Origin: Phycisphaerae bacterium
GTDB lineage: Bacteria; Planctomycetota; Phycisphaerae; Sedimentisphaerales; Anaerobacaceae
DNA: 64,000 bases
NCBI GenBank assembly: GCA_012744475.1
Contig: JAAYBV010000055.1
Span: 62,001-126,000, forward strand
Reading direction: 5' to 3'
Shown here: positions 1 through 64,000 of the stretch, in pieces
Numbering within the stretch: the stretch's first letter is position 1
How the letters are laid out: every line of letters begins with the position of its first letter
Notes under the pieces: model-generated
Database searches by the model: none
Seen by the model: only the letters and a program-made list of their open reading frames with translations
Told to the model about the DNA's origin: nothing
Made by a program: the position numbers and the translations under genes

Positions 1-411
1 GTCTGCAAACACGGCCTTGCCGCCCGGTCGAAGGACTCGCAGAATCTCCGCCTGGGGAAGATCCGGCGCGCCGAGAATCACCGCGGCATCGGCCAGATTG
101 TCGCCCAGATGCAGCCTGGTTTCGCCTGCCGCGACGAACACGCGCGTTCCGAGGCAGCCTGCCTCGTCGATCGTCTTGCGAGCCGACTCAAGATCCTCTG
201 CCTTCGGGACGTGCAGATAGATCAACAGATCGCTCTCTCGGGCAATCGCAACGGCAAGTTCAGATGCCCGGTCGCCAGCAACAACGCAGATTCCATGGGT
301 GGCTCCCGCCGCGTTGATGACCTCGCCCGGAGATACGCCCGCCCAGACAGCGGACGGTATAGCCGACAGAAGGAATACCCCGAACAATCGAATGGTCTTT
401 CCGCGATCCAT
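1..411 (-). CDS. Secreted methyltransferase-fold protein, 3' part beyond left edge
   Basis: Partial gene; only the first 137 codons are inside the window. The protein opens with a basic start and a hydrophobic signal peptide (about residues 1-22, ending SAVWAG). It goes straight into a Rossmann-like domain matching the methyltransferase domains of the two upstream propeller proteins, including the segment CLGTRVFV and the methyltransferase-type motif VLRPGGKAVF near the edge. The SAM loop is replaced by CVVAGDRASEL, so SAM binding looks lost. It starts 67 bases after the stop of the preceding propeller gene, with AAAGGG upstream of the ATG, and probably belongs to the same transcript. By analogy with its neighbours a beta-propeller may follow past the edge; this cannot be seen. 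The export signal and domain type are seen; function is unknown. Confidence 0.75.
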   Translation of the reverse strand, partial: MDRGKTIRLFGVFLLSAIPSAVWAGVSPGEVINAAGATHGICVVAGDRASELAVAIARESDLLIYLHVPKAEDLESARKTIDEAGCLGTRVFVAAGETRLHLGDNLADAAVILGAPDLPQAEILRVLRPGGKAVFAD

Positions 412-478
412 ACGCTGCCCTTTCAAAGGTCACGGGGATTGCGTGGCAGGCGTATCTTACCGCGTTTTGCGCACAGTG

Positions 479-3400
479 TCAAAGAGGCTGCTCGGCAACA
501 ATCTCGATCCCACAGAGGATCGTTTCGCTGCAGGCGTCAGTCGGCGTCAGCGAGATGGTCACGAAGTCAGACGTTTGAATCCCCTTGAACGTCCTGACGA
601 TCCCCACGTTGGGAGACCCGGCCTCGGCGACAATGTCAAAATCCTCCAGCACGGTCTGTCCGTTCAGGGCAACATCGAACCGCCGCTCTCCCGCCTTCTT
701 GTTTTCGGGCTCCATGAAGTGCAGATGAACCGTGTAGCCGGCTGGTGGGCCAAGACCCACTCCGCGTGGCTCACCCTGCGACCCTGACATCCTGACCTGA
801 ACAGATCGCAGGCCCTTCGCCCCCGAGGCTTCGACCCATGAGATATCGCTGCGTCGCAGGCGCGACGAGTGGCGGCGGAACCATGACAGTTCCTCCGGCG
901 CCACAGCCATGTCCAGTTCGGCAGAACTCCCTCCGACAATTGGATACTCCAGCCAGAGCGTTCCATTCTCGGCTCGGCGGTCGCCCGGCGCACCGAGGTT
1001 GATGCCGACGCTCTGAATGGGGGCATCGCTCGGCTCGACTTTGCTGAATGTCCACATTTCCACGTCCGGCATGTGGACCATCGCCAGCGAGGTCTGGTTC
1101 TGGTAGCTGCAAGTGCACGTGCTCGTATAGTCCGGCGCATTGAGAACACCGTTGGCGACGATCAGATTGGATGTGCATCCCGATCGGAACCCGCCGAAAT
1201 TGCCGGTCCCCCCGTCATTGGTGAGGTCGTAATAACCTGCCGCAGCAGAGCGGAACGTCAGGAGGTTCTCGCTGGCAATCGCTGTGTTGCAGCCGTGGTT
1301 TCGCGTGTAACGCCAGGGTATCGGCTCTCCCGTCAGAGGATGCGGATACGTCCGCCGGCGGCCCGTCAGAAGATCGTAGGCGCTCCCCTGAGTCAAGACG
1401 GTGCCCCCGCGCAACATGCAGGGCCCGGAGTAATCCGTCCTCTCGTCCCAGAGAACCTCGCCCGTCCGGGCCCGAAAGGCCGCCATCCGGTCGCCGGGCT
1501 CCCAGAGCATATCGCCGGATTTGCGATAGGCCTGCACCAGAACGCCGAACGGCTCGGAGAAGCTCAGCCAAGTTCCAAAGGCGCTGTCGCGGTTGTCCCA
1601 GACGACCCGGCCCGTGCGAAGGTCCATCGCCAGGAGCCGGCTCGTCTGACCGACCTCGGCGCCCTCGCGCGCATTTCGCTTCACATATGGAGGCACCGTG
1701 TCGAGACAGAAGACCATGCCGCCACCGGCGGCAATCCCGTTATGGATGAACCCATGGTCCGCCTCCACGCTCCACAGGACCTTTCCGTCGTAGCGGTTCA
1801 TCACTATCAGGGTCCTGCTGGCGCTCCAATCGACAAATGGAGCGGCCGCATCGGGTTTCTCGCCGGGAGGCTTGAGCAAAGGCGAATGCCGGACGAAATT
1901 CGCTCCGGCGATGAGATAGTCCTCGCAGACCCCGATGTAGGCCCAGCGTCGCGACCCCTGGTCTTCCCCGGCAGGCAATGAGAACACCTGTTGGGTCCGC
2001 CCGGTGGCCGGGTCCAGGACGTGACAGGCGTCTTCCTGAACGACATAGATCCGGTCGGCCGTGGCGACGAAATTCGTGCCCCTGGCGTTGGCCCCGGGAA
2101 TGTGGCCCTGGCCGTAGCCGAGGTAACGAAAGTCATGCTTGTAAGACGCGTCGTAGTATTCGCCGAAGGTCGACGCTGTGAGCGGCTTCTTCCACAAGAC
2201 CCGGCCCGTGTAGACATCCCGCGCACTGAACGAATCGATCCCCTGGATGAACAGCCTTCCCCCGACGACCTGCTCGGGCGGGCCATGTCCGTGCCTGGGC
2301 AGAACGTCACCGAATCCCGCTTCCTCCCCAAACCACAGTATACCCAGCGGAAGCCGGAGCTGGTCCTTCGAGCAGACGGTGTTGGCGACATCGCCGTACT
2401 GGTGCGTCCAGTCGGCAGAACCCGGCACGGGTCCGGTGCGCTGGATGACAACGGCGCCTTTGGCAGCGTCCACCCTGAAACCTGGAAGCTCCACGTTGGC
2501 AAGCCGGCTGCATATGGCCAGTTGCTGCTCCTTGCCCGCTGCGATCCAAGCCACCCCGCTGTAGGGCCGAAGCAGTTCGCACATCGCGTCAATGCGGCGC
2601 GCATTCCCCTCGATCCCGGCGGCTTTGAGATTCTCCACCACGACCAGTGAAGCGATGTACGGCGGCAGATCGGCGAAATCCACATCGGCCTGCAGAATGG
2701 AGACGCGCGATCCATAGAGGCCCACGCCATCCAGCCTCTTTCGCAACGAGGCCACCTTCTCGGCATCCGGCTCGACGGCGATCACGTGCATCTGCGACTG
2801 ACGCAGGAGTTCCGTGAGCAGGCGGCCGTTGCCAACCCCGAGCCACAGGCAGTACCCCTTCGCATCCACGCCTTGCGCGAGGATCTCCTTGACCCGTCCG
2901 GACTCGCTGCGAGGAGCCGGCCTCAGGCTATGGGCAATGCTCATGCGGCGAACGGGAGACCTTCTTGCGGCGCCGAAGCAATACAAGTGCCCGTCCTGCG
3001 TGATCACGAAGAGCTTCCCATCGCCGGCGACCATGTTCCACACGCGCCCGTGCACCCTGGCTCGCCAGACCGTCCGTGCCGGTTTGTCCCCCTCGGGCGC
3101 CTCAATGGCGGCGATCAGCCCCTCGTCGCTGCTGCCGTACAACCGACTGCCCGCCTTGATATGGATCTGATCGAGGGCCGGCTCGGTCTGCACCTTCCAC
3201 ACCGGTTGGGCGGACAGTCGCGTTTTGGTCTTCTTGTCCTTGGGATCGACCGTCTGTTCCTCCGCCAGCGTAGCGCCCACGATCTCGCCGGTCGCTCCGA
3301 CTCCCGCGACCGCATCGCCATCCATCACATCGGCCGCGATAGGCCCGAGGGCCAGACCATCGGAAAGCCTGTACGCCACGGCGTTATTGAAGTACCAGTC

Positions 3401-4333
3401 CTTCCAGATCGACGCCCCGTAGCCACCGACGTGCTTGCCGTAGCTGCGGTCGGCCAGGGGATAGTACAACAACTCGCCAGTAGCGCAATCGAAGCACGCC
3501 GGGGTGGTTCGGCTCGTCACCAGCAGCTTGTTCCCATCCGACGCCAGGTATCCTTGCGGCGCCACGCCCGCAAACGCGGGGCTGTTGTGCTGCTGCAGAA
3601 TGTAGATCGAGCCGGTGCCGCTGTTCTCCCAAATCACGCGGCCCGTCACGGCATCGAGTGCGTAGATGAACACCCCCATGAACGGCCAGATGCCGGCGGA
3701 GCAGTAGATCCTGCCGTCGCGCAGCACCGGCCCGCCACGTGCCGGCCACGCCGATATGAGCCTGCCATTGCCCAGGACCCTGCGGGTCGATGGCGCCAGG
3801 CGGGATCTCCAGAGCAGCGCGCCATCCCTGGCCGCCAGGCAGTAAAGACAACCGTCGTCGCTGGCGAAGTACACGCGGCCCTGCCATGCGATCGGCGCAA
3901 AACGGATCGGCCCATCGCAGAAGAATTGCCAATTCTGCCTGCCGGTTTCCGTGTCGTAGGCCTCGATCTTGTCACTGACCATCGATGGCACGAAGATCTG
4001 GTCGCCCATGACGACCGGCTCATAGGACCGGTCGAACTGGAGCTTGTACTGCTCCTCGCGCCATGCGGGGGCGGGCTTTGGCAGTCGCCGGATCCATTGA
4101 AGACGCAGATCGACCGGCAACGAGATGGGCGAGGCGCTACTGCGGCTGGCGTCGTACCGCCACATGGGCCAGTCGGCGGCGCTGCGCCGAAGACCGTCCA
4201 CGGGCCATCTCCACCAGTTGGCGAGGATCGACGTAAGAGTCAGACAGACAGCCGCCACGGGGACAAAGACGAGGACATGCCCGGCGACCTTCAGATGCCT
4301 TTTGCGGTCGCCGGTGTCCAGCGGTGCGAGCAT
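479..4333 (-). CDS. Exported double beta-propeller protein with internal methyltransferase-like domain and malectin-like tail
   Basis: A 1,284-residue protein. Residues 15-40 form one hydrophobic segment (anchor or uncleaved signal). A PQQ-type propeller spans about 50-455, starting at DWPMWRYD and showing repeats such as DGCLYCLAARDGALLW. A class I methyltransferase-like domain follows (about 475-635; loop WLGVGNG, the least degraded of the paralogues). A second propeller (640-1120) begins DWTHQYGDVANT. The tail from about 1190 resembles a malectin/carbohydrate-binding sandwich (FDVALNGQTVLEDFDI). A conserved CTCS motif closes propeller two. No PQQ-enzyme residues can be assigned, so a structural or ligand-binding role is more likely than dehydrogenase activity. 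The start overlaps the upstream paralogue by 43 bases, with GGAG placed before the ATG, implying translational coupling. Domain calls are from motif reading only. Confidence 0.85.
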   Translation of the reverse strand: MLAPLDTGDRKRHLKVAGHVLVFVPVAAVCLTLTSILANWWRWPVDGLRRSAADWPMWRYDASRSSASPISLPVDLRLQWIRRLPKPAPAWREEQYKLQFDRSYEPVVMGDQIFVPSMVSDKIEAYDTETGRQNWQFFCDGPIRFAPIAWQGRVYFASDDGCLYCLAARDGALLWRSRLAPSTRRVLGNGRLISAWPARGGPVLRDGRIYCSAGIWPFMGVFIYALDAVTGRVIWENSGTGSIYILQQHNSPAFAGVAPQGYLASDGNKLLVTSRTTPACFDCATGELLYYPLADRSYGKHVGGYGASIWKDWYFNNAVAYRLSDGLALGPIAADVMDGDAVAGVGATGEIVGATLAEEQTVDPKDKKTKTRLSAQPVWKVQTEPALDQIHIKAGSRLYGSSDEGLIAAIEAPEGDKPARTVWRARVHGRVWNMVAGDGKLFVITQDGHLYCFGAARRSPVRRMSIAHSLRPAPRSESGRVKEILAQGVDAKGYCLWLGVGNGRLLTELLRQSQMHVIAVEPDAEKVASLRKRLDGVGLYGSRVSILQADVDFADLPPYIASLVVVENLKAAGIEGNARRIDAMCELLRPYSGVAWIAAGKEQQLAICSRLANVELPGFRVDAAKGAVVIQRTGPVPGSADWTHQYGDVANTVCSKDQLRLPLGILWFGEEAGFGDVLPRHGHGPPEQVVGGRLFIQGIDSFSARDVYTGRVLWKKPLTASTFGEYYDASYKHDFRYLGYGQGHIPGANARGTNFVATADRIYVVQEDACHVLDPATGRTQQVFSLPAGEDQGSRRWAYIGVCEDYLIAGANFVRHSPLLKPPGEKPDAAAPFVDWSASRTLIVMNRYDGKVLWSVEADHGFIHNGIAAGGGMVFCLDTVPPYVKRNAREGAEVGQTSRLLAMDLRTGRVVWDNRDSAFGTWLSFSEPFGVLVQAYRKSGDMLWEPGDRMAAFRARTGEVLWDERTDYSGPCMLRGGTVLTQGSAYDLLTGRRRTYPHPLTGEPIPWRYTRNHGCNTAIASENLLTFRSAAAGYYDLTNDGGTGNFGGFRSGCTSNLIVANGVLNAPDYTSTCTCSYQNQTSLAMVHMPDVEMWTFSKVEPSDAPIQSVGINLGAPGDRRAENGTLWLEYPIVGGSSAELDMAVAPEELSWFRRHSSRLRRSDISWVEASGAKGLRSVQVRMSGSQGEPRGVGLGPPAGYTVHLHFMEPENKKAGERRFDVALNGQTVLEDFDIVAEAGSPNVGIVRTFKGIQTSDFVTISLTPTDACSETILCGIEIVAEQPL

Positions 4334-7300
4334 ACAATCTCCACGAAGTTGATTACGGGCGCCTCCGACTCGCCGGACGTCCTGGTCCTGGGGACCAGTT
4401 CCAGGACGAGCGTGTCATCGACGGCAATGTCCGGGAAGTCCCGGATGACGGCTCTATCGACGCCGCCGGCAAGCTGGGCGATGTCGAAGGTTTCACAAAC
4501 AGTCCGACCCTGGAGTTTGATCCCGAATACCCGCTGACCGGGTCTGTCGCCCTCGCGGGCCCGGAATCCGAGGCGGACCGTGTACAGGGTCGGGACATGG
4601 CCTGCCTGGCCATCGAGCAACGGGATCTCGCACCGGCGCAACCCCAGACACCCGGAAGTGAAGAGCCAGGGTTTCTCCGTCCCTTCGACGGTGATCCCTC
4701 TGAAGTCCTGACAGAAATACCCCATCTCCTCGAGGATTTCCTCCTTCAGATCGAACTTGATGCCGTAGTTGACGAAATGGTTCTGGGTATATACGGTCCG
4801 GGGGTTGGGGTAAGCCAGCCACAACGTGCCGTCGTCATCCTTCATATCCGCCGGCGCGCCGAAGTTGATGGCGAGGTGTTTGACGGGCCGTTCATACGTG
4901 CCCGGCACGACCTGGCCCTTCGTGTCCAGTTCGGTATGGTTGATGAACACGGTCCAGGGCTGAGCCCTTTGCGGCTTATTCACCAGGGCAAACGAACCAC
5001 GAAGCGGGAAGGAGCACGTGCAGCCCACGCTCGCTTCCGGAACCAGCACCAGACCGTTGGCCGGGATCATGTTGATCCAGCACCCGGGGCGAATGCCGCC
5101 GAAGATGGCGACGCCGGCGTCGCGCGCCAGATCGTAGATCGCCGTGCTCGACGAACGGTAGAACAGGGCGCTCGCCGAGGCGCTGGTGATCGCGCAGGTA
5201 TGTCCCGGACGGAGGAACTCCCACGGCACTTCCTTCTCCGAGATCGGATCGATACGCGACAGGATCTGGCCCGTGCGCAGATCGCACATCCTCGGCTCGA
5301 TGACAATCCGCTCGCCGATGATCACGGGCCGCGTGCGATAGTTGACCGGACGCGACCACAGGATCGCGCCGCTCGATGCCGACATGGCCACGATCCGGCG
5401 GTAGGTGAGCTGGCTCTCTCTGAATCGGTAGGCGTCGTGATTGCCGACGCAGCCGAAGAACAGCAGGACATCGTCCTGGCAGGCCGAGCCCATGGCGTCG
5501 CCGCAGCAACCGGTGAAGTCTACGGCTCGTTCCCACAGCTTCTTGCCGCTCTGGGCGTCCAGGGCCACCACGAGCCTCGTATCCGACGACTTATAGCCCT
5601 CGGTCCTCTTCATTTCCTCCGTCTGTTCGTACACTCCCTGCCGTATCAGCGTTCGCCGCTCATCAAGGGCTTGTTCTGCCAGCGCATCGGTGACAACGCT
5701 CTCGGCGAAGAAGACCTTTCCACCTGCGATGGAAAGGGTCAGATTCGCGATCCGCCTGCCCGAATAGGTCCAACGCACCGCTCCGGTGTTCGGGTCGAGG
5801 GCAAAAACCATGTCGCCCGTCATCATCCGGTCGGTCACCGAGCCCTTGGCCGGGCTGTAGTTCTCCCAGGCCGGGTAATTGGCCATGGGAAACCATTTGG
5901 CGTTCGACCTGATGTATGCCCGGAGCGTGTCGTCATCGGGATCGGCAAACTTAGCCCTGAGTTCCGTGGCATACGGCTGCTTCAAGGGCTCGGCCCGGAT
6001 GCCAAACAAGGTGCTCTGATCCGTCGAGACGCAGCCCCAGCGGTAGCTTCCGCTGCTCCCTCCCGGCAGGTCATACACCCGAACAGTCTCGCCGGTGGCC
6101 GGAGCGAGACCGACGCACCGATCATAGGCCGCCACATACAGGGCGTCCTTCGTCAGGGCCAGGTTGCCCCCGTCGACGTCGACCCGCGCCCGCACCGCAC
6201 CCGGAATCCGGCGTTCCCATAGAGGCGTCCCGTTGTAGGCGTCCAGGGCCAGGATCCGTTCCTCTCCCTGGATGAACAGACGGCCATCCATCGCGACAGG
6301 ACTCTGGGCCTTTGCGTGTCTCTCCACCATCGCCAGCGGACCCGGCTCGCCGAACCAGAGCACGCCAAGGGGCCCCTTGGCCATCCTGTCAGGAGAACAG
6401 GCCGTGTTCTGCGGATTGCCGTACTGCTGAGTCCATCCCGCGGTCCCTTCGAGTGACGGACGTGTGAACGTGCGCCACTGGAGACCGCCATTGCCGTCAG
6501 GCGTGGCCCCAACGGCGGTTCCTCCACCAGGCCTCAGGACGCGCTCCACTTGTTCCCGCGTCACCTCCGCCGTGCCGGTGGTCAACAGGCCGTCGGAGAC
6601 AACCAGATTGGCGAAGTAGGGGGGCAGGGAATCGATGTCCCACGGCTCCACGACCACCCGCGTGCCAAGCAGCCCGACCGACAGCAGTCTCTGGCGGGCG
6701 ATGCGCAGTTTGGCTGGATCCTCTTCGAGGCCGACGATCTGAAGATCGGTGATCCGGCTCAACTCATAGGCAAGCTGACCCGTGTTGGCGTCCAGAATGA
6801 GACAGTAACCTTTCGCCGTGTTGCTCCGGTCCACGATCTGGCGAGCAACCTCGCGGTACAGGTCGCCCTGCGGGTGATCGCGAAAGGCATTCGGATCGTG
6901 CGCACCACGTGTCCCTTCCGACGCGGTGCGTCTGGTGGCTGCGAAACAGTGTATCCTGCCCTCCTCCGTACTGACAATCAGAGAGCCGCTGCCGGCGGCC
7001 AGACTCACGGCGTTTCCGGCCAGGTTCGACTGCCAAACTCTCCGGCCGGTCTGGACGTCCACGCCCAAGACCTGGTTCAAGCCGCCGACAAAAAGCGTTT
7101 CGCCCGCCAGGATCAGAGAACGGCACTGCGGAACGGGCAGATACCATGTGTGGCAGGAATCGCGAAGCTGCCGCTCCGCCGCCAGGCGCCCGGCCGTGAG
7201 GCGGCCGATCTCATCGATCCTGTCGTGGATTCGGGTCTGTTGCTCAGCCCCCGCCTTCTGGACATCTTCTCGCAGCTTGGCAAGCTCTTGTCCCAGCGCT

Positions 7301-8406
7301 TCACGCGCCTCCGTGGAGGCAGCGACCTTCTGCCGCGCTTCGGCGTGCGCGTCGCGGTCGATGGCGTACAAACCGGCGGGCGTCAGAACGTACGCGAAGT
7401 TGCCCCGGACCACCATATCCAGTCCGGGGAACCAGGCGAACACGTCTCCTTTGCTCTGGCCGGTCTTTGAATCGTATGCGACCTTGTGAGGCGTCCCGGA
7501 TCGGTCTACCCCGGCAATGAGTTCATCACCGGCCAGCAGAGACCAGGTTCCGCCCTGCTTGCCCCCGGGAAAGGCCCAGAACAGAAACTGGCCGCTCCGT
7601 CGACTGAAGGCGGCGGGCATCGCGCGGCCTGCAGGAACGTATAGAGTCTCGTCGGAAGCCAGCAGATACCCGTGGGGAGATATGCCGCCGTAGCTCAGCT
7701 CGTGGGCGCGATCACCAATCGTGTCGTTCTTCCACACAAACGAACCGTCAGCGGCATTGAGGGCGCAGATGTAGATCCCCTCGTAGGGAAATACTCCGGC
7801 GCCGCAGTAGACCACACCCCGGTCTACCAGCACGCTCGTGCGGATCGGCCAGAGGGAGATCATCCGCCCGTTGCCAAGGACTTTCTCGTCGCTCGGACCC
7901 GGCCGCTGCCGCCAGATCAGCGATCCATCGACCGCACTGAGGCAATAGACATAGCCGTCGTCCGACCCGGCGTAGACACGACCCTCGTGAACGGCCGGGG
8001 CGAAACGGACCGGGCCTTCGGTGAAGTAGCTCCAGCACACCGCCCCCGAAGCGACATCAATCGCGCAGAGTTCATCCGTCACGGAGGACCCGAAGAACGC
8101 GCGACCATCGGCCATCGCCACGTGAAAGGCGCTGTCCGCGTGCATGCGGGGCATTTCCTCCGACGGTGCGGGCCAGGCAGGTTTGGGTGGATGCGCGGGG
8201 GTGTAGGTCCACTGAAGCGAGAGCTCGGCCGGCAGGCTCTCGGCGCCCACTCCGCTGCGAGCGGCGTCACACCGGTATGTCGGCCAGTCGGCCGCTGCGG
8301 CCACGCCTCCCATACCATGCGTGAATGCACAGCAAAGGGCTGTTGCAGCAAAACACAGGAAATCTGTCCTGAATCGAAACCGGATGACTGGAAGCTGTCG
8401 GCTCAT
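4291..8406 (-). CDS. Secreted double beta-propeller protein with degenerate methyltransferase-like domain
   Basis: A 1,371-residue paralogue of the downstream gene. The ATG at 8406 is chosen over a longer frame because GGGGAGG precedes it and a signal peptide follows (cleavage near VAAAA-D). Propeller one begins DWPTYRCD at residue 40 and is interrupted at about 350-415 by a charged helical hairpin. The methyltransferase-like domain (about 505-655) has ILDANTG where a SAM-binding loop would carry glycines, so it is probably not catalytic. Propeller two begins WTQQYGNPQNT near 658. Conserved cysteines include a GCC triplet in DFTGCCGDAMG and the CTCS motif. A malectin-like domain ends the protein (about 1275-1371). 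It is the first gene of a minus-strand series of three. Function is unknown; an extracytoplasmic scaffold or polysaccharide-binding role is inferred from the domains. Confidence 0.85.
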   Translation of the reverse strand: MSRQLPVIRFRFRTDFLCFAATALCCAFTHGMGGVAAAADWPTYRCDAARSGVGAESLPAELSLQWTYTPAHPPKPAWPAPSEEMPRMHADSAFHVAMADGRAFFGSSVTDELCAIDVASGAVCWSYFTEGPVRFAPAVHEGRVYAGSDDGYVYCLSAVDGSLIWRQRPGPSDEKVLGNGRMISLWPIRTSVLVDRGVVYCGAGVFPYEGIYICALNAADGSFVWKNDTIGDRAHELSYGGISPHGYLLASDETLYVPAGRAMPAAFSRRSGQFLFWAFPGGKQGGTWSLLAGDELIAGVDRSGTPHKVAYDSKTGQSKGDVFAWFPGLDMVVRGNFAYVLTPAGLYAIDRDAHAEARQKVAASTEAREALGQELAKLREDVQKAGAEQQTRIHDRIDEIGRLTAGRLAAERQLRDSCHTWYLPVPQCRSLILAGETLFVGGLNQVLGVDVQTGRRVWQSNLAGNAVSLAAGSGSLIVSTEEGRIHCFAATRRTASEGTRGAHDPNAFRDHPQGDLYREVARQIVDRSNTAKGYCLILDANTGQLAYELSRITDLQIVGLEEDPAKLRIARQRLLSVGLLGTRVVVEPWDIDSLPPYFANLVVSDGLLTTGTAEVTREQVERVLRPGGGTAVGATPDGNGGLQWRTFTRPSLEGTAGWTQQYGNPQNTACSPDRMAKGPLGVLWFGEPGPLAMVERHAKAQSPVAMDGRLFIQGEERILALDAYNGTPLWERRIPGAVRARVDVDGGNLALTKDALYVAAYDRCVGLAPATGETVRVYDLPGGSSGSYRWGCVSTDQSTLFGIRAEPLKQPYATELRAKFADPDDDTLRAYIRSNAKWFPMANYPAWENYSPAKGSVTDRMMTGDMVFALDPNTGAVRWTYSGRRIANLTLSIAGGKVFFAESVVTDALAEQALDERRTLIRQGVYEQTEEMKRTEGYKSSDTRLVVALDAQSGKKLWERAVDFTGCCGDAMGSACQDDVLLFFGCVGNHDAYRFRESQLTYRRIVAMSASSGAILWSRPVNYRTRPVIIGERIVIEPRMCDLRTGQILSRIDPISEKEVPWEFLRPGHTCAITSASASALFYRSSSTAIYDLARDAGVAIFGGIRPGCWINMIPANGLVLVPEASVGCTCSFPLRGSFALVNKPQRAQPWTVFINHTELDTKGQVVPGTYERPVKHLAINFGAPADMKDDDGTLWLAYPNPRTVYTQNHFVNYGIKFDLKEEILEEMGYFCQDFRGITVEGTEKPWLFTSGCLGLRRCEIPLLDGQAGHVPTLYTVRLGFRAREGDRPGQRVFGIKLQGRTVCETFDIAQLAGGVDRAVIRDFPDIAVDDTLVLELVPRTRTSGESEAPVINFVEIVCSHRWTPATAKGI

Positions 8407-8649
8407 GTGGTTTGCCTCCCCTGCAGGGGTTGAGGTCAGATCGGACAAACGCTGGATGTTCCGGTGTCTCTTACTCATCGCCAGACAATGGCACAGCCTT
8501 CTGCCCACACAGAGTATCAGACTTTGGCCCCAGACACAATGAACAGATTAGCCCGGAAACGAAGAGGGCTCCGGCACAAAGAGTCTCGCAGGATGGGCTT
8601 GAGCCCATGCGGCCGATACGGCACAGACCGATCCGGCAGGGGCGAATAA

Positions 8650-9429
8650 TTATCCGCCCCTACTCTTGCGAAACTCCACCCAGACGCCGTAGTTCACACC
8701 GGCCTCGTTGTCCAGCCTCGGCCGGATGACGCGATAGTCCTTTATCCTCAGCGATTTCATGATGGCATGCAGTTCCTGAGCCGTCGCCGCAACATCGTAC
8801 TGCGGCCCCTCGCCTCGTCCCCCGCGCACCGCCTGGGCCACCTCGAGCGGCAGATTCGCCGAGAGACCCCGCCCGATATAAGCCACACCGCCGGGTTTGA
8901 GAACCCGTCGAATCTCTCCAAACGCTGCGACCTTGTCGCCCCACAACCAGAATGAGCCTCGCGAGACGATCACGTCCGCATAGTCATCTCGAAACGGCAG
9001 GGCTTGGGCATCGGCTTGGATGGCGCTGACACGGCCGCCACAGCCATGTTCCTCTGCTCGTTGCAGGAAAAAGGGGAAGAAGTGTGGATTGATATCGGCA
9101 TTGATCCAGTGCATCTCCGTCCGTTTGCACAATTCAATGACCAGCGTCCCCGGCCCACTGCCCAGATCAATCCCAATCCCGGTCTTGCCGCCAAGGTCCA
9201 GGTCGTCCACGAGTTGCTCTGCCAGAGGACCATACACCGGCGCCAGCCGCCCCTCGCTCGACCGGATCATCCGAAGGGCATCCTCTCGGGAGTACTCTTT
9301 CGGGGCTTCTGCCACCCGGCCATCGTTCGAGACGCGAGGACCGGCCCCCCCGCATCCGACGAGCAACGTCAACGCCGCCAGCACGATGCAAAACCGGCCT
9401 GCGCCCGGACCCTGAGGAGCCTTTGTCAT
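8650..9429 (-). CDS. Lipoprotein with intact SAM-dependent methyltransferase domain
   Basis: A 259-residue protein. The N-terminus is a lipoprotein signal: a hydrophobic run ending LLVGC, so the mature protein should be lipid-anchored outside the cytoplasm. The rest is a Methyltransf_11/UbiE-like domain: motif I IDLGSGPGTL, an acidic motif NADINP, FRDDYADVIVSRGS, and VLKPGGVAYI. Unlike the propeller-fused relatives, all class I landmarks are present. This is odd, because SAM is not known to be available in the periplasm. Either the lipobox is misread (for example a true start further in), or the domain binds another ligand. The start is weakly supported: GGATGG lies about ten bases upstream of the ATG. 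It lies upstream of the propeller genes on the same strand and diverges from the pseudopilin at 9780. Confidence 0.8.
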   Translation of the reverse strand: MTKAPQGPGAGRFCIVLAALTLLVGCGGAGPRVSNDGRVAEAPKEYSREDALRMIRSSEGRLAPVYGPLAEQLVDDLDLGGKTGIGIDLGSGPGTLVIELCKRTEMHWINADINPHFFPFFLQRAEEHGCGGRVSAIQADAQALPFRDDYADVIVSRGSFWLWGDKVAAFGEIRRVLKPGGVAYIGRGLSANLPLEVAQAVRGGRGEGPQYDVAATAQELHAIMKSLRIKDYRVIRPRLDNEAGVNYGVWVEFRKSRGG

Positions 9430-9779
9430 GATCGGTATCCATCCAATCGCACTGAGTCGGGTATGCTTCCACGCATCGCCTGGACCTCTGGGCGGGGTAG
9501 CCAACACAACTCCGCCGGAGAACCCGGGAGCGTACGATCCCCGGCGCCGGAATCAGGCGCCGGACTCGATCCGCATTGTACGCCGGCTTCGGGAACCTGT
9601 CCACATTCACGGCAGATCGGAACATTCCAGTGTGAAACGAGCCCAAACGGATGAACCGAGGTCTTGACGCCGGAGGCAGTAATCTGGCACCATAAGAGTA
9701 GCGCTGTACGGGAAGACAATCCGGCAAACGAAATGAGGAACCCCGAACGGTGCGGCAATAGCCATGAGAGGGCCGAGCA
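9430..9779. other. Divergent intergenic region without a visible gene
   Basis: This 350-base gap separates two divergent transcription units, the lipoprotein methyltransferase (minus) and the pseudopilin (plus). No frame in it reads like a protein family. A TTGACG is present at 9664-9669, but the only A/T-rich hexamer after it (CATAAG, 9691) is 21 bases away, so no promoter is called. AGAGGG about eleven bases before 9780 is the probable ribosome site of the pseudopilin. Confidence 0.5.
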
Positions 9780-10532
9780 ATGCGCAGACGTGGTCGAGTT
9801 GGGTTTGGGTTCACGCTGATCGAGTTGCTCGTCGTCATCGCCGTCATCGCCATCCTGATGGCGATTCTGGCACCCGCGCTGCGCAAGGCCCGATTCCACG
9901 CCAGCGAGGCCGCGTGCCTGAGCAATTTGCGGCAGATCAACCTGGCCCTGGTTACCTATGCCAACGACGATGACCGGACCCGCTATCCGCTGGAGCCGAC
10001 CGAACACAATCCGCATCCCGGCCTGCTGGAGAAGATCGGGGCGCAACGGAATGGGGTCCTGATGGAGGCGTTCTACTGTCCCCAGGCTCGCGACCTGGAA
10101 CAAAACGCCAACGATCCCAATGGCGGCACGCCCGTCGGCGGCACCGATTCGGTGATCGATACGCCCGAGAACCGCCAGCAAGGCAATATCACCTACATCT
10201 ACTGGAGCTTCCGGATGAACAAGCCGGGCCAGGCGGGAGGCACGTGGCGCGACACATCCCAATTCCTGCCCCGACAGCTCACACTCTCCGGCATCGAAGC
10301 GCACCGCGAATGGTTGGGCCAGACCAGCAAGACCGAGTTCCAGACGAATCGCTATCGGGCCTGCACGCTCGCCCAACCGGCGGAGACCTGGGTAATCTGC
10401 GATTTCTTCCGCAAGGGCGGAATCTTCCCACATGGTCGCCGAGGCGGTCCAAACGCCGGCGGCATCAACGTCAGTTACCTCGACGGTCACGCCGCTCGCG
10501 TGTACAAACAACCGAAAGACAGCTATCGTTAA
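9780..10532 (+). CDS. Type II secretion-like pseudopilin (prepilin leader, DUF1559-type)
   Basis: A 250-residue protein with a short basic leader followed by [17 protein letters not shown], the class III signal peptide processed by prepilin peptidase. The conserved Glu at position +5 of the mature N-terminus is present. The hydrophobic helix continues through [13 protein letters not shown]. The C-terminal half ends with [10 protein letters not shown], the DGH-type motif typical of planctomycete pseudopilin-like families. Such proteins are numerous in Planctomycetota and are thought to assemble with type II secretion or pilus-like machinery; individual roles are unknown. The gene leads a plus-strand group with the two propeller genes behind it (55-base gap), so it may help export or display them. 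Start supported by AGAGGG upstream. Confidence 0.88.
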
Positions 10533-10587
10533 GACGGCGAATCTGTACAGCGGGTTTGCCGTCAGTCGTGTCTGAGGAAGGACAATC

Positions 10588-12960
10588 ATGAGTACAGGCA
10601 CGGGAACTCTGCACTGCTTCGTGGCAGCGGCGGCACTATTCGTTCTGGCACCCGCGAGGGCTTGGGACCCGCTCGGTCCGACGGTTGCGCGCGGGCAGAA
10701 CCGCCCTTCGCCCGAGCCGGCTCCGATACAGGTGAGACTCGGGCCATACGTGCGGTACACTTCGCCGTCACAGGCAATCGTGTCGTGGTGGACCGAGGAA
10801 GAGGTCCCGTCCATTCTGGACTACGGCCTGGCCGGGCCGAGGGCAAAGTACTCCCCAAGCATCCAGTTGCTTGGACGCGATCGAGGCGAGTTAGAGAACC
10901 GCAAGCAGGACGAGCAGCCAAAGCGACACCATGCCCTCACGATCGAAGGATTGCAGCCGAACCGAGTCTATGCCTACCGTATCACTCTGCGAATGGGCGA
11001 TGTGGAGCAAAGCAGCGAGGTCTATGAGCTGGATACCGCCGTCAACTACAGCGTCCGTCCCCTGCCGACAGGTTTGGCCATAGCAGGCGACCCTGAACAC
11101 GCCGAGCAGATGCGCCGCATCGCCGGAGAGATCCTGCAGCGCAGCGACGCGACGAAGGGGTACTGTCTGGTGTGGGGCCTCGTGGACGGCGTGCTGGCCT
11201 ATGAGCTGGCCGCTGGAAGCGAATTGACCGTGATTGGGATCGATGACGATGCCGAGCGCATCGCACAAGTGCGCAACGACCTCTACCAGGCCGGCGTCTA
11301 TGGAACGCGGATCATGGTGCAGCACGTGGACGGCTTTGAAGACCTGCCCTACCCGGGCAACTTCGCGAATCTCATCGTTTCGGAACGCATGGTCGTCGAA
11401 GGACAGTGTGTGGGACCGGCCACCGAGACGTACCGCCTCCTGCGACCGCGAGGAAGCGCCGCCGTCCTGTCCTGCCCGTTGACGGCAGAAGCGCGTGAAC
11501 CTGCTGTGGAGACATGGCTCAATGCCGCTTCAATCGATCATGTCAGGCAGGAGACACCTGCCGGCCTGTTCTACATCGTGACCAAACCCATGCCGTCGGG
11601 CTGCGGCTCGTGGACCCACCAATACGGGGACGCGGGGAACACCGCCAACAGCCACGATGATCTCAACGGAGCCACGCAGACCGACCAGATGCAGGTGCAG
11701 TGGCTGGGCAGGCCGGGCGCCGATTTCGGCATGGACCGAAATCCCCGCATGCCCGCACCCCTGGCCGCCAACGGCAAGCTCTTCCACCAAGGAATGAACC
11801 GTATGGTTGCCATCGATGCGTACAATGGGACGATTCTCTGGTCGCTGGAAGTTCCGGCCATGCGGCGCGTCAACCTGCCACGAGATGCAAGCAACTGGTG
11901 CACCGATGATGCCGCCCTCTACGTGGCCGTCCAGGGCGACTGCTGGGTGATCGGACACTCCGACGGCGCGCTTCAGCAAGTCGTCGGACTGCCCGAGGGC
12001 TTCAACCGCCAGCAGTATGACTGGGGTTACGTCGCCCGCAAGGACAGTCTGCTTTTCGGCAGCGCCGTCAGGAAGAACACCAGCTATACCGAGTTCTGGG
12101 GCCATGACGCGTGGTATGACAGAACCGTCGGCGCCGGGACCGAGAAGGTCTGTAGCGATGCCCTGTTCGCCTACGATCTGGGGACCGGCCAGCCGGCGTG
12201 GACCCGACGCAACGGCGTCGTGATCAACACGACGATCGCTGTCGGGAAACAGGGTGTCGTTTTCGTCGAATCCCGGAACCCGGCCGTCCAAAGCTCGCCT
12301 ACGCGCCGGCTCAACGATTTGCCGTTGTGGTCCGATCAGTATCTCGTATGCCTCGACACGCAGACCGGTGAGCCCATCTGGGAGACCCCTCTCGACACCG
12401 CCGACGGAATCGTCGTGTTCTACCTCGCCTGCACGGATGACTCCGTCGTGATCGCTTCCTCCGGTGCAGGCAAGTACCACTTGTATCGGTTCGACTCCGA
12501 TACCGGCCGATTTCTCTGGCACGCCGAGCACAACTGGCCCGCCGACAATCACAGCGCCCATATGCAGCACCCCGTCGTCCTGACGGACCGGATCTTTCTG
12601 GAGCCGTGCGGCTATGGCCTCGCGACGGGCCGGCTTTTGACCTCTTCGATGAGTCCGCGCGAGGGTTGCGCCACGTACTGCGGCACGAACCACGCCCTGG
12701 TCCATCGGGGTCAGGCCCGATGCGTTGCGATGTGGGACTTCAACACCGGCCGCATCACGACCTGGCGGAACCTGCGTCCAAGCTGCTGGCTCAGCACGAT
12801 TGTCGGTGAGGGAATGATATTGTCGCCCGAAGGCGGCGGAGGGTGCAGTTGTGGCAACTGGCTGGAGACTTCAATGGCCTTCTCACCGCTGCAGGTCAGT
12901 ACTGCCCCCGCCAGAAGACCTTTGCCAACAGGCGGTGACGCGATCGAAAGTGGGCAATGA
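10588..12960 (+). CDS. Secreted Fn3-like / methyltransferase-like / beta-propeller protein
   Basis: A 790-residue protein with a signal peptide (cleavage near APARA-W). Residues 45-150 form a fibronectin-like sandwich of the kind found at the N-terminus of purple acid phosphatases (VRYTSPSQAIVSWWTE, then LQPNRVYAYRITL). No phosphatase domain follows. Residues 160-340 are the same methyltransferase-like fold as in the minus-strand paralogues; its loop reads VWGLVDG and is degenerate. One propeller follows from SWTHQYGDAGNT (about 341) to the conserved CSC motif near 754. There is no N-terminal propeller and no malectin-like tail. The missing first propeller is what the next gene encodes, so the pair looks like a split version of the larger proteins. 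AGGAAGGA precedes the ATG. Function is unknown. Confidence 0.85.
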   Translation: MSTGTGTLHCFVAAAALFVLAPARAWDPLGPTVARGQNRPSPEPAPIQVRLGPYVRYTSPSQAIVSWWTEEEVPSILDYGLAGPRAKYSPSIQLLGRDRGELENRKQDEQPKRHHALTIEGLQPNRVYAYRITLRMGDVEQSSEVYELDTAVNYSVRPLPTGLAIAGDPEHAEQMRRIAGEILQRSDATKGYCLVWGLVDGVLAYELAAGSELTVIGIDDDAERIAQVRNDLYQAGVYGTRIMVQHVDGFEDLPYPGNFANLIVSERMVVEGQCVGPATETYRLLRPRGSAAVLSCPLTAEAREPAVETWLNAASIDHVRQETPAGLFYIVTKPMPSGCGSWTHQYGDAGNTANSHDDLNGATQTDQMQVQWLGRPGADFGMDRNPRMPAPLAANGKLFHQGMNRMVAIDAYNGTILWSLEVPAMRRVNLPRDASNWCTDDAALYVAVQGDCWVIGHSDGALQQVVGLPEGFNRQQYDWGYVARKDSLLFGSAVRKNTSYTEFWGHDAWYDRTVGAGTEKVCSDALFAYDLGTGQPAWTRRNGVVINTTIAVGKQGVVFVESRNPAVQSSPTRRLNDLPLWSDQYLVCLDTQTGEPIWETPLDTADGIVVFYLACTDDSVVIASSGAGKYHLYRFDSDTGRFLWHAEHNWPADNHSAHMQHPVVLTDRIFLEPCGYGLATGRLLTSSMSPREGCATYCGTNHALVHRGQARCVAMWDFNTGRITTWRNLRPSCWLSTIVGEGMILSPEGGGGCSCGNWLETSMAFSPLQVSTAPARRPLPTGGDAIESGQ

Positions 12961-12971
12961 GGGAGGGCCGT

Positions 12972-14570
12972 ATGGGCTCACACATCTCCGTGATCAGTCT
13001 GAGCGTGGTCTGTCTGTTGATGATCGCATCGCCGGCGGCTCACGCCGAGGATTGGCCCACGTATCAGCACGACAATCGGCGAAGCGGCGTCACGGGCGAG
13101 CAACTGCAAATGCCCCTGCACAGAGCATGGGAGTACATCCCATGCGATCATCCGAGGACCGCGTGGAGTGGCCCGGCCAAGTGGGATTCCTATGCCGGCC
13201 TGGTCAACCTCAAGTCCATGCGCGACTTCGATCCCGTGTTCTACGTGACGGTCGCCGAGACGAGCGTCTTCTTCGGCAGTTCCATTGACAACGCGGTTCA
13301 CTGCCTCGACGCCGCCAGCGGCCGAGAGAAATGGGTGGCCTTCGCCAACGGCCCCGTCCGCCTGCCGCCGTCCTTGTACGACGGCAAGCTCTATTTCGGC
13401 GGCGATGACGGGTGTGTGTACTGCGTCCGCTGCGATTCCGGCCAGACCATCTGGCGCCATGAGGCAGCGCCCGGCGGCGCGCAGATCCCCATCGACGGCA
13501 GACTTGCGTCGCTCTGGCCGTGTCGCACCGGCGCCCTGGTGCAGGACTCCAGGGTCTACTTCGCGGCGTCATTGTTGCCCTGGCAGAAGACCTACCTGTG
13601 CGCACTGGATGCACAGACCGGAGCGTCAGACGGCCCAGGGTTGTACAAGAGACAACTGGAGCAGATGACGGCGCAGGGCCCGATGCTTGCCTCCGCCACC
13701 AGGCTCTACCTGTCGCAGGGACGCCAGGTGCCGCTGGTCTTCGAGCGCGCCACCGGCAGCATGGTGCAGAGCCTCGGCAGTTCCGGCTTCGGCGGCGTGT
13801 TCGGACTGCTGACCGAAGATTCGATATTCGTCCACGGACACGGCCAGAACCACCGTGCCGACGGCGAGCTGCGATTCTTCGGCGGCAGTAAAAACGATCT
13901 GCTCGTGACGTTCCCGCGCGCCACCACCCTCGTCATTCACAATGGTGTCATCTACCTGTACGCGGATGGATGGCTCCAGGCGTTCGACCGCGACAGTTAC
14001 GTCGAGCTCCAGTCCCGGATCGATCTGCTGCAAGCGAGTATACAGCAGTTGCAGGAACGCAGGAAGAAGCTCGCGCGCGACGCCAGTGACGTGCAACGCC
14101 GACAACTTGATGCAGAGATCGCCGCGGCGCAGGCGGAGATCCCTACGCTGCAAGCAGAGCTGTCCGCGTGCGTTCCGTGGCGTGTCGCGAGTGACTGCCC
14201 TCTGACCCTGATTCTGGCCGGTGACACGCTCTTCGCCGGGGGCGAGGGCAAGGTGGATGCCCACGAGGCTGCAACCGGTGAACGAATCTGGACCGCGCCG
14301 GTCGAAGGCAGAGCATACGGCCTGGCCGCCGCCGCAGGCTCGTTGTTCGTCAGCACCGATCTGGGGAGAATCGTCTGCTTCACTGCCCCGGAAATACGGG
14401 CCGGGACAACCCAAGGCCCCAGGCCCGCTCAGTGTGTTCTGCGTCGATGCAGCCAGCCGATGAGACCGGCCCAGACCATGCCGAGCACGATCGCACCGAC
14501 GACGGGGACAACGGCTGACACCTCTGTGCTCTCCAGCGGGTCGAACGCGAGTGACCCCGACTGCGGATGA
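12972..14570 (+). CDS. Secreted single beta-propeller protein, 3' truncated relative to its paralogues
   Basis: A 532-residue product from the ATG at 12972, preferred over the ATG at 12957 because GAGGGAGG lies just before it and a signal peptide follows (ending PAAHA-E). The propeller begins DWPTYQHD like propeller one of the large paralogues and carries a long coiled-coil hairpin at about 341-400 (DLLQASIQQLQERRKKLARD). Homology ends at IVCFTAPE (about residue 473), just where the others continue into the methyltransferase-like domain. The last 60 codons have no family character and run antisense to the 3' part of the 14429-14923 gene. This looks like a recombination end that lost its own stop. 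It overlaps or abuts the preceding gene's stop and should be co-transcribed with it. Confidence 0.75.
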   Translation: MGSHISVISLSVVCLLMIASPAAHAEDWPTYQHDNRRSGVTGEQLQMPLHRAWEYIPCDHPRTAWSGPAKWDSYAGLVNLKSMRDFDPVFYVTVAETSVFFGSSIDNAVHCLDAASGREKWVAFANGPVRLPPSLYDGKLYFGGDDGCVYCVRCDSGQTIWRHEAAPGGAQIPIDGRLASLWPCRTGALVQDSRVYFAASLLPWQKTYLCALDAQTGASDGPGLYKRQLEQMTAQGPMLASATRLYLSQGRQVPLVFERATGSMVQSLGSSGFGGVFGLLTEDSIFVHGHGQNHRADGELRFFGGSKNDLLVTFPRATTLVIHNGVIYLYADGWLQAFDRDSYVELQSRIDLLQASIQQLQERRKKLARDASDVQRRQLDAEIAAAQAEIPTLQAELSACVPWRVASDCPLTLILAGDTLFAGGEGKVDAHEAATGERIWTAPVEGRAYGLAAAAGSLFVSTDLGRIVCFTAPEIRAGTTQGPRPAQCVLRRCSQPMRPAQTMPSTIAPTTGTTADTSVLSSGSNASDPDCG

Positions 14571-14923
14571 GTCTCATCGCGACGGAGCCCCACAGGATTG
14601 CCCGAAGTCGTGGGTGAGAGAATCATGTCCACCACAAGGTGCTCGCCTGCCGGAGACTGGGTCCATGTCGTGGGATCGAGAGAGAACGCCTCCAAGACAT
14701 ACGATGGGTAGTCATGGTCTTGCGGGCGGGCATTCGACCGGACTTCGCCGGCCGCCGCCACGAAGGAATCCGATGTCACGCGTTCCGAGGCCGCCAGGAG
14801 GGCGCTGTTGCAGTCCCAACCCGAGGGCAAGGCCGAGAGGTCTTGGGCCTGAACCGCCGCCGCGCCGCCAACGACGAGGGCACACCACAGAACGATTCCG
14901 GGACTGCCGCGCGCACCGCACAT
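14429..14923 (-). CDS. Small exported protein with C-terminal membrane anchor and arginine tail
   Basis: A 164-residue protein. AGGAGG stands at good distance from the ATG at 14923, which excludes a longer upstream frame. A signal peptide (cleavage near AAAVQAQ) leads to a polar middle part without recognisable domain. The C-terminus is a hydrophobic segment followed by WLHRRRTH, the layout of PEP-CTERM-like or other C-terminal sorting/anchoring signals, although no PEP triplet is seen. The final 142 bases overlap the 3' end of the convergent propeller gene. The reading frame is supported by signal peptide, ribosome site and tail, so I consider this gene real and the overlapping plus-strand tail the artefact. 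Function unknown. Confidence 0.65.
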   Translation of the reverse strand: MCGARGSPGIVLWCALVVGGAAAVQAQDLSALPSGWDCNSALLAASERVTSDSFVAAAGEVRSNARPQDHDYPSYVLEAFSLDPTTWTQSPAGEHLVVDMILSPTTSGNPVGLRRDETHPQSGSLAFDPLESTEVSAVVPVVGAIVLGMVWAGLIGWLHRRRTH

Positions 14924-15331
14924 GTCCCACTCCTCCTGTTCAGACTTGCACCTCATTGCACCGGGCCAAGCCAACCACGCTGCGGCGTTCTCCCCATGTC
15001 CGGGCGAACACCCCCGATGCATCATCGCCAACCACCATCCATTCTACCCAAAAGGCCACCCCATCACCAATGGAATCTGGCAAACCGCTAACCTGAACCG
15101 TATGCAAACGGACATTGACACCCCGCTTTTCGGCACAAGTACTTCGCCCAGCTATACTTAGATCGACTTCATGCCGTCACAAACGGGGTCTGGACTCCCA
15201 CATGCCCACCGGCCGGGAAACCGAGCCATCGAGAACCTGCCGGATCCGTCTTCAGGGAATCTCGAAAGCCGGCAAGCCAGCGCAACCGGCGCTGACGCCG
15301 TTCAGATGGGATGCCCTGGGAAGCATCCGGC
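14924..15331. other. Intergenic region, no gene seen
   Basis: About 408 bases between the start of the small anchored protein and the stop of the GH28-like gene, both on the minus strand. Several short open frames cross it, but none has a ribosome site plus a recognisable protein. TTGACA at 15114-15119 on the plus strand has no -10 box at normal spacing. It probably holds the promoter of the 14923 gene and the end of operon A; I could not identify a terminator. Confidence 0.45.
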
Positions 15332-16786
15332 TCACGGCAATCGACGCGGTCGTCTTCCGGGATCGATCTGGACAACCGAAGCGTCTGTATCCCGCAGACG
15401 CAGGCGTTCCACCTGCTTCAGGATGATCGACGTCGCGGCACCGTCGCAGGCAGGAAACTCGAAGGTGTCGAAAGTCAGGTCGTTGACATCCTCGCAGATC
15501 ATCACGGGACGCTGGTCAGGCTGCCTGCAGGTCAGACGCACGTCCTCCAGAGCGAGGTTCTGCACATTGCGGGCGTAGAGCCCCCAAGCCGGCAGAGGGC
15601 GGGCGTCCACGCCGGGGGCACGGACTACGCCGGAAACCTCATCGACCGTGCCGCCCCCCTCGAATTCAACGTCCACGTCGCGAAAGACCACATTCTCAAA
15701 CGGCGTCTCAGCCCAACTCTCCACGGAGCAAGCTGCACGGTACACGTTGGTGGCCGAGAGACGTGTCACCGTGATGTGGTCGGCGGTATTGCCTGCTTTC
15801 ATCGTGAAATGGAGCGGTGTGGCGACGTTCCGCATGGTCACGTCGGAGATCAGGACGTCGTCGAGGCGGCCCTTCGTCGCGTCCCACGCCCCTGGTTGGA
15901 GATTGATGCCGGCCAGCATGTTGTAGCGGTCGGATGTGCGGTGGGGGTGCAGGCCCGGCCCATAGAACAGGCAGTCGTGTATAATCAAGTTCTCGGCCGG
16001 ACCGATCAAACGGATTCCGTTGCAGGACGAGTTGATGATGCAGCCGGAGATCACCGTGTTCTCCCAGTAACGACCCGCAATCGAATCATCCCCGGTGTAG
16101 AACCGACAGTCCGTGATGTCCACGTGCCGACACGCATGGCCGGGCGCCCCGCGAAAGTGTGCACCGTCCCATCCGCCGGTGAATGTGACGTTGTGAATGT
16201 CCACGTTGCTGCTGACCATGAAGAAGATCGCGTAGTTTGCGGAATCGACAAAGGAGACATCGCGCACGGTCACGTCGCAGCAATCGACGAACACGAACGT
16301 GTGCGGTCCTCGCATGTGTTCTTCCCCCGTCGGATCGAAGACCTTGTTGCCGTCGATCACGCCCCCGCCGCAGATGGCAATATCCTCCTGCCCCTCCGCC
16401 AGAATGAGGGCGCGGTGCCATTTGCCCCACCGCGCCTCCGGCATGAAGTCCGGCGGTTTTGGGGCTTCGTACAGGTTTGGGTCTTGCGCCCCAACCAGCC
16501 TGGCGCCGGGCTCCAACAGCAGCGTGATATGGCTCTGGAGATGGATGGTTGCCGAGAGGTACCGCCCCGGTGCGAAGCGGACCTGTCCCCCGCCGGAAGT
16601 TGCGCAGGTCTCCACGGCTCTGTTGATGGCCGCCGTATCCACCGTCACGCCGTCGCCAACGGCCCCGTAATTGCGCACATCGAATACAGACGCCTGGCCG
16701 GCGAACGCCACATGAGACCACGCCAGCAGCCACAGGACCAGAAACCCTATTCGATATCGATCACAGCGTTCCTTCCGAGCCAGCAT
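15332..16786 (-). CDS. Secreted right-handed beta-helix protein, GH28 (polygalacturonase)-like
   Basis: A 484-residue protein with a signal peptide (AWSHVAFAG). The N-terminal FDVRNYGAVGDGVTVDTAAI is the standard opening of GH28 and related pectin-active beta-helix enzymes, followed by HITLLLEPGARLVG. The equivalents of the acidic catalytic pairs are GGWDG (about 205) and TGDDSIAG (about 231). The third GH28 motif, GHG, is not visible; NGIRLIGP stands at that place. It may therefore be an atypical GH28 member or a different beta-helix glycosidase/lyase. Pectin-type polygalacturonide is the likely substrate class, outside the cytoplasm. It is the last gene of operon A, 28 bases after the preceding stop, with GGAG before the ATG. 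Confidence 0.8.
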   Translation of the reverse strand: MLARKERCDRYRIGFLVLWLLAWSHVAFAGQASVFDVRNYGAVGDGVTVDTAAINRAVETCATSGGGQVRFAPGRYLSATIHLQSHITLLLEPGARLVGAQDPNLYEAPKPPDFMPEARWGKWHRALILAEGQEDIAICGGGVIDGNKVFDPTGEEHMRGPHTFVFVDCCDVTVRDVSFVDSANYAIFFMVSSNVDIHNVTFTGGWDGAHFRGAPGHACRHVDITDCRFYTGDDSIAGRYWENTVISGCIINSSCNGIRLIGPAENLIIHDCLFYGPGLHPHRTSDRYNMLAGINLQPGAWDATKGRLDDVLISDVTMRNVATPLHFTMKAGNTADHITVTRLSATNVYRAACSVESWAETPFENVVFRDVDVEFEGGGTVDEVSGVVRAPGVDARPLPAWGLYARNVQNLALEDVRLTCRQPDQRPVMICEDVNDLTFDTFEFPACDGAATSIILKQVERLRLRDTDASVVQIDPGRRPRRLP

Positions 16787-16814
16787 GAGATTGTCTCCAT
16801 TGGCATACTGACTG

Positions 16815-19490
16815 TTACTTGCCAACACTCTCGATCACGGCTTTGATCGCGGCTTTGTTGGGCCAGATGTCGCTGCCGCCGTCGCGATGGTCAATCAGCC
16901 GGCCGTAGATCGCCGCCACGCCGCGCGTCGCCCAGCGCGGGATTTCCTTCAGGATGTCGTCATCGGCGTGCATGTCCTTTTGTCGCCAGGCATTGTCGCG
17001 TCGTCGGAAACGGTCTTCGCTCATCATGGGCCTATCCGGAATTGCCGTCAAGCCTGCCTCGATCGCGCTGTCGCTGGTGATGGTGGACCAATGTTCCCAG
17101 CCTGCGTACTGCTCGTCGCCAGCTCGAAGCGTATTCCAGGTAACGCCACGAGCCAGATACTGGCCCTTGTTGGCGGGGTCCGGGTCCCTGCCCTGCCCGA
17201 TATCACTGTCGGAATAGCGCAGTCCGATCCAGTGGTGCCAGCCGCCAAGTTGCGGGATCAGGTCGTCCAGCCACCACTGGAGTTTCATCTCGTCGCCCCA
17301 GAACTCTACGTCCCAGCCGATGCCCATGGACCAGCTAGGCACCGGGCCCAGGCGGGCCGCAATGTAACGGTTGATCCGGCGGCTCTGCGGCCCGCTGTAT
17401 CCGCCGGGTAAATTGGAGAAGTCTCCGCTGTCTCCCTTGCCCCACATCCACAGGTGCAGCCAGCCGCCGCGTTCGGACCACTCGGAAGCAGCCGCCTCCA
17501 GCGCGGCGAAGGTTCGCACGTCGGGCGCCGTGCGGAGACCATCGACCGCGTCAGCATCGAACCAGCTCCGGCCAATCGTGGAGATGTGGCCCCCATTGAA
17601 GCCGTGATTATCACTGAACTCGGCCACGAACGCCCGCATGCTCCCCGGGTCGTCATGCCAACGGTGCACATCCGGCATCATGATCAGAACAGGCGTGCGC
17701 TTGACGAGTCCTCCCTCGGGTCCCTTCTGATGCGCCCAGGCGGTCGGTTCATCCGGTCGCCGTCCGCTCCAGCCAACCCGCTTTGGGTTACTGGACGGCG
17801 TCACCTCGACCATCAGTTGCAGGCCATCGAGAGCCGCCGTCGGTGAGCTGGTCACACCGGTCCAGTGGCCCTGCAGCGACCCACCAAAACGATAGACATA
17901 CGTGTCATCCGAACCGGAGTACCACAGCAGGCTGGTGCGGCGGGCGCTGCTGTCCGCATGTGTCCAGACGCACGAACCTTCAACATCCCACTTCGCGACG
18001 CCCACAGCAGCCCCCGGAGCCTCCACAGGGAAATCGACCCAGTGATACAACTCCACTTGCTTGGACAATGGCGGCGCTTTCTTGAGATGAAGCACGGCCT
18101 CGCCCGCAGAGGGCGCCTTGAACTGACGCGTCCCGCCGGAGACTTCGACCCGCTCACCTTCCGTAGTCGTGCCTTTGGCCGGATCGAACCATTCGAGCAG
18201 GTAGACGCCCGGTTCCAGTTCTACGGAGAAGGCTTCGTTCTTGCCCGGCTGATAGACGAGATACTCGTGTCCCGGATGGGCGAGACAGTAGCCAGTCGAC
18301 GCCAGATCATTGCGCGGAGTCATTGCCGCCAGGTTCATTCGCTCGGTCATACGCCGCGTGTGGCCCAAAGCCGCCCGGAGCGGCTCCCAACCACGATCCT
18401 GCCCCAGGACCGAGCCATCGTAGGGGTCCATGAAGAGGGGATTGTGTCCGCGCAGGAAACTCTTCCAGACCCAAGCCGTGTTGCCGCCCACGCCCCAGAT
18501 ATGGTCCGTGTCCAGCAGGCTTACCTTCTGTTCGTTCCAGGCCGGCGGGTCCTCGGCGAAGCCGTCCGCCCGGCCCGGGGAAACCCAGTCGGCCGGACTG
18601 GCCAGCATGGTGGCGATTCGCTCGGCGCCGTGACCAGTATTGCCAATCGGATGCTGCTTCGGCTTGGTCCGTTGGTACTCCTGGACGGTCCGGATCACCC
18701 ACCAGTTCCACTCCTGCTCGCCGCCTTCGTTGATGACCTCGTAAAGGACGTTGTCCAGAGCGTTCACCGTGTCCACCACCTTACGGAGATAAGCCGCCTG
18801 GAGCTGGTTCGCCTCCGGATTCCGCAGGGTATGGACCCGCCCACTGAAGGCGTCCGATCCTTCGATGGCGAGATTGTTGACGTTGTTCGCGGGATTGAAC
18901 GGATGCGACCGCCAGGCCCAGCCGTCTTCCGTATTCTGGCGCCGGTTGCCATGCATCAGGCCCCAGCCCTCGAAGAACATTACGCTCACGTAGATCCCGC
19001 GCTGACCCGCTGCCGCCACGCGCGACCGCAGCCGCTCGAAATACTCCGGCTCGAATTTCGTCAGGTCGAATCTGGGCTTGCCATCGAGGGCGTTGCCGGG
19101 ACCGGTTCGCGCCCAAGGTTGCGGCGCCGCTTGGTGGATGAAGTCCTTGCCCAGCGCGCCGTTGGCCCGCGTGTCCCAGGCGGTCGAATCCCACGCCCAC
19201 AAGCGGATGAAGTTGTGGTGATGACGCTCGAGGAAGTCCAGGTAGGCGGAAAAATCGAACGGCTCCGGCGGATCGCTTCGACCCATATCCACGAGGTTGT
19301 TCCACGTATGCGCGCCGGTCAGGTAGACCGCCCGCAACGAGCCGTCCGGGCCTCGCGTACCATCGGTGAAATAACGCGGGTTCGCAGGGTGAACGCGAAG
19401 CGGACCTTTTGCAGGGTCCGCGCATGCTGTGCCGGCAAGTCCAATCAGCGCTGCCAGGCAGATGCAAGCCATTTTTCTCGTTACGCGCAT
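16815..19490 (-). CDS. Secreted two-module glycoside-hydrolase-like protein (DUF6298/DUF4038 type)
   Basis: An 891-residue exported protein; GGAGG precedes the ATG and a signal peptide ends near GTACA-D. Module one (about 20-470) opens LRVHPANPRYFTDG and folds like a GH5/DUF4038 barrel: FIRLWAWDS, then YEVINEGGE with the probable acid/base Glu near 253, closed by a small sandwich (VYLLEWFDPAKG). Module two starts near 478 with a DUF5060-like sandwich (VELYHWVDFPV) and continues into a second barrel-like part rich in Trp (WMWGKGDSGDF, GWDVEFWGDEMKLQWW). The substrate is unknown; neighbouring enzymes suggest plant or algal polysaccharide. It sits between the GH123-like and GH28-like genes with 28-35 base gaps, so all three are co-transcribed. 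Confidence 0.78.
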   Translation of the reverse strand: MRVTRKMACICLAALIGLAGTACADPAKGPLRVHPANPRYFTDGTRGPDGSLRAVYLTGAHTWNNLVDMGRSDPPEPFDFSAYLDFLERHHHNFIRLWAWDSTAWDTRANGALGKDFIHQAAPQPWARTGPGNALDGKPRFDLTKFEPEYFERLRSRVAAAGQRGIYVSVMFFEGWGLMHGNRRQNTEDGWAWRSHPFNPANNVNNLAIEGSDAFSGRVHTLRNPEANQLQAAYLRKVVDTVNALDNVLYEVINEGGEQEWNWWVIRTVQEYQRTKPKQHPIGNTGHGAERIATMLASPADWVSPGRADGFAEDPPAWNEQKVSLLDTDHIWGVGGNTAWVWKSFLRGHNPLFMDPYDGSVLGQDRGWEPLRAALGHTRRMTERMNLAAMTPRNDLASTGYCLAHPGHEYLVYQPGKNEAFSVELEPGVYLLEWFDPAKGTTTEGERVEVSGGTRQFKAPSAGEAVLHLKKAPPLSKQVELYHWVDFPVEAPGAAVGVAKWDVEGSCVWTHADSSARRTSLLWYSGSDDTYVYRFGGSLQGHWTGVTSSPTAALDGLQLMVEVTPSSNPKRVGWSGRRPDEPTAWAHQKGPEGGLVKRTPVLIMMPDVHRWHDDPGSMRAFVAEFSDNHGFNGGHISTIGRSWFDADAVDGLRTAPDVRTFAALEAAASEWSERGGWLHLWMWGKGDSGDFSNLPGGYSGPQSRRINRYIAARLGPVPSWSMGIGWDVEFWGDEMKLQWWLDDLIPQLGGWHHWIGLRYSDSDIGQGRDPDPANKGQYLARGVTWNTLRAGDEQYAGWEHWSTITSDSAIEAGLTAIPDRPMMSEDRFRRRDNAWRQKDMHADDDILKEIPRWATRGVAAIYGRLIDHRDGGSDIWPNKAAIKAVIESVGK

Positions 19491-19525
19491 GACGGTTTCC
19501 TCCAAGAGTCTCTCTCGCTGTGATT

Positions 19526-22500
19526 TCATTCCGCTCGGACGCGCAGGGCGATATCCTCGGCGAAATCAGGCGACGGGAGCCGCCTGGGGCCGCCTTCGTG
19601 TGGAAAGGACTCCTCCCTTTCCAGCGACCCGCTGAGCGTGTTGATCCATTCGGCCCGAAAGACGCCGGCCGGCAACTCGAGCGTCAGTTCAACGGGACCG
19701 CGCCCCACCAAGTAGATCGCGTAGGCCCGTCCCGGCTCAACCAGCGCCCACGCCCGGCCCCTTTCGGGCACGCCGCTCTTGATCAAGGAGTTGTCCGGCT
19801 GCATCCGCACGAATTCGAAGCTGTGAATGAACTCCTTCAGAACCTGCAACTGCCGGCGTAAGGCAGGGCTGCCACCCCCCGGCCCTCGATGATCGAGCAG
19901 CGTGCCGTGGGGATGCGTGGCAGCGAAGGAGAAATCGAGATGACTGAACAGCGCCCCGCCGGCGAGAATGAACTCCCAGCCCTGGATGCGATAGGTCGCG
20001 TCGTCCCGGCGCGAGCCGCCGGTTTCATTGTGGCCGATGGCTCTTCCAAGGCCATAGTTCAATGTGACGGTTTCAGGCTTTGCCGCGTGGAAGTTGTAGA
20101 GCGAAACCTCCGGGTGCGGCTTGGCGATCTGGGCCGAGCCGTACGCGCAGTTCAGGGAGATGAGATGCTGACTGGGCAGAGCCGTCTCCACCTCGCGGAC
20201 CGCCGCAATCACTCGACCCTGCCAGTCCGGATGCATTCCGCCGCGTTCATACGGCTCGTTGCATATCTCGTAATAGACATTGTCGAGAGGATTCAGTTCG
20301 CGGACGATCTTCTGCGTGACAGCAACCTGCACATCCGTGAGCGCCTCTTCCTTCAGCCCGTAGACTTCATACCGTCCGACGTGCCCGACGCCGTTGACGT
20401 TATTGGCAGCGTGCATGGGCGAAGCCTTCCACAATTCCTCGCCGTACATCGTACAGAAGAGGGTAATCTCAACGACAATGCCGCGCTGGCCGGCGCACGC
20501 CACGAAATCCTTCAGTCGCGTGAAATAAGCCTCGTTCCAGCGGGTCAAATCGAATTTGTTGCCGCCATCGGAACAGCCCGGCGTGTCACTTCGAGCCCAG
20601 GGCGCCGCGTAGCGCCCCGGCGCCGGGGCCAGCGTGTTGCCCTGAATGCCAAAGGAGCCGGGAATCTCTCGATAGGTCCCGCTGAAGAGCCGAGTATGAT
20701 TGAAACCATGGCGAGCGAGTTCGTCCAGGTAGGCCCGGTAGTCGAAATCGAGGTTGATGACCGCACCGTAATGCTCGCCCGAGGTGACCAACACCGTCGG
20801 CTCCCCGCGAAACTGAAAGTAGTGCGGATTCTCGGGATGGAGACGCAGCAGATCATTCGGAGAATCCATGGGGGTCGCAGCCGTGTCGAAACGAACGTCA
20901 GCCGTCGCCTCGATCATGTCTGCCAGTTCGGCTCTGGCCTTCTCGTAAGCCGCCGGGTCTTTGTCCCACTGGAACCATGAGTCGGTCAGGCGGCGCACAA
21001 TGCCCGCCGCTTCGTTCGATTTGCCGCGGCGACGGAGAATGGCCAGGTATTCGTAGTCCTCGATCCCGTCTCGCAAAGCCTTCAGACGCACGGTCGGCAC
21101 GACACCGTCATAACCTGCGGCCCGCGCGGGATAGACCAGCGATCCTTCCCCGTTGAAGAGAATGCCCTTCCTGCCCTGCTGCAACGCGCCGCTGCCGATA
21201 TAGATCGGCGCCTGCGCCCAGGGATCATCCGTCTGCCTCCAGTGGGACATGCCGCCCCAGTAAAGCAGACCTTTCATGCCGTCTCGCCAGGCCATCCAGG
21301 CGGGCACGCGATAGTTGAGCAACGGATAATCGATATGCCACCACGGCGTGGGTGCGCCCTGGCACAGGGCCGTGTAGGTCCAGATCGTCTCACCCAACGC
21401 CTTCCGCTTGGCGGCGCTTTGTGGCCGATGCAGCGAAAAGAGCGGACACCAGATATCGACTGACCCGTACAGATCGCCCCAGGCACTGTCGGCGCCGCCC
21501 CGGCCCGGCTCCGTCCAGGTCTGCTCGACGACCATAACCTGGACGATGGATTGCGCCTCGCGGATGGCGCGGCCCCATTTCTGCACGTAGCGATAATCCT
21601 CCTCGGTATTGGGTTCATCCTTGAGATAAACGAAGAACACAACACCAAGCCGGTCGAGTTCGTGCGCCGCCCGGTCGAACGCCGCCAGCCACGCCCGCAG
21701 CTTGTCGCGTTCCGTTTCCGGATCCTTGACAACGCCGGAGGGATGGGGCACCTGGATGGCGTTGACATGGTAACGATCCACAAATTCACGCAGCGCCTGC
21801 ACGTGTGGGGAAGGGATTCGGAACGAACCGTCGTCCTGCGAAGCCGGGCGGAGCAGCTCACTCGGGGGCGTCGCATTGATGCGGTGCTCGCTCAACAACT
21901 GCGCGCATTGAGTCTCCACCGCCGGCCAATCCGCAGGCTCTCGCTCGCCGGCCTTGTCGCGATAGTAGCCCCGCATGCGCTGTGCAGGCGAACCGAAAGC
22001 AGTGACCAGCGTCGGAGTCGATGGCAGCGCGAAGTCCCACACCGTCAATGTCACGGGAATCTCAACTGGGCTGCGATCGTCCGAGACCAGACGATAGACG
22101 CCTCGATAGGCTCCCGGCGACGCTGCGGTGGGGACATAAAGGTCCACCCAGAAGCCATGCGTCTCATTGGCCGGCAGATCAAAAGGCACGGCGGCAAAGC
22201 GTGCTCCCTCCAGCGGCTTGCCCGTAACCGGATGCGCAAAGGGAATCAGGGGGTCCGGATACCAGTCCGGCTCGAAAGCGTTATTTCGATAGGTCCCGGT
22301 CTCCAGATGCAGTTGATGCTGGCGGTAGCACCGGCTTTGCGCCAGCTTGAGAAGCGTTCCTTCTGGCCCGCGCAGTTCACCCGCCTCCAGACGCACCGCC
22401 CGGACCGGTTCATCGCAGCGCAGCAAGACCTGAAAACTCACCCATTCGTTTCTGGCCGCGCGGACCTCGACCGTTCGATCGCTGCCTGGCAGATCGCTCC

Positions 22501-22606
22501 GCAGCACATGCCGGGTATCGGTCACCGTCCACACCTGCCAGTCCGCGTGGGCAGTCATCGCAAGCGACAGCAGAAGCACGGACGCACAAGTGGACTTGCT
22601 CTTCAT
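19526..22606 (-). CDS. Secreted GH123-like (DUF4091) plus GH5-like fusion enzyme
   Basis: A 1,026-residue protein with a signal peptide (LLLSLAMTAHA-D). Residues about 20-580 match the GH123/DUF4091 architecture: an N-terminal sandwich, then a barrel with FVYLKDEPN near 327 carrying the Asp-Glu pair that GH123 enzymes use in substrate-assisted catalysis. WHIDYPLLNYRVPAWMAWR and LRDGIEDYEYLAILRR are also family landmarks. From about 584 (LHPENPHYFQFRGEP) a second catalytic-type module begins, related to the barrel in the next gene, with EICNEPYERGG (acid/base Glu near 780) and GHNETGGS as a possible nucleophile region. Known GH123 enzymes remove N-acetylgalactosamine; whether that holds here is not known. 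A strong purine-rich site precedes the ATG. Second enzyme-encoding gene of operon A. Confidence 0.8.
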   Translation of the reverse strand: MKSKSTCASVLLLSLAMTAHADWQVWTVTDTRHVLRSDLPGSDRTVEVRAARNEWVSFQVLLRCDEPVRAVRLEAGELRGPEGTLLKLAQSRCYRQHQLHLETGTYRNNAFEPDWYPDPLIPFAHPVTGKPLEGARFAAVPFDLPANETHGFWVDLYVPTAASPGAYRGVYRLVSDDRSPVEIPVTLTVWDFALPSTPTLVTAFGSPAQRMRGYYRDKAGEREPADWPAVETQCAQLLSEHRINATPPSELLRPASQDDGSFRIPSPHVQALREFVDRYHVNAIQVPHPSGVVKDPETERDKLRAWLAAFDRAAHELDRLGVVFFVYLKDEPNTEEDYRYVQKWGRAIREAQSIVQVMVVEQTWTEPGRGGADSAWGDLYGSVDIWCPLFSLHRPQSAAKRKALGETIWTYTALCQGAPTPWWHIDYPLLNYRVPAWMAWRDGMKGLLYWGGMSHWRQTDDPWAQAPIYIGSGALQQGRKGILFNGEGSLVYPARAAGYDGVVPTVRLKALRDGIEDYEYLAILRRRGKSNEAAGIVRRLTDSWFQWDKDPAAYEKARAELADMIEATADVRFDTAATPMDSPNDLLRLHPENPHYFQFRGEPTVLVTSGEHYGAVINLDFDYRAYLDELARHGFNHTRLFSGTYREIPGSFGIQGNTLAPAPGRYAAPWARSDTPGCSDGGNKFDLTRWNEAYFTRLKDFVACAGQRGIVVEITLFCTMYGEELWKASPMHAANNVNGVGHVGRYEVYGLKEEALTDVQVAVTQKIVRELNPLDNVYYEICNEPYERGGMHPDWQGRVIAAVREVETALPSQHLISLNCAYGSAQIAKPHPEVSLYNFHAAKPETVTLNYGLGRAIGHNETGGSRRDDATYRIQGWEFILAGGALFSHLDFSFAATHPHGTLLDHRGPGGGSPALRRQLQVLKEFIHSFEFVRMQPDNSLIKSGVPERGRAWALVEPGRAYAIYLVGRGPVELTLELPAGVFRAEWINTLSGSLEREESFPHEGGPRRLPSPDFAEDIALRVRAE

Positions 22607-22695
22607 TCCCTGTCCCTTCGATTGAATCGAACAACAAGGAGGCAGCACACAATGATTCGGTGTTCGCACGGACGATGCTTCTTCGGCAACGCCCG

Positions 22696-24120
22696 TCAGC
22701 TATGACAGTAGAGGTCCCAGCCCAGATACTTCGTGATCGCTTCGTGCAGGACCCTGGCACAATGCGTCCGCGCCATGGCCACGTGGTGCTCGAAGCCGTT
22801 CTGGCACATGTAACCCATCAACTCCCGCAGTCGCGGGATCTGGCAGACTGCGATGCCGCCATCCATATCGAACGGATCGTCTGTGAATTGACCTTCACCG
22901 AGGTACGTCTTGATCTTTCCTCGCCGATCATCCGTCGACATGCGGAAGTAGGTCATCGGGCCGGCGGCCACGTGACCTTTGACGGCCCCGAAGCAGTTCT
23001 CGCGTCCCAACGACTCGCCCAGCACGTCCAGTTCGGCAATCTCGATCTGGCGGCCCATGAAACTCCTGGGAAGATTGCTACAGTGCGTGCAAACGCACTT
23101 GTCCGCCTCGTCGGCGTAGTTGTTGTTCCAGTCGAGGAAACCAGGAATCTGCCCCGACGCCAGCAGCAGCGCATACATCGAGACCGCGCCGACCACGTCC
23201 ACCTCGCAGGCGCTGGGCATGCGTTTTTCGCCCATCAGGCTCATGGACAGGCACGCGGCACAGCCGTAGTTGTTCTGGATGGAGGTCCAGCACTGGATGG
23301 CGCTGGCATTCAGCTCGTTCTCGGCCATCCATCTCTCAAGAACGACGGAGAGCTTGGCCTGTTTCAGCACGGCCTGGGGATCGATCCGCGCGGGGATTGA
23401 TCCATAGTTCCTGATCTCAGACAGTCTTTTCTGGACGGACTTTGCCCGATCGTCGAGCTGCCGGGCCTGGCCGATGATCTCGGACAAATCGACGGGAACC
23501 ACCGTGATGCCTGAATCCTGGAGCAGCTTTTCGCTGAAGCGGACGGTCTGAAAGGCCGCCGGACGCGCGCCGACTGCGCCGATCCGCGCCCGGCGCAGCC
23601 CTCTGACGACGCGACAGACGCGGGCGAAGAAATCCAGATCGGCCCCGAAAGCGTCACTGCCGATGTCGCACGTATGATCGCGCGTGTCGGTGAACGGAAT
23701 CCCATACTGATAGAGGTTGTTGCAGACCGAGAGTTTGCCGCAAAAGGCATCCCGACGGCCTGCGACGTCCACCGCATCCAGACGGTCGCTGCACGCCTGC
23801 ACCAATACGGGCACATCGAGACGAGCCAGATCGAGGGTCTCGACGACTCCAAGCTCGTCGCCGAAGTTGGGCAACACGACGATGACCCCGTCGATGCGAT
23901 CGCGATGCTGCCGGAACAATGCGGCGCACTTTTTCGCATCCGCCCGCGTTTCGACTGCCTGGTGGGCCGTGGCTTTGGCAGGCAAGATCACGTGCGAATA
24001 CCCAAGAGCGCTGAGTTTGGCCAGCAGCTCTCGGCGACCTTCCACCGCCAGCCGGGGATTGAAGAAGCCTCTCGTGCCCACGATCACGCCGAATGTCACC
24101 TTCTTGTCCAAGATCTTCAT
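22696..24120 (-). CDS. L-fucose/L-arabinose isomerase-family sugar isomerase
   Basis: A 474-residue cytoplasmic protein of the FucI/AraA-like family (COG2407 type). It starts VTFGVIVGTRGFF and has the paired Rossmann-like segments and the C-terminal domain typical of ketose-aldose isomerases that use a divalent metal. Candidate family segments are WTSIQNNYGCAAC, SACEVDVVGAVSM, and HHVAMARTHCARVL near the end, the last holding the conserved His block. The start at 24120 follows GGAAAGGG. It would convert an aldose released by the secreted enzymes to a ketose for the FGGY kinase of operon B; the exact sugar cannot be read from sequence. A long hairpin lies in its leader (24155-24197). Neighbours are the LamG protein upstream and the GH123-like gene downstream. 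Confidence 0.82.
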   Translation of the reverse strand: MKILDKKVTFGVIVGTRGFFNPRLAVEGRRELLAKLSALGYSHVILPAKATAHQAVETRADAKKCAALFRQHRDRIDGVIVVLPNFGDELGVVETLDLARLDVPVLVQACSDRLDAVDVAGRRDAFCGKLSVCNNLYQYGIPFTDTRDHTCDIGSDAFGADLDFFARVCRVVRGLRRARIGAVGARPAAFQTVRFSEKLLQDSGITVVPVDLSEIIGQARQLDDRAKSVQKRLSEIRNYGSIPARIDPQAVLKQAKLSVVLERWMAENELNASAIQCWTSIQNNYGCAACLSMSLMGEKRMPSACEVDVVGAVSMYALLLASGQIPGFLDWNNNYADEADKCVCTHCSNLPRSFMGRQIEIAELDVLGESLGRENCFGAVKGHVAAGPMTYFRMSTDDRRGKIKTYLGEGQFTDDPFDMDGGIAVCQIPRLRELMGYMCQNGFEHHVAMARTHCARVLHEAITKYLGWDLYCHS

Positions 24121-24154
24121 AACGCCCTTTCCCGTTGAGCAAACCTGCACAAAG

Positions 24155-24197
24155 ACAGGTCCCACCGCTCCCATCCTAAGGGACCGATGGGACCTGT
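24155..24197 (-). promoter_or_regulatory. Stem-loop in the leader between LamG gene and sugar isomerase
   Basis: Twelve-base arms ACAGGTCCCACC (24155-24166) and GATGGGACCTGT (24186-24197) pair with one mismatch around a 19-base loop. It lies 14 bases after the LamG-protein stop and 35 bases before the isomerase ATG. No U-tract follows in the minus direction, so it is more likely a processing or stability hairpin that separates the expression of two operon genes than a terminator. Confidence 0.5.
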
Positions 24198-24210
24198 GCA
24201 AGCGATTGCG

Positions 24211-27204
24211 TCAGAACGGCTTGTGTACCGGGTCTTTCTGCCCGGCCAGCCAGAGAATCTCTTCCTCAGACAGCGCTCGATCGTAGACACGAACGTTGTC
24301 CATCTGTCCGTTCAACTCACGCTCGATCGAGCCATTGTTGTTCCAGGCGCCGACGGTGGCAGCGCCCAGAATCAGCGTCAGCGGCGCCGCGAAGGCTCGG
24401 GAGTCTTCGAGTTTGCCGTTCAGGTAGATTGCCGCTTCGTTGTCGGAGACCGTCAACGCCAAATGGACCCATGCGTTGGCCGACGCCACGGTGTCGCCCT
24501 GCATATCGCCGCCGGCCAGACCGTTGATTCCGGCGTTGGCCTTGCCGCCGGCGAGTTTGCAGTGGATCCCGCCGGCCGACCAGCCATCGCTGTTGATGCC
24601 CCCGGCGAAGCTGACGGAAGCCAGACCGACATTCGAGTACATCCACATCGAGTAGGTTCCCTGATTGAAGGTGGCGTTGGCGCCGCCGAGCCTCGGGATG
24701 GCCATCGCGTCATCGGTCCCATCGAGAACGAGTGTACCGGCGCTGACATATGCCTCATCCAGCAGCGTACCATCATGGCCGTTGCCGGAACTGTCGGCCG
24801 GGTCGCTCTCGAACGTGTATTCCGCCAGCAGGCCCGCCGTCCCCGGATCCGACGGTGTCAGCATTTCCGGCGTTCTCGGGTACAGGCGGATATCATCGAC
24901 GTAAACCACTCCGGCCGCACCAGCGCCCTCCACACCGACCGCCAGGCTCGTAACGTTGCGCAGGTTCCCGCCGACGGCCGACAGATCGATGTTCCACACC
25001 TGCCACTGGCCTTCCGCAATATCGGCCGCGGCGCCGTCGTAGACGACCTTCGTGCCGTTGATCTTCACGTACAACTGCCCGCCGTTGCCGGCCGCGCCAT
25101 AGAAGTAGAGCGAGAGACTCTTGAGACCGTTGGCGGTCCAGTCCTGTGCGTCGAACGTGTACTCAGCTTCCGACATGGTCAGACCCGCGTTGTCGTAGAA
25201 AAGGGGCATGGACTGCCGGCCGCCATGGACGGTCGTTTGTTCAGCGAACGGGGTATTGAGATGTCCGACCGTAGAGCCATTCTGAGGGTCTTCGAAGCCA
25301 TCGATCCACGTCTGGAAGATGGCCTTCCCGGCGTCGATGTCGTCGGTATAGCTCTCGAAATCATCCACGACCGCGTATGGCGGAGTGGAGAAAGTCCACA
25401 CATCGCCTTCCCAGATGGAAACGGCATCAGCCCCGTTCACCTCGTCAACGCGCCAGTAGTACGTCGCACCATATTCGATCCCCTCCGGCGACAAGCGGGC
25501 GACATCCACCGTGTCAACGAGTTCGAGTGCCTCCGGACTGGCGCCAAGGTACACGTCGTGAGACGCGGCATCGCGTCCCGCCCGCCAGCTCAGAAGAGCG
25601 TCCGGGTCCACGTTCGTGGCGCCGTCGGCCGGCTCGGGCTGTCGAGCCTGGGCAGGGATATAGAGGAAGCGGACCTCGCTCAAGCCGAACTGGCCCATCA
25701 TGCCCCAACCGCTGTTGACGTTCAGCCTGACATACCTGGCGGCCACCCCCGCCATGTCGATCGTGGTGTTGTGCGTGTAACCGCTGGAAGCAGTCGCCTT
25801 GGCCAGCTCGAAATCGCCGAGCGCCGTCCAGTCCACACCATCCTGCGAGTATTCGATCGTAACGCCTTTGAGACCGAACCCGAGAACCAGTTCGAACTGG
25901 ACGTTGTAGTTCCAGACCCAAAGTTCGTGAAGCTTGTAGACCCGGTCGAACTCAAACTGAATCCAGAGCGGCTCGGCTCCATCGGGGACCGCCAGCCACA
26001 TGTCCGACGCCGCGATCGAGTGCTGATCGTTGGCGTTGAGGCCGGAACCGTCGACGGTCTTGCCCGGAACGGCGTCGCCATCGGAGACACCGCTGGTGGT
26101 GGCGACAACGGCGGTGACCGGATAGGCCTGCGGCTCCGTCGTGAAGCTCCAGACCTTCCCCCGGTAGACCGTGAAATCGGGCGCGCCGTTGACTTCGTCA
26201 ATCCGCCAGTAGTAGGGTTGCGCAAACTCCAGCAAACCAGCGGGATCGTACGTTGCTTCGGCCTGCCCCTGGCTGACCAGGACCCCCATCGGATTGGTGC
26301 GGCTGGCCGCATTGACGTCGTCAAAGCCGGCGCCGAAGTACACATCGTGCGTCACGGCGAAATCGCCCGGCGTCCAGCTCAGAACGACCTCGCGCGGAAC
26401 ATCCGTCGCTTCGTCCTCCGGCCTCGGGTTCATCGCGGCGCCCGGCCCGGTCTGCCAGCCCAGAAAGCCCAGCGTCATGATCCCCTGAATCTGCTGCTGG
26501 TTCAGAACCTCGTCGAAAATCAGCACTTCATCCAACGTGGAGTCCGAGTACTCGGCCAAGCCCCCATTGAGCGAATTGTAGTTGCCGTTGATGGCAAAGC
26601 GACCGTTGCCGTCCCCGTGGTCAAACGCGCCCGAGGCACTGGTGGAATCGACGGCGACCGGCTCGCCGTTGCGGTAAAGAATCCCCGTGCCGCCGTCGTA
26701 GGTTGCCGCCGCGTGAATCCATTCGTCCAGAACGAAGGGAGTGGGATCGAAGATCTGAATGTCCCCGCCCGACACGGTGTTCACGATGATGCGAAGCTGG
26801 TCGTCGTTGTCGCCATAGGTCAGTGCATACGCTTCGCCTCCGGTCGATCCCCTTTGCATGGACAGGACCACCTGCCAATGCGACAGGATTTGTTGAGGCC
26901 TGCACCAGGCCATGAAGGTGATGTCCTGTTCGACCAGGAGGCCCGGTGGGGTGGGAGGACCGAAATCGACGTAGTCGCCCTCTCCAAGCCGCAGGGCTCC
27001 GCCGAACAGGCCTTCCCCCTCCGCAAGCCATTCCGGCGTTCCCCCGAGGGTGCCGATCAGACCGTTGCCGGACGAGTCACCGGCCGAGTTGCCGCTGCCC
27101 TCGTCGAAAAGCCAGGCACCGACCACTCCGGCTCGCGCACCGGGACTGATACAGACAGACAGAACGAAAACCAACGAGAGAATCGAGAATCGTGTTGTCT
27201 TCAT
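24211..27204 (-). CDS. Large secreted lectin-like protein: LamG, Fn3, F5/8, Fn3, CBM-like, LamG
   Basis: A 997-residue secreted protein with no catalytic domain visible. After the signal peptide (SPGARA-G) come a LamG/concanavalin-type domain (about 25-250, VVGAWLFDEGSGN), an Fn3-like sandwich (255-357, PYYWRIDEVNGAPDF), an F5/8-type discoidin domain (360-514), and a second Fn3-like copy (515-605, TYYWRVDEVNGADAV, clearly a duplication). A carbohydrate-binding sandwich follows (605-770, starting VVDDFESYTDD), then a second LamG domain (775-995) ending DPVHKPF, a tail I associate with Phycisphaerae LamG proteins. It probably binds polysaccharide at the cell surface for the enzymes of operon A. 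GGGAGG is well placed before the ATG at 27204; a longer upstream frame lacks a signal peptide. Confidence 0.85.
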   Translation of the reverse strand: MKTTRFSILSLVFVLSVCISPGARAGVVGAWLFDEGSGNSAGDSSGNGLIGTLGGTPEWLAEGEGLFGGALRLGEGDYVDFGPPTPPGLLVEQDITFMAWCRPQQILSHWQVVLSMQRGSTGGEAYALTYGDNDDQLRIIVNTVSGGDIQIFDPTPFVLDEWIHAAATYDGGTGILYRNGEPVAVDSTSASGAFDHGDGNGRFAINGNYNSLNGGLAEYSDSTLDEVLIFDEVLNQQQIQGIMTLGFLGWQTGPGAAMNPRPEDEATDVPREVVLSWTPGDFAVTHDVYFGAGFDDVNAASRTNPMGVLVSQGQAEATYDPAGLLEFAQPYYWRIDEVNGAPDFTVYRGKVWSFTTEPQAYPVTAVVATTSGVSDGDAVPGKTVDGSGLNANDQHSIAASDMWLAVPDGAEPLWIQFEFDRVYKLHELWVWNYNVQFELVLGFGLKGVTIEYSQDGVDWTALGDFELAKATASSGYTHNTTIDMAGVAARYVRLNVNSGWGMMGQFGLSEVRFLYIPAQARQPEPADGATNVDPDALLSWRAGRDAASHDVYLGASPEALELVDTVDVARLSPEGIEYGATYYWRVDEVNGADAVSIWEGDVWTFSTPPYAVVDDFESYTDDIDAGKAIFQTWIDGFEDPQNGSTVGHLNTPFAEQTTVHGGRQSMPLFYDNAGLTMSEAEYTFDAQDWTANGLKSLSLYFYGAAGNGGQLYVKINGTKVVYDGAAADIAEGQWQVWNIDLSAVGGNLRNVTSLAVGVEGAGAAGVVYVDDIRLYPRTPEMLTPSDPGTAGLLAEYTFESDPADSSGNGHDGTLLDEAYVSAGTLVLDGTDDAMAIPRLGGANATFNQGTYSMWMYSNVGLASVSFAGGINSDGWSAGGIHCKLAGGKANAGINGLAGGDMQGDTVASANAWVHLALTVSDNEAAIYLNGKLEDSRAFAAPLTLILGAATVGAWNNNGSIERELNGQMDNVRVYDRALSEEEILWLAGQKDPVHKPF

Positions 27205-27332
27205 GGTCCGGACCTCCCAAAACGACTTTTCTGTCAAGCCCCCACTACCGTTGACCGTTTCTCCTCGCACACGCATGGCTCTCCTCCAGAATATAACACT
27301 CGTTTCGCTAACCCGCAGCACGTCTCCAGAAG

Positions 27333-28061
27333 TCACATCGCGTACGGGATGTCCTTCTTCGGCCAAGCCAGCCGGAATCCGGCGTCCAGGTCATCCAGAC
27401 GCCGCAACAGCTCGACGTGGCCGTCGACAAAGACGATGTTCGCGCCGCCTCGATCAATGTCACCCGGCGCGTTGTGAAACGTCGCATAGTTGTCGATCTG
27501 CCTCTCGGCGTTGCCCACGGTGAAATGCGTGTCGTTGAAGGGCGCGATGCTGTACCCTTCGATGATCCAGGTGTTTTCTTCCGTGAACACGATCACCTGC
27601 GACGGCTGGTAGACCTCGGTCTCTTTGGACACTCCGGTCACACCGGCGCCCAGCCAACTCGACCAGATTTCACCGCCCCGACCGACGTAGGAATTCATGA
27701 CGTAACTGACCGCCGTGTCCGCGTAGTCCGTTCCTTTGGCCAGCATGTTGAACTTGGGACACATGTGCACATCAAGCGCCTTCAGATACGGCCACAGCAC
27801 GCCCTCGGGTCTCTCGCCTTTCCGCACCCAGTCGTGTCCCTCGGACTTGAGCCAGGTCCACGCGTCGGGGAATTTGTAGCTGTTATCGTCCAGGTACATG
27901 CGCAGCGCGATGCCGTACTGCTTCAGATTGGCCCGACATCGCAAGGTGCGGGCCTGATCTCTCGCTTTGCTCAGGGCCGGCATGAGAATAGCCATCAGCA
28001 GAGCGATGATGGCGATCACGACCAACAGTTCGATCAGCGTGAAGCCTCTTCTCGTCCGCAT
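27333..28061 (-). CDS. Pseudopilin (prepilin-type leader), first gene of operon A
   Basis: A 242-residue protein beginning [15 protein letters not shown], a prepilin-peptidase leader with cleavage after the Gly and Glu at +5, followed by the hydrophobic helix and [18 protein letters not shown]. The C-terminal part contains [12 protein letters not shown], the DGH signature of these planctomycete pseudopilins. The ATG at 28061 is chosen because the leader must be short and GGAAAGGGG lies upstream. Being first in an operon of polysaccharide enzymes suggests a part in their secretion or in a surface fibre; the pattern recurs at 9780 and 63477. A promoter and AraC-type repeats lie directly upstream. 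Confidence 0.87.
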
Positions 28062-28119
28062 TCGAACACCCCTTTCCGGTCCTGCCTCTTCCGGTTCCGC
28101 AAGGCTCCGTAGACTATCC

Positions 28120-28148
28120 ATTATGCTCTTTCGGTACACCCGCATACC
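28120..28148 (-). promoter_or_regulatory. Promoter of operon A (weak -35, good -10)
   Basis: On the minus strand GGTATG (28148-28143) and CATAAT (28125-28120) are separated by 17 bases. The -10 matches the consensus in five of six positions; the -35 is poor, as expected for an activator-dependent promoter. Transcription would begin near 28113, about 50 bases before the pseudopilin ATG. Confidence 0.55.
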
Positions 28149-28152
28149 ATGC

Positions 28153-28185
28153 CATTTTGCGCACGGGTACTGTCATTTTGCGCAC
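28153..28185 (-). promoter_or_regulatory. Tandem 12-bp direct repeat, 21-bp period: probable XylR/AraC-type operator
   Basis: CATTTTGCGCAC occurs at 28153-28164 and again, identically, at 28174-28185, exactly 21 bases apart (two helical turns). AraC/XylR activators bind such direct repeats in tandem, next to or overlapping the -35 box. Here the promoter-proximal copy ends four bases from the -35 of operon A, and the gene for a XylR-type regulator ends only two bases away on the other side. Confidence 0.6.
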
Positions 28186-28187
28186 CA

Positions 28188-29384
28188 TCATCGGCCACGC
28201 CGATGCTGCTGCCGATACTCGGTTGGACTGATCCCTCTCGCCTTGCGAAAGAGACGCGAAGCATGAGAAGCATCCGCAAACCCCAGAGCCTGCGCGATGT
28301 CCATCACAGACCGCCGGGACTCAATGAGCATGCGTGTCAGCAGTTCCAGCCGGACACGCTGAATCTCATCGTGAATGGAGTGGCCCACGACGCGGCGAAA
28401 CCGCTGCTCCAGCGCCCGGCGCGAAAGACTCGTGTGCTGCACCACCTGCTGCACAGCGATATTGAGCCGCGCAGCCCGGCGGATGAACCGCAGCGCCTTC
28501 ACGACATCCACATCCTCCATCGCCAACACGTCCGTCGATTGTCTGGCGGCTACGTGCGTCGGACGGATCCACAGCGTCGGCCGGCCCTTCTCCCGCCCCG
28601 CGATCATGTGATTCAGTGTTTCGGCTGCGTCATAGCCGATTCGTTCCAGGTTCGTGGCCACGCTGGACAGGGGCGGACTGCACAGATCGCAGATCAGAGT
28701 GTCGTTGTCCACGCCAACCACGGCCACCTCGTCCGGGACTTTCAACTGCTCCATCTTGCAGGCCTCGATCACCAGTTCGCCGCGGTCGTCGTTGCAGGTC
28801 ATGATGCCGACCGGCTTGGGCAAATCCCGAAGCCAATCGACGATCCGAGGCAGTTCCTGCTCCCACGTCCTCTCGGATGGCATGCCGGCTGGACGGTAGA
28901 CGTCAGTGTGGAAACCGGCTTGACCCACCTTGTCGCAGAAGCTGTCCCGGCGACGCCGCGACCACCACCAGTCATCGTACCCGCAATACGCAAAATGCTT
29001 CAGGCCCAGACTCAGCAGGTGATCGGCAGCCATGCCAGCGACGGCTTCCTGGTCCGTGATCACGTTGGCGACTCCGTCGATCACTTCCCGAGTGTATGGG
29101 AAACACACAATCGGCACGCCCAGCTTGACAATGGCCCGCACTTCCGGCGGCTCGCGCATGAGAATGCCGTCCGGCTTGAGCTTCTTGAGGACCGCCAGCA
29201 GGCGATGTTCCGCGGTGCGGTCACGGTATTCCAGGGGCCGGTAGAACGTCCAGAAACCCTGAAGCCGCGCGTACTCGGCAATCCCGCTGAGAATCCCGCG
29301 CGTGAACTGGCGGGAAGGATTAATCAGCAATGCGATTTTCGTACTCTCCGGCATCCGGTCGGCCCCCTGTTCCTCGTATGTCAC
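28188..29384 (-). CDS. XylR-type transcription regulator (LacI-like sensor plus AraC HTH)
   Basis: A 398-residue regulator. Residues about 15-285 form a periplasmic-binding-protein-like sensor (LacI/GalR family landmarks [31 protein letters not shown]). Residues about 295-395 form an AraC/XylS double helix-turn-helix: [18 protein letters not shown] and [21 protein letters not shown]. coli XylR has this same order and length and activates xylose genes when sugar binds. The GTG start at 29384 shares GTGA with the kinase stop, giving coupled translation; an ATG at 29354 is an alternative. As the last gene of operon B it probably activates operon A through the repeats just downstream of its stop. 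The ligand sugar is unknown. Confidence 0.88.
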
Positions 29385-30904
29385 GATTCGCCTTGTTCCT
29401 CTACCCGGCAGACGTCCTTGAGGGCGGGATGAAGCTGTCTATAGGATCCATACCGGCTGTGATATTGCCGGCTGCGCTCAAGATTCGGCTCTACGACGGT
29501 ATCGAAACCTACGGCGGCGCGGACCGCCTCCGCGATATCCGGATAGTGCCCGACGGCGACCGCCGCGAGAATGGCGGCCCCCAGACAGGCAGCTTCCGTC
29601 ACGCGCGGAACGCGAAGCCGCATCCGGCAGATGTCCGCCTTCAACTGGAGCCACATCCTGCTGCGCGCTCCGCCGCCGACCGCGTGCAATTCCCCAAGCT
29701 CGACACCCGCCTCGCGTAGGAAGTCGAGATTGCTCCGCAACTCGAACGTCAGCCCCTCCAGAATTGCCTTGGCGATTTCGGCCTGCGTCGTGGCAAACGT
29801 CAGTCCCACGATGGCGCCCCTGGAGCGCGTGTCCGGCGAAGGCGTTCCCGCGCCGGCGAAATGGGGCTGCACCAGTAGATCGGTTGGACCGTCCGGTGCA
29901 CCGGCCAGGAGCAGATCGTAGGCATCCTGCCCGGTCTGTGCCGCCCGCGCGATGCAATCCTGACAGAGCGTGTCGCGGAACCAGCGCAGGACGAGGCCCC
30001 CGCTGTGGTTCAGCGTCATCGCCAGGTACAAGCCCGGCGCCACGTGTCGATAAACCGAAATGCTGCCTTCGCGCAGCTTCGGGTCGACCGCGGGCGAGCT
30101 CATCGCCACCTCGACTACCTCGGCCGTCCCGGTCGAGACCATCGCCAATCCGGGCCGGATCACGCCGCTGCCCAACGCGGCACAGGCCTGGTCGTGCCCG
30201 CCGATGGCCACGAGCATCGACTTTGGCAAACCGATCTCGCGAGCGACGGTCCCGTCGAGCGTTCCGGCGACCGCTTCACTCGCAGGCAGAAGCTCCGCAA
30301 GTCGGCGCGGATCGATCTGACAACGATCGAGGATGTCCATCGCCCAGGCGGAAGTCCCCAAGTCGTACATCTGGGTCCGCGACGCCAGGCAGTGGCTGAT
30401 GATGGCGCGACCGGTCAGGCGACGCAGAAAGTAGTCTTCGTAGAGCAGAAATCGCGCGGCACGGCTCCAGAGCGGCGACTCGTTTCGTCGAAGCCACAGG
30501 AGTTTGGTGACGGTGTTCATCGTGTGCATGGGCATGCCGGTGCGGCGGAAAAGCGTCTCAGGGCCGAACGTCTCGGCGAGCCAGTCGTTCTCGGCCGTGG
30601 TCCGTGTGTCCATGCCCAGGATCGCATGCCGAATGGGACGGCCCATCTCGTCGACAGGGATGATCGCCTCTCCCTGGACGGACAGGGCGAGGGCCTGGGG
30701 CGGGTCCGCCTTGCTCTGACCGACCGCCTGCGTCAGCGTCTCCATCGCCAGTTGCCAAACGCGTTCCGCATCCTGCTCGGCCCAATGCGGACGGGGCGTG
30801 AGCACCGAGTACTCGCGAGAGGCACTCGCGACCAGACGCCAATCGTCGCTGAACACGGCGGCCTTGCAGCCTGTTGTTCCGATGTCCAACCCCATAACCG
30901 ACAT
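29381..30904 (-). CDS. FGGY-family carbohydrate kinase
   Basis: A 507-residue sugar kinase of the xylulokinase/gluconokinase group. Both actin-like domains are seen: the N-terminal phosphate loop [11 protein letters not shown], the substrate region [14 protein letters not shown], the central [13 protein letters not shown] with the probable catalytic Asp, the second phosphate loop [10 protein letters not shown], and the adenosine motif [14 protein letters not shown]. It would phosphorylate the ketose or polyol made by the operon isomerase and dehydrogenases, in the cytoplasm. The substrate cannot be fixed by sequence alone. The ATG at 30904 is preferred to a GTG two codons upstream because GAGGTG fits as ribosome site. 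Stop overlaps the start of the regulator gene. Confidence 0.88.
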
Positions 30905-30936
30905 AGGCACCTCGCATCACAGAGTGCGGCGCAGCA

Positions 30937-32286
30937 TCAGTCCAGTTGGATGGCGTCAAGCAACTCCAACAGTTCGCGGTCGTCGATCTGTCCGGCCATC
31001 CACCGGTCCTGGAGCCGCCGAAGAAGAAGCACAGTGGACGACTCGTAAAGCTCCACATCCTCGTACCGTATTGGGACATCCTGCCCGACCCGCCGGACCA
31101 GCCTGGCGCCTTTTGCCAGACCGATGGGCAGAAGGTTGTCGGCCTTGGCGGCCGCATATTCGTCGATCAGGCTGTAGAACGAACAGCCGCCGATGCCATC
31201 CAGGAGAACGCCGGGCTTAAGACCCTGTTTGGCTACGGCAAAGACTTCTGATACCAACCGATTCAAAGGGAACATGTTGGACTTCTTGCGGATCGCCAGC
31301 ATGGCACAGGTCAAAGGCACCTCTATGCTGCAGAGATGGTACGGGCGAAAGAGCGTGTAATACGGACCGTTGCCCATGTCGCGATAGACCAGCGCCTGAC
31401 GCAAACGCGGATGGTCCGTCGTCACAACGAGAAAGACACCTGGATGTACGCCTCCGATGCCATAGTCGACCACTCCGGCGCGATTGAGCACGCCGCCATG
31501 TTCCTTCAAAGCGAACGTCTCATGCAGCCTGTCGCGGCTGGTTCGCGGACCATGCATGCCGCGAACATCAGGCCGCAGTCCTGTGGCGTTGGAGACGGCC
31601 GCCATCTCGATCATCGTCTTGCTGCCGTCCACAAACTCGATCAACATGTTGGGATTGAGCCCTCGCCGCGCCGCTTCCCTGGCCCATGCTTCATCCGTCG
31701 GCCTGGCGTGACGATCCAGCGGATTGTTCTTGCCCTTGCCCGCCGCGACGATGGTGAAACCCAGGGCATCGGCAAAATCGTACAATTCCTTGCACGCCGC
31801 CGGCTCGTCGCCCGCTGCCAGTGCGTAGAGCGCCCCGTTTTGCGCCGCGTACCAGTTCAGCAGAGGTCCGACCGTGATGTCCGTCTCGACGTTCATCATG
31901 GCGGAGTGCTGGCCGTTCCGAGCCGCCAGCATGGCGGCGCGCGCCCCCACCTCGGGAACCCCCGTTGCTTCCAGCATTACCTCGACCTGCTTCATCGCGG
32001 TAACCACGCGAAAGTCGCGGGTGCACACCTGCTTGCCGGCGGCCACCGCGGCGTCGGCCTCGGCCGTCGAATCCGTCTGGACCACCTCGCCTTTGAGACC
32101 GGCGATGCGGAATGCCTCTCGCGCCCGCGCCAGGTTCACGTCCGCGATCACGGGGATGTCGATTCCCTTCATCATCGTGACTTGGGCGACGACGTCGACG
32201 CCCATCTGTCCGGCCCCGATCAGACCGATTCGTACGGGGTTATTCTGTCCGTGTCGTTCCTGAAGTTCAGCATTCAGACCAATCAT
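30937..32286 (-). CDS. Homoserine-dehydrogenase-like oxidoreductase with C-terminal SAF domain (COG4091 type)
   Basis: A 449-residue NAD(P)-dependent enzyme. The Rossmann dinucleotide motif VRIGLIGAGQMG is near the N-terminus. The middle part (GKGKNNPLDRHARPTDEAW, FVDGSKTMIEMAAVSNATG) resembles the catalytic domain of homoserine dehydrogenase-like proteins. The C-terminus (about 355-449: PIGLAKGARLVRRVGQDVPI) is an SAF-type domain as in sialate synthase antifreeze-like modules. This combination is known as a predicted dehydrogenase found in sugar and polyol operons, without a general assigned substrate. In this operon it would oxidise or reduce a sugar-derived intermediate. It begins three bases after the zinc dehydrogenase stop, with only a weak ribosome site, so coupling is likely. 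Confidence 0.82.
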   Translation of the reverse strand: MIGLNAELQERHGQNNPVRIGLIGAGQMGVDVVAQVTMMKGIDIPVIADVNLARAREAFRIAGLKGEVVQTDSTAEADAAVAAGKQVCTRDFRVVTAMKQVEVMLEATGVPEVGARAAMLAARNGQHSAMMNVETDITVGPLLNWYAAQNGALYALAAGDEPAACKELYDFADALGFTIVAAGKGKNNPLDRHARPTDEAWAREAARRGLNPNMLIEFVDGSKTMIEMAAVSNATGLRPDVRGMHGPRTSRDRLHETFALKEHGGVLNRAGVVDYGIGGVHPGVFLVVTTDHPRLRQALVYRDMGNGPYYTLFRPYHLCSIEVPLTCAMLAIRKKSNMFPLNRLVSEVFAVAKQGLKPGVLLDGIGGCSFYSLIDEYAAAKADNLLPIGLAKGARLVRRVGQDVPIRYEDVELYESSTVLLLRRLQDRWMAGQIDDRELLELLDAIQLD

Positions 32287-32289
32287 GGT

Positions 32290-33339
32290 TCATTCTTTCT
32301 CGAAGCAGATGAGCACCTTCAACGCATCGCCCGCCGCCGCCATTCGATAGGCATCGGCGATTTGACCCAGCGGAAACTGATGCGTGATGATCTTGTCGGC
32401 GGGCAGCGTTCCGTCGGCCAGCAGGTCGAGCGCCCGGCGATGAACGCGCGGATGGTAGGAGAAGGTCCCGAGTACTTCGATTTCGCCGTAGTGAATCTTG
32501 TTGCCGTCCAGCGTGGTCATCGGACTGGCCTTGGGCAGGCCGCCGAAGAGCAGGACTTTGCCGCCCTTGCGCACCATGTCTACGCCCTGCCGCTGCGTCT
32601 CGGCTACCGGATTGGCGCAGATCACGATGTCGGCTCCGAGTCCTTTCGTGAATTCCCTCACGCGGGCGACCACGTCCTCACAAGCCGCATCGACAATCAG
32701 ATCCGGGTCGAATCGCGCTGCGAGCTCCCGACGCCTCTCGCTGCACTCGGTGACGATGGTTCGGGCGCTGTGCATCTTGGCCACCGCGACGTGCAGGCAA
32801 CCGATCGGTCCGGCTCCCAGGATAACAACGGTGTCTCCCTGGCCGGTGCCGGCCCTGTCGTGCGTCGCCAGCACGGAGCAGCACGGTTCCGACAAGGCCG
32901 CGTGTGCAAAGCCCAGTCCTTCGGGCATGGGATTGACGACGCCGTTCTCCAGGATCTCGGGCGTCAGCGCCATCCGCTCGGCGAAGCCGCCTGGAAAGCC
33001 TGGCGTAATCCCCAGGAATTGCAGGTGGTCGCAAAGATTGTATCGCTCGCGCCGGCAGTAATAGCACTTGCCGCAGTGCACGTCCGGTGCAATCGCCAGA
33101 CGATCGCCCACGTTGAAACGAGTGCATCGCACATCGACCGCAACGACCACGCCGGACGCTTCATGCCCTGGAGTCACCCCGCCCGAGCCGGCCGGCGGCC
33201 CTTCCTTCCAGCGACGCAGGTCGGAGCCGCAAATCCCACACGCCTTGACCGCCAGAACCAGCCCGCCTTCCGGAACATCCGGTTCCGGGACATCGCGGAT
33301 CTCGATCTTCTGTGGTCCCGTCAGAAACGCCGCCTTCAT
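32290..33339 (-). CDS. Zinc-dependent medium-chain alcohol/polyol dehydrogenase
   Basis: A 349-residue MDR enzyme of the sorbitol/threonine dehydrogenase group. The catalytic zinc ligands are in ACGICGSD and TPGHEASG, with the third acidic ligand in LSEPCCSVL. The structural zinc loop has four cysteines (HCGKCYYCRRERYNLC). The NAD-binding motif is VVILGAGPIGCLHVA. It would oxidise a secondary alcohol of a sugar or polyol to a ketone in the cytoplasm. ATG at 33339 with GAGGAT upstream; a longer frame would add a non-homologous leader. The gene stands between the SIS isomerase and the SAF-domain oxidoreductase, so the two dehydrogenases probably act on successive intermediates. Confidence 0.9.
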   Translation of the reverse strand: MKAAFLTGPQKIEIRDVPEPDVPEGGLVLAVKACGICGSDLRRWKEGPPAGSGGVTPGHEASGVVVAVDVRCTRFNVGDRLAIAPDVHCGKCYYCRRERYNLCDHLQFLGITPGFPGGFAERMALTPEILENGVVNPMPEGLGFAHAALSEPCCSVLATHDRAGTGQGDTVVILGAGPIGCLHVAVAKMHSARTIVTECSERRRELAARFDPDLIVDAACEDVVARVREFTKGLGADIVICANPVAETQRQGVDMVRKGGKVLLFGGLPKASPMTTLDGNKIHYGEIEVLGTFSYHPRVHRRALDLLADGTLPADKIITHQFPLGQIADAYRMAAAGDALKVLICFEKE

Positions 33340-33378
33340 AAGCCATCCTCGATTTCGCCCAAGCGCGCAGGTCACACG

Positions 33379-33999
33379 TTAGTGTCCACGTTTCTCCGCT
33401 TTGATCTTCGCGCCGACGGCACCGCCCGGGTGGGTGTGGCCGAACTGTTCCTTTGTATAGCCCCGCAATTCGAGTAGCAGCACACAGAGCACGTCGCAAG
33501 CGGCACCGTTCATCAGCGAACTGCCCGTTGCGATCATGCCGTAAGGGTCGGCGCTCTGCGGCGCCGTCACATGGACGACGGCATCGCTGAGCCTGCCCAG
33601 TGGTGAATCCGGCTTCTCGGTATGGGCAATCACCCTGGCGCCGCGATCCTTGGCGATTCGAGCGAACGTGTTGATTTCCGCGCTCTGTCCGCCCTTGGAG
33701 ATGATGTACACGATGTCCTTGTCGCTGATCGCGCCGGCGCCGCCGTGGATCGAATTGGCCGCACTGATGAACAGCGCTGGCGTTCCGCAACAGGCCAGCA
33801 GATGGGCAAACCGCTGGGCCATCGCACAGCTCGTGCCCGCGCCGGCGGTCAGGATGTGCCCTGTGCATTCGAGCATCATTCGAGCGACGGTCACGAAGTC
33901 GGCATTCAACTGACCCTCCAGTGCAGCAACGGCTCCGGCCTCCGTCGCGACAACCGCTCTTGCCCTGGCAAGCATCTGGTCAAGTTCTGGTTTTGTCAT
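33379..33999 (-). CDS. SIS-domain sugar-phosphate isomerase (KpsF/GutQ-like, no CBS domains)
   Basis: A 206-residue single SIS domain related to D-arabinose 5-phosphate isomerases KdsD/GutQ. Landmarks are GAGTSCAMAQRFAHLL (phosphosugar-binding start), SIHGGAGAISDKDIV, ISKGGQSAEINTF, and the C-terminal FGHTHPGGAVG, which matches the HPGGALG stretch of that family. The two CBS domains of KdsD are missing, as in the short operon-linked members. It probably interconverts a phosphorylated aldose and ketose made by the FGGY kinase of this operon. Start at 33999 has a weak ribosome site and lies 20 bases after the stop of the apiosidase-like gene. Confidence 0.85.
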   Translation of the reverse strand: MTKPELDQMLARARAVVATEAGAVAALEGQLNADFVTVARMMLECTGHILTAGAGTSCAMAQRFAHLLACCGTPALFISAANSIHGGAGAISDKDIVYIISKGGQSAEINTFARIAKDRGARVIAHTEKPDSPLGRLSDAVVHVTAPQSADPYGMIATGSSLMNGAACDVLCVLLLELRGYTKEQFGHTHPGGAVGAKIKAEKRGH

Positions 34000-34019
34000 A
34001 TCTGCATTCTCACGAAGGG

Positions 34020-35666
34020 CTATTGTCTCTCGAGGATCAGGACGAAGTCCTGGTCGGCCGGACTGGTTGCTTCCAGCCGGTTCGGACCGTAGACGATCTC
34101 GGCCGTACTGTATTCGTTCTTGACCGGGTCGAACCATCGCCCGCGGTAGCGCCGGTTCAATGGGCTGCTCAGCTTGATCGTCTGCCGGACCGGCGAATAC
34201 GCGATGACGCTATCGTGGTCGTCCGTCTCGGCCACCGCGATAAAATGGTTGTAGGTCTGGTCCCCAGGCTGTTCGAGGAGCCGCTCGGGACACGGGCGAT
34301 AGCGCCACCAGGGCAGCGTCTGAATCATCCGGGCCAGATAGCCGATCTGGACACTCCCCGCCAGCTTGATTGATTCGAACCAGGGCGTGACACCCGAGCC
34401 GCTTCCATGATTGAGGATGCTCTCGCCCGGGCGAATCCATGGCCAGATCCCGTTGGCGCCGTAGGTGATCCCGGCGATCGGTGTCGCCAGAAGGCTCCAG
34501 TACGAGGCGTTGCGGACGTCGCGGGCGCTGATGCGACGGCCGATCTCCTCGTAATTCGGTTCCAGATTGATAATCGGCCGCGCCGGCAGCTTGTCCCAGT
34601 CATTGGCCATCGGGCCTTTGTTGATCCAGTCGACGGTTCCTTTGGCGTTGCTATGGCTCGACTGGTATCCGACGATATCGAGCCAGTGCTCGTCGGCGTA
34701 CTGACGGCCGATCCACGAATGGCCCTGCGGATGTTGGGCCACCAGGCCGGGATGATCATCGTCGAAGACGCCCTTTCCGATGTTCCTCCAACGTTGTTCG
34801 TACTCGCCGACATAGCGTCCGTCTCCGCCAAGAATCCAGACCACATGGTGGCCGCCGTACCGCGCGACAGTGTAGCGGGCCAGGAGGATCGCCTCATTCT
34901 CCGGCAGGTAGTAGCCGGGACTCAGCTCCCGACCGGCAGCCACCGGAAGCGCCCACAGCAGCACCGGCGCCGCGATCAAGCCATGCTCGTTGACCTGATC
35001 GACCTTGTGATCGAGCCGCTGGAAGAAGGATGGATTGATGCGGATGCGTCCCGATCCGGTGAACGCCACCTCGCCCGCGCTGTCGACGTCACAGCCCCGC
35101 CACTGCGTGGTGACGAATTGAATGGCGGTGTAGCCGTTGGCGACGCGGTCCTGCAGATAGGTGGTCCACTCCTCTTCCGTTGACTTCAGCGCGCCGTTCC
35201 AGGCGGTGCAGGCGCACCAGAAGAAAGGCGTTCCATCGCTGTACGCCAGGTGATACGCTCCTTTCGGGCGGACCAGGCTGCCCTTCGCATAGATAGGCAG
35301 CGTGCTATCCTGCGGGGCACACTCGAAGGAGCCTTTGACTTCGTGCAGCCCCCGATTGGCCTTGTCCGAGCACTGCGAGACGAACGTCCAGGTCCCCACC
35401 TCGTCGGGACAGAACCGGGCACGCCAGTCGCGGCCCCCATCCCAGAAACCGTGGACTCTCTTTGCCCGGCCGGTTGGGGAAGTGAATTCCACGACGAACT
35501 GCGTCACGTCGTACAAGGGATTGTCGTATGATTTGTCGCTGGCGAACTGCTTCTCATACCTGCCCCACTGCCCGACTGCATCGGCGGCGCTGCAGATAAC
35601 AGAACACCCCAACAACGCCGGAACCAGAGCCAGAGCCTTTGCTCTTATCATTGCTTTCTTCTCCAT
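34020..35666 (-). CDS. Secreted DUF5060/DUF4038 glycoside hydrolase, GH140 (apiosidase)-like
   Basis: A 548-residue exported enzyme; signal peptide ends near VICSAADA. A DUF5060-like sandwich (about 25-115, FVVEFTSPTGRAKRVHGFWDG) precedes a DUF4038 barrel (about 125-450). Candidate catalytic acids are Asp in WILGGDGRY (about 280) and Glu in PIINLEPNYEE (about 370), positions comparable to the Asp and Glu pair of the GH140 endo-apiosidase from Bacteroides. A collagen-binding-domain-like sandwich closes the protein (GRWFDPVKNEYSTAEI). If the GH140 reading is right it releases apiose-containing side chains of rhamnogalacturonan II or apiogalacturonan. It is the only exported enzyme within the transporter operon. 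A second in-frame ATG at 35651 has a better ribosome site (GGAGAAG). Confidence 0.78.
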   Translation of the reverse strand: MEKKAMIRAKALALVPALLGCSVICSAADAVGQWGRYEKQFASDKSYDNPLYDVTQFVVEFTSPTGRAKRVHGFWDGGRDWRARFCPDEVGTWTFVSQCSDKANRGLHEVKGSFECAPQDSTLPIYAKGSLVRPKGAYHLAYSDGTPFFWCACTAWNGALKSTEEEWTTYLQDRVANGYTAIQFVTTQWRGCDVDSAGEVAFTGSGRIRINPSFFQRLDHKVDQVNEHGLIAAPVLLWALPVAAGRELSPGYYLPENEAILLARYTVARYGGHHVVWILGGDGRYVGEYEQRWRNIGKGVFDDDHPGLVAQHPQGHSWIGRQYADEHWLDIVGYQSSHSNAKGTVDWINKGPMANDWDKLPARPIINLEPNYEEIGRRISARDVRNASYWSLLATPIAGITYGANGIWPWIRPGESILNHGSGSGVTPWFESIKLAGSVQIGYLARMIQTLPWWRYRPCPERLLEQPGDQTYNHFIAVAETDDHDSVIAYSPVRQTIKLSSPLNRRYRGRWFDPVKNEYSTAEIVYGPNRLEATSPADQDFVLILERQ

Positions 35667-35674
35667 GGTAGAGT

Positions 35675-36661
35675 TCACTCTTCGACGCGAATGTTGTGTC
35701 GTCCCAGTCGGGCCAACACCGTGTTGCGAACGCTGTCGAGCAGCACGGCCAGAAAGATGATTGCCGCCGCGATCAACGGCTGCAGGTACAAATCCGTCCG
35801 TGTCGCCACGAGGCCCGCCCAGACCATCTGGATCAACAGCGCCCCCAGCACGGTGCCCGGAAAGACATTGCCGATTCCGCCGAACAGGCTCGCGCCGCCC
35901 AGCACCGCGGCTGCGATCGCCTGGAATTCAACCATCTGACCGAACCCCGAGTTGACGTTGCCCAGTTGCGCCACAGAGACGAAGCCGCCGAGCGAAGCGA
36001 GAACGCCGCAGATGATATATGCCGTGGCCTGCACGCGCCGCGTGTCGACGCCGGCCTTGCGTGCCGCCTCCAGTCCATGCCCCACGGCGTAAATCTGCCG
36101 GCCCAGCGTCGTGCGGGTCAGCACAACCCACGCCAACAGCACCACCACCGCGAAGATCACAACGGGTGCCGGAATCCCCAGCAGCTCGGCCGCGCCCAGC
36201 CCGGTGACACTCTGGGGAAACGTCACCGCCCGGCTCTTGCTCAACATCCATCCCAAGCCGCGCCCCGCGAACTGCGTCGCCAGCGTCACCACGAATGGAA
36301 TGATGTGCAGCCGGGTGACCGCAAAGGCATTGAACAGCCCGAACAGAAGCCCCACCGTCAGGCAGACCAGCAGCGCCGGCAGCGGCGAGATCGCAAACCG
36401 CTCCATCAGCAGGCCGGCCGCCACCGCCGAGACATACATGTTCGATCCGACCGACAGATCGATCCCCGCCGTCAACAGCACGACCGTCTCGCCGACCGCG
36501 ATGATCCCGATGTAAGACGCCTGCTTGGCGATGTTCTCCAGGCTCTGGTATTCCAGGAAACGCGGCGTCAGCAGCCCAAAGACCACGAACGTCCCTGCGA
36601 ACATCAGAATCGGAACGTTCCGCAGCACCGCCGTCAATGTTCCCTGCCTCAGCGAGCCCAT
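35675..36661 (-). CDS. Ribose-type sugar ABC transporter permease (second copy)
   Basis: A 328-residue inner-membrane protein of the RbsC/BPD_transp_2 family with about eight to ten hydrophobic segments. The family signature GIDLSVGSNMYVSAV appears in the first third, and GGASLFGGIGNVFPGTVLGALL near the end. It forms the transmembrane channel with the permease encoded at 38205-39368 and is driven by the double ATPase encoded between them. Start and ATPase stop share ATGA. Two different permease genes in one operon suggest a heterodimeric channel, unlike the usual RbsC homodimer. Confidence 0.92.
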   Translation of the reverse strand: MGSLRQGTLTAVLRNVPILMFAGTFVVFGLLTPRFLEYQSLENIAKQASYIGIIAVGETVVLLTAGIDLSVGSNMYVSAVAAGLLMERFAISPLPALLVCLTVGLLFGLFNAFAVTRLHIIPFVVTLATQFAGRGLGWMLSKSRAVTFPQSVTGLGAAELLGIPAPVVIFAVVVLLAWVVLTRTTLGRQIYAVGHGLEAARKAGVDTRRVQATAYIICGVLASLGGFVSVAQLGNVNSGFGQMVEFQAIAAAVLGGASLFGGIGNVFPGTVLGALLIQMVWAGLVATRTDLYLQPLIAAAIIFLAVLLDSVRNTVLARLGRHNIRVEE

Positions 36662-38208
36662 CAGTTCGATGCTCCCGACGAACCACGCGGCCCGCGCTCG
36701 AGGTGCCCTTCGAACGCCGCCGCAAGAATCCGCTCTTTGTCAAACTCGTCCCGCCGGAACCGGCCGCAGATTCGTCCCTTGCTCATCACGAGCAGCGAAT
36801 CGCAGATCCCCATCAGTTCCTCCAGTTCCGACGAGATGCACAACAGCCCGTTGCCCCGGTCCGCCAGATCGTTGATGATCGAATAGACCTCGTACCTGGC
36901 CCCCACGTCGATCCCGCGCGTGGGCTCGTCGAGAATACAGACCATCGGCCGCCCGAGCAGCCATTTGCCGATCACGGTCTTCTGCTGGTTGCCGCCGGAG
37001 AGACTCTTGACCGCAGCCGTTCTCGGACTGACGCACTTAATCTTCAGCGACGCGATCATCTCGTCGACCGACCGCCGCAACGCGAGCCGATCCAACGTGC
37101 CCGGAACCCGATTGCGCCGGCAGTTCGGCAGAGCCACCAGCGCCATGTTCTCGGTTACCGGCGCCTCCATCAGCAGTCCCTCCTCCCGCCGATCCTCCGT
37201 GACAAAGGCCATCCCGGCGGCGATGCTCCTGCGCGCTGTCCGTCTGCGCCGGGGTTGTCCACACATGTCGATCGTGCCCGATCGAAACGGATCCAGCCCG
37301 AACAGGATGCGCCCCAGCTCCGTCCGACCCGACCCCATCAAGCCGAACAGCCCGAGAATCTCGCCTTCATGCAGATCGAATGAGATGTCTTTCACGATGC
37401 CGGGTTCCGTCACGCCCGCGACCGACATGAGGACCTTGTCTGCCGGCTTGCCCCTGCGTATCGGATGAAGCTGGTCGACCTGCCGACCCACCATCGCCGC
37501 AATCATCGCATTGATGTCGAATTCGGCCTTGGGGCCGGTGCGTACGACTTTGCCGTCGCGCAATACTGCAATCTCATCGGCCAGCCTGAGCACGTCGGCC
37601 AGCACATGACTGATATAGAGAATCGTGCGACCTTCGCGGCGCAGCCGCTCGATCAGCGCAAACAGCCGCTCGGTCTCACGGGAGGTCAGCGACGTGGTTG
37701 GCTCATCGAATATGATGATCTGCGCCCCGCCGTGCAGGGCCTTGGCGATCTCGACCAGTTGCTTCTGCCCCGGCGTGAGCCGATCGACCCGTGTCCGAGG
37801 GGAGATGCTGAGATTGACGGCCGCCAGCGCCTCTTTGGCCCGCCGCACAGCTTCACGACGATGGATCAGGGGCGTCCGCCCGATCCGGGGGAATCCATCG
37901 ATGAACAGGTTGTCGAGGATGCTCAGATGCGAAAAGAGGTTCAATTCCTGGTGGATAAACGCGATGCCGGCGCGCGTGGCTTCAGCCGGACTGCCGGTAG
38001 AATAGGGCCTCCCCTCCAAACGAATCTGCCCCTCGTCGGACGCGATCACCCCTCCGAGAATATTCATCAGCGTGCTCTTGCCCGCGCCGTTTTCGCCCAC
38101 CAGCCCCAGCACCATACCGGGCCGCACCGCCAGAGTGATATCGGTCAGCGCCATAGCACCGAAGAAGCTCTTGCTGACATGCTCGAATTGCAGAATCGGC
38201 TCGCTCAT
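36661..38208 (-). CDS. Ribose-type sugar ABC transporter ATPase, two fused nucleotide-binding domains
   Basis: A 515-residue RbsA/MglA-type protein. Domain one has Walker A GENGAGKSTLMNIL, signature LTPGQKQLVEIAKAL and Walker B IIFDEPTTSL. Domain two has the degenerate Walker A GLMGSGRTELGR typical of the family, signature LSGGNQQKTVIGKW and Walker B CILDEPTRGIDVGA. It powers import of a monosaccharide or short sugar through the two permeases. Both ends overlap neighbours by four bases or fewer, so it is strictly co-translated. Length and order are those of E. coli RbsA. Confidence 0.95.
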   Translation of the reverse strand: MSEPILQFEHVSKSFFGAMALTDITLAVRPGMVLGLVGENGAGKSTLMNILGGVIASDEGQIRLEGRPYSTGSPAEATRAGIAFIHQELNLFSHLSILDNLFIDGFPRIGRTPLIHRREAVRRAKEALAAVNLSISPRTRVDRLTPGQKQLVEIAKALHGGAQIIIFDEPTTSLTSRETERLFALIERLRREGRTILYISHVLADVLRLADEIAVLRDGKVVRTGPKAEFDINAMIAAMVGRQVDQLHPIRRGKPADKVLMSVAGVTEPGIVKDISFDLHEGEILGLFGLMGSGRTELGRILFGLDPFRSGTIDMCGQPRRRRTARRSIAAGMAFVTEDRREEGLLMEAPVTENMALVALPNCRRNRVPGTLDRLALRRSVDEMIASLKIKCVSPRTAAVKSLSGGNQQKTVIGKWLLGRPMVCILDEPTRGIDVGARYEVYSIINDLADRGNGLLCISSELEELMGICDSLLVMSKGRICGRFRRDEFDKERILAAAFEGHLERGPRGSSGASN

Positions 38209-39368
38209 GCCGTCACCGCCCTGCCCGTCGGGGCCCAGCCCAGCCGAATGCGATTGCGAAGCACATCCAGCAGGGCTGCCACCAGGATCACGACGCCTTT
38301 GACGATATTGACGGTATAGAACTTGAGGTTCAGCATATAGAGCGAGCTGTCCAGCAGGACGAAGAAGAGCACGCCGTAGAACGCCCAGCGCACTTTTCCC
38401 TTGCCGCCGAACAGGCTGATGCCGCCGATGACCGCCGCCCCGATGATGTCCAGCAGAACATTCTCACCCAGCGTGGGCCGGCCCGCGCCAAGACGGGACG
38501 AATACAGCACCGAGCCCAGCGCTGCACAGAACCCGCTGACCGCATAGGCCCAAACGATCACCCGGTCCGTGGGAACGCCCGACACGGTCGCCGCCCGGCG
38601 GTTCATCCCGACCGCGTACAGCCAGCGGCCCAGGATCGTCCGCGCCAGCACAAACCAGGCGGCCACCGCCAGCGCCAGGGCCGCAAAGAACGAATACGGT
38701 ACCAGGCCCACCGAACCCCGAGCAGTCGGCACGCGACCGAGATAGTTCTGTCCGATCGCCAGGAACGCATCCGGGAGATTCCGCACGTTCTCACTGCGCG
38801 TGATGCAGATGGCCAGCCCGCTGAAGAAGAACATCGAGACCAGCGTCACCATGAACGGCGGCATCTTCAGCCTCGCCACTGCCAGGCCGTTGGCCGAGCC
38901 GATCAGCGTCCCGATCGCCAGCATGAAGGCTATCCCGACGGGCGCCGCCGCCACACTGCCGCCCGCCGGTCCGCCCTGCTCGCCGACAAACACACCCCAC
39001 AACGGGTTTGCCGCGAACAGCTCCGGGTCCAGCCCCGACGTTATCATCAGAGCCCCGCACACGCTGGTGATGGCCATGATGGAGGTCTGCGACAGATCGA
39101 TCCCGCCGACGATCAGCACGAACATCTGCCCGATCACCAGCACCAGCAGAGGCCAGATGTTCGAGGACAGATTGCTCAGGTTCCGCGCGCTGCCCAGTCG
39201 CGGCAGGAAGACCCACAGCACCACGAAATACGCCACCGACAGATACAGAACGAAGCTGTCCGACAGGAGCGCCCGACCGATGACCACCTCTTTCAGACGG
39301 GCGATCCGTGTCTGTGATGTCACGTTGCCGCTGCTCTGCACGGGTCTGTCCCCAGACGGTCGATCCAT
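38205..39368 (-). CDS. Ribose-type sugar ABC transporter permease (first copy)
   Basis: A 387-residue membrane protein of the RbsC family. The signature is VGGIDLSQTSIMAITSV, slightly divergent from the GIDLSVG of its partner. The late loop GAAVIGGISLFGGKGKVRWAFYGV is also conserved. An extra cytoplasmic N-terminus of about 30 residues and an insertion between early helices (near NPLWGVFVGEQGG) distinguish it from the partner permease. The ATG at 39368 is preferred because AGGTG precedes it; a GTG directly after the upstream stop is possible. It overlaps the ATPase gene by four bases. Confidence 0.92.
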   Translation of the reverse strand: MDRPSGDRPVQSSGNVTSQTRIARLKEVVIGRALLSDSFVLYLSVAYFVVLWVFLPRLGSARNLSNLSSNIWPLLVLVIGQMFVLIVGGIDLSQTSIMAITSVCGALMITSGLDPELFAANPLWGVFVGEQGGPAGGSVAAAPVGIAFMLAIGTLIGSANGLAVARLKMPPFMVTLVSMFFFSGLAICITRSENVRNLPDAFLAIGQNYLGRVPTARGSVGLVPYSFFAALALAVAAWFVLARTILGRWLYAVGMNRRAATVSGVPTDRVIVWAYAVSGFCAALGSVLYSSRLGAGRPTLGENVLLDIIGAAVIGGISLFGGKGKVRWAFYGVLFFVLLDSSLYMLNLKFYTVNIVKGVVILVAALLDVLRNRIRLGWAPTGRAVTA

Positions 39369-39377
39369 ACGCCGCAC

Positions 39378-40397
39378 CTATTCGTCGTGCAGCACCCGGT
39401 AGCCCCACATCTCATCCGCGCGCTCGGCCATGTTCTCCTGGGTCAGCGCGAAGCCCGGGTCCTCCATCCAATTCTCCGGCGTCTTCTGCCCCACCTCGAT
39501 GGCCGTCAGCAACGCCTCCATGATGGTGTTCGCCTCGAAGAACAGATCCTGCACCCCCGTGGCGTCCACGTACCCTTCCTTCATCAGCGTATAGGCTGTG
39601 CTGTCGCCGTCGAGCCCTCCGAGGATGACGTGGCCCGGCTCATCGATCTTCTTCCACTTGCCCAGCGGTTCAAGGACCGCCTTGATCTGCGGATACAGGA
39701 AGTCCGAACTGGTGAAGAGGAAATCCACATCCGGATTGGCCTGCAACGCCGCTTCCAGGTTCGCCAGCGTGGTGGCCGGATCCCATTTCGAGGGCACTTC
39801 GATCGGCGTTTCAAACAGGTCGGGATTCCTCTCCATCACGTTGAAGAAACCTTTCCGCCGTGCCACAGCGTTGCGGTCGCCCAAGTCGCCGACCACGATC
39901 AGAGGTTTCCACTTGCGTCCCTTGCCCTTCTCGCGGGCCACCTTGGCCATATACGCAACCGCCTCGTCGGCGATCTTCTCGTTGTCGGCCACGATCACCA
40001 GCGCCGGATTGCTGCGGTCGCTCGGCGGACGGTTGAACACCGCGATCGGAATCCCCGCCCGGTTCGCCTCGCCTACGATCGTCACCGCACTTTCCCCGTC
40101 CTGGGGAATGATGATGATCCCGTTCACCTCCTGGGCGATGGCGTCGCGAATCTGCTCGAGCTGGCGGTTGGCGTCCTGGTTGGCGTTGCGTTCAAGAACG
40201 CGAATGCCTTTGGCTCGCAGCGTCTCCGTGATGGCCTTGTGCCCGGCGACCCAGAACTCGGTCTCGAGATCCTGAAAGCCGAAACAAATCGTCAACTGGT
40301 CTTCACCTGAGCCTCGCCGCGAGCAGGACACCCCCCCAACAACCACACCGAAAGCCCCCAACAATGCCACGATGAGAAGCAGCTTCCCCATGTTCAT
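39378..40397 (-). CDS. Sugar-binding lipoprotein of the ABC importer
   Basis: A 339-residue periplasmic-binding protein of the RbsB/LacI-like group with a lipoprotein signal (VVVGGVSC), so anchored outside the inner membrane. It begins LTICFGFQDLETEFW and shows family segments GIIIIPQDGESAVTIVGEA, GIPIAVFNRPPSD and VIVADNEKIADEA. It captures the sugar for the two permeases. As first gene of operon B it is preceded by a promoter (40462-40490) with operator-like half-sites over the start region; AAGGG lies before the ATG. Substrate probably the product of the secreted hydrolases. Confidence 0.92.
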   Translation of the reverse strand: MNMGKLLLIVALLGAFGVVVGGVSCSRRGSGEDQLTICFGFQDLETEFWVAGHKAITETLRAKGIRVLERNANQDANRQLEQIRDAIAQEVNGIIIIPQDGESAVTIVGEANRAGIPIAVFNRPPSDRSNPALVIVADNEKIADEAVAYMAKVAREKGKGRKWKPLIVVGDLGDRNAVARRKGFFNVMERNPDLFETPIEVPSKWDPATTLANLEAALQANPDVDFLFTSSDFLYPQIKAVLEPLGKWKKIDEPGHVILGGLDGDSTAYTLMKEGYVDATGVQDLFFEANTIMEALLTAIEVGQKTPENWMEDPGFALTQENMAERADEMWGYRVLHDE

Positions 40398-40430
40398 GGT
40401 CGCCCTTTCACAACCGGCAGGCAGACGTTT

Positions 40431-40460
40431 AACATATGTTCATGCATGAACGAATGAACA
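40431..40460 (-). promoter_or_regulatory. Operator-like half-site cluster at the operon B start
   Basis: The palindromes AACATATGTT (40431-40440) and GTTCATGCATGAAC (40438-40451) are both perfect and overlap; a further TGAACA follows at 40455-40460. The half-site TGAACAT/ATGTTCA is the same as in the 28-bp inverted repeat beside the SorC-family gene. The cluster covers the expected transcription start (about 40455) of operon B. Confidence 0.6.
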
Positions 40461-40461
40461 C

Positions 40462-40490
40462 TTTCTACCGTCCGACGCGCTCAATGTCAA
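40462..40490 (-). promoter_or_regulatory. Sigma-70-type promoter of operon B
   Basis: Minus strand TTGACA (40490-40485), 17-base spacer, TAGAAA (40467-40462). The -35 is perfect and the -10 matches four of six positions. The predicted start near 40455 gives a leader of about 58 bases before the ATG at 40397, and lies inside the operator cluster. Confidence 0.6.
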
Positions 40491-40662
40491 CCGCGACATG
40501 GCCGAAAACCTGCTCCGACCTTCATTTTGACGGATGTCTTCCAGACGATCCACGACGGATTTGCCGGTATCGAAGACTCGGCTTCACTTCGATAAACGCA
40601 TGCCGGAACACAACTTATTGCATGTCTTTAGCCTCAGACCCGGACTCTCCCGGCTTTGCCTA

Positions 40663-40689
40663 TTGACAGTCGGGGCAAGAGGGTAGAAA
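40663..40689 (+). promoter_or_regulatory. Promoter of the SorC-family regulator gene
   Basis: Plus strand TTGACA (40663-40668) and TAGAAA (40684-40689), the same hexamers as the divergent operon B promoter, but with a short 15-base spacer. The start would fall near 40696, at the edge of the inverted repeat 40698-40725. Confidence 0.45.
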
Positions 40690-40697
40690 CTCGATAT

Positions 40698-40725
40698 TTT
40701 GAACATTACCGAGCATATGTTCAAA
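40698..40725 (+). promoter_or_regulatory. 28-bp inverted repeat, probable SorC-family operator
   Basis: TTTGAACAT (40698-40706), ten-base spacer, ATGTTCAAA (40717-40725): nine-base arms without mismatch. It lies directly between the promoter and the ribosome site (AAGGAG, 40724-40729) of the SorC-family gene, the position expected for autoregulation. The inner half-site recurs in the operon B promoter. Confidence 0.65.
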
Positions 40726-40738
40726 GGAGAACAGGGCC

Positions 40739-41692
40739 ACGGATACTGATTTCAGAAGACTCCTGTACAAGGTCGCGAAGGCATATCATGACGACGGCCT
40801 GACGCAGCAGCAGATTGCGGCTAAGCTGGGCCTGTCTCGGATCAAGGTGTCGCGACTGCTTCGCACCGCTCGCGATGAACGAATCGTGCAGATTTCCATT
40901 GTCTCCCCGCAGGAATCGAACGCCGACGTCGAGCGTCAGCTCGAGCGACAATACGGCCTGAAAGAGGCCCTGGTCGTAACCTGCACGGCGAACGATCCAG
41001 CTACGATCGTCCATGAACTGGGCGTCGTCGCAGCAGGCTGTCTGACTCGCGGCCTTCAAGGCGACGAGGTGATCGCCCTGAGTTGGGGGACCTCGGTCCT
41101 TTCCGTGGTCAACGCGCTGGCCCCCATGGATTTTCCCGAAGTTCGCGTGGTTCAACTACTGGGCGGCTTGGGCGAGCTGGAGGCGCAAACGCACGGAGCG
41201 GACCTGGCGCGCCGGATGGCACAGGCCCTGGGGGCCAGGCCCCGCCTGATCCACGCTCCGGGCCTGGTCAAAGACGAGATCGTCTGCGCAGCTCTTGTCA
41301 AAGACCCGCAGGTGTCCGACACGCTCGAACTGGCCGGACAAGCGGACATCGCCCTGGTCGGTATCGGCGTCCTCGAACCCGATGCAACGCTGCTGTCCAG
41401 CAGCAATACCCTGACCGCCGAAGAGGTGACGGACCTGAAACGGCTCGGCGCGGTGGGCGACATCGCACTGCAATTCTTCGACGAACGAGGCGCCAAGGTC
41501 GACCACCCGATCAATCGCCGGATCGTGGGAGCCGACATCGAGACGGTCAAAACAATTGGACGTGTCATTGCCGTGGCCGGTGGAGCGAAGAAGGTCCGAG
41601 CGATCCGTGCGGCGCTTCTTGGTGGACTGGTTGACGTGCTCGTAACCGACTGCTGCTCGGCTGAGGCGCTTCTGGCGGTGTCAGGATCGTGA
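40739..41692 (+). CDS. SorC/DeoR-family sugar-responsive transcription regulator, apparent ACG start
   Basis: A 317-residue regulator, the normal SorC length. The N-terminal helix-turn-helix (AKAYHDDGLTQQQIAAKLGLSR, read here in two parts: LTQQQIAAKLG and LSRIKVSRLLRTARD) lies upstream of the first standard start codon in frame, a GTG at 40847 that would cut the recognition helix. The frame is open back to a stop at 40700, with no ATG, GTG, TTG or CTG before the helix. ACG at 40739 stands nine bases after AAGGAG, so it is the best start. The sugar-binding C-terminal domain follows (VIALSWGTSVLSVVNAL, GVVGDIALQFFDERG-type segments, TVKTIGRVIAVAGGAKKVRAI). It faces operon B and probably represses both promoters until a sugar phosphate binds. 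Confidence 0.82.
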   Translation, partial: TDTDFRRLLYKVAKAYHDDGLTQQQIAAKLGLSRIKVSRLLRTARDERIVQISIVSPQESNADVERQLERQYGLKEALVVTCTANDPATIVHELGVVAAGCLTRGLQGDEVIALSWGTSVLSVVNALAPMDFPEVRVVQLLGGLGELEAQTHGADLARRMAQALGARPRLIHAPGLVKDEIVCAALVKDPQVSDTLELAGQADIALVGIGVLEPDATLLSSSNTLTAEEVTDLKRLGAVGDIALQFFDERGAKVDHPINRRIVGADIETVKTIGRVIAVAGGAKKVRAIRAALLGGLVDVLVTDCCSAEALLAVSGS

Positions 41693-41791
41693 ATCGCCGA
41701 CACACGGGTCTTGCGTCTGAACGGAGTGCTCTACGAGTTCTTGCACCGGTGGGCTGAATAAGACCTATCCTACTGCCGCTCTCCGTTCCCT

Positions 41792-42175
41792 TTGCCAGTT
41801 CGAGAGTACGCGCTCCGTCAGGAAGGACTCACTCCATACCACGTATCGGCAACTCCCGGTCTGCCCAGCCACCCACAACACGAGCTGGCCAAGGCGCAGA
41901 TGGACGGTTTCGGTGCGATCGTCACGTTCCAGTTGGATGACGGTGTTGAGCAAGTCCGGCGATTCGTCAAGGCATTGAAGATCTTCGTGTTCGCCAAGAG
42001 CCTCGGCGGCGTCGAGTCGCTGGTCTGCCATCCAGCGACGATGAGCCATGGGACTCTCACCCCCGAAGAGCGATGCAAGATCGGAATCACTGACGGCACG
42101 ATTCGCCTGTCGGTGGGCATCGAAGACATCGAGGACCTGATCGATGATCTCGAGCAGGCATTGCGGAGTTGCTGA
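41792..42175 (+). pseudogene. C-terminal remnant of a trans-sulfuration (Cys/Met metabolism) PLP enzyme
   Basis: About 110 codons match the end of cystathionine gamma-synthase/methionine gamma-lyase proteins: PGLPSHPQHELAKAQM, GFGAIVTFQL, LGGVESLVCHPATMSHG and IRLSVGIEDIEDLIDDL are all family-typical. The PLP lysine and the whole first two thirds are absent, and sequence before about 41845 does not match. It cannot be active. It lies in an 820-base gene-poor stretch with another fragment, so this is a decaying locus. Confidence 0.78.
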
Positions 42176-42418
42176 TTTCGATGCGGACACGAATCTGCAG
42201 AAGCCGGACCCGGCGGTCACGCTGAGCATGGGCGAGCGTCCGGTCGATGACCGGCAGCGTCCCGGGCGAATCAATCTGTCAAAACCCTGCGGGAACTGGG
42301 CTACGAGATCGGCAGCGGCGTGACGATCGGCATTCCCGGCCAGAGCATGGAGAGTCTGGCGGACGATATCCTGTTGTTCCAGACGCTCCATCTGGATATG
42401 ATCGGCTTGTATCAATGA
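42176..42418 (+). pseudogene. Remnant of HydE, [FeFe]-hydrogenase maturation radical SAM enzyme
   Basis: Two separate pieces in different frames resemble HydE. AVTLSMGERPVDD (about 42210-42250) corresponds to the ITLSIGERSYEEY region. LRELGYEIGSGVTIGIPGQ followed by SLADDILLFQTLHLDMIG (42263-42418) corresponds to the later barrel strands. The section that should lie between them, and the CX3CX2C cluster motif upstream, are missing. It indicates that this lineage once had, or has elsewhere, hydrogenase maturation and probably an anaerobic life. BioB-like radical SAM proteins are the alternative source, but the GERs motif favours HydE. Confidence 0.65.
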
Positions 42419-42513
42419 GACTGCCTCGCAGTGCCGGTATTGTCTGGAGGGCCGCATCGAATTGATTGGGAGACACGTCGGGCGAGGTCCCGGCTCGCGG
42501 GCTGGGCTTGTAA

Positions 42514-43623
42514 ATGAAAGAGTTGCCGATGGGTTGTGATGCCGTGCAGGAGAAAGTGCTGGTGGCGATCAGCGGCGGCGTAGATTCCGCTGTGGCGGCC
42601 GCACTGCTCGTGCAGGCCGGCTTCGACGTGACCGGGGTGTTTCTCTGCCTTCAGACGGATCGGGCTTACGGCGGCAACGACCACTCCTGTTGCAGTTCCC
42701 AGGACGCCGCGGATGCCAGAAACATCGCCTCCAAGCTGGGGATTCCGTTTCGCGTCCTGTCGGTCGCCGAGGATTTCGCCGCGATCATCGACAGTTTCGT
42801 CGAGGACTATGAGAACGGCCGGACTCCCAATCCGTGCATCCGGTGCAACGAATGCGTGAAGTTCGGGCGGCTGTTCGAACTGGCGGATTCCCTCCGGGCT
42901 CGCTACGTGGCCACCGGGCACTACGCCAGGATCACCGACCGAGGGGGGCATCCGACAATCGCTGCAGCTCGGGCGGCCGGCAAAGACCAGTCCTACGTTC
43001 TCTTTCGCCTTCCCAGGCCGTGGCTCGGGAGAATCCTGTTTCCCGTAGGAGATCTGGAAAGCAAGCAGGCGGTCCGGAAGATCGCCAACGGTTTGGGTCT
43101 GGAAGTCCATGACAAGCCCGACAGCCAGGATATCTGCTTCGTCCCCGACGGCGACTACGCCAGCCTGTTGGAGGCCCGGGGCAGCCGGGCCCTGCGGCCT
43201 GGCGATATCGTGGATTCCAGTGGGCGGGTGGTCGGCAGACACGACGGCTACGGCCGATTCACGATCGGGCAGCGCCGCGGGACCGGCGTGGCGATGGGCC
43301 GACCCGCCTATGTCATCGGGATCGACCCGGACAATGCCGTCGTGACGCTCGGTTCTCGCGAGGAGCTGCTGGCCGGCGGTCTGACCGCTCGCGGCGCCAA
43401 TTGGCAAGTGGATGTGCCCGCGTCGTTCGATGCCACCGTCAAAATCCGCTACAATCATCGCGGCGCCCCGGCCAGGATCACTCTGACGGCTGACGACACG
43501 TTCGAGGTCCGATTTCACGAACCGATCGATGCGGTGACACCCGGCCAGGGGGCCGTCGTGTATTCGGATGGATGTCTTCTCGGCGGCGGGTGGATCCAGG
43601 AGAGTCTGAAGTATGGAGTTTGA
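42514..43623 (+). CDS. mnmA: tRNA-specific 2-thiouridylase MnmA
   Basis: A 369-residue enzyme that thiolates U34 of Lys, Glu and Gln tRNAs using ATP and persulfide sulfur. The PP-loop is VAISGGVDSAVAAALL. The first catalytic Cys lies in NPCIRCNECVKFG and the second in DSQDICFVPDGDY. The family segment RKIANGLGLEVHDKPDS precedes it. The C-terminal barrel with TIGQRRGTGVAMG and RYNHRGAP is complete. The start at 42514 is plausible; an ATG five codons later is also possible. It stands alone on the plus strand after the pseudogene stretch, with tRNA-Phe on the other strand downstream. Confidence 0.95.
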   Translation: MKELPMGCDAVQEKVLVAISGGVDSAVAAALLVQAGFDVTGVFLCLQTDRAYGGNDHSCCSSQDAADARNIASKLGIPFRVLSVAEDFAAIIDSFVEDYENGRTPNPCIRCNECVKFGRLFELADSLRARYVATGHYARITDRGGHPTIAAARAAGKDQSYVLFRLPRPWLGRILFPVGDLESKQAVRKIANGLGLEVHDKPDSQDICFVPDGDYASLLEARGSRALRPGDIVDSSGRVVGRHDGYGRFTIGQRRGTGVAMGRPAYVIGIDPDNAVVTLGSREELLAGGLTARGANWQVDVPASFDATVKIRYNHRGAPARITLTADDTFEVRFHEPIDAVTPGQGAVVYSDGCLLGGGWIQESLKYGV

Positions 43624-43668
43624 TCTGAGATTGGGAGGTGTCAGTTAGCAGCCAACGACTTACAGCAA

Positions 43669-43741
<73 letters not shown>

Positions 43742-43888
43742 GAGGGCGATACCCTAAGCTTTCAGTGTATCACATCCATTGGCTCATGCAAGGTTTTTTG
43801 TGGCCCCTCTACCACTTTCTTGCGAAACAAGGTCTCGCGGCTCGGGTTCTGCGGTCTGCGACCCACCCCGGAATCAAGGCAATACCCG

Positions 43889-44368
43889 TCAATCCGCGGC
43901 ATCGGCCTTGGGCGTGAAGAAGACCAGCGAGACCAGCACCAGTCCAGCCCCGGCCAGGAACAGGGCAATCCGATGCCTCGGCTCGCTACACCGCTGGAGC
44001 CACTTTGGAATGGTAGCGTCGCTCGGCCCCTGTCCGGTCTCGTCCATCAGCGCCCGGCGCGCCACGGCCAGTTCCTGCGCCCTCGCTTTTGGATAGACGG
44101 CGTTGGGGTCCTCCGGCGGCGTGCCCAAGGTGGCCGGAGCGATCCGCTTCAGCAGGCTCGGATCGTCCTGAAGCTCCTTGAGCAGTGCATCGTACTCGTC
44201 GTTGAGCGATCGGAGGCGATCCAGCGAGAGGTGAGCATCCCTGACAAGCTGTTCGTTTCGCCAGTAGAGAATCAGGTCGTCGCACAGGGCCGCTCCTCCA
44301 AGTGCACCAGCACCGACGCTGAAGAAGGCCACAAAGAGCAGGAAGTGGACGATCTTTTGACTCTGCAT
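43889..44368 (-). CDS. Two-TM protein resembling FtsB/DivIC septum-formation initiators
   Basis: A 159-residue protein: an N-terminal membrane helix (IVHFLLFVAFFSVGAGALGG), then a helical, coiled-coil-like stretch (LSLDRLRSLNDEYDALLKEL) followed by DDPSLLKRIA, and a second membrane helix near the C-terminus. The first part has the layout of FtsB/DivIC proteins (single helix, coiled coil, then a DPxxLxRxA-type segment). In many bacteria ftsB lies directly downstream of eno, and here the gene follows the enolase-domain gene on the same strand, which supports the reading. The second helix is not usual for FtsB. Ribosome site is weak. Role in the divisome is inferred. Confidence 0.55.
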   Translation of the reverse strand: MQSQKIVHFLLFVAFFSVGAGALGGAALCDDLILYWRNEQLVRDAHLSLDRLRSLNDEYDALLKELQDDPSLLKRIAPATLGTPPEDPNAVYPKARAQELAVARRALMDETGQGPSDATIPKWLQRCSEPRHRIALFLAGAGLVLVSLVFFTPKADAAD

Positions 44369-44507
44369 AGGCCGCAGTCAAAGTTACGGCAGGCGTGGTC
44401 CGTCTCCATGTCGCGGAGAGACCCACACCTGCCGATCTTGTCTCTGAATCCACCGTTCAGCCGGGCCTTCACGTTGAGGTGTCCGGTCTTACTGGGTTTA
44501 TCGGCCG

Positions 44508-44548
44508 CGCGCCCGGTCCGGCTGGAATCTTTCGCCGGGCCGGACGCG
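44508..44548 (-). terminator. GC-rich hairpin after the enolase fusion gene
   Basis: Arms CGCGCCCGGTCCGG (44508-44521) and CCGGGCCGGACGCG (44535-44548) form a 14-pair stem with two G-U pairs and a 13-base loop, 15 bases after the stop of the fusion gene. No U-run follows, so it may act as a partial terminator or an RNA 3'-end protector ahead of the FtsB-like gene. Confidence 0.45.
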
Positions 44549-44562
44549 CCGCCGTTCTGCGT

Positions 44563-47280
44563 CTATACCGGGTAAACGGGCAACTGCGCTCGCAGCAGTT
44601 CGTAGACGGTCTTGCCGCTCTTGACGCACTCGCCCGCCGTCTGCCGGTACTGCGTGGTCAACTGGTCAAAGTCCAACTTCTTGAGCTCGGCTAGGCTCTT
44701 CTTGCCGCCATTGGTGACGATGAACTTGGCCATGGTGTCGCTGGCGATGTCGCGAGTGAGCTGCCACAGTTCGCGACCATCCGCTGCCGCCACCGCCCGG
44801 CCCAGAGCCAGCGACATCGACAGGATGGCGTTCATGCCCAGCAGCCCTTTGCGCTGCATGGCATGGATCTTCTCGTCGTTCGAGGCGTTCTTGCTGATGC
44901 GCCCGGCGGCCATCGCCTGCTCCAGTTCCAGAGCGAGCAGTTGGCGGTCGGTGTCGAGCAGCGAGCCCAACGAGCCGACGCGCTTGCCGACGAAGGCCTT
45001 GGCGAGCACGGTCTCAATGTGCTGGACGGCGTCCATGCAACCCTTACCCTCGTACCGGCGGGACTTCCTCCAGAGGGCCAGGAGCTTCTCATCGTTCTTG
45101 CCCCGGACCGCATCGGACTTGACATCCTTCTTGAAGCGGAAGGTGCCGTCGCCGGCGTCCTTGAACAGGTCGGGATACTTCTTGGTGCTCTCGCACGGCT
45201 CGATGATACTGTCCACGTAGTGGATGGCTTCGTCCTCGCCGGCGGAAGTGCCCAGAGGCGTGGAACCCTTGAACCGAATGATGCCGCTCTTGCCGAGGAA
45301 GAGCGTGGCGGCTGCCGAGGGGATACCGGCGTTGGTCGCCTCTTCGGTGCCGCTGACCGCCTCGATCGCCAGCATCTTCATCAGAAGGCTGGTCAGATCG
45401 ATATCGGCCGCCTTCGGGGAAATCGTGACGTCGTCGCGTCCGGTAAACGTCTTGACCAAGTCCTTGACGCTTGCCTCGAGCTCTTTGCGCTCCTCGGCTG
45501 TGGTCTGTCGCTGTGTAGCGCGGGCCAAGGCGAGGATTTCCATCATGCGGCCATACTTCTGGAGGCGCTCCGTGTTGGCGCCGCCGCCGCACTTGACGCC
45601 CAGCGCGTTCATCGCAGCACCGATCTCCGCCTCAAACGGATCGTTCGGGCTCTTGGACCGGTGCGAGATCACCAGTTCGGCGCCGTAGGCCAGCGAGGTC
45701 AGCATGGCCAGCACGGTCTCGGTCAGAGTGCCGATCTGGTTGGCCTTGATCAGCGTAGCGTTGATTTCGCCATTCTTGGCGCACTTCTCGATGTTCGAAT
45801 CCTTGGTGGTGACCAAGTCGTCGCCGATGATGAAGATCTTGTCGCCAAGCTCCTTCATCATGTTCTTCCAGCCCTGATGGTCGCGCTCACCGAAGCCATC
45901 CTCGATCGACAAAACCGGGATACCCGCCTGCATGGCCTCCTTGAAGAGGTTAAGGATGTCGTCACGGCTCATCTCGACCTTGTCCTTGTCACGCCAGAAG
46001 CGGTACATGCCGACGGAGTCGGGCTCGCCGCGCTCTTCACGATAGGCGTTCTCGAGTTCGGAGCAGGCCGGGTCGAGGGCGATGGCGACATCGACCCCGG
46101 GGACGTACTCGCAGTCCAGAATGGCCTGCTTCATGAATCGCCACATCCTCTGCTCGGGCACCTTGTCGCCCTGCTCCTTGTCGATGTAGGGCGCGATGCC
46201 GCCTTCCAGACCGACACCCATCACCTTGGCGCCCGGGGCCGCCTCGATAATCTCCTTGAGGCGGTACTGGAGCTTCACGGTCATTTCCTGGGCGTCTTCA
46301 TAGGTCTTCGGCGAAAGCGGCATGAACATGCTTTCCTGCATGGAGATGTTGCTTTCGGGGTATTCCTTCTCGGTGTGTCGGCCGCCCATGGCGCAGTTTC
46401 GGAACTGCCAAGGGGCCGCGACGCGGCTGCCATCCTTCAAGGTGACGGACTGCATACGCGTGGTCAGCAGCTTCTGCTTGACCGCGGTGACCTGTACTGG
46501 CCAACTCTCCTTCGAGGCGGCAGCGGCGGCGCGAGCGGCCTGCTCGGCGGCGATCTTCTCGCGTGTGCGGAATTCCTTGAGCTTGCCCGGGTCGGCCAGG
46601 AATCTGTCCAGCAGCCCAACGATGCCCGGGGCCAGGAAGAACCGGCCGATGTAGATCATCCAATCCTGCTCTGCCCACAATCCCACGATGATGAAGAAGG
46701 CGGCAATCGGCAGGAAGAAGGTGGCGAGCCACTGGCTCCACACCGGCGCCGCGGCGGACACGGCCAGATTGTACGGAGCATCGGGAGCGAAGTTGCCGTT
46801 CTCTTTCCGAACGCCATAGAACTTGCCCGACGGGATCAAAAGGAACATCTGAGCGTAGTAGCCGAACTTGCTGCCGCCGGCCAGGGCCTTGTCGGCCTTC
46901 TCCTGCGAATCCTTGTTCAGAGCCGTCAGTTTGGCGGCGGTCAGGAAATGGCCCATCTCGTGGATCGCGATGGCGATGTGCCACGACAGATATAGAATCA
47001 CCAGCGAGATCCACAGTTCCATGTGCCACGGGGAGAACATGAAGTTCAGCACCACGTATTTGATGTTCTCGCCCGCAGCGGCTCGCGTGCTGAGCTCCGC
47101 AGCCGGAAGGCTCAGAACCGACGAAATGAAGGCGGCGTGGAACGACACCAGCTTGTGGTTGGCGATGACCCAGCCACGTTCCAGGTAGCCGGCGGGATTG
47201 ACCTGGACGCCGGGTGTCTCCGTCGCGCGTCCGCGCCTGCTGCTGCCCAGTTTCGCTGTCAGTTTTCTCAATTCGACCAT
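44563..47280 (-). CDS. M50-like membrane zinc metalloprotease fused to a domain-swapped (circularly permuted) enolase
   Basis: A 905-residue single frame. Residues 72-232 are membrane-embedded with the zinc motif HEMGH (107-111) and LLDRF (223-227) at the place of the M50 LDG motif. After an Ala-rich helical linker, residues about 285-590 are the enolase barrel: His302, Glu316, Glu359, Asp403, Glu460, Asp487, Lys512, HRS 540-542 and Lys563 all correspond to E. coli catalytic or metal residues. The enolase N-domain, normally first, follows at about 630-860: the mobile loop PLGTSAGEDEA, RYEGKGCMDAVQHI and GMNAILSMSLALGR. It carries an extra insertion near 690-740. It should convert 2-phosphoglycerate to phosphoenolpyruvate at the membrane. 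AAGGAGAAG precedes the ATG. Confidence 0.85.
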   Translation of the reverse strand: MVELRKLTAKLGSSRRGRATETPGVQVNPAGYLERGWVIANHKLVSFHAAFISSVLSLPAAELSTRAAAGENIKYVVLNFMFSPWHMELWISLVILYLSWHIAIAIHEMGHFLTAAKLTALNKDSQEKADKALAGGSKFGYYAQMFLLIPSGKFYGVRKENGNFAPDAPYNLAVSAAAPVWSQWLATFFLPIAAFFIIVGLWAEQDWMIYIGRFFLAPGIVGLLDRFLADPGKLKEFRTREKIAAEQAARAAAAASKESWPVQVTAVKQKLLTTRMQSVTLKDGSRVAAPWQFRNCAMGGRHTEKEYPESNISMQESMFMPLSPKTYEDAQEMTVKLQYRLKEIIEAAPGAKVMGVGLEGGIAPYIDKEQGDKVPEQRMWRFMKQAILDCEYVPGVDVAIALDPACSELENAYREERGEPDSVGMYRFWRDKDKVEMSRDDILNLFKEAMQAGIPVLSIEDGFGERDHQGWKNMMKELGDKIFIIGDDLVTTKDSNIEKCAKNGEINATLIKANQIGTLTETVLAMLTSLAYGAELVISHRSKSPNDPFEAEIGAAMNALGVKCGGGANTERLQKYGRMMEILALARATQRQTTAEERKELEASVKDLVKTFTGRDDVTISPKAADIDLTSLLMKMLAIEAVSGTEEATNAGIPSAAATLFLGKSGIIRFKGSTPLGTSAGEDEAIHYVDSIIEPCESTKKYPDLFKDAGDGTFRFKKDVKSDAVRGKNDEKLLALWRKSRRYEGKGCMDAVQHIETVLAKAFVGKRVGSLGSLLDTDRQLLALELEQAMAAGRISKNASNDEKIHAMQRKGLLGMNAILSMSLALGRAVAAADGRELWQLTRDIASDTMAKFIVTNGGKKSLAELKKLDFDQLTTQYRQTAGECVKSGKTVYELLRAQLPVYPV

Positions 47281-47433
47281 TTCGTTGCTTCTCCTTTTCC
47301 GTTATCTCTTCATCGAGACCTGCCGGCTTGCCGCCGAGAAGGCTCATGGGCTCTCTTCGCCAGGTTTTCTACCAGAGTCCGCCAGATCGGCGCGGTCACT
47401 GTCCGTACTTCTCCCGGCCTTGGGAAATGCAAG

Positions 47434-47462
47434 AAAATACAATCTCCGCCGCAGACCGTCAA
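47434..47462 (-). promoter_or_regulatory. Promoter of the protease-enolase fusion gene
   Basis: Minus strand TTGACG (47462-47457), 17-base spacer, TATTTT (47439-47434). Five of six and four of six consensus positions. The start near 47427 gives a leader of about 147 bases before the ATG. Confidence 0.55.
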
Positions 47463-47582
47463 GGATAGATTCCACAACTTTTGTCGCATATTGAGGGCGC
47501 TTGACGCCCCCGGACCGGCCGCAGCGGTCGTTTTGAAAATAATCCGCACAAATCCGTAACAACATGGCCCCGATTGCGTCCT

Positions 47583-47737
47583 TAGTGGTAGAGGCGCCAG
47601 GGATCGAAGTGAGGGCTCCGGTCCCTGCACCACAGAGTGCCCGGTCGGATAGAACCGCCCGACGGACTATCTGCCCGCACACGTCTTTTTGTGGTTTCTT
47701 GTGACAGGGCCGATTGGGCGGAGGATCGGCCTTTTCT
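47583..47737 (+). ncRNA. Possible structured RNA of unknown class
   Basis: This part of the 496-base gap between two divergent genes has nested stems and no coding sense. GTGGT (47585-47589) pairs with ACCAC (47629-47633) and encloses CAGGGA (47598) with TCCCTG (47622). GTCGG (47644) pairs with CCGAC (47659). It ends at a terminator-like hairpin (47708-47737). No upstream promoter is convincing. It does not match 6S, RNase P, SRP or tmRNA signatures I could recall. It could instead be a leader of psd. Confidence 0.3.
47708..47737 (+). terminator. Rho-independent-type terminator
   Basis: GGCCGAT (47708-47714), ten-base loop, ATCGGCC (47725-47731), then TTTTCT. It reads on the plus strand, 40 bases before the psd ATG, although no plus-strand protein gene lies upstream. 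It therefore suggests either a small RNA ending here or an attenuator in the psd leader. Confidence 0.5.
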
Positions 47738-47776
47738 ATTGCCCGCACCACCGGCCGGGTCTATCATATCCGGCCT

Positions 47777-48463
47777 ATGAGGATACCATTGACTAGGTAT
47801 GGATGGCCCCAGGTGGTCGTCTACCCCGTTCTCGTCGTCGCGGCCATGCTGGCGGTCGCCCTCGGAGGGTCGGCGCACACACCTTTGTGGGCTGTCGTCG
47901 TGACGGAGGCCATCCTGGCGGTCGTACTGGTCTGGGCTCTGATGTTCTTCCGGGACCCTCGACGCAACGCACCACGGGACGAGATGCTATTTGTCGCTCC
48001 GGCTGACGGCAGGGTAACGGATATCGAGCAGACGCAACAGAACGAATTCCTCGAAGGACCCGCTCTGCGGATCGGTATCTTCCTGAGCATCTTCAACGTG
48101 CACATCAACCGATCCCCGTGCAGCGCCAGGGTCGAGACAATTGCTTATCGCAAAGGCAGTTACCTCAACGCCATGAACCCCCTGTCGGCCAAGGTCAACG
48201 AGTCGAACACGCTGACCCTGGTGCGGACTGAGGAACCCAAGGAACGTCTGGTAGTGCGGCAGGTCAGCGGAGCCATCGCCAGACGCATTGTCTGCGAAGC
48301 GAAGGAAGGCGGCAGCTTGAGCCAGGGCCAGGCGTTCGGCATGATCAAATTCGGTTCTCGAACCGAACTCTATGTGCCCGCGAGCATGCCAATCGAGTGT
48401 CTGGTCTGCATCGGGGATGCCGTCAAGGCAGGCGTTACTCCTCTATTGAGGTATGGAAAGTGA
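47777..48463 (+). CDS. psd: Phosphatidylserine decarboxylase proenzyme (short form)
   Basis: A 228-residue membrane-linked enzyme making phosphatidylethanolamine from phosphatidylserine. Two N-terminal hydrophobic segments are followed by FFRDPRRNAP and APADGRVTDIE, then FLSIFNVHINRSP, the conserved His-containing block. The self-cleavage site that creates the pyruvoyl group is IKFGSRTELYVP (Gly-Ser). The length fits the short archaeal/Bacillus-like class. The ATG at 47777 is preferred because homology starts there; a longer upstream frame has no family sequence. The stop overlaps the pssA start, so both steps of PE synthesis are coupled. Confidence 0.92.
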   Translation: MRIPLTRYGWPQVVVYPVLVVAAMLAVALGGSAHTPLWAVVVTEAILAVVLVWALMFFRDPRRNAPRDEMLFVAPADGRVTDIEQTQQNEFLEGPALRIGIFLSIFNVHINRSPCSARVETIAYRKGSYLNAMNPLSAKVNESNTLTLVRTEEPKERLVVRQVSGAIARRIVCEAKEGGSLSQGQAFGMIKFGSRTELYVPASMPIECLVCIGDAVKAGVTPLLRYGK

Positions 48464-49365
48464 GACGACTCAGATCGAGGCCGAAACGAGACAAAGACCG
48501 GTTCCTGAGGCGGATGCGCAACCAGCGGGTCAAGTACATTACCGTGCTGCCCTCGCTGATCACCATACTGAACGGCGTCTTCGGGTTTACCGCAATCGTT
48601 TTCGCGAGTCGAGGAGCGGAAGGAGGCACGGCAGGCTCCTCGTATATCGCGATGGCCGGTTATATGATCCTGCTGGCGATGGTTGCCGATATGCTCGATG
48701 GTCGTCTGGCCCGGATGAGCCAGTCCACCTCCAGCTTTGGCGGCCAACTGGACAGTCTGTGTGACATGGTCAGCTTCGGCGTGGCACCGGCCTTCATCAT
48801 GCTCAAGGCCATCCAGGTCCACCAGGAACTGACGACCCCGTTGAGCGGGAGCCTGTTTCATCGCTTCATCTGGCTGGCGGCCCTGGCGTACATCAGTTGC
48901 GCAGCCATCCGTCTGGCCCGTTTCAACGTGGAAAACGAAGAGAACGAAGCGGCGCATATGAGCTTTGCGGGCCTTCCAAGCCCAGGGGCGGCCGGGACGA
49001 TTGTCAGCCTGGTCATCTTTCACGAGGAGGTGATGCCTACCCTCAATGCGGCGATCTTTGCGCTGCCGTTCCTGACACTCGGGGTTGCCGTTCTCATGGT
49101 CAGTCGCATCCGATACCCGCACGTCCTGAACCTCTATCTCAGGGGCAAGCAGCCGTTCGGCTATCTGATGAGGGTGCTGCTGTTTCTGGGCATCGTGCTG
49201 TGGTTGGGCTTGCAGACGGCCCTGCTGCTAATCTTCCTGGTCTTTGCGGGCAGCGGACTGGCCCGATGGCTCTACCTCCAGGCGCACCCGGGCAGGCATC
49301 ATCTCGTCGATGTCGCTACAGGCGCGGCCGCTCCGTCCTCAGGCCACTCCGAAGTGCGCGGGTAG
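48460..49365 (+). CDS. pssA: CDP-diacylglycerol-serine O-phosphatidyltransferase
   Basis: A 301-residue integral membrane enzyme that joins serine to CDP-diacylglycerol. The CDP-alcohol phosphatidyltransferase motif is seen in DMLDGRLARMSQ, SSFGGQLDSLCDMV (pattern D-G-x2-A-R-x8-G-x3-D-x3-D). About eight hydrophobic segments follow, including SFGVAPAFIML and ISCAAIRLARFN. Start is a GTG at 48460 whose last two bases and the next base form the psd stop (GTGA). A longer frame starting inside psd would add an unrelated leader. Product is the substrate of Psd encoded just before. Confidence 0.92.
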   Translation: MRRLRSRPKRDKDRFLRRMRNQRVKYITVLPSLITILNGVFGFTAIVFASRGAEGGTAGSSYIAMAGYMILLAMVADMLDGRLARMSQSTSSFGGQLDSLCDMVSFGVAPAFIMLKAIQVHQELTTPLSGSLFHRFIWLAALAYISCAAIRLARFNVENEENEAAHMSFAGLPSPGAAGTIVSLVIFHEEVMPTLNAAIFALPFLTLGVAVLMVSRIRYPHVLNLYLRGKQPFGYLMRVLLFLGIVLWLGLQTALLLIFLVFAGSGLARWLYLQAHPGRHHLVDVATGAAAPSSGHSEVRG

Positions 49366-49370
49366 TGCCG

Positions 49371-50225
49371 CTATTGCAGGGCCCCGGCCGGGATGTGTGC
49401 GGGGTTCGGACCAGGCTCCGGCCGATGCATCTCCTGATGGACGCCGGCGGACTGGTTGATCTGGTAGTAGCGGTCCACAACCGCCGCCAGACGCGACAGC
49501 ACCTCTCGGCCCTCGTCACTGGCCTCCAGACCCACGATTTGCAGACCCAGGCACAACGCCGTCCGGTCGGCGGTCGGCAGCACGTTGCGGATTTGGGCGC
49601 TGAACATCAGAGGCGTCTCATAGGGCATTGGGGTGAACCGGACCCCGATGAACTGCCCCTTGCGGAATTCGGACTCGGCCACCCCTGCGGCATCCGCACT
49701 TCCGGGCGCCTTCAGGGGAACGGTCAACTGGGCTCCGCCCGCGGAGATGTCCATCAGTCGGCCTTCGAAGTACTCCTGGCCCGACCCTTTCGACTTCCGC
49801 TGGCTGGTTCGATGCCAGAGCACCACCTTGACCTTGAGCGATTCGGGTACGTTGACGCGGAAGTAGCTGCGTCGCTGGACCACCCCGATGCGATCAGGCA
49901 CGGCCAGGACGATGGTGCCGCCGGCCTCCGGATCAGAGGAGGGCTCCAGCGCTACGACGCTGGTGTCAAAGACGAACTTGCCATAGGCGTGTTTGAAATT
50001 CACGCCAACCGGCTGATCGATGCGGATGTTGATCGGGTGAGGCCTTCCCGAAGAGTGACAACCTTCGACGTAGAGCTTGCCGCCGGAAAGCTCGCGCATG
50101 ACGACCTTCGCCACGTGCCACTTCTCCTTCGACAGGTAAGACATGATCGCCGGCGCGTGCTCGCCCGCCACCGTTTGAAGGACGGACTGGGATTCATGCC
50201 CTTCCAGCATGACGATTTCGCTCAT
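49371..50225 (-). CDS. PilZ-domain protein with YcgR-like N-terminal domain
   Basis: A 284-residue cytoplasmic protein. The N-terminal half (about 1-115) resembles the YcgR-N sandwich found in flagellar brake and related proteins. The C-terminal half is a PilZ domain with the two c-di-GMP motifs: VVQRRSYFRV (RxxxR at about 119) and DISAGGAQL (D/NxSxxG at about 165). It should sense cyclic di-GMP and adjust motility, adhesion or exopolysaccharide. A strong GGGAGG site precedes the ATG. Convergent with pssA, with only five bases between the stops. Target is unknown. Confidence 0.9.
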   Translation of the reverse strand: MSEIVMLEGHESQSVLQTVAGEHAPAIMSYLSKEKWHVAKVVMRELSGGKLYVEGCHSSGRPHPINIRIDQPVGVNFKHAYGKFVFDTSVVALEPSSDPEAGGTIVLAVPDRIGVVQRRSYFRVNVPESLKVKVVLWHRTSQRKSKGSGQEYFEGRLMDISAGGAQLTVPLKAPGSADAAGVAESEFRKGQFIGVRFTPMPYETPLMFSAQIRNVLPTADRTALCLGLQIVGLEASDEGREVLSRLAAVVDRYYQINQSAGVHQEMHRPEPGPNPAHIPAGALQ

Positions 50226-50765
50226 ATGAGCCTCCCGAATATACGTCTAAAGTTGGCGCTCTTGCGGGGGCTCGAACGCCGCTCGGCTCCCTGGTCCGCA
50301 GCGACGACCGAACACTATCCCTGCCCCGCCCTCCCTTCGGCACAACCGACCCCATCGGCTCGGTGTATTCCGGGCAGGACGGCGGGCTGAGGCCCTCTTA
50401 AAACATAGGTAATAATCGGCTATCGACAAGACCGGCCTTAGGCGAAATCCCGTCACGGTCAAGATCGCTCGCGCCGGCGTGATCTGAACCGCCTGGCGGA
50501 CGGCAAGGCGGACACAAGCCCGATAATCCGGGTGATCGCAGGCCTGAAGAAACGCTTCCACACTGGGCATCGCATCCGCTGTTGCCCGCCCACGACTCGC
50601 CGTCGTGTGCGCCGATACGGATGGCCTTCCATAGAAAGGTCCCGCGGGAGTGCTCCGGCCAGAATCGGGCGAATCCCACAAAGCGATTGAAAAGGCTGTC
50701 GGCACAGACTATTCTACGGCGTGGCTGATCGCGGCGATCACCGACACCGCGTTGGGGAAATCGAC
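50226..50765. other. Gene-poor divergent region
   Basis: Some 540 bases between the PilZ gene (minus) and the aldo/keto reductase (plus). A 152-codon minus-strand frame crosses it, but it lacks a ribosome site, is rich in Arg, Pro and Ser like a GC-shadow frame, and matches nothing I know. GGGGAAA before 50766 is the ribosome site of the reductase. Promoters for both genes should be here, but none is clear. Confidence 0.45.
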
Positions 50766-51719
50766 ATGCAGAAACGCAAACTGGGCGATACCGATATGCC
50801 GTTGACCACCGTCGGCCTGGGCACGTGGGCGATGGGCGGTCCGTGGCAGTTCGGCTGGGGCCCGCAGGACGATGAAGAAGCCCTGGGCGCGATCCTGGCG
50901 GCGCTCGATCGAGGCATCAACTGGATCGACACGGCTCCCGCCTATGGCCTTGGCCATTCGGAAGAGCTGGTCGGTCAGGCGCTGCGACAGACGAAGCACA
51001 GGCCTTACATCGCCACGAAGTGCGGCCTGCTCTGGAATGAGAAGAAGGAGAAGGTTCCCTGTCTGAAGCCCGAGAGCATCCGCCGAGAGTGCCACGCCAG
51101 CCTCCAACGCATGGGCATCGAGACCATCGATTTGTACCAGATGCACTGGCCAGATCCCGACGAGGGAGTAGAACGGGCCTGGGAGGAGATGGCCCGCCTG
51201 GTCGATGAGGGCAAGGTCCGCTACATCGGCGTGTCCAACTACAGCGTCGCTCAGCTCGAACGCATCCGCCGGATTCACCCGCCCGCGTCGTTGCAGCCGC
51301 CCTACAGCATGCTCCACCGGGAAGCGGAAGAGGAGTTGCTGCCCTACTGCGCGCAGCATCACATGGGCGTCGTGGTGTACAGCCCCATGCAGCGAGGACT
51401 GCTCACGGGCAAGTTCAGCCACGAAAGGCTCGCGGCCCTGGCGCCGGACGATCATCGCAGGCGACATCCCGACTTCCAGGAGCCTCGGTTCAGCGCGACG
51501 CTGGAGCTGGTCGAGCAACTGAAGAAGATCGCCCGGAGACACGGACGGACCTGTTCACAACTGGCGATCAGTTGGGTGCTGCGACGCCGGGAGGTGACCG
51601 CCGCGATCGTCGGCGCTCGACGGCCCGACCAGATCGAGGAAACCGTGCAGGCCTCCGGCTGGAACCTCAGTGAAGACGACGTCGAAGAGATCGAGCGTCT
51701 CCTCGCCGAGAAGCTATAG
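50766..51719 (+). CDS. Aldo/keto reductase
   Basis: A 317-residue NADPH-dependent reductase of the AKR superfamily (Tas/YghZ-like or general stress group). The catalytic tetrad is visible: Asp in WIDTAPAYG, Tyr in AYGLGHSEE, Lys in IATKCGLLW and His in YQMHWPDPD. The cofactor region [17 protein letters not shown] lies near the C-terminus. It reduces aldehydes or ketones, perhaps sugars; no operon partner reveals the substrate. The ATG at 50766 follows GGGGAAA at good distance. purB starts 45 bases downstream on the same strand. Confidence 0.92.
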
Positions 51720-51763
51720 GTCCTGTCGGTCGAATAGGCCCTGCGATTGGGAGAAGCAAGGAA

Positions 51764-53197
51764 ATGGCAACAGAGAGAACATTCTACACCAGTCCACTGG
51801 TCGAACGGAACGCGTCGCCCGAGATGGCGGCCCTCTTCGGCGCGCAGAAGAAGTTCAGCACGTGGCGCCGGCTCTGGCTCGAACTGGCCAAGGCCCAGAA
51901 GAAGCTCGGTCTGGACATCAGGAAGAACCAGATCGATCAGATGGCCCGCCACCTGGACGACATCGATTTCGCGAAGGCCGCCCGGTATGAGAAGGAGCTG
52001 CGCCACGACGTGATGGCCCACATCCGCACGTTTGGCGACGCAGCGCCGAAGGCGGCGCCGATCATCCACCTCGGCGCCACGAGCTGTTACGTCGGGGACA
52101 ACACCGATCTGATCATCATGCGAGAGGCGCTGCACCTGGTCGCGGGCAAGCTGGCTTCGGTGATCGACCTGCTCGGCCGGTTTGCAGAGAAACACCGCGC
52201 GATGGCCACGCTGGGGTTTACGCACTTTCAGCCGGCTCAGTTGACGACGGTCGGCAAACGCGCGACGCTGTGGTGCCAGGAGTTCACGATGGACCTCCAG
52301 GAGGTCGAGTACCGCATCGAGAACCTGCCGTTCCGCGGCGTCAAGGGCACGACCGGGACGCAAGCGTCGTTCCTGGCGCTGTTTGAAGGCCGGCACAACA
52401 AGGTCAAGCAGCTCGACAAGGACGTCGCGACGGCGTTCGGTTTCAAGAAGCTCTGCCCCGTCACCGGCCAGACCTACTCGCGCAAGCTCGACATGCTCGT
52501 CGTCAACGCGCTGGCCTCGATCGCCCAATCGGCCCACAAGGTCTGCAATGACATCCGCCTGCTGGCGAACCTCAAGGAGATGGAGGAACCGTTTGAGAAA
52601 TCGCAGGTCGGCTCGTCTGCGATGGCCTACAAGCGAAACCCGATGCGGTGCGAACGCGTCACGTCGTTGAGCCGGCTCGTGCTGAGCCTGGCGACCAGTC
52701 CCGCGATGACCGCATCGGAGCAGTGGTTCGAGCGGACGCTGGACGACTCGGCCAATCGGCGCGTCGTGCTGCCCGAGGTATTTCTGGCGGTCGACGGAAT
52801 CCTCCAGATCCTGATCAACGTCTTCGACGGCCTGGTGGTGTATCCGCAGGTGATCGAAGCCCATGTCGAAGCCGAGCTGCCGTTCATGGCCACCGAGAAC
52901 ATCCTCATGGCGGCCGTCAAGGCAGGCGGCAACCGGCAGGAACTGCACGAGAAAATCCGCCTGCATTCGCAGGCCGCCGCCGCTCAGGTCAAGACCTTCG
53001 GTAGACCCAACGACCTGATCGGCCGGCTCCGGGCCGACATCGCCTTCGCCAGGATCGACTTCGAGAAGGTGCTCGACCCCCAGGCCTACGTCGGACGCGC
53101 GCCCCAGCAAGTGGACGAATTCATCAAAACCATCGTCGCCCCCATCCGCAAACGATACAGCAGGCAGCTCAACCGCCGCGTTGAACTCAATGTCTAA
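51764..53197 (+). CDS. purB: Adenylosuccinate lyase, long eukaryote-like form
   Basis: A 477-residue enzyme of the fumarase/aspartase superfamily working twice in purine synthesis (SAICAR to AICAR, adenylosuccinate to AMP). [14 protein letters not shown] and [16 protein letters not shown] hold the substrate-binding and general acid His residues. The signature loop is [16 protein letters not shown] with the catalytic Ser. The YKRNPMRxER form and the length match animal ADSL rather than the shorter Bacillus-type PurB. AAGGAA precedes the ATG. pyrE follows 14 bases later, so a nucleotide-synthesis operon is likely. Confidence 0.95.
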
Positions 53198-53211
53198 GGA
53201 GATGGCTTCAC

Positions 53212-53736
53212 GTGAATAGAAAAGAACTGATCAGGCGGATCAAAGAGACGGCATACCTCGAAGGGGACTTCACGCTTCGCAGCGGCAAGAAGAGCAGGTA
53301 CTACCTCGACAAGTATCTCTTCGAGACCTGTCCGGACATTCTCAAGGCTCTGGGGGCCGAGTTCGCCAGACACATGACCGACGACGTGACGCTCATCGCC
53401 GGCGCCGAGCTGGGGGGCGTGGCTCTGGCGGCGGCCACCGCCATGAAGACCGGCAAGAACTGGGTAATCATCCGCAACAGCAAGAAGGGCTACGGCACCG
53501 GCAAGATGGTCGAGGGCGTCCTGAAGGCGGGCGACGTCGTGCTGCTCGTCGAGGACATCGCCACCACCGGCGGCCAGGTCCTTGAAGCCGCCAAGATCAT
53601 CACGGACGCCGGAGCGACGGTCAAGAAGATCGTCGCCGTCATCGACCGCAAACAGGGCGCCGGGGAGAACATCGCCGGCGCCGGCTACGTCTTCGAGTCC
53701 ATCCTGACCAAGCACGACCTGGGGATCACGGACTGA
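53212..53736 (+). CDS. pyrE: Orotate phosphoribosyltransferase
   Basis: A 174-residue enzyme that adds PRPP to orotate to form OMP in pyrimidine synthesis. The N-terminal part has FTLRSGKKSRYYLDKYLFE, with RSGxxSxYY typical of OPRT. The PRPP-binding motif is VVLLVEDIATTGGQVLEA. The flexible-loop segment is IIRNSKKGYGTG. Start is a GTG at 53212 with GGAG upstream. It is a short OPRT (bacterial forms are 180-215 residues) but complete in motifs. Co-transcribed with purB. Confidence 0.93.
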   Translation: MNRKELIRRIKETAYLEGDFTLRSGKKSRYYLDKYLFETCPDILKALGAEFARHMTDDVTLIAGAELGGVALAAATAMKTGKNWVIIRNSKKGYGTGKMVEGVLKAGDVVLLVEDIATTGGQVLEAAKIITDAGATVKKIVAVIDRKQGAGENIAGAGYVFESILTKHDLGITD

Positions 53737-53860
53737 CGGTCTGAGGCTCCAAAGGCGTTGACGGCCCTTCCAGCCTGACCCAGTGCCCGCCCGAGCGTGC
53801 GGCCCAGAGCACCTCGGGGCTTGTACCTGCGCTGATCGCGACCAAGGCAGAAGAATTTTC

Positions 53861-53881
53861 TGCAAATCTCAGTAATTTGCA
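53861..53881 (+). promoter_or_regulatory. Inverted repeat upstream of the padR promoter
   Basis: TGCAAAT (53861-53867), seven-base spacer, ATTTGCA (53875-53881): perfect arms ending one base before the -35 box. A related TTGCAATGCAT element lies inside the promoter spacer. The position fits an operator for the PadR protein encoded next. Confidence 0.5.
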
Positions 53882-53910
53882 TTGACAGCTACCTTGCAAT
53901 GCATTATAGT
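53882..53910 (+). promoter_or_regulatory. Consensus promoter giving a leaderless padR transcript
   Basis: TTGACA (53882-53887), 17-base spacer, TATAGT (53905-53910). The -35 is perfect and the -10 matches five of six positions. Transcription would start at 53917-53918, exactly at the ATG of the padR gene, which has no ribosome site. Confidence 0.7.
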
Positions 53911-53917
53911 TCCTCCT

Positions 53918-54259
53918 ATGGATGACCGATTCTTCGACAACTGGTCCACGCAGTTACGCAAGGGCATGTTGGAGCTGTGTATACTCAACGCCATCGACGG
54001 CACACGTCTGTACGGCTATGACATCGTGCGTCAGCTCCGCGGGATTGACGCCCTGGTGATCAGCGAGGGCACCGTCTACCCGATCCTGAGCCGACTGCGC
54101 CGGGAGGGGTTTGTCGAGACGACCATTGAGGAGTCGGCGGAAGGTCCCGCGCGAAAGTACTACACACTTTCCGAGAAGGGCAGAGGTATTCTGGTCCGCA
54201 TGAACGACTGTTGGGCGAAAATGAAGACGGGAGCAGACGGATTGAAACGAGAGGAATGA
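53918..54259 (+). CDS. PadR-family transcription regulator
   Basis: A 113-residue winged-helix protein of the short PadR subfamily: QLRKGMLELCILNAI, LYGYDIVRQL, VISEGTVYPILSRLRREGFVE (recognition helix and wing) and RKYYTLSEKGRGIL are all characteristic. It dimerises through its C-terminal helix. PadR proteins usually repress a neighbouring membrane or transporter gene in response to a small molecule or envelope stress. The ATG at 53918 is chosen because homology starts just after it and the promoter places the transcript start on it. The stop overlaps the next start (ATGA), a common PadR/HAAS arrangement. Confidence 0.93.
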   Translation: MDDRFFDNWSTQLRKGMLELCILNAIDGTRLYGYDIVRQLRGIDALVISEGTVYPILSRLRREGFVETTIEESAEGPARKYYTLSEKGRGILVRMNDCWAKMKTGADGLKREE

Positions 54260-55041
54260 CCATGGTCGAGCTCAGTGAGACTGCGAGAAAGGGTCTGGAC
54301 GACTACCTGCGCCAGGTCCGAACGTATCTGCGATGGTCAAGATCTCTAGACCGCGACGAAGTCGAGCAGAACATCGCGGCGCATATCGAGCGGGAGCTCG
54401 AAGGCACGCCCCAACCTGTCTCGTCCAGCGCCCTTGAGGGTGTGCTGGCACGTCTCGGCAGTCCGAGGCAGTGGGTACCGCCGGAGGCACTCGGCTGGTG
54501 GGGCAAGCTGATACTCAAACTCCGAACGGATTCCGAAGACTGGCGTCTCGCCTATATCTCCTTTGCCCTCCTGCTGGCAGGATTCCTGCTATTCCTGGCC
54601 AGTCCGCTCCTGCTGGTCTTCATTGCCGCCAGTTTCATCACTTCGCGTGCCGCCCTGGCGGCGGCCGGTGACGAGAACCTCGGCGCCCAGAAATGGCTGC
54701 TTTATCCCGCTCTGGTCATCGGCTCGGCAATCCTCGCCACCGCCGTCCTGTGCGGCCCCGGATTGCTCGCCGGGACCGCTGGCGCTGAGCTGTACCAACT
54801 CGCCAGGATGCGCCACTACAGCGACATGGACATCGTCGAGTTCGTCATCATCTCAGCAACCCTGATCACAGGTCTCTGGTGGGTGGTCTCGGGTCTGACG
54901 CTGTGCAAACGGCCCGCACTGGCGCGCGGCCCCCTGCGTCCCTTTGCCGACCGGTTCAACCGTCACCATGCTCTGGCCCTCTTCAGTACCGGCGTTCTGC
55001 TCCTTATCCTGGTCGCCGGCTACATCGCTTCCTTATGGTGA
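54256..55041 (+). CDS. HAAS-domain-like membrane protein partnered with PadR
   Basis: A 261-residue protein. The N-terminal 90 residues are a helical soluble domain (LDDYLRQVRTYLRWSRSLDR, EQNIAAHIERELEG, LEGVLARLGSPRQWV) of the HAAS type (formerly DUF1700-like), which is regularly encoded after padR. Five or so membrane helices follow. HAAS domains are thought to link PadR to the membrane partner and to modulate its activity. Starts at 54256 (overlapping the padR stop) or at 54262, both served by GAGAGG. Specific function unknown. Confidence 0.78.
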   Translation: MTMVELSETARKGLDDYLRQVRTYLRWSRSLDRDEVEQNIAAHIERELEGTPQPVSSSALEGVLARLGSPRQWVPPEALGWWGKLILKLRTDSEDWRLAYISFALLLAGFLLFLASPLLLVFIAASFITSRAALAAAGDENLGAQKWLLYPALVIGSAILATAVLCGPGLLAGTAGAELYQLARMRHYSDMDIVEFVIISATLITGLWWVVSGLTLCKRPALARGPLRPFADRFNRHHALALFSTGVLLLILVAGYIASLW

Positions 55042-55082
55042 ACGACGCTTCCGCCATCTCAGTGGCGTAGGGAAAGGAGTCT

Positions 55083-55724
55083 CTACAGCTCCTCCGCCAA
55101 ACGAATGATGCGTCGCGCCGTGGTGTGTTTGCGCGCCGGCGGCAGTTCGAACCATTCGGAATTGGGCGTCTTGATGTGGACGGTCGAGGCTTCGGCGTTG
55201 ATGGCGGCCGGGGCATTGGCGACGATCATGTCGAGGCGCTTGTGGCGCATTTTGCGCTCGGCGTGGGCGCGCAGGTTGCGGTCTTCCAGGGCAAAGCCAA
55301 CGACGAGCTGCGCGCGGTGGTGTGCAGTGCGCACCCTACGGTGTTTGCCGGCCCATCGGAGGATGTCGGGGGTCGGTTTGAGCTGTAGGGTGGGCCTTGG
55401 CCCACCTTGCCCCTTCTTGATCTTCGTTTTCGACGGACGCGCGGGCGTGAAGTCGGAGACGGCGGCCGCCATGACCAGGCAATCGCATCTCGGGAAGTGC
55501 TCTTTCACCGCCGCAAACATCTCACGCGCGCTCTCGACCGCAACGAGTCTGGCACCCACCGGCGGCTTCAGCGCCGTCGGCGCGGTGATCAGCGTCACCT
55601 TATGGCCCGCTCTCAGCGCCGCGGCCGCCAGGGCATAGCCCATCCGCCCGCTGCTGGCGTTGGAAATGAAGCGAACGGGGTCGATGTACTCGCGCGTGCC
55701 GCCGGCTGTGATGAGAAAACGCAT
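55083..55724 (-). CDS. coaB: Phosphopantothenate-cysteine ligase (CoaB domain as separate protein)
   Basis: A 213-residue enzyme joining cysteine to phosphopantothenate in coenzyme A synthesis. It opens MRFLITAGGTREYIDPVRFISN with the nucleotide-binding ITAGGT and SSGRMGYALA motifs. AAAVSDFTPARPSKTKIKK, TPDILRW and VVGFALED follow as in CoaB. In most bacteria this is the C-terminal half of a CoaBC fusion; here it is separate, 37 bases after coaC. Two stretches, near GQGGPRPTLQL and HRRVRTAHHRAQL, are longer than usual and coincide with palindromic repeats in the DNA. Last gene of the minus-strand housekeeping operon. Confidence 0.92.
   Translation of the reverse strand: MRFLITAGGTREYIDPVRFISNASSGRMGYALAAAALRAGHKVTLITAPTALKPPVGARLVAVESAREMFAAVKEHFPRCDCLVMAAAVSDFTPARPSKTKIKKGQGGPRPTLQLKPTPDILRWAGKHRRVRTAHHRAQLVVGFALEDRNLRAHAERKMRHKRLDMIVANAPAAINAEASTVHIKTPNSEWFELPPARKHTTARRIIRLAEEL
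55319..55339 (-). repeat. Small palindromic repeat within coaB, copy A
   Basis: GGTGTGCAGTGCGCACC (55319-55335) is a near-perfect palindrome followed by CTAC, so on the minus strand it reads GTAGGGTGCGC then the palindrome half. It encodes the unusual Arg/His-rich stretch of CoaB and has the same GTAGGGTG-xGC...CACC plan as copy B, in inverted orientation. Confidence 0.55.
55385..55406 (+). repeat. Small palindromic repeat within coaB, copy B
   Basis: GTAG followed by the perfect palindrome GGTGGGCC-TT-GGCCCACC (55389-55406). It produces the extra GQGGPRPT residues of CoaB. With copy A it flanks about 45 bases of normal coaB sequence in inverted orientation, like a REP pair. Confidence 0.55.
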
Positions 55725-55761
55725 GGACGACTCTCGTTCTTCTCCGTGGGTCGTGTCGGGC

Positions 55762-56316
55762 CTATGGATTCTTGCCCGCCAGCGCCTCGATGGCCGCGAG
55801 GATCTCGCTCGGCTCAGCCATCCTCCCGGCGCCCTCGGTCCCGCAGGCCAGGCGTCCCGTGCCCGGACCGACCATTTGATAGCCCAGTTTCGTCAGCGTC
55901 TGCACGTTGGCCTGAACGATGGGGCTGGCCCACATCCGGCTGTTCATCGCGGGCGCCAACAGCGTCGGCTTGGCCCAGCAGACGCACAGGGTCGTGCTCA
56001 GCAGGTCGTCACAAATGCCATGGGCGACCTTGCCGATAATGTCGGCGGTCGCGGGCGCGACGACCACGACATCCGCCCAGTCGGCCAGGGCGATGTGGGC
56101 GCTGCTGTGCTCGTCGGCGGCGCTCCAGAGTGTGGTATACACCGGCGCGCGGGTCACGGCCTCGAAGCTCTTGGGCCCCACGAACCGGCAGGCCCCCTCG
56201 GTCATCACCGTCCGCACCGCCGCACCGGCCGCAGTCAGCTTGCTCGCCAGGTCCACCACCTTGTAGGCGGCGATCCCTCCGGTGACCCCCAGCAGGATGT
56301 TGCGCTTCTCGGCCAT
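55762..56316 (-). CDS. coaC: Phosphopantothenoylcysteine decarboxylase (CoaC domain as separate protein)
   Basis: A 184-residue flavoprotein that decarboxylates phosphopantothenoylcysteine. ILLGVTGGIAAYKVVDL is the FMN-binding opening. The catalytic His lies in EHSSAHIALADWADVVVVAPATA. PAMNSRMWASPIVQ is the PAMNxxMW motif and ACGTEGAGRMAEP holds the active-site Cys. The frame ends shortly after, without the CoaB half that follows in usual CoaBC. An ATG at 56316 is preferred to a GTG two codons earlier; neither has a strong ribosome site. Between rpoZ and coaB in the same operon. Confidence 0.93.
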   Translation of the reverse strand: MAEKRNILLGVTGGIAAYKVVDLASKLTAAGAAVRTVMTEGACRFVGPKSFEAVTRAPVYTTLWSAADEHSSAHIALADWADVVVVAPATADIIGKVAHGICDDLLSTTLCVCWAKPTLLAPAMNSRMWASPIVQANVQTLTKLGYQMVGPGTGRLACGTEGAGRMAEPSEILAAIEALAGKNP

Positions 56317-56362
56317 ATGCACGCGGCGACAGGTCCGGTCTGTCCCGAACCCGAAAACAACC

Positions 56363-56608
56363 CTACAGCTTCAGCCTCCATTGGTCGGCGTCACTGCCCT
56401 TGCCCGGGCCCGTGCCTCCCTCAATCGCGATCTTGTCCTGGAGGATCTCCTGGGCCACGATCTCCAGCATGGTCAGCCCCGTCGCGTCGTCAATCAGGGG
56501 GCGCGAACCCTGGAGCAGCTCGGCCATACGCTTTTGTACCAGAGCGGCCAGCTTGAACCGCCCTCCCACCTTGTTCACGACTTCTGCACTCTTGAGTTGA
56601 TCCAGCAT
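56363..56608 (-). CDS. rpoZ: RNA polymerase omega subunit
   Basis: An 81-residue protein with the omega core VNKVGGRFKLAALVQKRMAELLQGSRPLI. It promotes RNA polymerase assembly by binding beta-prime. The C-terminal half (IVAQEILQDKIAI) is helical and polar. The start shares one base with the gmk stop (TGATG), the standard gmk-rpoZ order of many bacteria. Short but complete; identity rests on the conserved core and the synteny. Confidence 0.9.
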   Translation of the reverse strand: MLDQLKSAEVVNKVGGRFKLAALVQKRMAELLQGSRPLIDDATGLTMLEIVAQEILQDKIAIEGGTGPGKGSDADQWRLKL

Positions 56609-57243
56609 CAGTGTTCTCCAACGGAACTGCCTCGTCGACGCGGTGACGCCCCGCCGTCCAGGGCCTGCTCGATGATCCCGACCACGTCGTCGATGGCACG
56701 CTCCAAATCTTCATTGATGACCATATGGTCGTAATGCTCCCGGGCCGAGGCGATCTCGGCGCCGGCCTTGTCCAGGCGCTTGCGGATGACCTCGGCGCTG
56801 TCACGCCCCCGTCGCCCGATGCGCTCGGCCAGTGCATTCTCATCGGGCGGCAGGATGAAGATCATCACCGCGTCCGGATAGACCGCCTTGGCCTGTTTGC
56901 CCCCCTGAACGTCAATTTCGAGAACGACGCTTTGTCCGGCCTCCAGGGCCTCGTCCACCTTGTCCTTCGGCGTACCGTACAGGTTCCCGAACACATTCGC
57001 GTACTCCAGGAGAAGGCCCCGTTCGATCCGCTCGCGGAACTCCTGCTCGGAGACGAACCAGTAATCGCGCCCGTTCTGCTCGTTCGGTCCGGGCGGGCGG
57101 GTCGTCAGCGACACGCTCAAATGCACGTTCTTCAGCCGCCGGAGCGCCTCCCGGCAGATGGTGCTCTTGCCCACGCCGGACGGACCGCTGATGACGATCA
57201 CTCGGCCACGACGATTTCTCCGTTGGACGGCGTTGGTTTTCAT
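56608..57243 (-). CDS. gmk: Guanylate kinase
   Basis: A 211-residue cytoplasmic enzyme phosphorylating GMP to GDP. The P-loop is ISGPSGVGKSTI. GMP-binding residues are in SVSLTTRPPGPNEQNGRDYWFV and EYANVFGNLYGTP, and the lid carries RIGRRGRDSAEVIRKRL. The ATG at 57243 fits family length; an upstream start would add six residues. Between yicC and rpoZ. Confidence 0.95.
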   Translation of the reverse strand: MKTNAVQRRNRRGRVIVISGPSGVGKSTICREALRRLKNVHLSVSLTTRPPGPNEQNGRDYWFVSEQEFRERIERGLLLEYANVFGNLYGTPKDKVDEALEAGQSVVLEIDVQGGKQAKAVYPDAVMIFILPPDENALAERIGRRGRDSAEVIRKRLDKAGAEIASAREHYDHMVINEDLERAIDDVVGIIEQALDGGASPRRRGSSVGEH

Positions 57244-57295
57244 AGTCACAGTCGAAGGCACAGGATCGACCGGCCCGGCCCGAACGCGTCACCCG

Positions 57296-58180
57296 TCATT
57301 CGACGTTCTGGATCTGCTCTTTCAGTCTCTCGATGAGACACTTCATATCGACGACACGCCGGACGATCTCGGCGTCCGCCGCCTTGCTCGCCATCGTGTT
57401 GGCCTCCCGAAGCATCTCCTGACTGAGGAAGTCCAGCCGGCGACCGGCCTGGCCTTCCGTCTCGCAGATCTGACCGAACTGCTGCAAGTGCGCATCCAGC
57501 CGCGCGATCTCTTCCGAGATGTCCGAGCGATCCGCGAGAACCGCCACCTCGCGCGCCAGAGTTTCCTCATCCAGCTTCAGCTTCGCCTCGGCCAACAAGG
57601 CGTCCACCCGCCTTCGCAATCGCCGGGCGTATTCGTTGATCACGCCGTCGCTCTTGAGCCGGATTGACTGCAACTCCTGCGCCATCGCCTGGCAGTTGCC
57701 CCTCAGATCCGCTTCGAGAAACCGTCCTTCCGCCTCGCGCATCTGCTGCAGCTTGCCGATCGCCTCTTTGGCAATGGCCAGCACCGTTTCGCGGACCCTG
57801 TGACTTTCTTCTTCATCGGGCACCACCGGACAGACGACACCGGGCAGGTTCAGAAGGCTGGCCAGGTCGATCATACCGCTGGCGCCGACGGACGCCCCGA
57901 CGGCGTTCAGCCGTTCGACAATGGCCCGCAAGGCCGCCTCGTCGATCTCGAAAAGGGCGTTGGCGGAGACCCCTTTGAGTCGAACCACGCAGTTGATCGT
58001 GCCCCGTGAGAGACTCTTGCGCAACAGCTTGTCGACATCGTCCTCCAGAAAGGCGACGGCTTCGGGTAGCTTGATGATGGTCTTGAGATAGCGATTGTTC
58101 ACCGCCTTGATCTCGACGGCATAACAGATCGCATCAAGCTGACCTTCGGCCGCTCCGTATCCGGTCATGCTGTTGAGCAT
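57296..58180 (-). CDS. yicC: YicC-family endoribonuclease
   Basis: A 294-residue protein starting MLNSMTGYGAAEGQ, the hallmark of the YicC family, and ending GRRLDFLSQEMLREANTMASK and MKCLIERLKEQIQNVE, the DUF1732 part. Recent work on E. coli YicC shows a toroidal endoribonuclease acting in RNA turnover. The ATG at 58180 gives the usual length; the longer frame has no family sequence. Upstream of gmk as in most bacteria, which supports co-regulation. Confidence 0.94.
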   Translation of the reverse strand: MLNSMTGYGAAEGQLDAICYAVEIKAVNNRYLKTIIKLPEAVAFLEDDVDKLLRKSLSRGTINCVVRLKGVSANALFEIDEAALRAIVERLNAVGASVGASGMIDLASLLNLPGVVCPVVPDEEESHRVRETVLAIAKEAIGKLQQMREAEGRFLEADLRGNCQAMAQELQSIRLKSDGVINEYARRLRRRVDALLAEAKLKLDEETLAREVAVLADRSDISEEIARLDAHLQQFGQICETEGQAGRRLDFLSQEMLREANTMASKAADAEIVRRVVDMKCLIERLKEQIQNVE

Positions 58181-58259
58181 AGTCTGATGCCTTCCAAAGC
58201 TCCGATGCGTCCGGTCTGCCATGCGACCACACGACAGACCTTCCAGAAAACCGCGTCGG

Positions 58260-58655
58260 CTACAGGCCCGCTCCGTTGGCGTCCGCACTCGTGCCGGCGC
58301 CGCCCTGCGGGCCCGGCTCAGGGACGGCCGGGCTCGGCGTCTCTGCGGTCGGCTGCTGCGTGGTCACTGCCGGCGGGGCGCCGTAGTCACCGATCTCCGG
58401 TTTGTAGAGCTTGCCCAGCACCACGGCCAGGAGCAGAAAGACCGCCACCAGGACAATCGTCACCCAGGTCAGGAAGTCGCCGGTCTTCGAGCCCAGCAGA
58501 CCGCCGGCCATGCCGCCCCCGAAGGCCGCGGTCAGACCGCCCCCACGACCCTTCTGGATCAGAATCACCAGAATCAGCACAATCGCCACGAGGACAAACA
58601 GCACGGCCACCAGCTTCATCAGAATGCCCACTGCCAGTATCGGTAAAACAGTCAT
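58260..58655 (-). CDS. secG: Preprotein translocase subunit SecG
   Basis: A 131-residue membrane protein with two helices. The first, LVAVLFVLVAIVLILVILIQ, is followed by KGRGGGLTAAFGGGMAGGLLGSKT, the Gly-rich loop typical of SecG; the second is WVTIVLVAVFLLLAVVLG. A Pro/Ala/Thr-rich tail follows, longer than in E. coli. It assists the SecYE channel. Start at 58655 has GGGG upstream; an alternative ATG lies seven codons earlier. tpiA-secG adjacency is common. Confidence 0.92.
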   Translation of the reverse strand: MTVLPILAVGILMKLVAVLFVLVAIVLILVILIQKGRGGGLTAAFGGGMAGGLLGSKTGDFLTWVTIVLVAVFLLLAVVLGKLYKPEIGDYGAPPAVTTQQPTAETPSPAVPEPGPQGGAGTSADANGAGL

Positions 58656-58732
58656 ATTCGTGCCCCAAACACACATCACTCAATCGTCTTATCTCTCGAT
58701 CTCGGTCGCGCTTCGGCCGGCGTGCGGGCCTC

Positions 58733-59494
58733 TCAAGCGGCCGCCTCGATGATCTGCACAAAATCGTCGGCCTTCAGACTGGCGCCGCCGACCAGGCAAC
58801 CGTCCACGTCGGGCTGTCCCATCAATTCCTCGGCGTTGTCCGCCTTGACCGATCCGCCGTAGAGGATCCGCATGTCCTGGGCCACCGACTTGTCGTACAT
58901 CCGGGCCAGCAGCTTGCGGATGAATGCATGGACCTCCTGCGCCTGCTCTCGGGTGGCCGTCCGTCCCGTGCCGATGGCCCAGACCGGCTCGTAGGCGATC
59001 GTGACCGCCCCGATCTTCTCGGCGCTGAGACCGGCCAGTCCGGCCCGCGTTTGTCGCTCCACGACCTGCTCGGTCTGCGAGGCATCGCGCTCGGCGAGCA
59101 GTTCGCCCACACACAGAATCGGCAGCAGGCCGCCGGAGATCGACGCGGCCACCTTCTTGTTGATCAGCTCGTCGCTCTCCCCGAGCACGTGCCGGCGCTC
59201 CGAGTGCCCGCAGAGAACATAAGTGCAGCCGACGTCCTTCAGCATGGCAGCGCTGATCTCACCGGTGAAGGCGCCCTTGGCCTCGAAGTAGACATCCTGC
59301 GCGCCGAGCGCTACGCCCGACGAGCTGACGGCCGCTCCGACCGCCGGCAGGTATACGAAAGGCGGAATCACCGCCACGTCCACACTGCTGCCGGCCAGTC
59401 CCGACGAACCCTCGACCACGGCCTTGGCCAACGCCACGCCCGAATGGCTGTCCGTGTTCATTTTCCAGTTACCGGCGACAAACGGCTTTCTCAT
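58733..59494 (-). CDS. tpiA: Triosephosphate isomerase
   Basis: A 253-residue glycolytic enzyme interconverting glyceraldehyde 3-phosphate and dihydroxyacetone phosphate. Asn and Lys of the active site lie in FVAGNWKMN, His in YVLCGHSERRH and Glu in VTIAYEPVWAIGTG; the phosphate loop is YGGSVKADNAEE. AGGAGAGC precedes the ATG. Lies between pheA and secG on the same strand. Confidence 0.97.
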   Translation of the reverse strand: MRKPFVAGNWKMNTDSHSGVALAKAVVEGSSGLAGSSVDVAVIPPFVYLPAVGAAVSSSGVALGAQDVYFEAKGAFTGEISAAMLKDVGCTYVLCGHSERRHVLGESDELINKKVAASISGGLLPILCVGELLAERDASQTEQVVERQTRAGLAGLSAEKIGAVTIAYEPVWAIGTGRTATREQAQEVHAFIRKLLARMYDKSVAQDMRILYGGSVKADNAEELMGQPDVDGCLVGGASLKADDFVQIIEAAA

Positions 59495-59521
59495 GGTGCT
59501 CTCCTATAGTGGCCCTGACTG

Positions 59522-60592
59522 TCACAACAACTCGGTGGCGCGCGGAAAGCTGCCCAGGATCGAGAGCTGGAGGCAGTGTTGCCGCGATTCTTCGAGGCCG
59601 ATCTGTATCCTCTCCTCCGTGTGGTGCCCGAGGAAATCGACGAAGAAATAATACTCCCACCCACGTTTCTTGCTGGGTCGCGATTCGATCATCGTCAGGT
59701 TGATGCAGTATCGCTTGAAGACCGCCAGCACATCGGCCAGGGCGCCGGCCTTATGCGCCGTACTGAAGAGGATCGCGGTCTTGTCCTCGCCCGTCGGCCT
59801 GGCATCCTCCCGGCTGACGACCAGAAATCGCGTGACGTTGTTGGCGATGTCTTCGACATTCTCGCAGATCATCTTCAGACCGTACAGCTCGGCAGCAATC
59901 TTCGATCCGATGGCCGCCGCATGCGGCTCCTCGGCCGCCATTTGGGCCGCCCGCGCCGTCGAGGCGACGGGGATCGTCTTGGCCTCTTTGAACGTCGCAG
60001 TCAGCCAGTTGCGACACTGCGCGAACACCTCGGGTTTCGAGTAGATCTTCTCCACCTCCTCGAGCGAGCAGTTCGCCAGCAGGTTGTGGTGAATGGCCAT
60101 GAGGACCTCGGCACAGACCTTCACGTCCGTCTCGATCAGGGCATCGAGCGTCTCGATGACACCGCCGCCGCTGGAGTTCTCGATCGGCACCAGCCCGAGA
60201 TCACAATGCCCTCTGCCGATCTCGTCGAAGATGCTGCGAATATCGGCCAGAGGCTCATATTCGACGCTCTGACCGAACTTGAGCATGGCCGCCGTGTGGC
60301 TGAAGCTCCCGGCCGGACCAAGGTAGGCGATGCGAAGCGGCTTCTCCAAAACGAACGACCCGCTCATCAGCTCCCGCCAGATCGCCACCAGCGTACGGTC
60401 GGGCAGGGGGCCCTGATTGACCTTGCGGATTTTGTCTAGCACCTGTTTCTCGCGGTCCGGCGCGTAGATCGGGCCTTCGGTCCGATTCTTGAGCTTACCT
60501 ACCTCCACAACCACTTGCGCTCGCTCGTTGAGCAGCTTGACCAACTGGCCGTCGATTTCGTCAATTCGATTTCGCAGGTCGTCCAACGACAT
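59522..60592 (-). CDS. pheA: Bifunctional chorismate mutase / prephenate dehydratase
   Basis: A 356-residue enzyme for phenylalanine synthesis. The AroQ mutase domain covers about 1-85 (LRNRIDEIDGQLVKLLNER). The dehydratase domain (about 90-270) has YLGPAGSFSHTAA, GLVPIENSSGGGV and the catalytic NNVTRFLVV. An ACT regulatory domain (about 280-356) carries the phenylalanine-binding GALADVL and ESRPSKK motifs, so feedback inhibition by phenylalanine is expected. First gene of the operon running to coaB, with 27 bases to tpiA. Confidence 0.95.
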   Translation of the reverse strand: MSLDDLRNRIDEIDGQLVKLLNERAQVVVEVGKLKNRTEGPIYAPDREKQVLDKIRKVNQGPLPDRTLVAIWRELMSGSFVLEKPLRIAYLGPAGSFSHTAAMLKFGQSVEYEPLADIRSIFDEIGRGHCDLGLVPIENSSGGGVIETLDALIETDVKVCAEVLMAIHHNLLANCSLEEVEKIYSKPEVFAQCRNWLTATFKEAKTIPVASTARAAQMAAEEPHAAAIGSKIAAELYGLKMICENVEDIANNVTRFLVVSREDARPTGEDKTAILFSTAHKAGALADVLAVFKRYCINLTMIESRPSKKRGWEYYFFVDFLGHHTEERIQIGLEESRQHCLQLSILGSFPRATELL

Positions 60593-60852
60593 AGACCCAA
60601 TCCACGTGTGTCCGCAACAGGCGTTGTCCGGGCCGTCAAGAGACTATCGCCGCCGGAAGAAACTGGTCGCTCCACGCGAAGGTTGCCCGCGAGCAGACCC
60701 CTCTTCCCGGCCATATCAGCCCTCGGAAGCCCGGTTCAATTTCATGAAAACTGTTTTTCTTATCAGAATTTTGCCTTGGCGTCAATGGATTTCGCTCGTA
60801 GGGTGAATATTTGTGTGCTGCGCCGGACGTCCTGGTACAAGAGACCGAATCT

Positions 60853-61395
60853 ATGACCGCGAGCAAGACAACATACACAATCTTCAGCACCCGCTGGGGC
60901 CATTTCGGTTTGGCCTGCAGCGAGGAGGGGGTCTGTCGGAGCTTCCTTCCCGTGTCAGCGGTGGAGACTGTCCGGAAGGCACTGCTGGCGAGTTTGGGGC
61001 CGTCCGCGCCGCACGCGGTCTTCGAAAGGGACCTTGCGCGCGACCTTCAGGACCGAATAGCTGCCTACTTTGAGGGCGAAAACGTCGATTTCCGTACTGA
61101 TCCGGCGGTTGACCTGACAGATCGCGGCCCTTTCGAGCGTGCGGTCCTGAACGCCTGCCGGCAGATCCCCGCCGGCCAGACGCTGACCTATGCCGCACTC
61201 GCCGAGAGGGTCCGCCGACCCCATGCCGCCCGGGCGGTGGGCAATGCCTTGGCCGCCAATCCGATCCCGCTGATCGTGCCGTGCCATCGCGTGATCCGCA
61301 CCGATGGCGGACTCGGAGGCTTTTCCGCTCCCGGCGGGACCGCCACCAAACAGCGAATGCTCCGACACGAACAGTCTCTGGCGAATCCCAAGTAA
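60853..61395 (+). CDS. ogt: Methylated-DNA-protein cysteine methyltransferase
   Basis: A 180-residue suicide repair protein that moves alkyl groups from O6-alkylguanine to its own cysteine. The active site is IPLIVPCHRVIR. The helix-turn-helix is QTLTYAALAERVRRPHAARAVGNALA, with the arginine finger in RAVG, and FSAPGGTATKQRML ends the domain. The N-terminal domain is short. No Ada regulatory part. The ATG at 60853 is chosen by homology; its ribosome site is weak. Monocistronic, divergent from pheA. Confidence 0.94.
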   Translation: MTASKTTYTIFSTRWGHFGLACSEEGVCRSFLPVSAVETVRKALLASLGPSAPHAVFERDLARDLQDRIAAYFEGENVDFRTDPAVDLTDRGPFERAVLNACRQIPAGQTLTYAALAERVRRPHAARAVGNALAANPIPLIVPCHRVIRTDGGLGGFSAPGGTATKQRMLRHEQSLANPK

Positions 61396-61681
61396 TTCCC
61401 ATCGCAGCACTTACAGATACCCCCCCCTGCGGAGACCCAACCTTCGACACGCCAGTGCGTTGCAGTGATCGATCCATTCGTGGTAATCGCGAGCCGACGC
61501 ACTGGGTACATTGGCCGCCAGACTCGAAGATCCGGCCCGTCTGTCAAGCCGAGATGCTGCCGGGGTTGACTGGAGCGGTCGTGTTGCGTCTTTCGTGGTG
61601 GCCGCTGCGGTTCTGCGTCGATAAGATGAGGAGGGCTTTGTGACCGTTGTTGCCGAGAAGACACGAAAGGGAGGAACCATC

Positions 61682-63463
61682 ATGAGGACTCGCACGATCG
61701 TGTGGCTGACTCTGGTATTAGTGGGCGGCTTGGCATCGTGGGCGTGCGCGCAGCCGTCCGACGACATTCGTGCGCTTCGACTGGCCGACTGGGAACCGCG
61801 CTCGATGCTGAAAACGAGACAGAGCGTGGTCGAAAAGCCGGCGCACCCCGTCATCGACGTGCACAACCACCTGGGCGGCGGCGCCGATCGCCTGACGCCC
61901 GACCGAGTCGGGCAGTATCTGGCCGAGATGGATGCCGCCGGTGTACGCACGGTCGTCAATCTCGACGGCCAGTGGGGCCAGCGACTGGCCGAGACGCTGG
62001 AGGCTCTGGACGAAGCGCATCCCGGCCGGTTCCTGACGTTCGCCCTGCTGGACTTCCGCGGCATTGACGACGAGGACTGGGGCCGGCGCGAAGCCGGGCG
62101 ATTGGAAGAGAGTTTTCGGGCCGGGGCCAAGGGACTGAAGATCCACAAGTCCCTCGGTCTGTCCTATCGCTACAAGGACGGCAAGCTCGTGCCCGTCGAC
62201 GATCCGAAGCTGGACCCGGTCTGGGAGATGTGCGCCAAGTATCGCCGGCCGGTGATGATTCACACCTCCGACCCGGCGGCCTTCTTCACGCCGCTGGACC
62301 GTTTCAACGAGCGATGGCACGAGCTGAACGCCCATCCGAACTGGCTGTTCCACGGCGAGCGGTTCCCTTCGCGCGACGAACTGCTGGAGCAGCGCAACCG
62401 GGCTATTGCCAAACACCCGAACACAACGTTCCTCTGCGCCCACTTCGGCAACAATCCCGAGGACGTAGCGACCGTCGGAACGTGGCTGGACCGCTATCCG
62501 AACATGTACATCGACATCGACGCGAGGATCTCGGAGCTGGGCCGGCAGCCTTACACGACGCGCAGGTTCCTTCTGAAGTATCAGGATCGCATCATGTTCG
62601 GCACCGACACCACTCCCGATCGTGATGCCTATCGGATGTACTACCGGTTTCTGGAAACCGACGACGAGTACTTCGACTGTGCCGGCGGGCACCACCGACA
62701 GGGTTTCTGGATGATCTACGGCGTGTTCCTGCCCGACGAGGTGTTACAGAAACTCTACCACGGGAACGCCGAACGGCTCCTTTTCGGTCTCAGCAGCGAT
62801 GTGCAGGAACCCCGGGCCAAGGTACTGCGCGTACCGCAGACAGACGATTTCGCCGTCACAGGCCGCGGCGACGCGCCCGCTTGGGAGAAAGCCGCGTGGG
62901 AACCGCTCCAAAGGCGCACCGCCAGCGGTCACCCCTACGAGACGCGTGTCAAAATGCTCTACTCGCGGACCGGACTCTACGTACTCATGGAGGCCGAGGA
63001 CCGCACGATCACAGCGACGATGAACGAGGATTTCCTCGACCTGTGGCACGAAGACGTGTTGGAGTTCTTCCTTTGGCCCGACCAGCAGTATCCAGTCTAC
63101 TTCGAGTACGAAATTTCTCCGCTCGGGGTCGAGCTGCCGATCCTCATTCCCAACGTCGACGGTGAGTTCCTCGGCTGGCGGCCCTGGCATTACGAGGATG
63201 GACGCAAGACGCGGAAGGCCACGACCGTCGCGGGCGGTCCCAAACAATCGGGCGCCCGCGTGACCGGCTGGAAGGCCGAGGTGTTCGTTCCGTATGAGCT
63301 GCTCAAGCCACTGCAAAGCGTTCCGCCACAGCCGGGGATGCGATGGCGAGCCAATTTCTATCGCATGGACTATGACGACGGCAGAACTACAAGCTGGGAT
63401 TGGGCGAGGGTCGGTCCCAACTTTCACGATTTCAACAGGTTCGGCACGCTTGTCTTTGAGTAG
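61682..63463 (+). CDS. Secreted amidohydrolase with C-terminal CBM9-like domain
   Basis: A 593-residue protein with a signal peptide (LASWACAQ). The barrel (about 50-380) is of the amidohydrolase-2 type: HNH metal motif in VIDVHNHLGGG (about 60), Lys-containing GLKIHKSLG, His in VMIHTSDP and FLCAHFGNNP, and Asp in IMFGTDTTP near 306. From about 395 a sandwich like family 9 carbohydrate-binding modules follows (LYVLMEAEDRTITATM, LWHEDVLEFFLWPD, GWKAEVFVPYELL). Members of this metal-dependent hydrolase/decarboxylase group normally act in the cytoplasm; export and a sugar-binding tail suggest action on polymer-linked substrates, perhaps ester or lactone groups. GGGAGGA precedes the ATG; a pseudopilin gene starts 13 bases after the stop. 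Confidence 0.82.
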   Translation: MRTRTIVWLTLVLVGGLASWACAQPSDDIRALRLADWEPRSMLKTRQSVVEKPAHPVIDVHNHLGGGADRLTPDRVGQYLAEMDAAGVRTVVNLDGQWGQRLAETLEALDEAHPGRFLTFALLDFRGIDDEDWGRREAGRLEESFRAGAKGLKIHKSLGLSYRYKDGKLVPVDDPKLDPVWEMCAKYRRPVMIHTSDPAAFFTPLDRFNERWHELNAHPNWLFHGERFPSRDELLEQRNRAIAKHPNTTFLCAHFGNNPEDVATVGTWLDRYPNMYIDIDARISELGRQPYTTRRFLLKYQDRIMFGTDTTPDRDAYRMYYRFLETDDEYFDCAGGHHRQGFWMIYGVFLPDEVLQKLYHGNAERLLFGLSSDVQEPRAKVLRVPQTDDFAVTGRGDAPAWEKAAWEPLQRRTASGHPYETRVKMLYSRTGLYVLMEAEDRTITATMNEDFLDLWHEDVLEFFLWPDQQYPVYFEYEISPLGVELPILIPNVDGEFLGWRPWHYEDGRKTRKATTVAGGPKQSGARVTGWKAEVFVPYELLKPLQSVPPQPGMRWRANFYRMDYDDGRTTSWDWARVGPNFHDFNRFGTLVFE

Positions 63464-63476
63464 TGAGGTCGCTGCC

Positions 63477-64000
63477 ATGCTTGATACAGGCAGATCCGGT
63501 CCGGAAGCGGTGCAGAGGAGGGCCTTCACACTCATCGAGCTGCTGGTCGTCATTGCCGTCATCGCTCTGCTGATGGGCATCCTCATGCCGGCTCTGAGCA
63601 AGGCGAGGAAGCTGGCGCGATCGGCCGTCTGCAAGGCCCATCTGCGTCAGTGGGGAACGATCTTCTTCATGTACACGACCGACAACAACGACAGATTCTG
63701 GACGGAGCACAACGTGTGGCAGACGGGCGTGCCCCAGGGCGGCTGGATGCCTTACCTCAGCCGGCTCTACGGCGACGTCGACGAGTTCCGGCTTTGCCCC
63801 TCGGCCACCAGGCTCAACGGTCCCGTCGGCGGGATAGGCACCACCTTCGCCCGGTGGGGACCCGGGCCGATCATGGAGGCGCATCAGTTCGGCCCCGACA
63901 CCGACAAGAACTACGGCAGCTACGGCATCAATCTCTGGATCAATTCGGTCGATCCGCCGTCGACGGAAGGATGGCGCGGCCGGCCCCAGTGCCAGTGGAA
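63477..64000 (+). CDS. Pseudopilin, cut by the right edge
   Basis: The first 174 codons of a pseudopilin. A 15-residue leader is followed by [21 protein letters not shown], with Ala instead of Gly at the position before the mature Phe, which prepilin peptidases tolerate less well. KAHLRQWGTIFFMYTTDNN follows as in the other two pseudopilins here. The C-terminal DGH motif lies past the edge. It starts 13 bases after the amidohydrolase stop, so the two are co-transcribed, repeating the pairing of pseudopilin and secreted enzyme seen at 9780 and 28061. Confidence 0.85.
   Translation, partial: MLDTGRSGPEAVQRRAFTLIELLVVIAVIALLMGILMPALSKARKLARSAVCKAHLRQWGTIFFMYTTDNNDRFWTEHNVWQTGVPQGGWMPYLSRLYGDVDEFRLCPSATRLNGPVGGIGTTFARWGPGPIMEAHQFGPDTDKNYGSYGINLWINSVDPPSTEGWRGRPQCQW

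Follow-up and report, generated by a model that had tools for sequence, protein, structure and literature searches.

A predicted planctomycete lipoprotein with a seemingly complete SAM-dependent methyltransferase domain, and its exported relatives in Phycisphaerae

To our knowledge, S-adenosylmethionine (SAM) is regarded in bacteria as a strictly cytoplasmic cofactor, and we know of none outside the cytoplasm. The UbiE/Coq5, BioC, ArsM and DVU_1556-type methyltransferases (Methyltransf_11/25) are cytoplasmic enzymes. The methyltransferases of COG4798 often bear signal peptides, and no paper naming COG4798 was found in the literature searched. Exported enzymes that depend on a cytoplasmically made cofactor are not without precedent: ApbE, a periplasmic lipoprotein flavin transferase, is one, though it differs from the protein described here in its fold and in using FAD. 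The closest solved relative of that protein is PDB 3dlc, MMP1179 of Methanococcus maripaludis, an archaeal protein annotated only as a putative SAM-dependent methyltransferase, whose crystal contains SAM according to the available part of the CouO paper (PMC5289526). Lipoproteins have been reported in a planctomycete, with no exported methyltransferase mentioned in the accessible portion of that report (PMC8567305). Our searches of the published literature found no pool of SAM outside the cytoplasm of bacteria, no exporter that would supply one, and no paper on a periplasmic SAM methyltransferase or on periplasmic SAM or methylation; judging from the excerpts available, the matches on exported SAM enzymes seem mostly to concern other meanings of 'SAM', together with a few enzymes secreted into hosts.

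The window analysed here, a 64,000-nucleotide stretch of a Phycisphaerae genome, encodes a protein (P0001) that combines a lipoprotein leader with such a methyltransferase domain:

8650..9429, minus strand: P0001, a predicted lipoprotein and putatively exported SAM-dependent methyltransferase of class I; open frame with ATG start, 259 aa
9352..9429, minus strand: signal segment, residues 1-26, whose last residue is the lipobox Cys26 (LVGC); from sequence, lipobox patterns and hydrophobicity
9148..9174, minus strand: motif I GIDLGSGPG, residues 86-94; D88, G90, G92 and G94 invariant in 22/22 exported enzymes

The translated frame begins MTKAPQGPGAGRFCIVLAALTLLVGC and carries GIDLGSGPGTL farther along. 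Its N-terminus, MTKAPQGPGAGR-FCIVLAALTL-LVGC, presents the positive n-region, the hydrophobic stretch (3.02 over 12 aa) and the lipobox cysteine near the N-terminus that are characteristic of bacterial lipoproteins, and behind Cys26 come a linker and then the methyltransferase domain with motif I. A chance origin of this leader appears unlikely, because three lipobox patterns of differing strictness (strict, PROSITE-type and lenient) all match it, and among the 29 other Methyltransf_25 proteins encoded in the genome L066 alone fits one or more of these patterns. A clear leader of any kind is found in three of those 29 controls (L066, L072 and L074), a count that leaves out L075, whose hydrophobic stretch (2.14) was read as internal to a larger protein. 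A signal peptidase II gene is present in the genome.

The domain itself looks complete. Pfam places Methyltransf_25 on residues 88-181 at 7.1e-17, with Methyltransf_11 at 9.5e-17, and the elements of a class I core, namely motif I and the acidic residues after strands 2 and 3, are all present. In the 22 exported enzymes D112 and D140 are as invariant as the four motif I residues, and nine further positions, picked from invariant columns, are identical in all 22. Thus the pairing of a lipobox with a complete motif I methyltransferase in one protein, which the first-pass annotation had proposed, is borne out by the leader patterns, the Pfam matches and the invariant pocket. The AlphaFold2 model (pLDDT 85.6, lowest in the leader) finds 3dlc as its first structural match, with Z 27.0 and an rmsd of 2.0 Å over 203 residues at 29% identity, and the next match follows at Z 19.1. 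By sequence, too, 3dlc is the best solved relative (145.4 bits, profile positions 31-226), in an alignment that begins just past the leader; the solved chain of 3dlc begins at the point that corresponds to the end of the exported family's leader. Profile and fold over the whole domain, and shared motifs including VSRGSxxFWED, thus assign P0001 to the MMP1179 subfamily. With UbiE/Coq5, BioC, ArsM and the DVU_1556-type enzymes P0001 shares the class I Rossmann core, but it scores far below their NCBIfam cut-offs (bits against cut-off: ArsM_AhpD_UU 41.2/510, DVU_1556 41.0/155, BioC 39.6/184.95, UbiE 36.9/378); no NCBIfam model reaches its cut-off on P0001, the best score being 41.2 bits and the lowest cut-off among the 16 listed being 155. 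With every NCBIfam score below its cut-off, no substrate was assigned by family name, and arsenite methylation, to which the weak ArsM matches might point, was rejected on scores that lie far below the cut-off.

Overall, a working periplasmic methyltransferase is the most likely reading of this sequence and its model, and we believe with reasonable, though by no means high, confidence in the fuller explanation, in which P0001 is a Sec-exported lipoprotein lipidated at Cys26 that binds SAM in the periplasm and methylates an envelope substrate linked to the neighbouring propeller proteins. The computed basis for this explanation comprises the leader and its conservation, the intact pocket, the fold, a TonB-receptor fusion in two relatives, and the gene cluster. 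Consider the course such a protein would take. Synthesised with a Sec signal, P0001 would be lipidated at Cys26 through the signal peptidase II route, and its lipid would then anchor it, facing the periplasm, to a membrane that is probably the outer membrane. There the mature domain would adopt the complete class I methyltransferase fold of the 3dlc (MMP1179) subfamily, would bind SAM present in the periplasm, and would methylate a cell-envelope substrate, most likely one that comes in from outside or is dealt with by the neighbouring exported propellers, whose own copies of the domain have lost the pocket.

We regard the fusion of the domain to TonB-dependent receptors as the strongest evidence for where the enzyme would reside. 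In L039 (5356-8343), a single 995-aa frame contains the methyltransferase domain, then a carboxypeptidase-regulatory-like domain and a TonB-dependent receptor plug; in L020 (1555-3224) the methyltransferase domain is joined directly and in frame to a receptor plug. They sit next to each other in the tree (98/68), and their alignment rows were trimmed to the methyltransferase part. L020 is a single 3.2 kb contig of a metagenome assembly, and its Latescibacterota label could be a binning error. N-terminal extensions of TonB-dependent receptors are periplasmic by established topology, and the enzyme is placed in the periplasm because these two copies head such a receptor.

These same fusions, and the separate TonB-receptor gene that lies upstream of the methyltransferase gene in L046, are also what one would expect if the protein were exported with its pocket kept but, instead of transferring methyl groups, served as a sensor, a scavenger or a binding platform for SAM, SAH or a similar ligand. 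Lysed neighbours would then be the source of the SAM, and the receptor fusion would reflect uptake. This reading gains from solute-binding proteins that adjoin the enzyme in L037, L038 and L044, from the decayed relatives of the domain borne by exported propellers, and from the fact that no source of periplasmic SAM is known. Against it, S156, R157, G158, W163, E172, R187 and W250, all outside the cofactor motifs, are invariant in 22/22 exported enzymes, a degree of constraint that would exceed the needs of cofactor binding. We consider a purely ligand-binding role unlikely, though it is the rival that survives best, and favour the working methyltransferase.

The neighbourhood of P0001 supplies its connection to the propellers:

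4291..8508, minus strand: propeller protein A, PQQ-like and predicted to be exported, which lies immediately downstream of P0001 (142 bp) and has a decayed methyltransferase domain embedded in it
6334..6906, minus strand: decayed methyltransferase stretch of propeller A, from alignment
479..4333, minus strand: propeller protein B, PQQ-like, likewise with a decayed methyltransferase domain embedded in it
2354..2956, minus strand: part of propeller B whose structure model has a methyltransferase-like fold
10588..12960, plus strand: propeller C, with N-terminal purple-acid-phosphatase-N-like domain, decayed methyltransferase domain (11080-11622) and propeller
12957..14570, plus strand: propeller protein D
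9780..10532, plus strand: pseudopilin-like protein, divergent in this window; in 11/22 loci a homologue is found no more than 0.5 kb from the methyltransferase

The earlier claim that P0001 stands beside propeller proteins with a decayed version of its own fold holds for A, B and C, one of them by modelling: the model of the domain in propeller B has a pLDDT of 80.6 and finds 3dlc as its best solved match (2.8e-9). No methyltransferase domain was detected in propeller D. The embedded domains, known from Phycisphaerae, resemble the exported enzyme in subfamily, in their best structural match and in being its gene neighbours, and differ from it in the large propeller attached and in the motifs, the motif I aspartate being lost in 13/13 and the SRG motif altered. 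Profile against profile, exported enzyme and propeller domain match at an hhalign probability of 98.5%, and under a profile built from 11 propeller domains the 22 exported enzymes reach 30.8-46.7 bits, against 13.4 for the best of the 29 other methyltransferases of the genome. Because of these scores and the hhalign match, we place both in one methyltransferase subfamily, as had been supposed.

It is a further step to make the lipoprotein enzyme the direct ancestor of the decayed domain, through capture of the adjacent gene. The closest kinship by profile score, the adjacency of the genes and the common best match to 3dlc would all suit such an origin, which is compatible with any of the functional readings. 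In the tree, however, the propeller domains form a clade of their own (97/93) outside the exported clade (100/99); neither is nested in the other, and P0001 does not fall within the propeller-domain clade. The tree does not establish an exclusive sister relation of the two clades, and the AU test does not reject one (p 0.293). Since the propeller domains branch outside the exported clade, the word 'ancestor' in the first-pass annotation finds no support, and we consider descent by gene capture improbable. The other role proposed there, that of an active partner of the propellers, is plausible: in 11/22 loci the methyltransferase has a propeller gene no more than 1.5 kb away, and chance proximity, estimated roughly from 39 PQQ_2 stretches in the 5.75 Mb genome of the window, would be a few per cent.

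These neighbourhood counts come from related loci, so that they are not independent, and from flanks of varying length, with some contigs stopping close by. The typical order is a propeller with an N-terminal decayed domain, the exported methyltransferase, and the pseudopilin; in four of the 11 loci with a pseudopilin-like gene only its N-terminal part matches. Some loci carry on past the pseudopilin with a half transporter resembling TauE and with solute-binding proteins, followed by an unnamed exported protein and another propeller, and L036 adds a LolCE-like permease (TIGR02212, 68.4 bits, cut-off 362.45) with an ABC ATPase. Each partner gene is missing from about half of the loci, and neither lies near the methyltransferase in L032, L033, L041, L042, L043, L046, L047 and others. 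In L020, a propeller B-like gene lies 26 bp upstream of the methyltransferase-receptor fusion. A conserved exported protein at L018:4840-6210 (with ...ACRYNVRETGFVDLG near its N-terminus and, by eye, a C-terminal membrane segment) has homologues that recur in the same cluster in L031, L034, L037, L044, L045 and L017; for the copy in L018, neither Pfam nor NCBIfam gives a match.

With start codons picked with the leader in mind, a hydrophobic segment precedes the methyltransferase domain in 28/28 distinct homologues with a readable N-terminus (12-residue mean at least 1.79), and in most of them a cysteine closes it. This set comprises the homologues minus repeats (L016 and L019, of L030 and L038; L086 and L089, of L017 and L018) and minus copies whose 5' end is missing (L021, L029 and L048), and it also omits L022, which matches over 38 residues only. 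The lipobox is less constant: the lenient pattern matches 19 of the 28, the PROSITE-type pattern nine and the strict pattern four, and several homologues that lack it resemble ordinary cleavable signal peptides. (For L041, whose alignment row begins at an internal residue, FMLFLFTGC..., the full start was used in this test.) Because the strict and PROSITE-type patterns match so few, lipidation is not family-wide. What the sequences indicate as the conserved trait of the family is export, with lipidation its commoner but not universal form.

In Escherichia coli, the residue after the lipidated cysteine bears on membrane sorting, and the absence of aspartate there favours the outer membrane. Since an aspartate directly after the cysteine occurs in 0/19 homologues with a lenient lipobox, an outer-membrane location is favoured by this rule. 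Between P0001 and its nearest relative (78% identity), amino-acid changes fall in 11/26 codons of the leader, 12/18 of the linker and 14/110 of the core, and the frame, the hydrophobicity and the cysteine of the leader are kept despite this fast change. Rapid change with hydrophobicity retained is usual in signal peptides.

The same alignments bear on whether P0001 is instead an ordinary cytoplasmic enzyme, either because translation starts downstream, at a GTG or at the common ATG before MIRSSEG, or because the segment does not direct export. That downstream ATG is indeed common in the family, and the distant relatives 3dlc and the planctomycete proteins L080 and L081 begin there or lack a leader; no close homologue starts past the hydrophobic segment. 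The downstream Met, however, is missing in L034, L038, L039, L020 and L046, the KYTEQxAL residues ahead of it are conserved, the upstream frame is open and hydrophobic throughout the 28, and two copies form the N-terminus of an outer-membrane receptor, all of which makes a cytoplasmic enzyme very improbable. We think it least probable of all that the segment is an uncleaved anchor (N-out) which keeps the enzyme at the inner membrane, on its cytoplasmic side, for although some leaders have no clear cleavage site and the charge is equal on both sides in 9/28, the n-side is the more positive in 18/28, favouring N-in, and the less positive in one, and the terminal cysteine and the receptor fusions argue against it as well.

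The exported copies form a single clade at 100/99, which is most simply read as one gain of an export signal by a cytoplasmic member of the 3dlc subfamily. The distribution of the gene is patchy. Close homologues occur in 22/89 genomes of the same family, mostly Phycisphaerae, in 13/99 genomes of relatives of the window, in 11/397 genomes of the class and in 2/392 of the phylum, its own genome included each time; a collection of named genomes yields seven homologous loci, again mostly from Phycisphaerae, with one labelled Latescibacterota. A phylum search with an alignment found relatives in 4/246 genomes, its own included, the others being distant relatives without a leader, and no plasmid-borne relatives were found in 72,556 records at 1e-10.

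P0001 is not the only methyltransferase of its genome with a leader. L066/L085, L072/L084 and L074/L083 are leader-bearing proteins that match the archaeal protein-lysine methyltransferase (aKMT) model NF041081 at 128-145 bits, below its cut-off of 200, and L072 matches PDB 5jwj at 134.7 bits. Like P0001, aKMT and these exported relatives are class I methyltransferases that carry export signals in this lineage, but they form a separate clade with the motif YDLGCGDG. (The group table of the tree tags L066, L072 and L074 as 'cytosolic' despite their leaders, which leaves the quoted clades unaffected.) aKMT-like relatives, which outside the genome of the window are L094-L121, occur in 21/298 genomes of the class, its own included; a stricter draw from the phylum found them in 1/59, namely that same genome. 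A leader is present in 20/25 distinct frames with a complete 5' end and absent in L106, L107, L108, L111 and L112. Because two unrelated methyltransferase families would be exported in one lineage, a periplasmic methyl donor becomes more likely than it would be with either family alone.

At its broadest, this suggests that Phycisphaerae routinely run SAM chemistry outside the cytoplasm, releasing SAM or an equivalent methyl donor to the periplasm for use by at least two unrelated families: the 3dlc-like set, clustered with propellers, a pseudopilin and in some loci a LolCE-like transporter, and in some copies forming the periplasmic head of a receptor of the TonB-dependent type, and the aKMT-like set. 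We offer this general picture tentatively, as a possibility that falls short of the expected case. In this context, a planctomycete that exports a seemingly complete SAM enzyme implies either that SAM leaves the cell interior or that the enzyme has been repurposed, and the pairing of a complete pocket with predicted export in every close relative examined turns extracytoplasmic SAM into a testable question. If such chemistry does occur, it would imply a SAM exporter or a scavenging route, and an envelope modification of a kind absent from the literature searched.

Two further arrangements were seen within the aKMT-like set. L097 (517 aa) and L103 (529 aa) each place three tandem aKMT-like domains behind a single signal peptide. 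The protein at L074:550-1929 has a signal peptide, then about 280 residues that by eye resemble an alkaline-phosphatase-type hydrolase, and then an aKMT-like domain; the methyltransferase is its sole Pfam match.

Follow-up and report, generated by a model that had tools for sequence, protein, structure and literature searches.

A candidate membrane-tethered enolase with reversed domain order, joined to an M50-like domain, in a Phycisphaerae bacterium and its relatives

Enolase is among life's most conserved enzymes, and we know of no natural enolase in which the order of the domains is swapped. The gene described here lies in a window of 64,000 nucleotides, the whole stretch of Phycisphaerae DNA that was analysed, and encodes an M50-like membrane domain followed by the two enolase domains in the opposite order. 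Openly licensed papers yielded no account of a permuted enolase, nor of a fusion between an M50 domain and an enolase.

The closest described systems are enolase itself, peptidase family M50 and the dikinases. Like enolase (phosphopyruvate hydratase, TIGR01060), the fusion has the barrel, the N-domain, the metal ligands, the catalytic Lys, Glu, His and Arg, and the loop serine; unlike enolase, it has a reversed domain order, insertions in the N-domain, a preceding membrane domain and two altered motifs, and its TIGR01060 equivalog score, 199.8 bits, is below the curated cut-off of 300. It shares with family M50 (site-2 or RseP-type proteases) an HExxH in a hydrophobic stretch, an AGP-like motif and a later Asp, here in LLD, but the copy of the window does not reach the Pfam cut-off, it has LLDR in place of the LDG motif, and the domain is joined to a metabolic enzyme. 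Finally, some related loci encode a partner that resembles pyruvate phosphate dikinase (PPDK) or PEP synthase in its ATP-grasp and phosphohistidine domains, but that lacks the PEP/pyruvate barrel and is fused to, or lies near, the permuted enolase. The features of the locus are collected in Table 1.

Table 1. Features of the fusion gene and its flanks, in window coordinates.
Feature	Position	Strand	Basis
Whole gene, M50-like domain and permuted enolase, ATG start, 905 aa plus stop	44563..47280	-	ORF; full-length orthologues
Shine-Dalgarno-like AAGGAG, 10 nt upstream of the ATG	47291..47296	-	Sequence reading
M50-like membrane domain, residues 31-230 (HExxH 107-111, AAP/AGP motif, D225)	46591..47190	-	Weak Pfam M50 match; matches of relatives; hydropathy
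HEMGH, residues 107-111, putative zinc site	46948..46962	-	H, E and H invariant in 71/71 aligned relatives
Enolase barrel, residues 292-582 (H302, E316, E359, D403, E460, D487, K512, H540, R541, K563)	45535..46407	-	Enolase_C E 1.5e-48; fold Z about 20; residue mapping and invariance
Linker, residues 583-639, from barrel end to N-domain start	45364..45534	-	Variable among relatives; no domain match
Enolase N-domain placed behind the barrel, residues 640-845	44746..45363	-	PF03952 E 6.9e-10; hhalign 98.5%; three-strand meander
Mobile catalytic loop PLGTSAG, residues 675-681 (S679, Mg-binding loop serine)	45238..45258	-	Residue mapping; S in 74/75
C-terminal helical tail, residues 846-905, no assigned domain	44566..44745	-	Structure model
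Small membrane-protein gene ("FtsB-like"), 3' of the fusion here and of canonical eno in relatives	43889..44368	-	Synteny
psd (phosphatidylserine decarboxylase), divergent, bordering the eno slot	47714..48463	+	PF02666 E 5e-36; synteny

Domain order and conserved sites

The original prediction, made from the sequence alone, described a membrane zinc metalloprotease fused to an enolase whose barrel comes before its N-domain. The barrel was identified by a Pfam scan of the fusion protein (Enolase_C, PF00113), and an AlphaFold2 model of residues 261-905, built on an alignment of 23 relatives (pLDDT 75, pTM 0.81), gives it the fold of the enolase barrel: the structure search returns many enolases, including that of E. 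coli, with Z scores of 19-20. Because barrel matches fill the list of this search, sequence profiles were used for the N-domain instead. The Enolase_N profile (PF03952) has a cut-off of 35 bits; it reaches 34.6 bits on the whole protein, and 39.6 bits on the C-terminal third alone. When the C-terminal domain of the relatives is aligned to canonical N-domains with hhalign, residues 640-844 correspond to columns 4-135 of 137, in order, with 98.5% probability and E 3.8e-15, and wrong-domain control pairs have a probability below 1%. As judged from these profiles, the reversed order is thus real, and the chain that runs from M50-like membrane domain to enolase barrel to enolase N-domain is a circular permutation at the level of domains. 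Behind the modelled barrel, a three-stranded meander is followed by helices, as in the enolase N-domain; the resemblance predicted for residues 630-860 is therefore found in both profile and model. The fusion combines an Enolase_C barrel, an Enolase_N domain and the full set of catalytic residues, and the arrangement of TIGR01060 enolases, with the N-domain before the barrel, was met neither in it nor in the relatives examined.

Each catalytic residue that had been matched to E. coli enolase, like the loop serine, has its own counterpart in the canonical enolase that the window genome also encodes. In 75 aligned proteins, H302, Q315, E316, E359, D403, E460, D461, D487, K512, H540, R541, S542 and K563 are invariant wherever they are present. 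The mobile loop survives, as predicted, with its serine in 74 of the 75, although the ordinary PSGASTG has become PLGTSAG; the ordinary GDEGG similarly reads GLEGG, with L in 69 of 74 proteins. Given these two changes, the rate or the substrate of the fusion may differ from those of ordinary enolase.

The evidence on the membrane domain is of several kinds. The Pfam profile Peptidase_M50 (PF02163) matches the window protein at residues 102-260 with E 0.05 and 13.3 bits, against a gathering threshold of 27.2; among 43 diverse members, 27 match at E<0.01, the best at 1.6e-6. When hhalign compares the domain with RseP-type proteins encoded by related genomes, it reports 92.9% for a stretch of 42 columns around the HExxH; hydropathy indicates several membrane segments. 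The model of this domain is of middling confidence (pLDDT 72) and has no clear structure match: its best matches (Z about 6) are helical proteins associated with translocons and are uninformative, and at this pLDDT the absence of site-2 protease matches carries no weight. A profile search of solved structures with the M50-like part produced no match. The metal site of M50, an HExxH with a later Asp ligand, is present, and it is conserved: H107, E108 and H111 in 71 of 71 aligned relatives, D225 in 71 of 73. The metalloprotease of the original prediction is thus plausible as an M50-like domain with an invariant site, while its Pfam support as an M50 member is weak; given that site, the protease half is probably functional.

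The fusion is present in 27 of the 89 genomes, and 13 of the 45 genera, of the window's family, at 65-87% identity; a sample of the phylum added two further genomes. Relatives that keep the frame at full length do so with 70-87% identity. Scanning genome contigs with a profile of the permuted N-domain gave at least 79 loci, some of which coincide with records of the family genomes. The loci come from at least about 19 groups at phylum level, of which two are archaeal; most are MAG contigs whose individual phylum assignments are unsure. Readable loci show the M50-like domain, the barrel and the N-domain in this order, a few being split by a frame break or a contig end. The single 905-codon frame that had been read in the window is therefore real, and an assembly error is ruled out: dozens of assemblies, made independently and belonging to different phyla, contain the same joined frame.

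Some loci have architectures of their own. An Omnitrophota contig (L193:2-20827) carries an open frame of 6942 amino acids with an M50-permuted enolase unit in its middle, and at L183:3-6860 two successive units of barrel and N-domain share one frame, apparently a tandem permuted enolase. In six WOR-3/Stahlbacteria loci (L159, L160, L164, L165, L173 and L186), a membrane iron-sulphur protein is encoded upstream of the fusion; the one tested among the six, that of L159, is a Fer4_5 protein.

The fusion and the canonical eno

The original prediction also held that the fusion may be the organism's glycolytic enolase. As the sole enolase of the window genome it fails, since a genome search found a canonical eno of 433 amino acids on another contig (L001:1462-2763), scoring 573 bits with TIGR01060 against the cut-off of 300. 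This second gene is one half of what was to refute the claim, the other half being a fusion that lacks activity. The claim is favoured elsewhere: of the 27 genomes in the family that carry the fusion, mostly draft MAGs, 16 yielded no canonical eno. In this family, 53 of the 62 fusion-free genomes have a canonical eno, compared with 11 of the 27 that carry the fusion (where one of the genes is fragmented), a difference with a Fisher p of 5e-5 when shared ancestry is ignored. Incompleteness of the genomes alone does not explain the gap, because 25 of these 27 genomes do show phosphoglycerate kinase; the canonical eno is also absent from five fusion genomes that are at least 90% complete (G070, G023, G103, G108 and G109).

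In other branches, 25 of 31 sampled fusion genomes have a canonical eno, and none was seen in the remaining six. With the window genome, these cases make the fusion usually a second enolase outside part of the window's family. The canonical eno is a close neighbour of the fusion in WOR-3, Stahlbacteria, one further bacterium and two archaea (the gene order at L176 is fusion, eno, DivIC), and there the fusion must do something more than replace eno.

The position of the gene is informative as well. In many fusion-free relatives, the small membrane-protein gene that follows the fusion here is found 24-129 bp after the canonical eno, and psd-pssA lies on the other side of eno where the contig reaches (L208, L210, L211). 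The relatives thus read psd / canonical eno > small membrane gene where the window reads psd / fusion > same gene, and the fusion sits in the same slot in several genera (L108, L110, L111, L112, L115, L142). Both flanks agree with the earlier placement of the fusion in the chromosomal position of eno. That placement relied on an FtsB-like gene following, as after eno: the relatives confirm the neighbourhood, but the FtsB identity is only putative, Pfam giving no match for the gene. Within the family the gene keeps its place after eno, whether or not it is a relative of FtsB.

Three fusion-free genomes of the same genus (G004, G005 and G001, at L204, L205 and L206) hold a third type of canonical eno in the slot, inverted. 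In a quick tree with long branches, the native enos cluster together with a support of 80. The canonical enos of the ten fusion genomes that were placed form a cluster of their own with full support, and none of these genomes has the native type. The canonical eno of the window genome belongs to a clade common only to other fusion genomes, not to the family's native type; the genome may have gained it following the loss of the native eno. It seems that ordinary eno and fusion have taken each other's place at this locus, which is what functional equivalence predicts; the direction of each exchange is inferred. In the window's lineage, gene order and the tree argue that the fusion replaced the native eno at its own locus, a gene displacement, and it is on this ground that we read the fusion as a functional enolase, circularly permuted and tethered to the membrane.

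Proposed function and alternatives

We assign a probability of about 0.7 to the reading in which the gene encodes a circularly permuted enolase that is tethered to the membrane, follows an M50-like intramembrane metalloprotease domain in the chain, and interconverts 2-phosphoglycerate (2-PG) and PEP. By homology, K512, the barrel lysine, and E359, as acid, would carry out the usual proton chemistry, with two Mg2+ held by D403, E460 and D487. The displaced N-domain would fold back through the linker of roughly 57 residues, allowing the loop serine to close the site as usual, and the membrane domain would keep the enzyme at the membrane. More speculatively, the protease site (H107, E108, H111 and D225) could be active and coupled to the state of the enolase.

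The fusion is a new build of enolase, real and widely distributed, and most likely an active, membrane-held permuted enzyme that took the eno locus in the window's lineage. If it is active, then the enolase fold tolerates circular permutation, and a core glycolytic enzyme can be fixed to the membrane and displace the ordinary gene. Genomes scored as having no enolase may carry the permuted fusion; through it, a connection of central metabolism with membrane proteolysis also becomes open to direct test.

It could be argued that the enolase part is a sensor of 2-PG or PEP that switches intramembrane proteolysis by the M50-like part, catalysis being secondary. The M50 metal site is indeed as invariant as the enolase site, the two parts are joined at almost all loci whose length allows a verdict, and bulk catalysis is unneeded in most other phyla, where a canonical eno is also present, close by at several loci. 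However, a mere sensor need not keep all the catalytic residues, and need not displace eno or be the sole enolase found in 16 genomes; we consider this alternative unlikely. A different reaction, in which the permuted enolase supplies the missing barrel of the PPDK-like partner in the transfer of a phosphoryl group, with PEP, 2-PG or a similar acid as donor or acceptor, draws on the partner itself, which is fused to the permuted enolase in 12 of the 79 listed loci and within about 2 kb in 14 more, and which matches PPDK only at positions 14-515 of 865, with the phosphohistidine kept in 21 of 22 partners. The GLEGG and loop changes would also suit it. Against it, the partner was not seen nearby in 53 of the 79 listed loci, nor in the window, whose genome encodes several PPDK_N proteins but none linked to the fusion locus, and every canonical enolase residue is kept; such a reaction seems distinctly improbable. 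As for the possibilities that two genes were joined by an artefact of assembly or frame, or that the gene is a degenerate pseudogene, nothing beyond the draft status of the MAGs speaks for either, and a frame that recurs across phyla with invariant active sites leaves them a negligible chance.

The permuted enolase may also belong to a larger scheme. The presence of the partner in 26 of the 79 listed loci points to PEP chemistry as a common theme, and that the enolase barrel stands in for the barrel lost by the partner is speculation. Bolder still, and rather doubtful as a whole, is the picture of an ancient membrane enzyme in which the 2-PG/PEP state of the permuted enolase would control intramembrane proteolysis, in several phyla together with a barrel-less dikinase, and on which alone some bacteria would run lower glycolysis.

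Several individual loci deserve mention in this context. A planctomycete protein of 2165 amino acids (L105:981-7475, from G406, the same record as L200) has the M50-like domain, the permuted enolase, PPDK_N and PEP-utilisers domains in one chain. Barrel-less PPDK-like proteins adjoin or lie near the permuted enolase at L155, L157, L152, L201, L189, L190, L194, L177, L185, L184, L171, L179, L181 and L192. On a gammaproteobacterial contig, a fused permuted enolase-PPDK gene is followed by a gene for a PPK2 polyphosphate kinase (L198:9106-10623).
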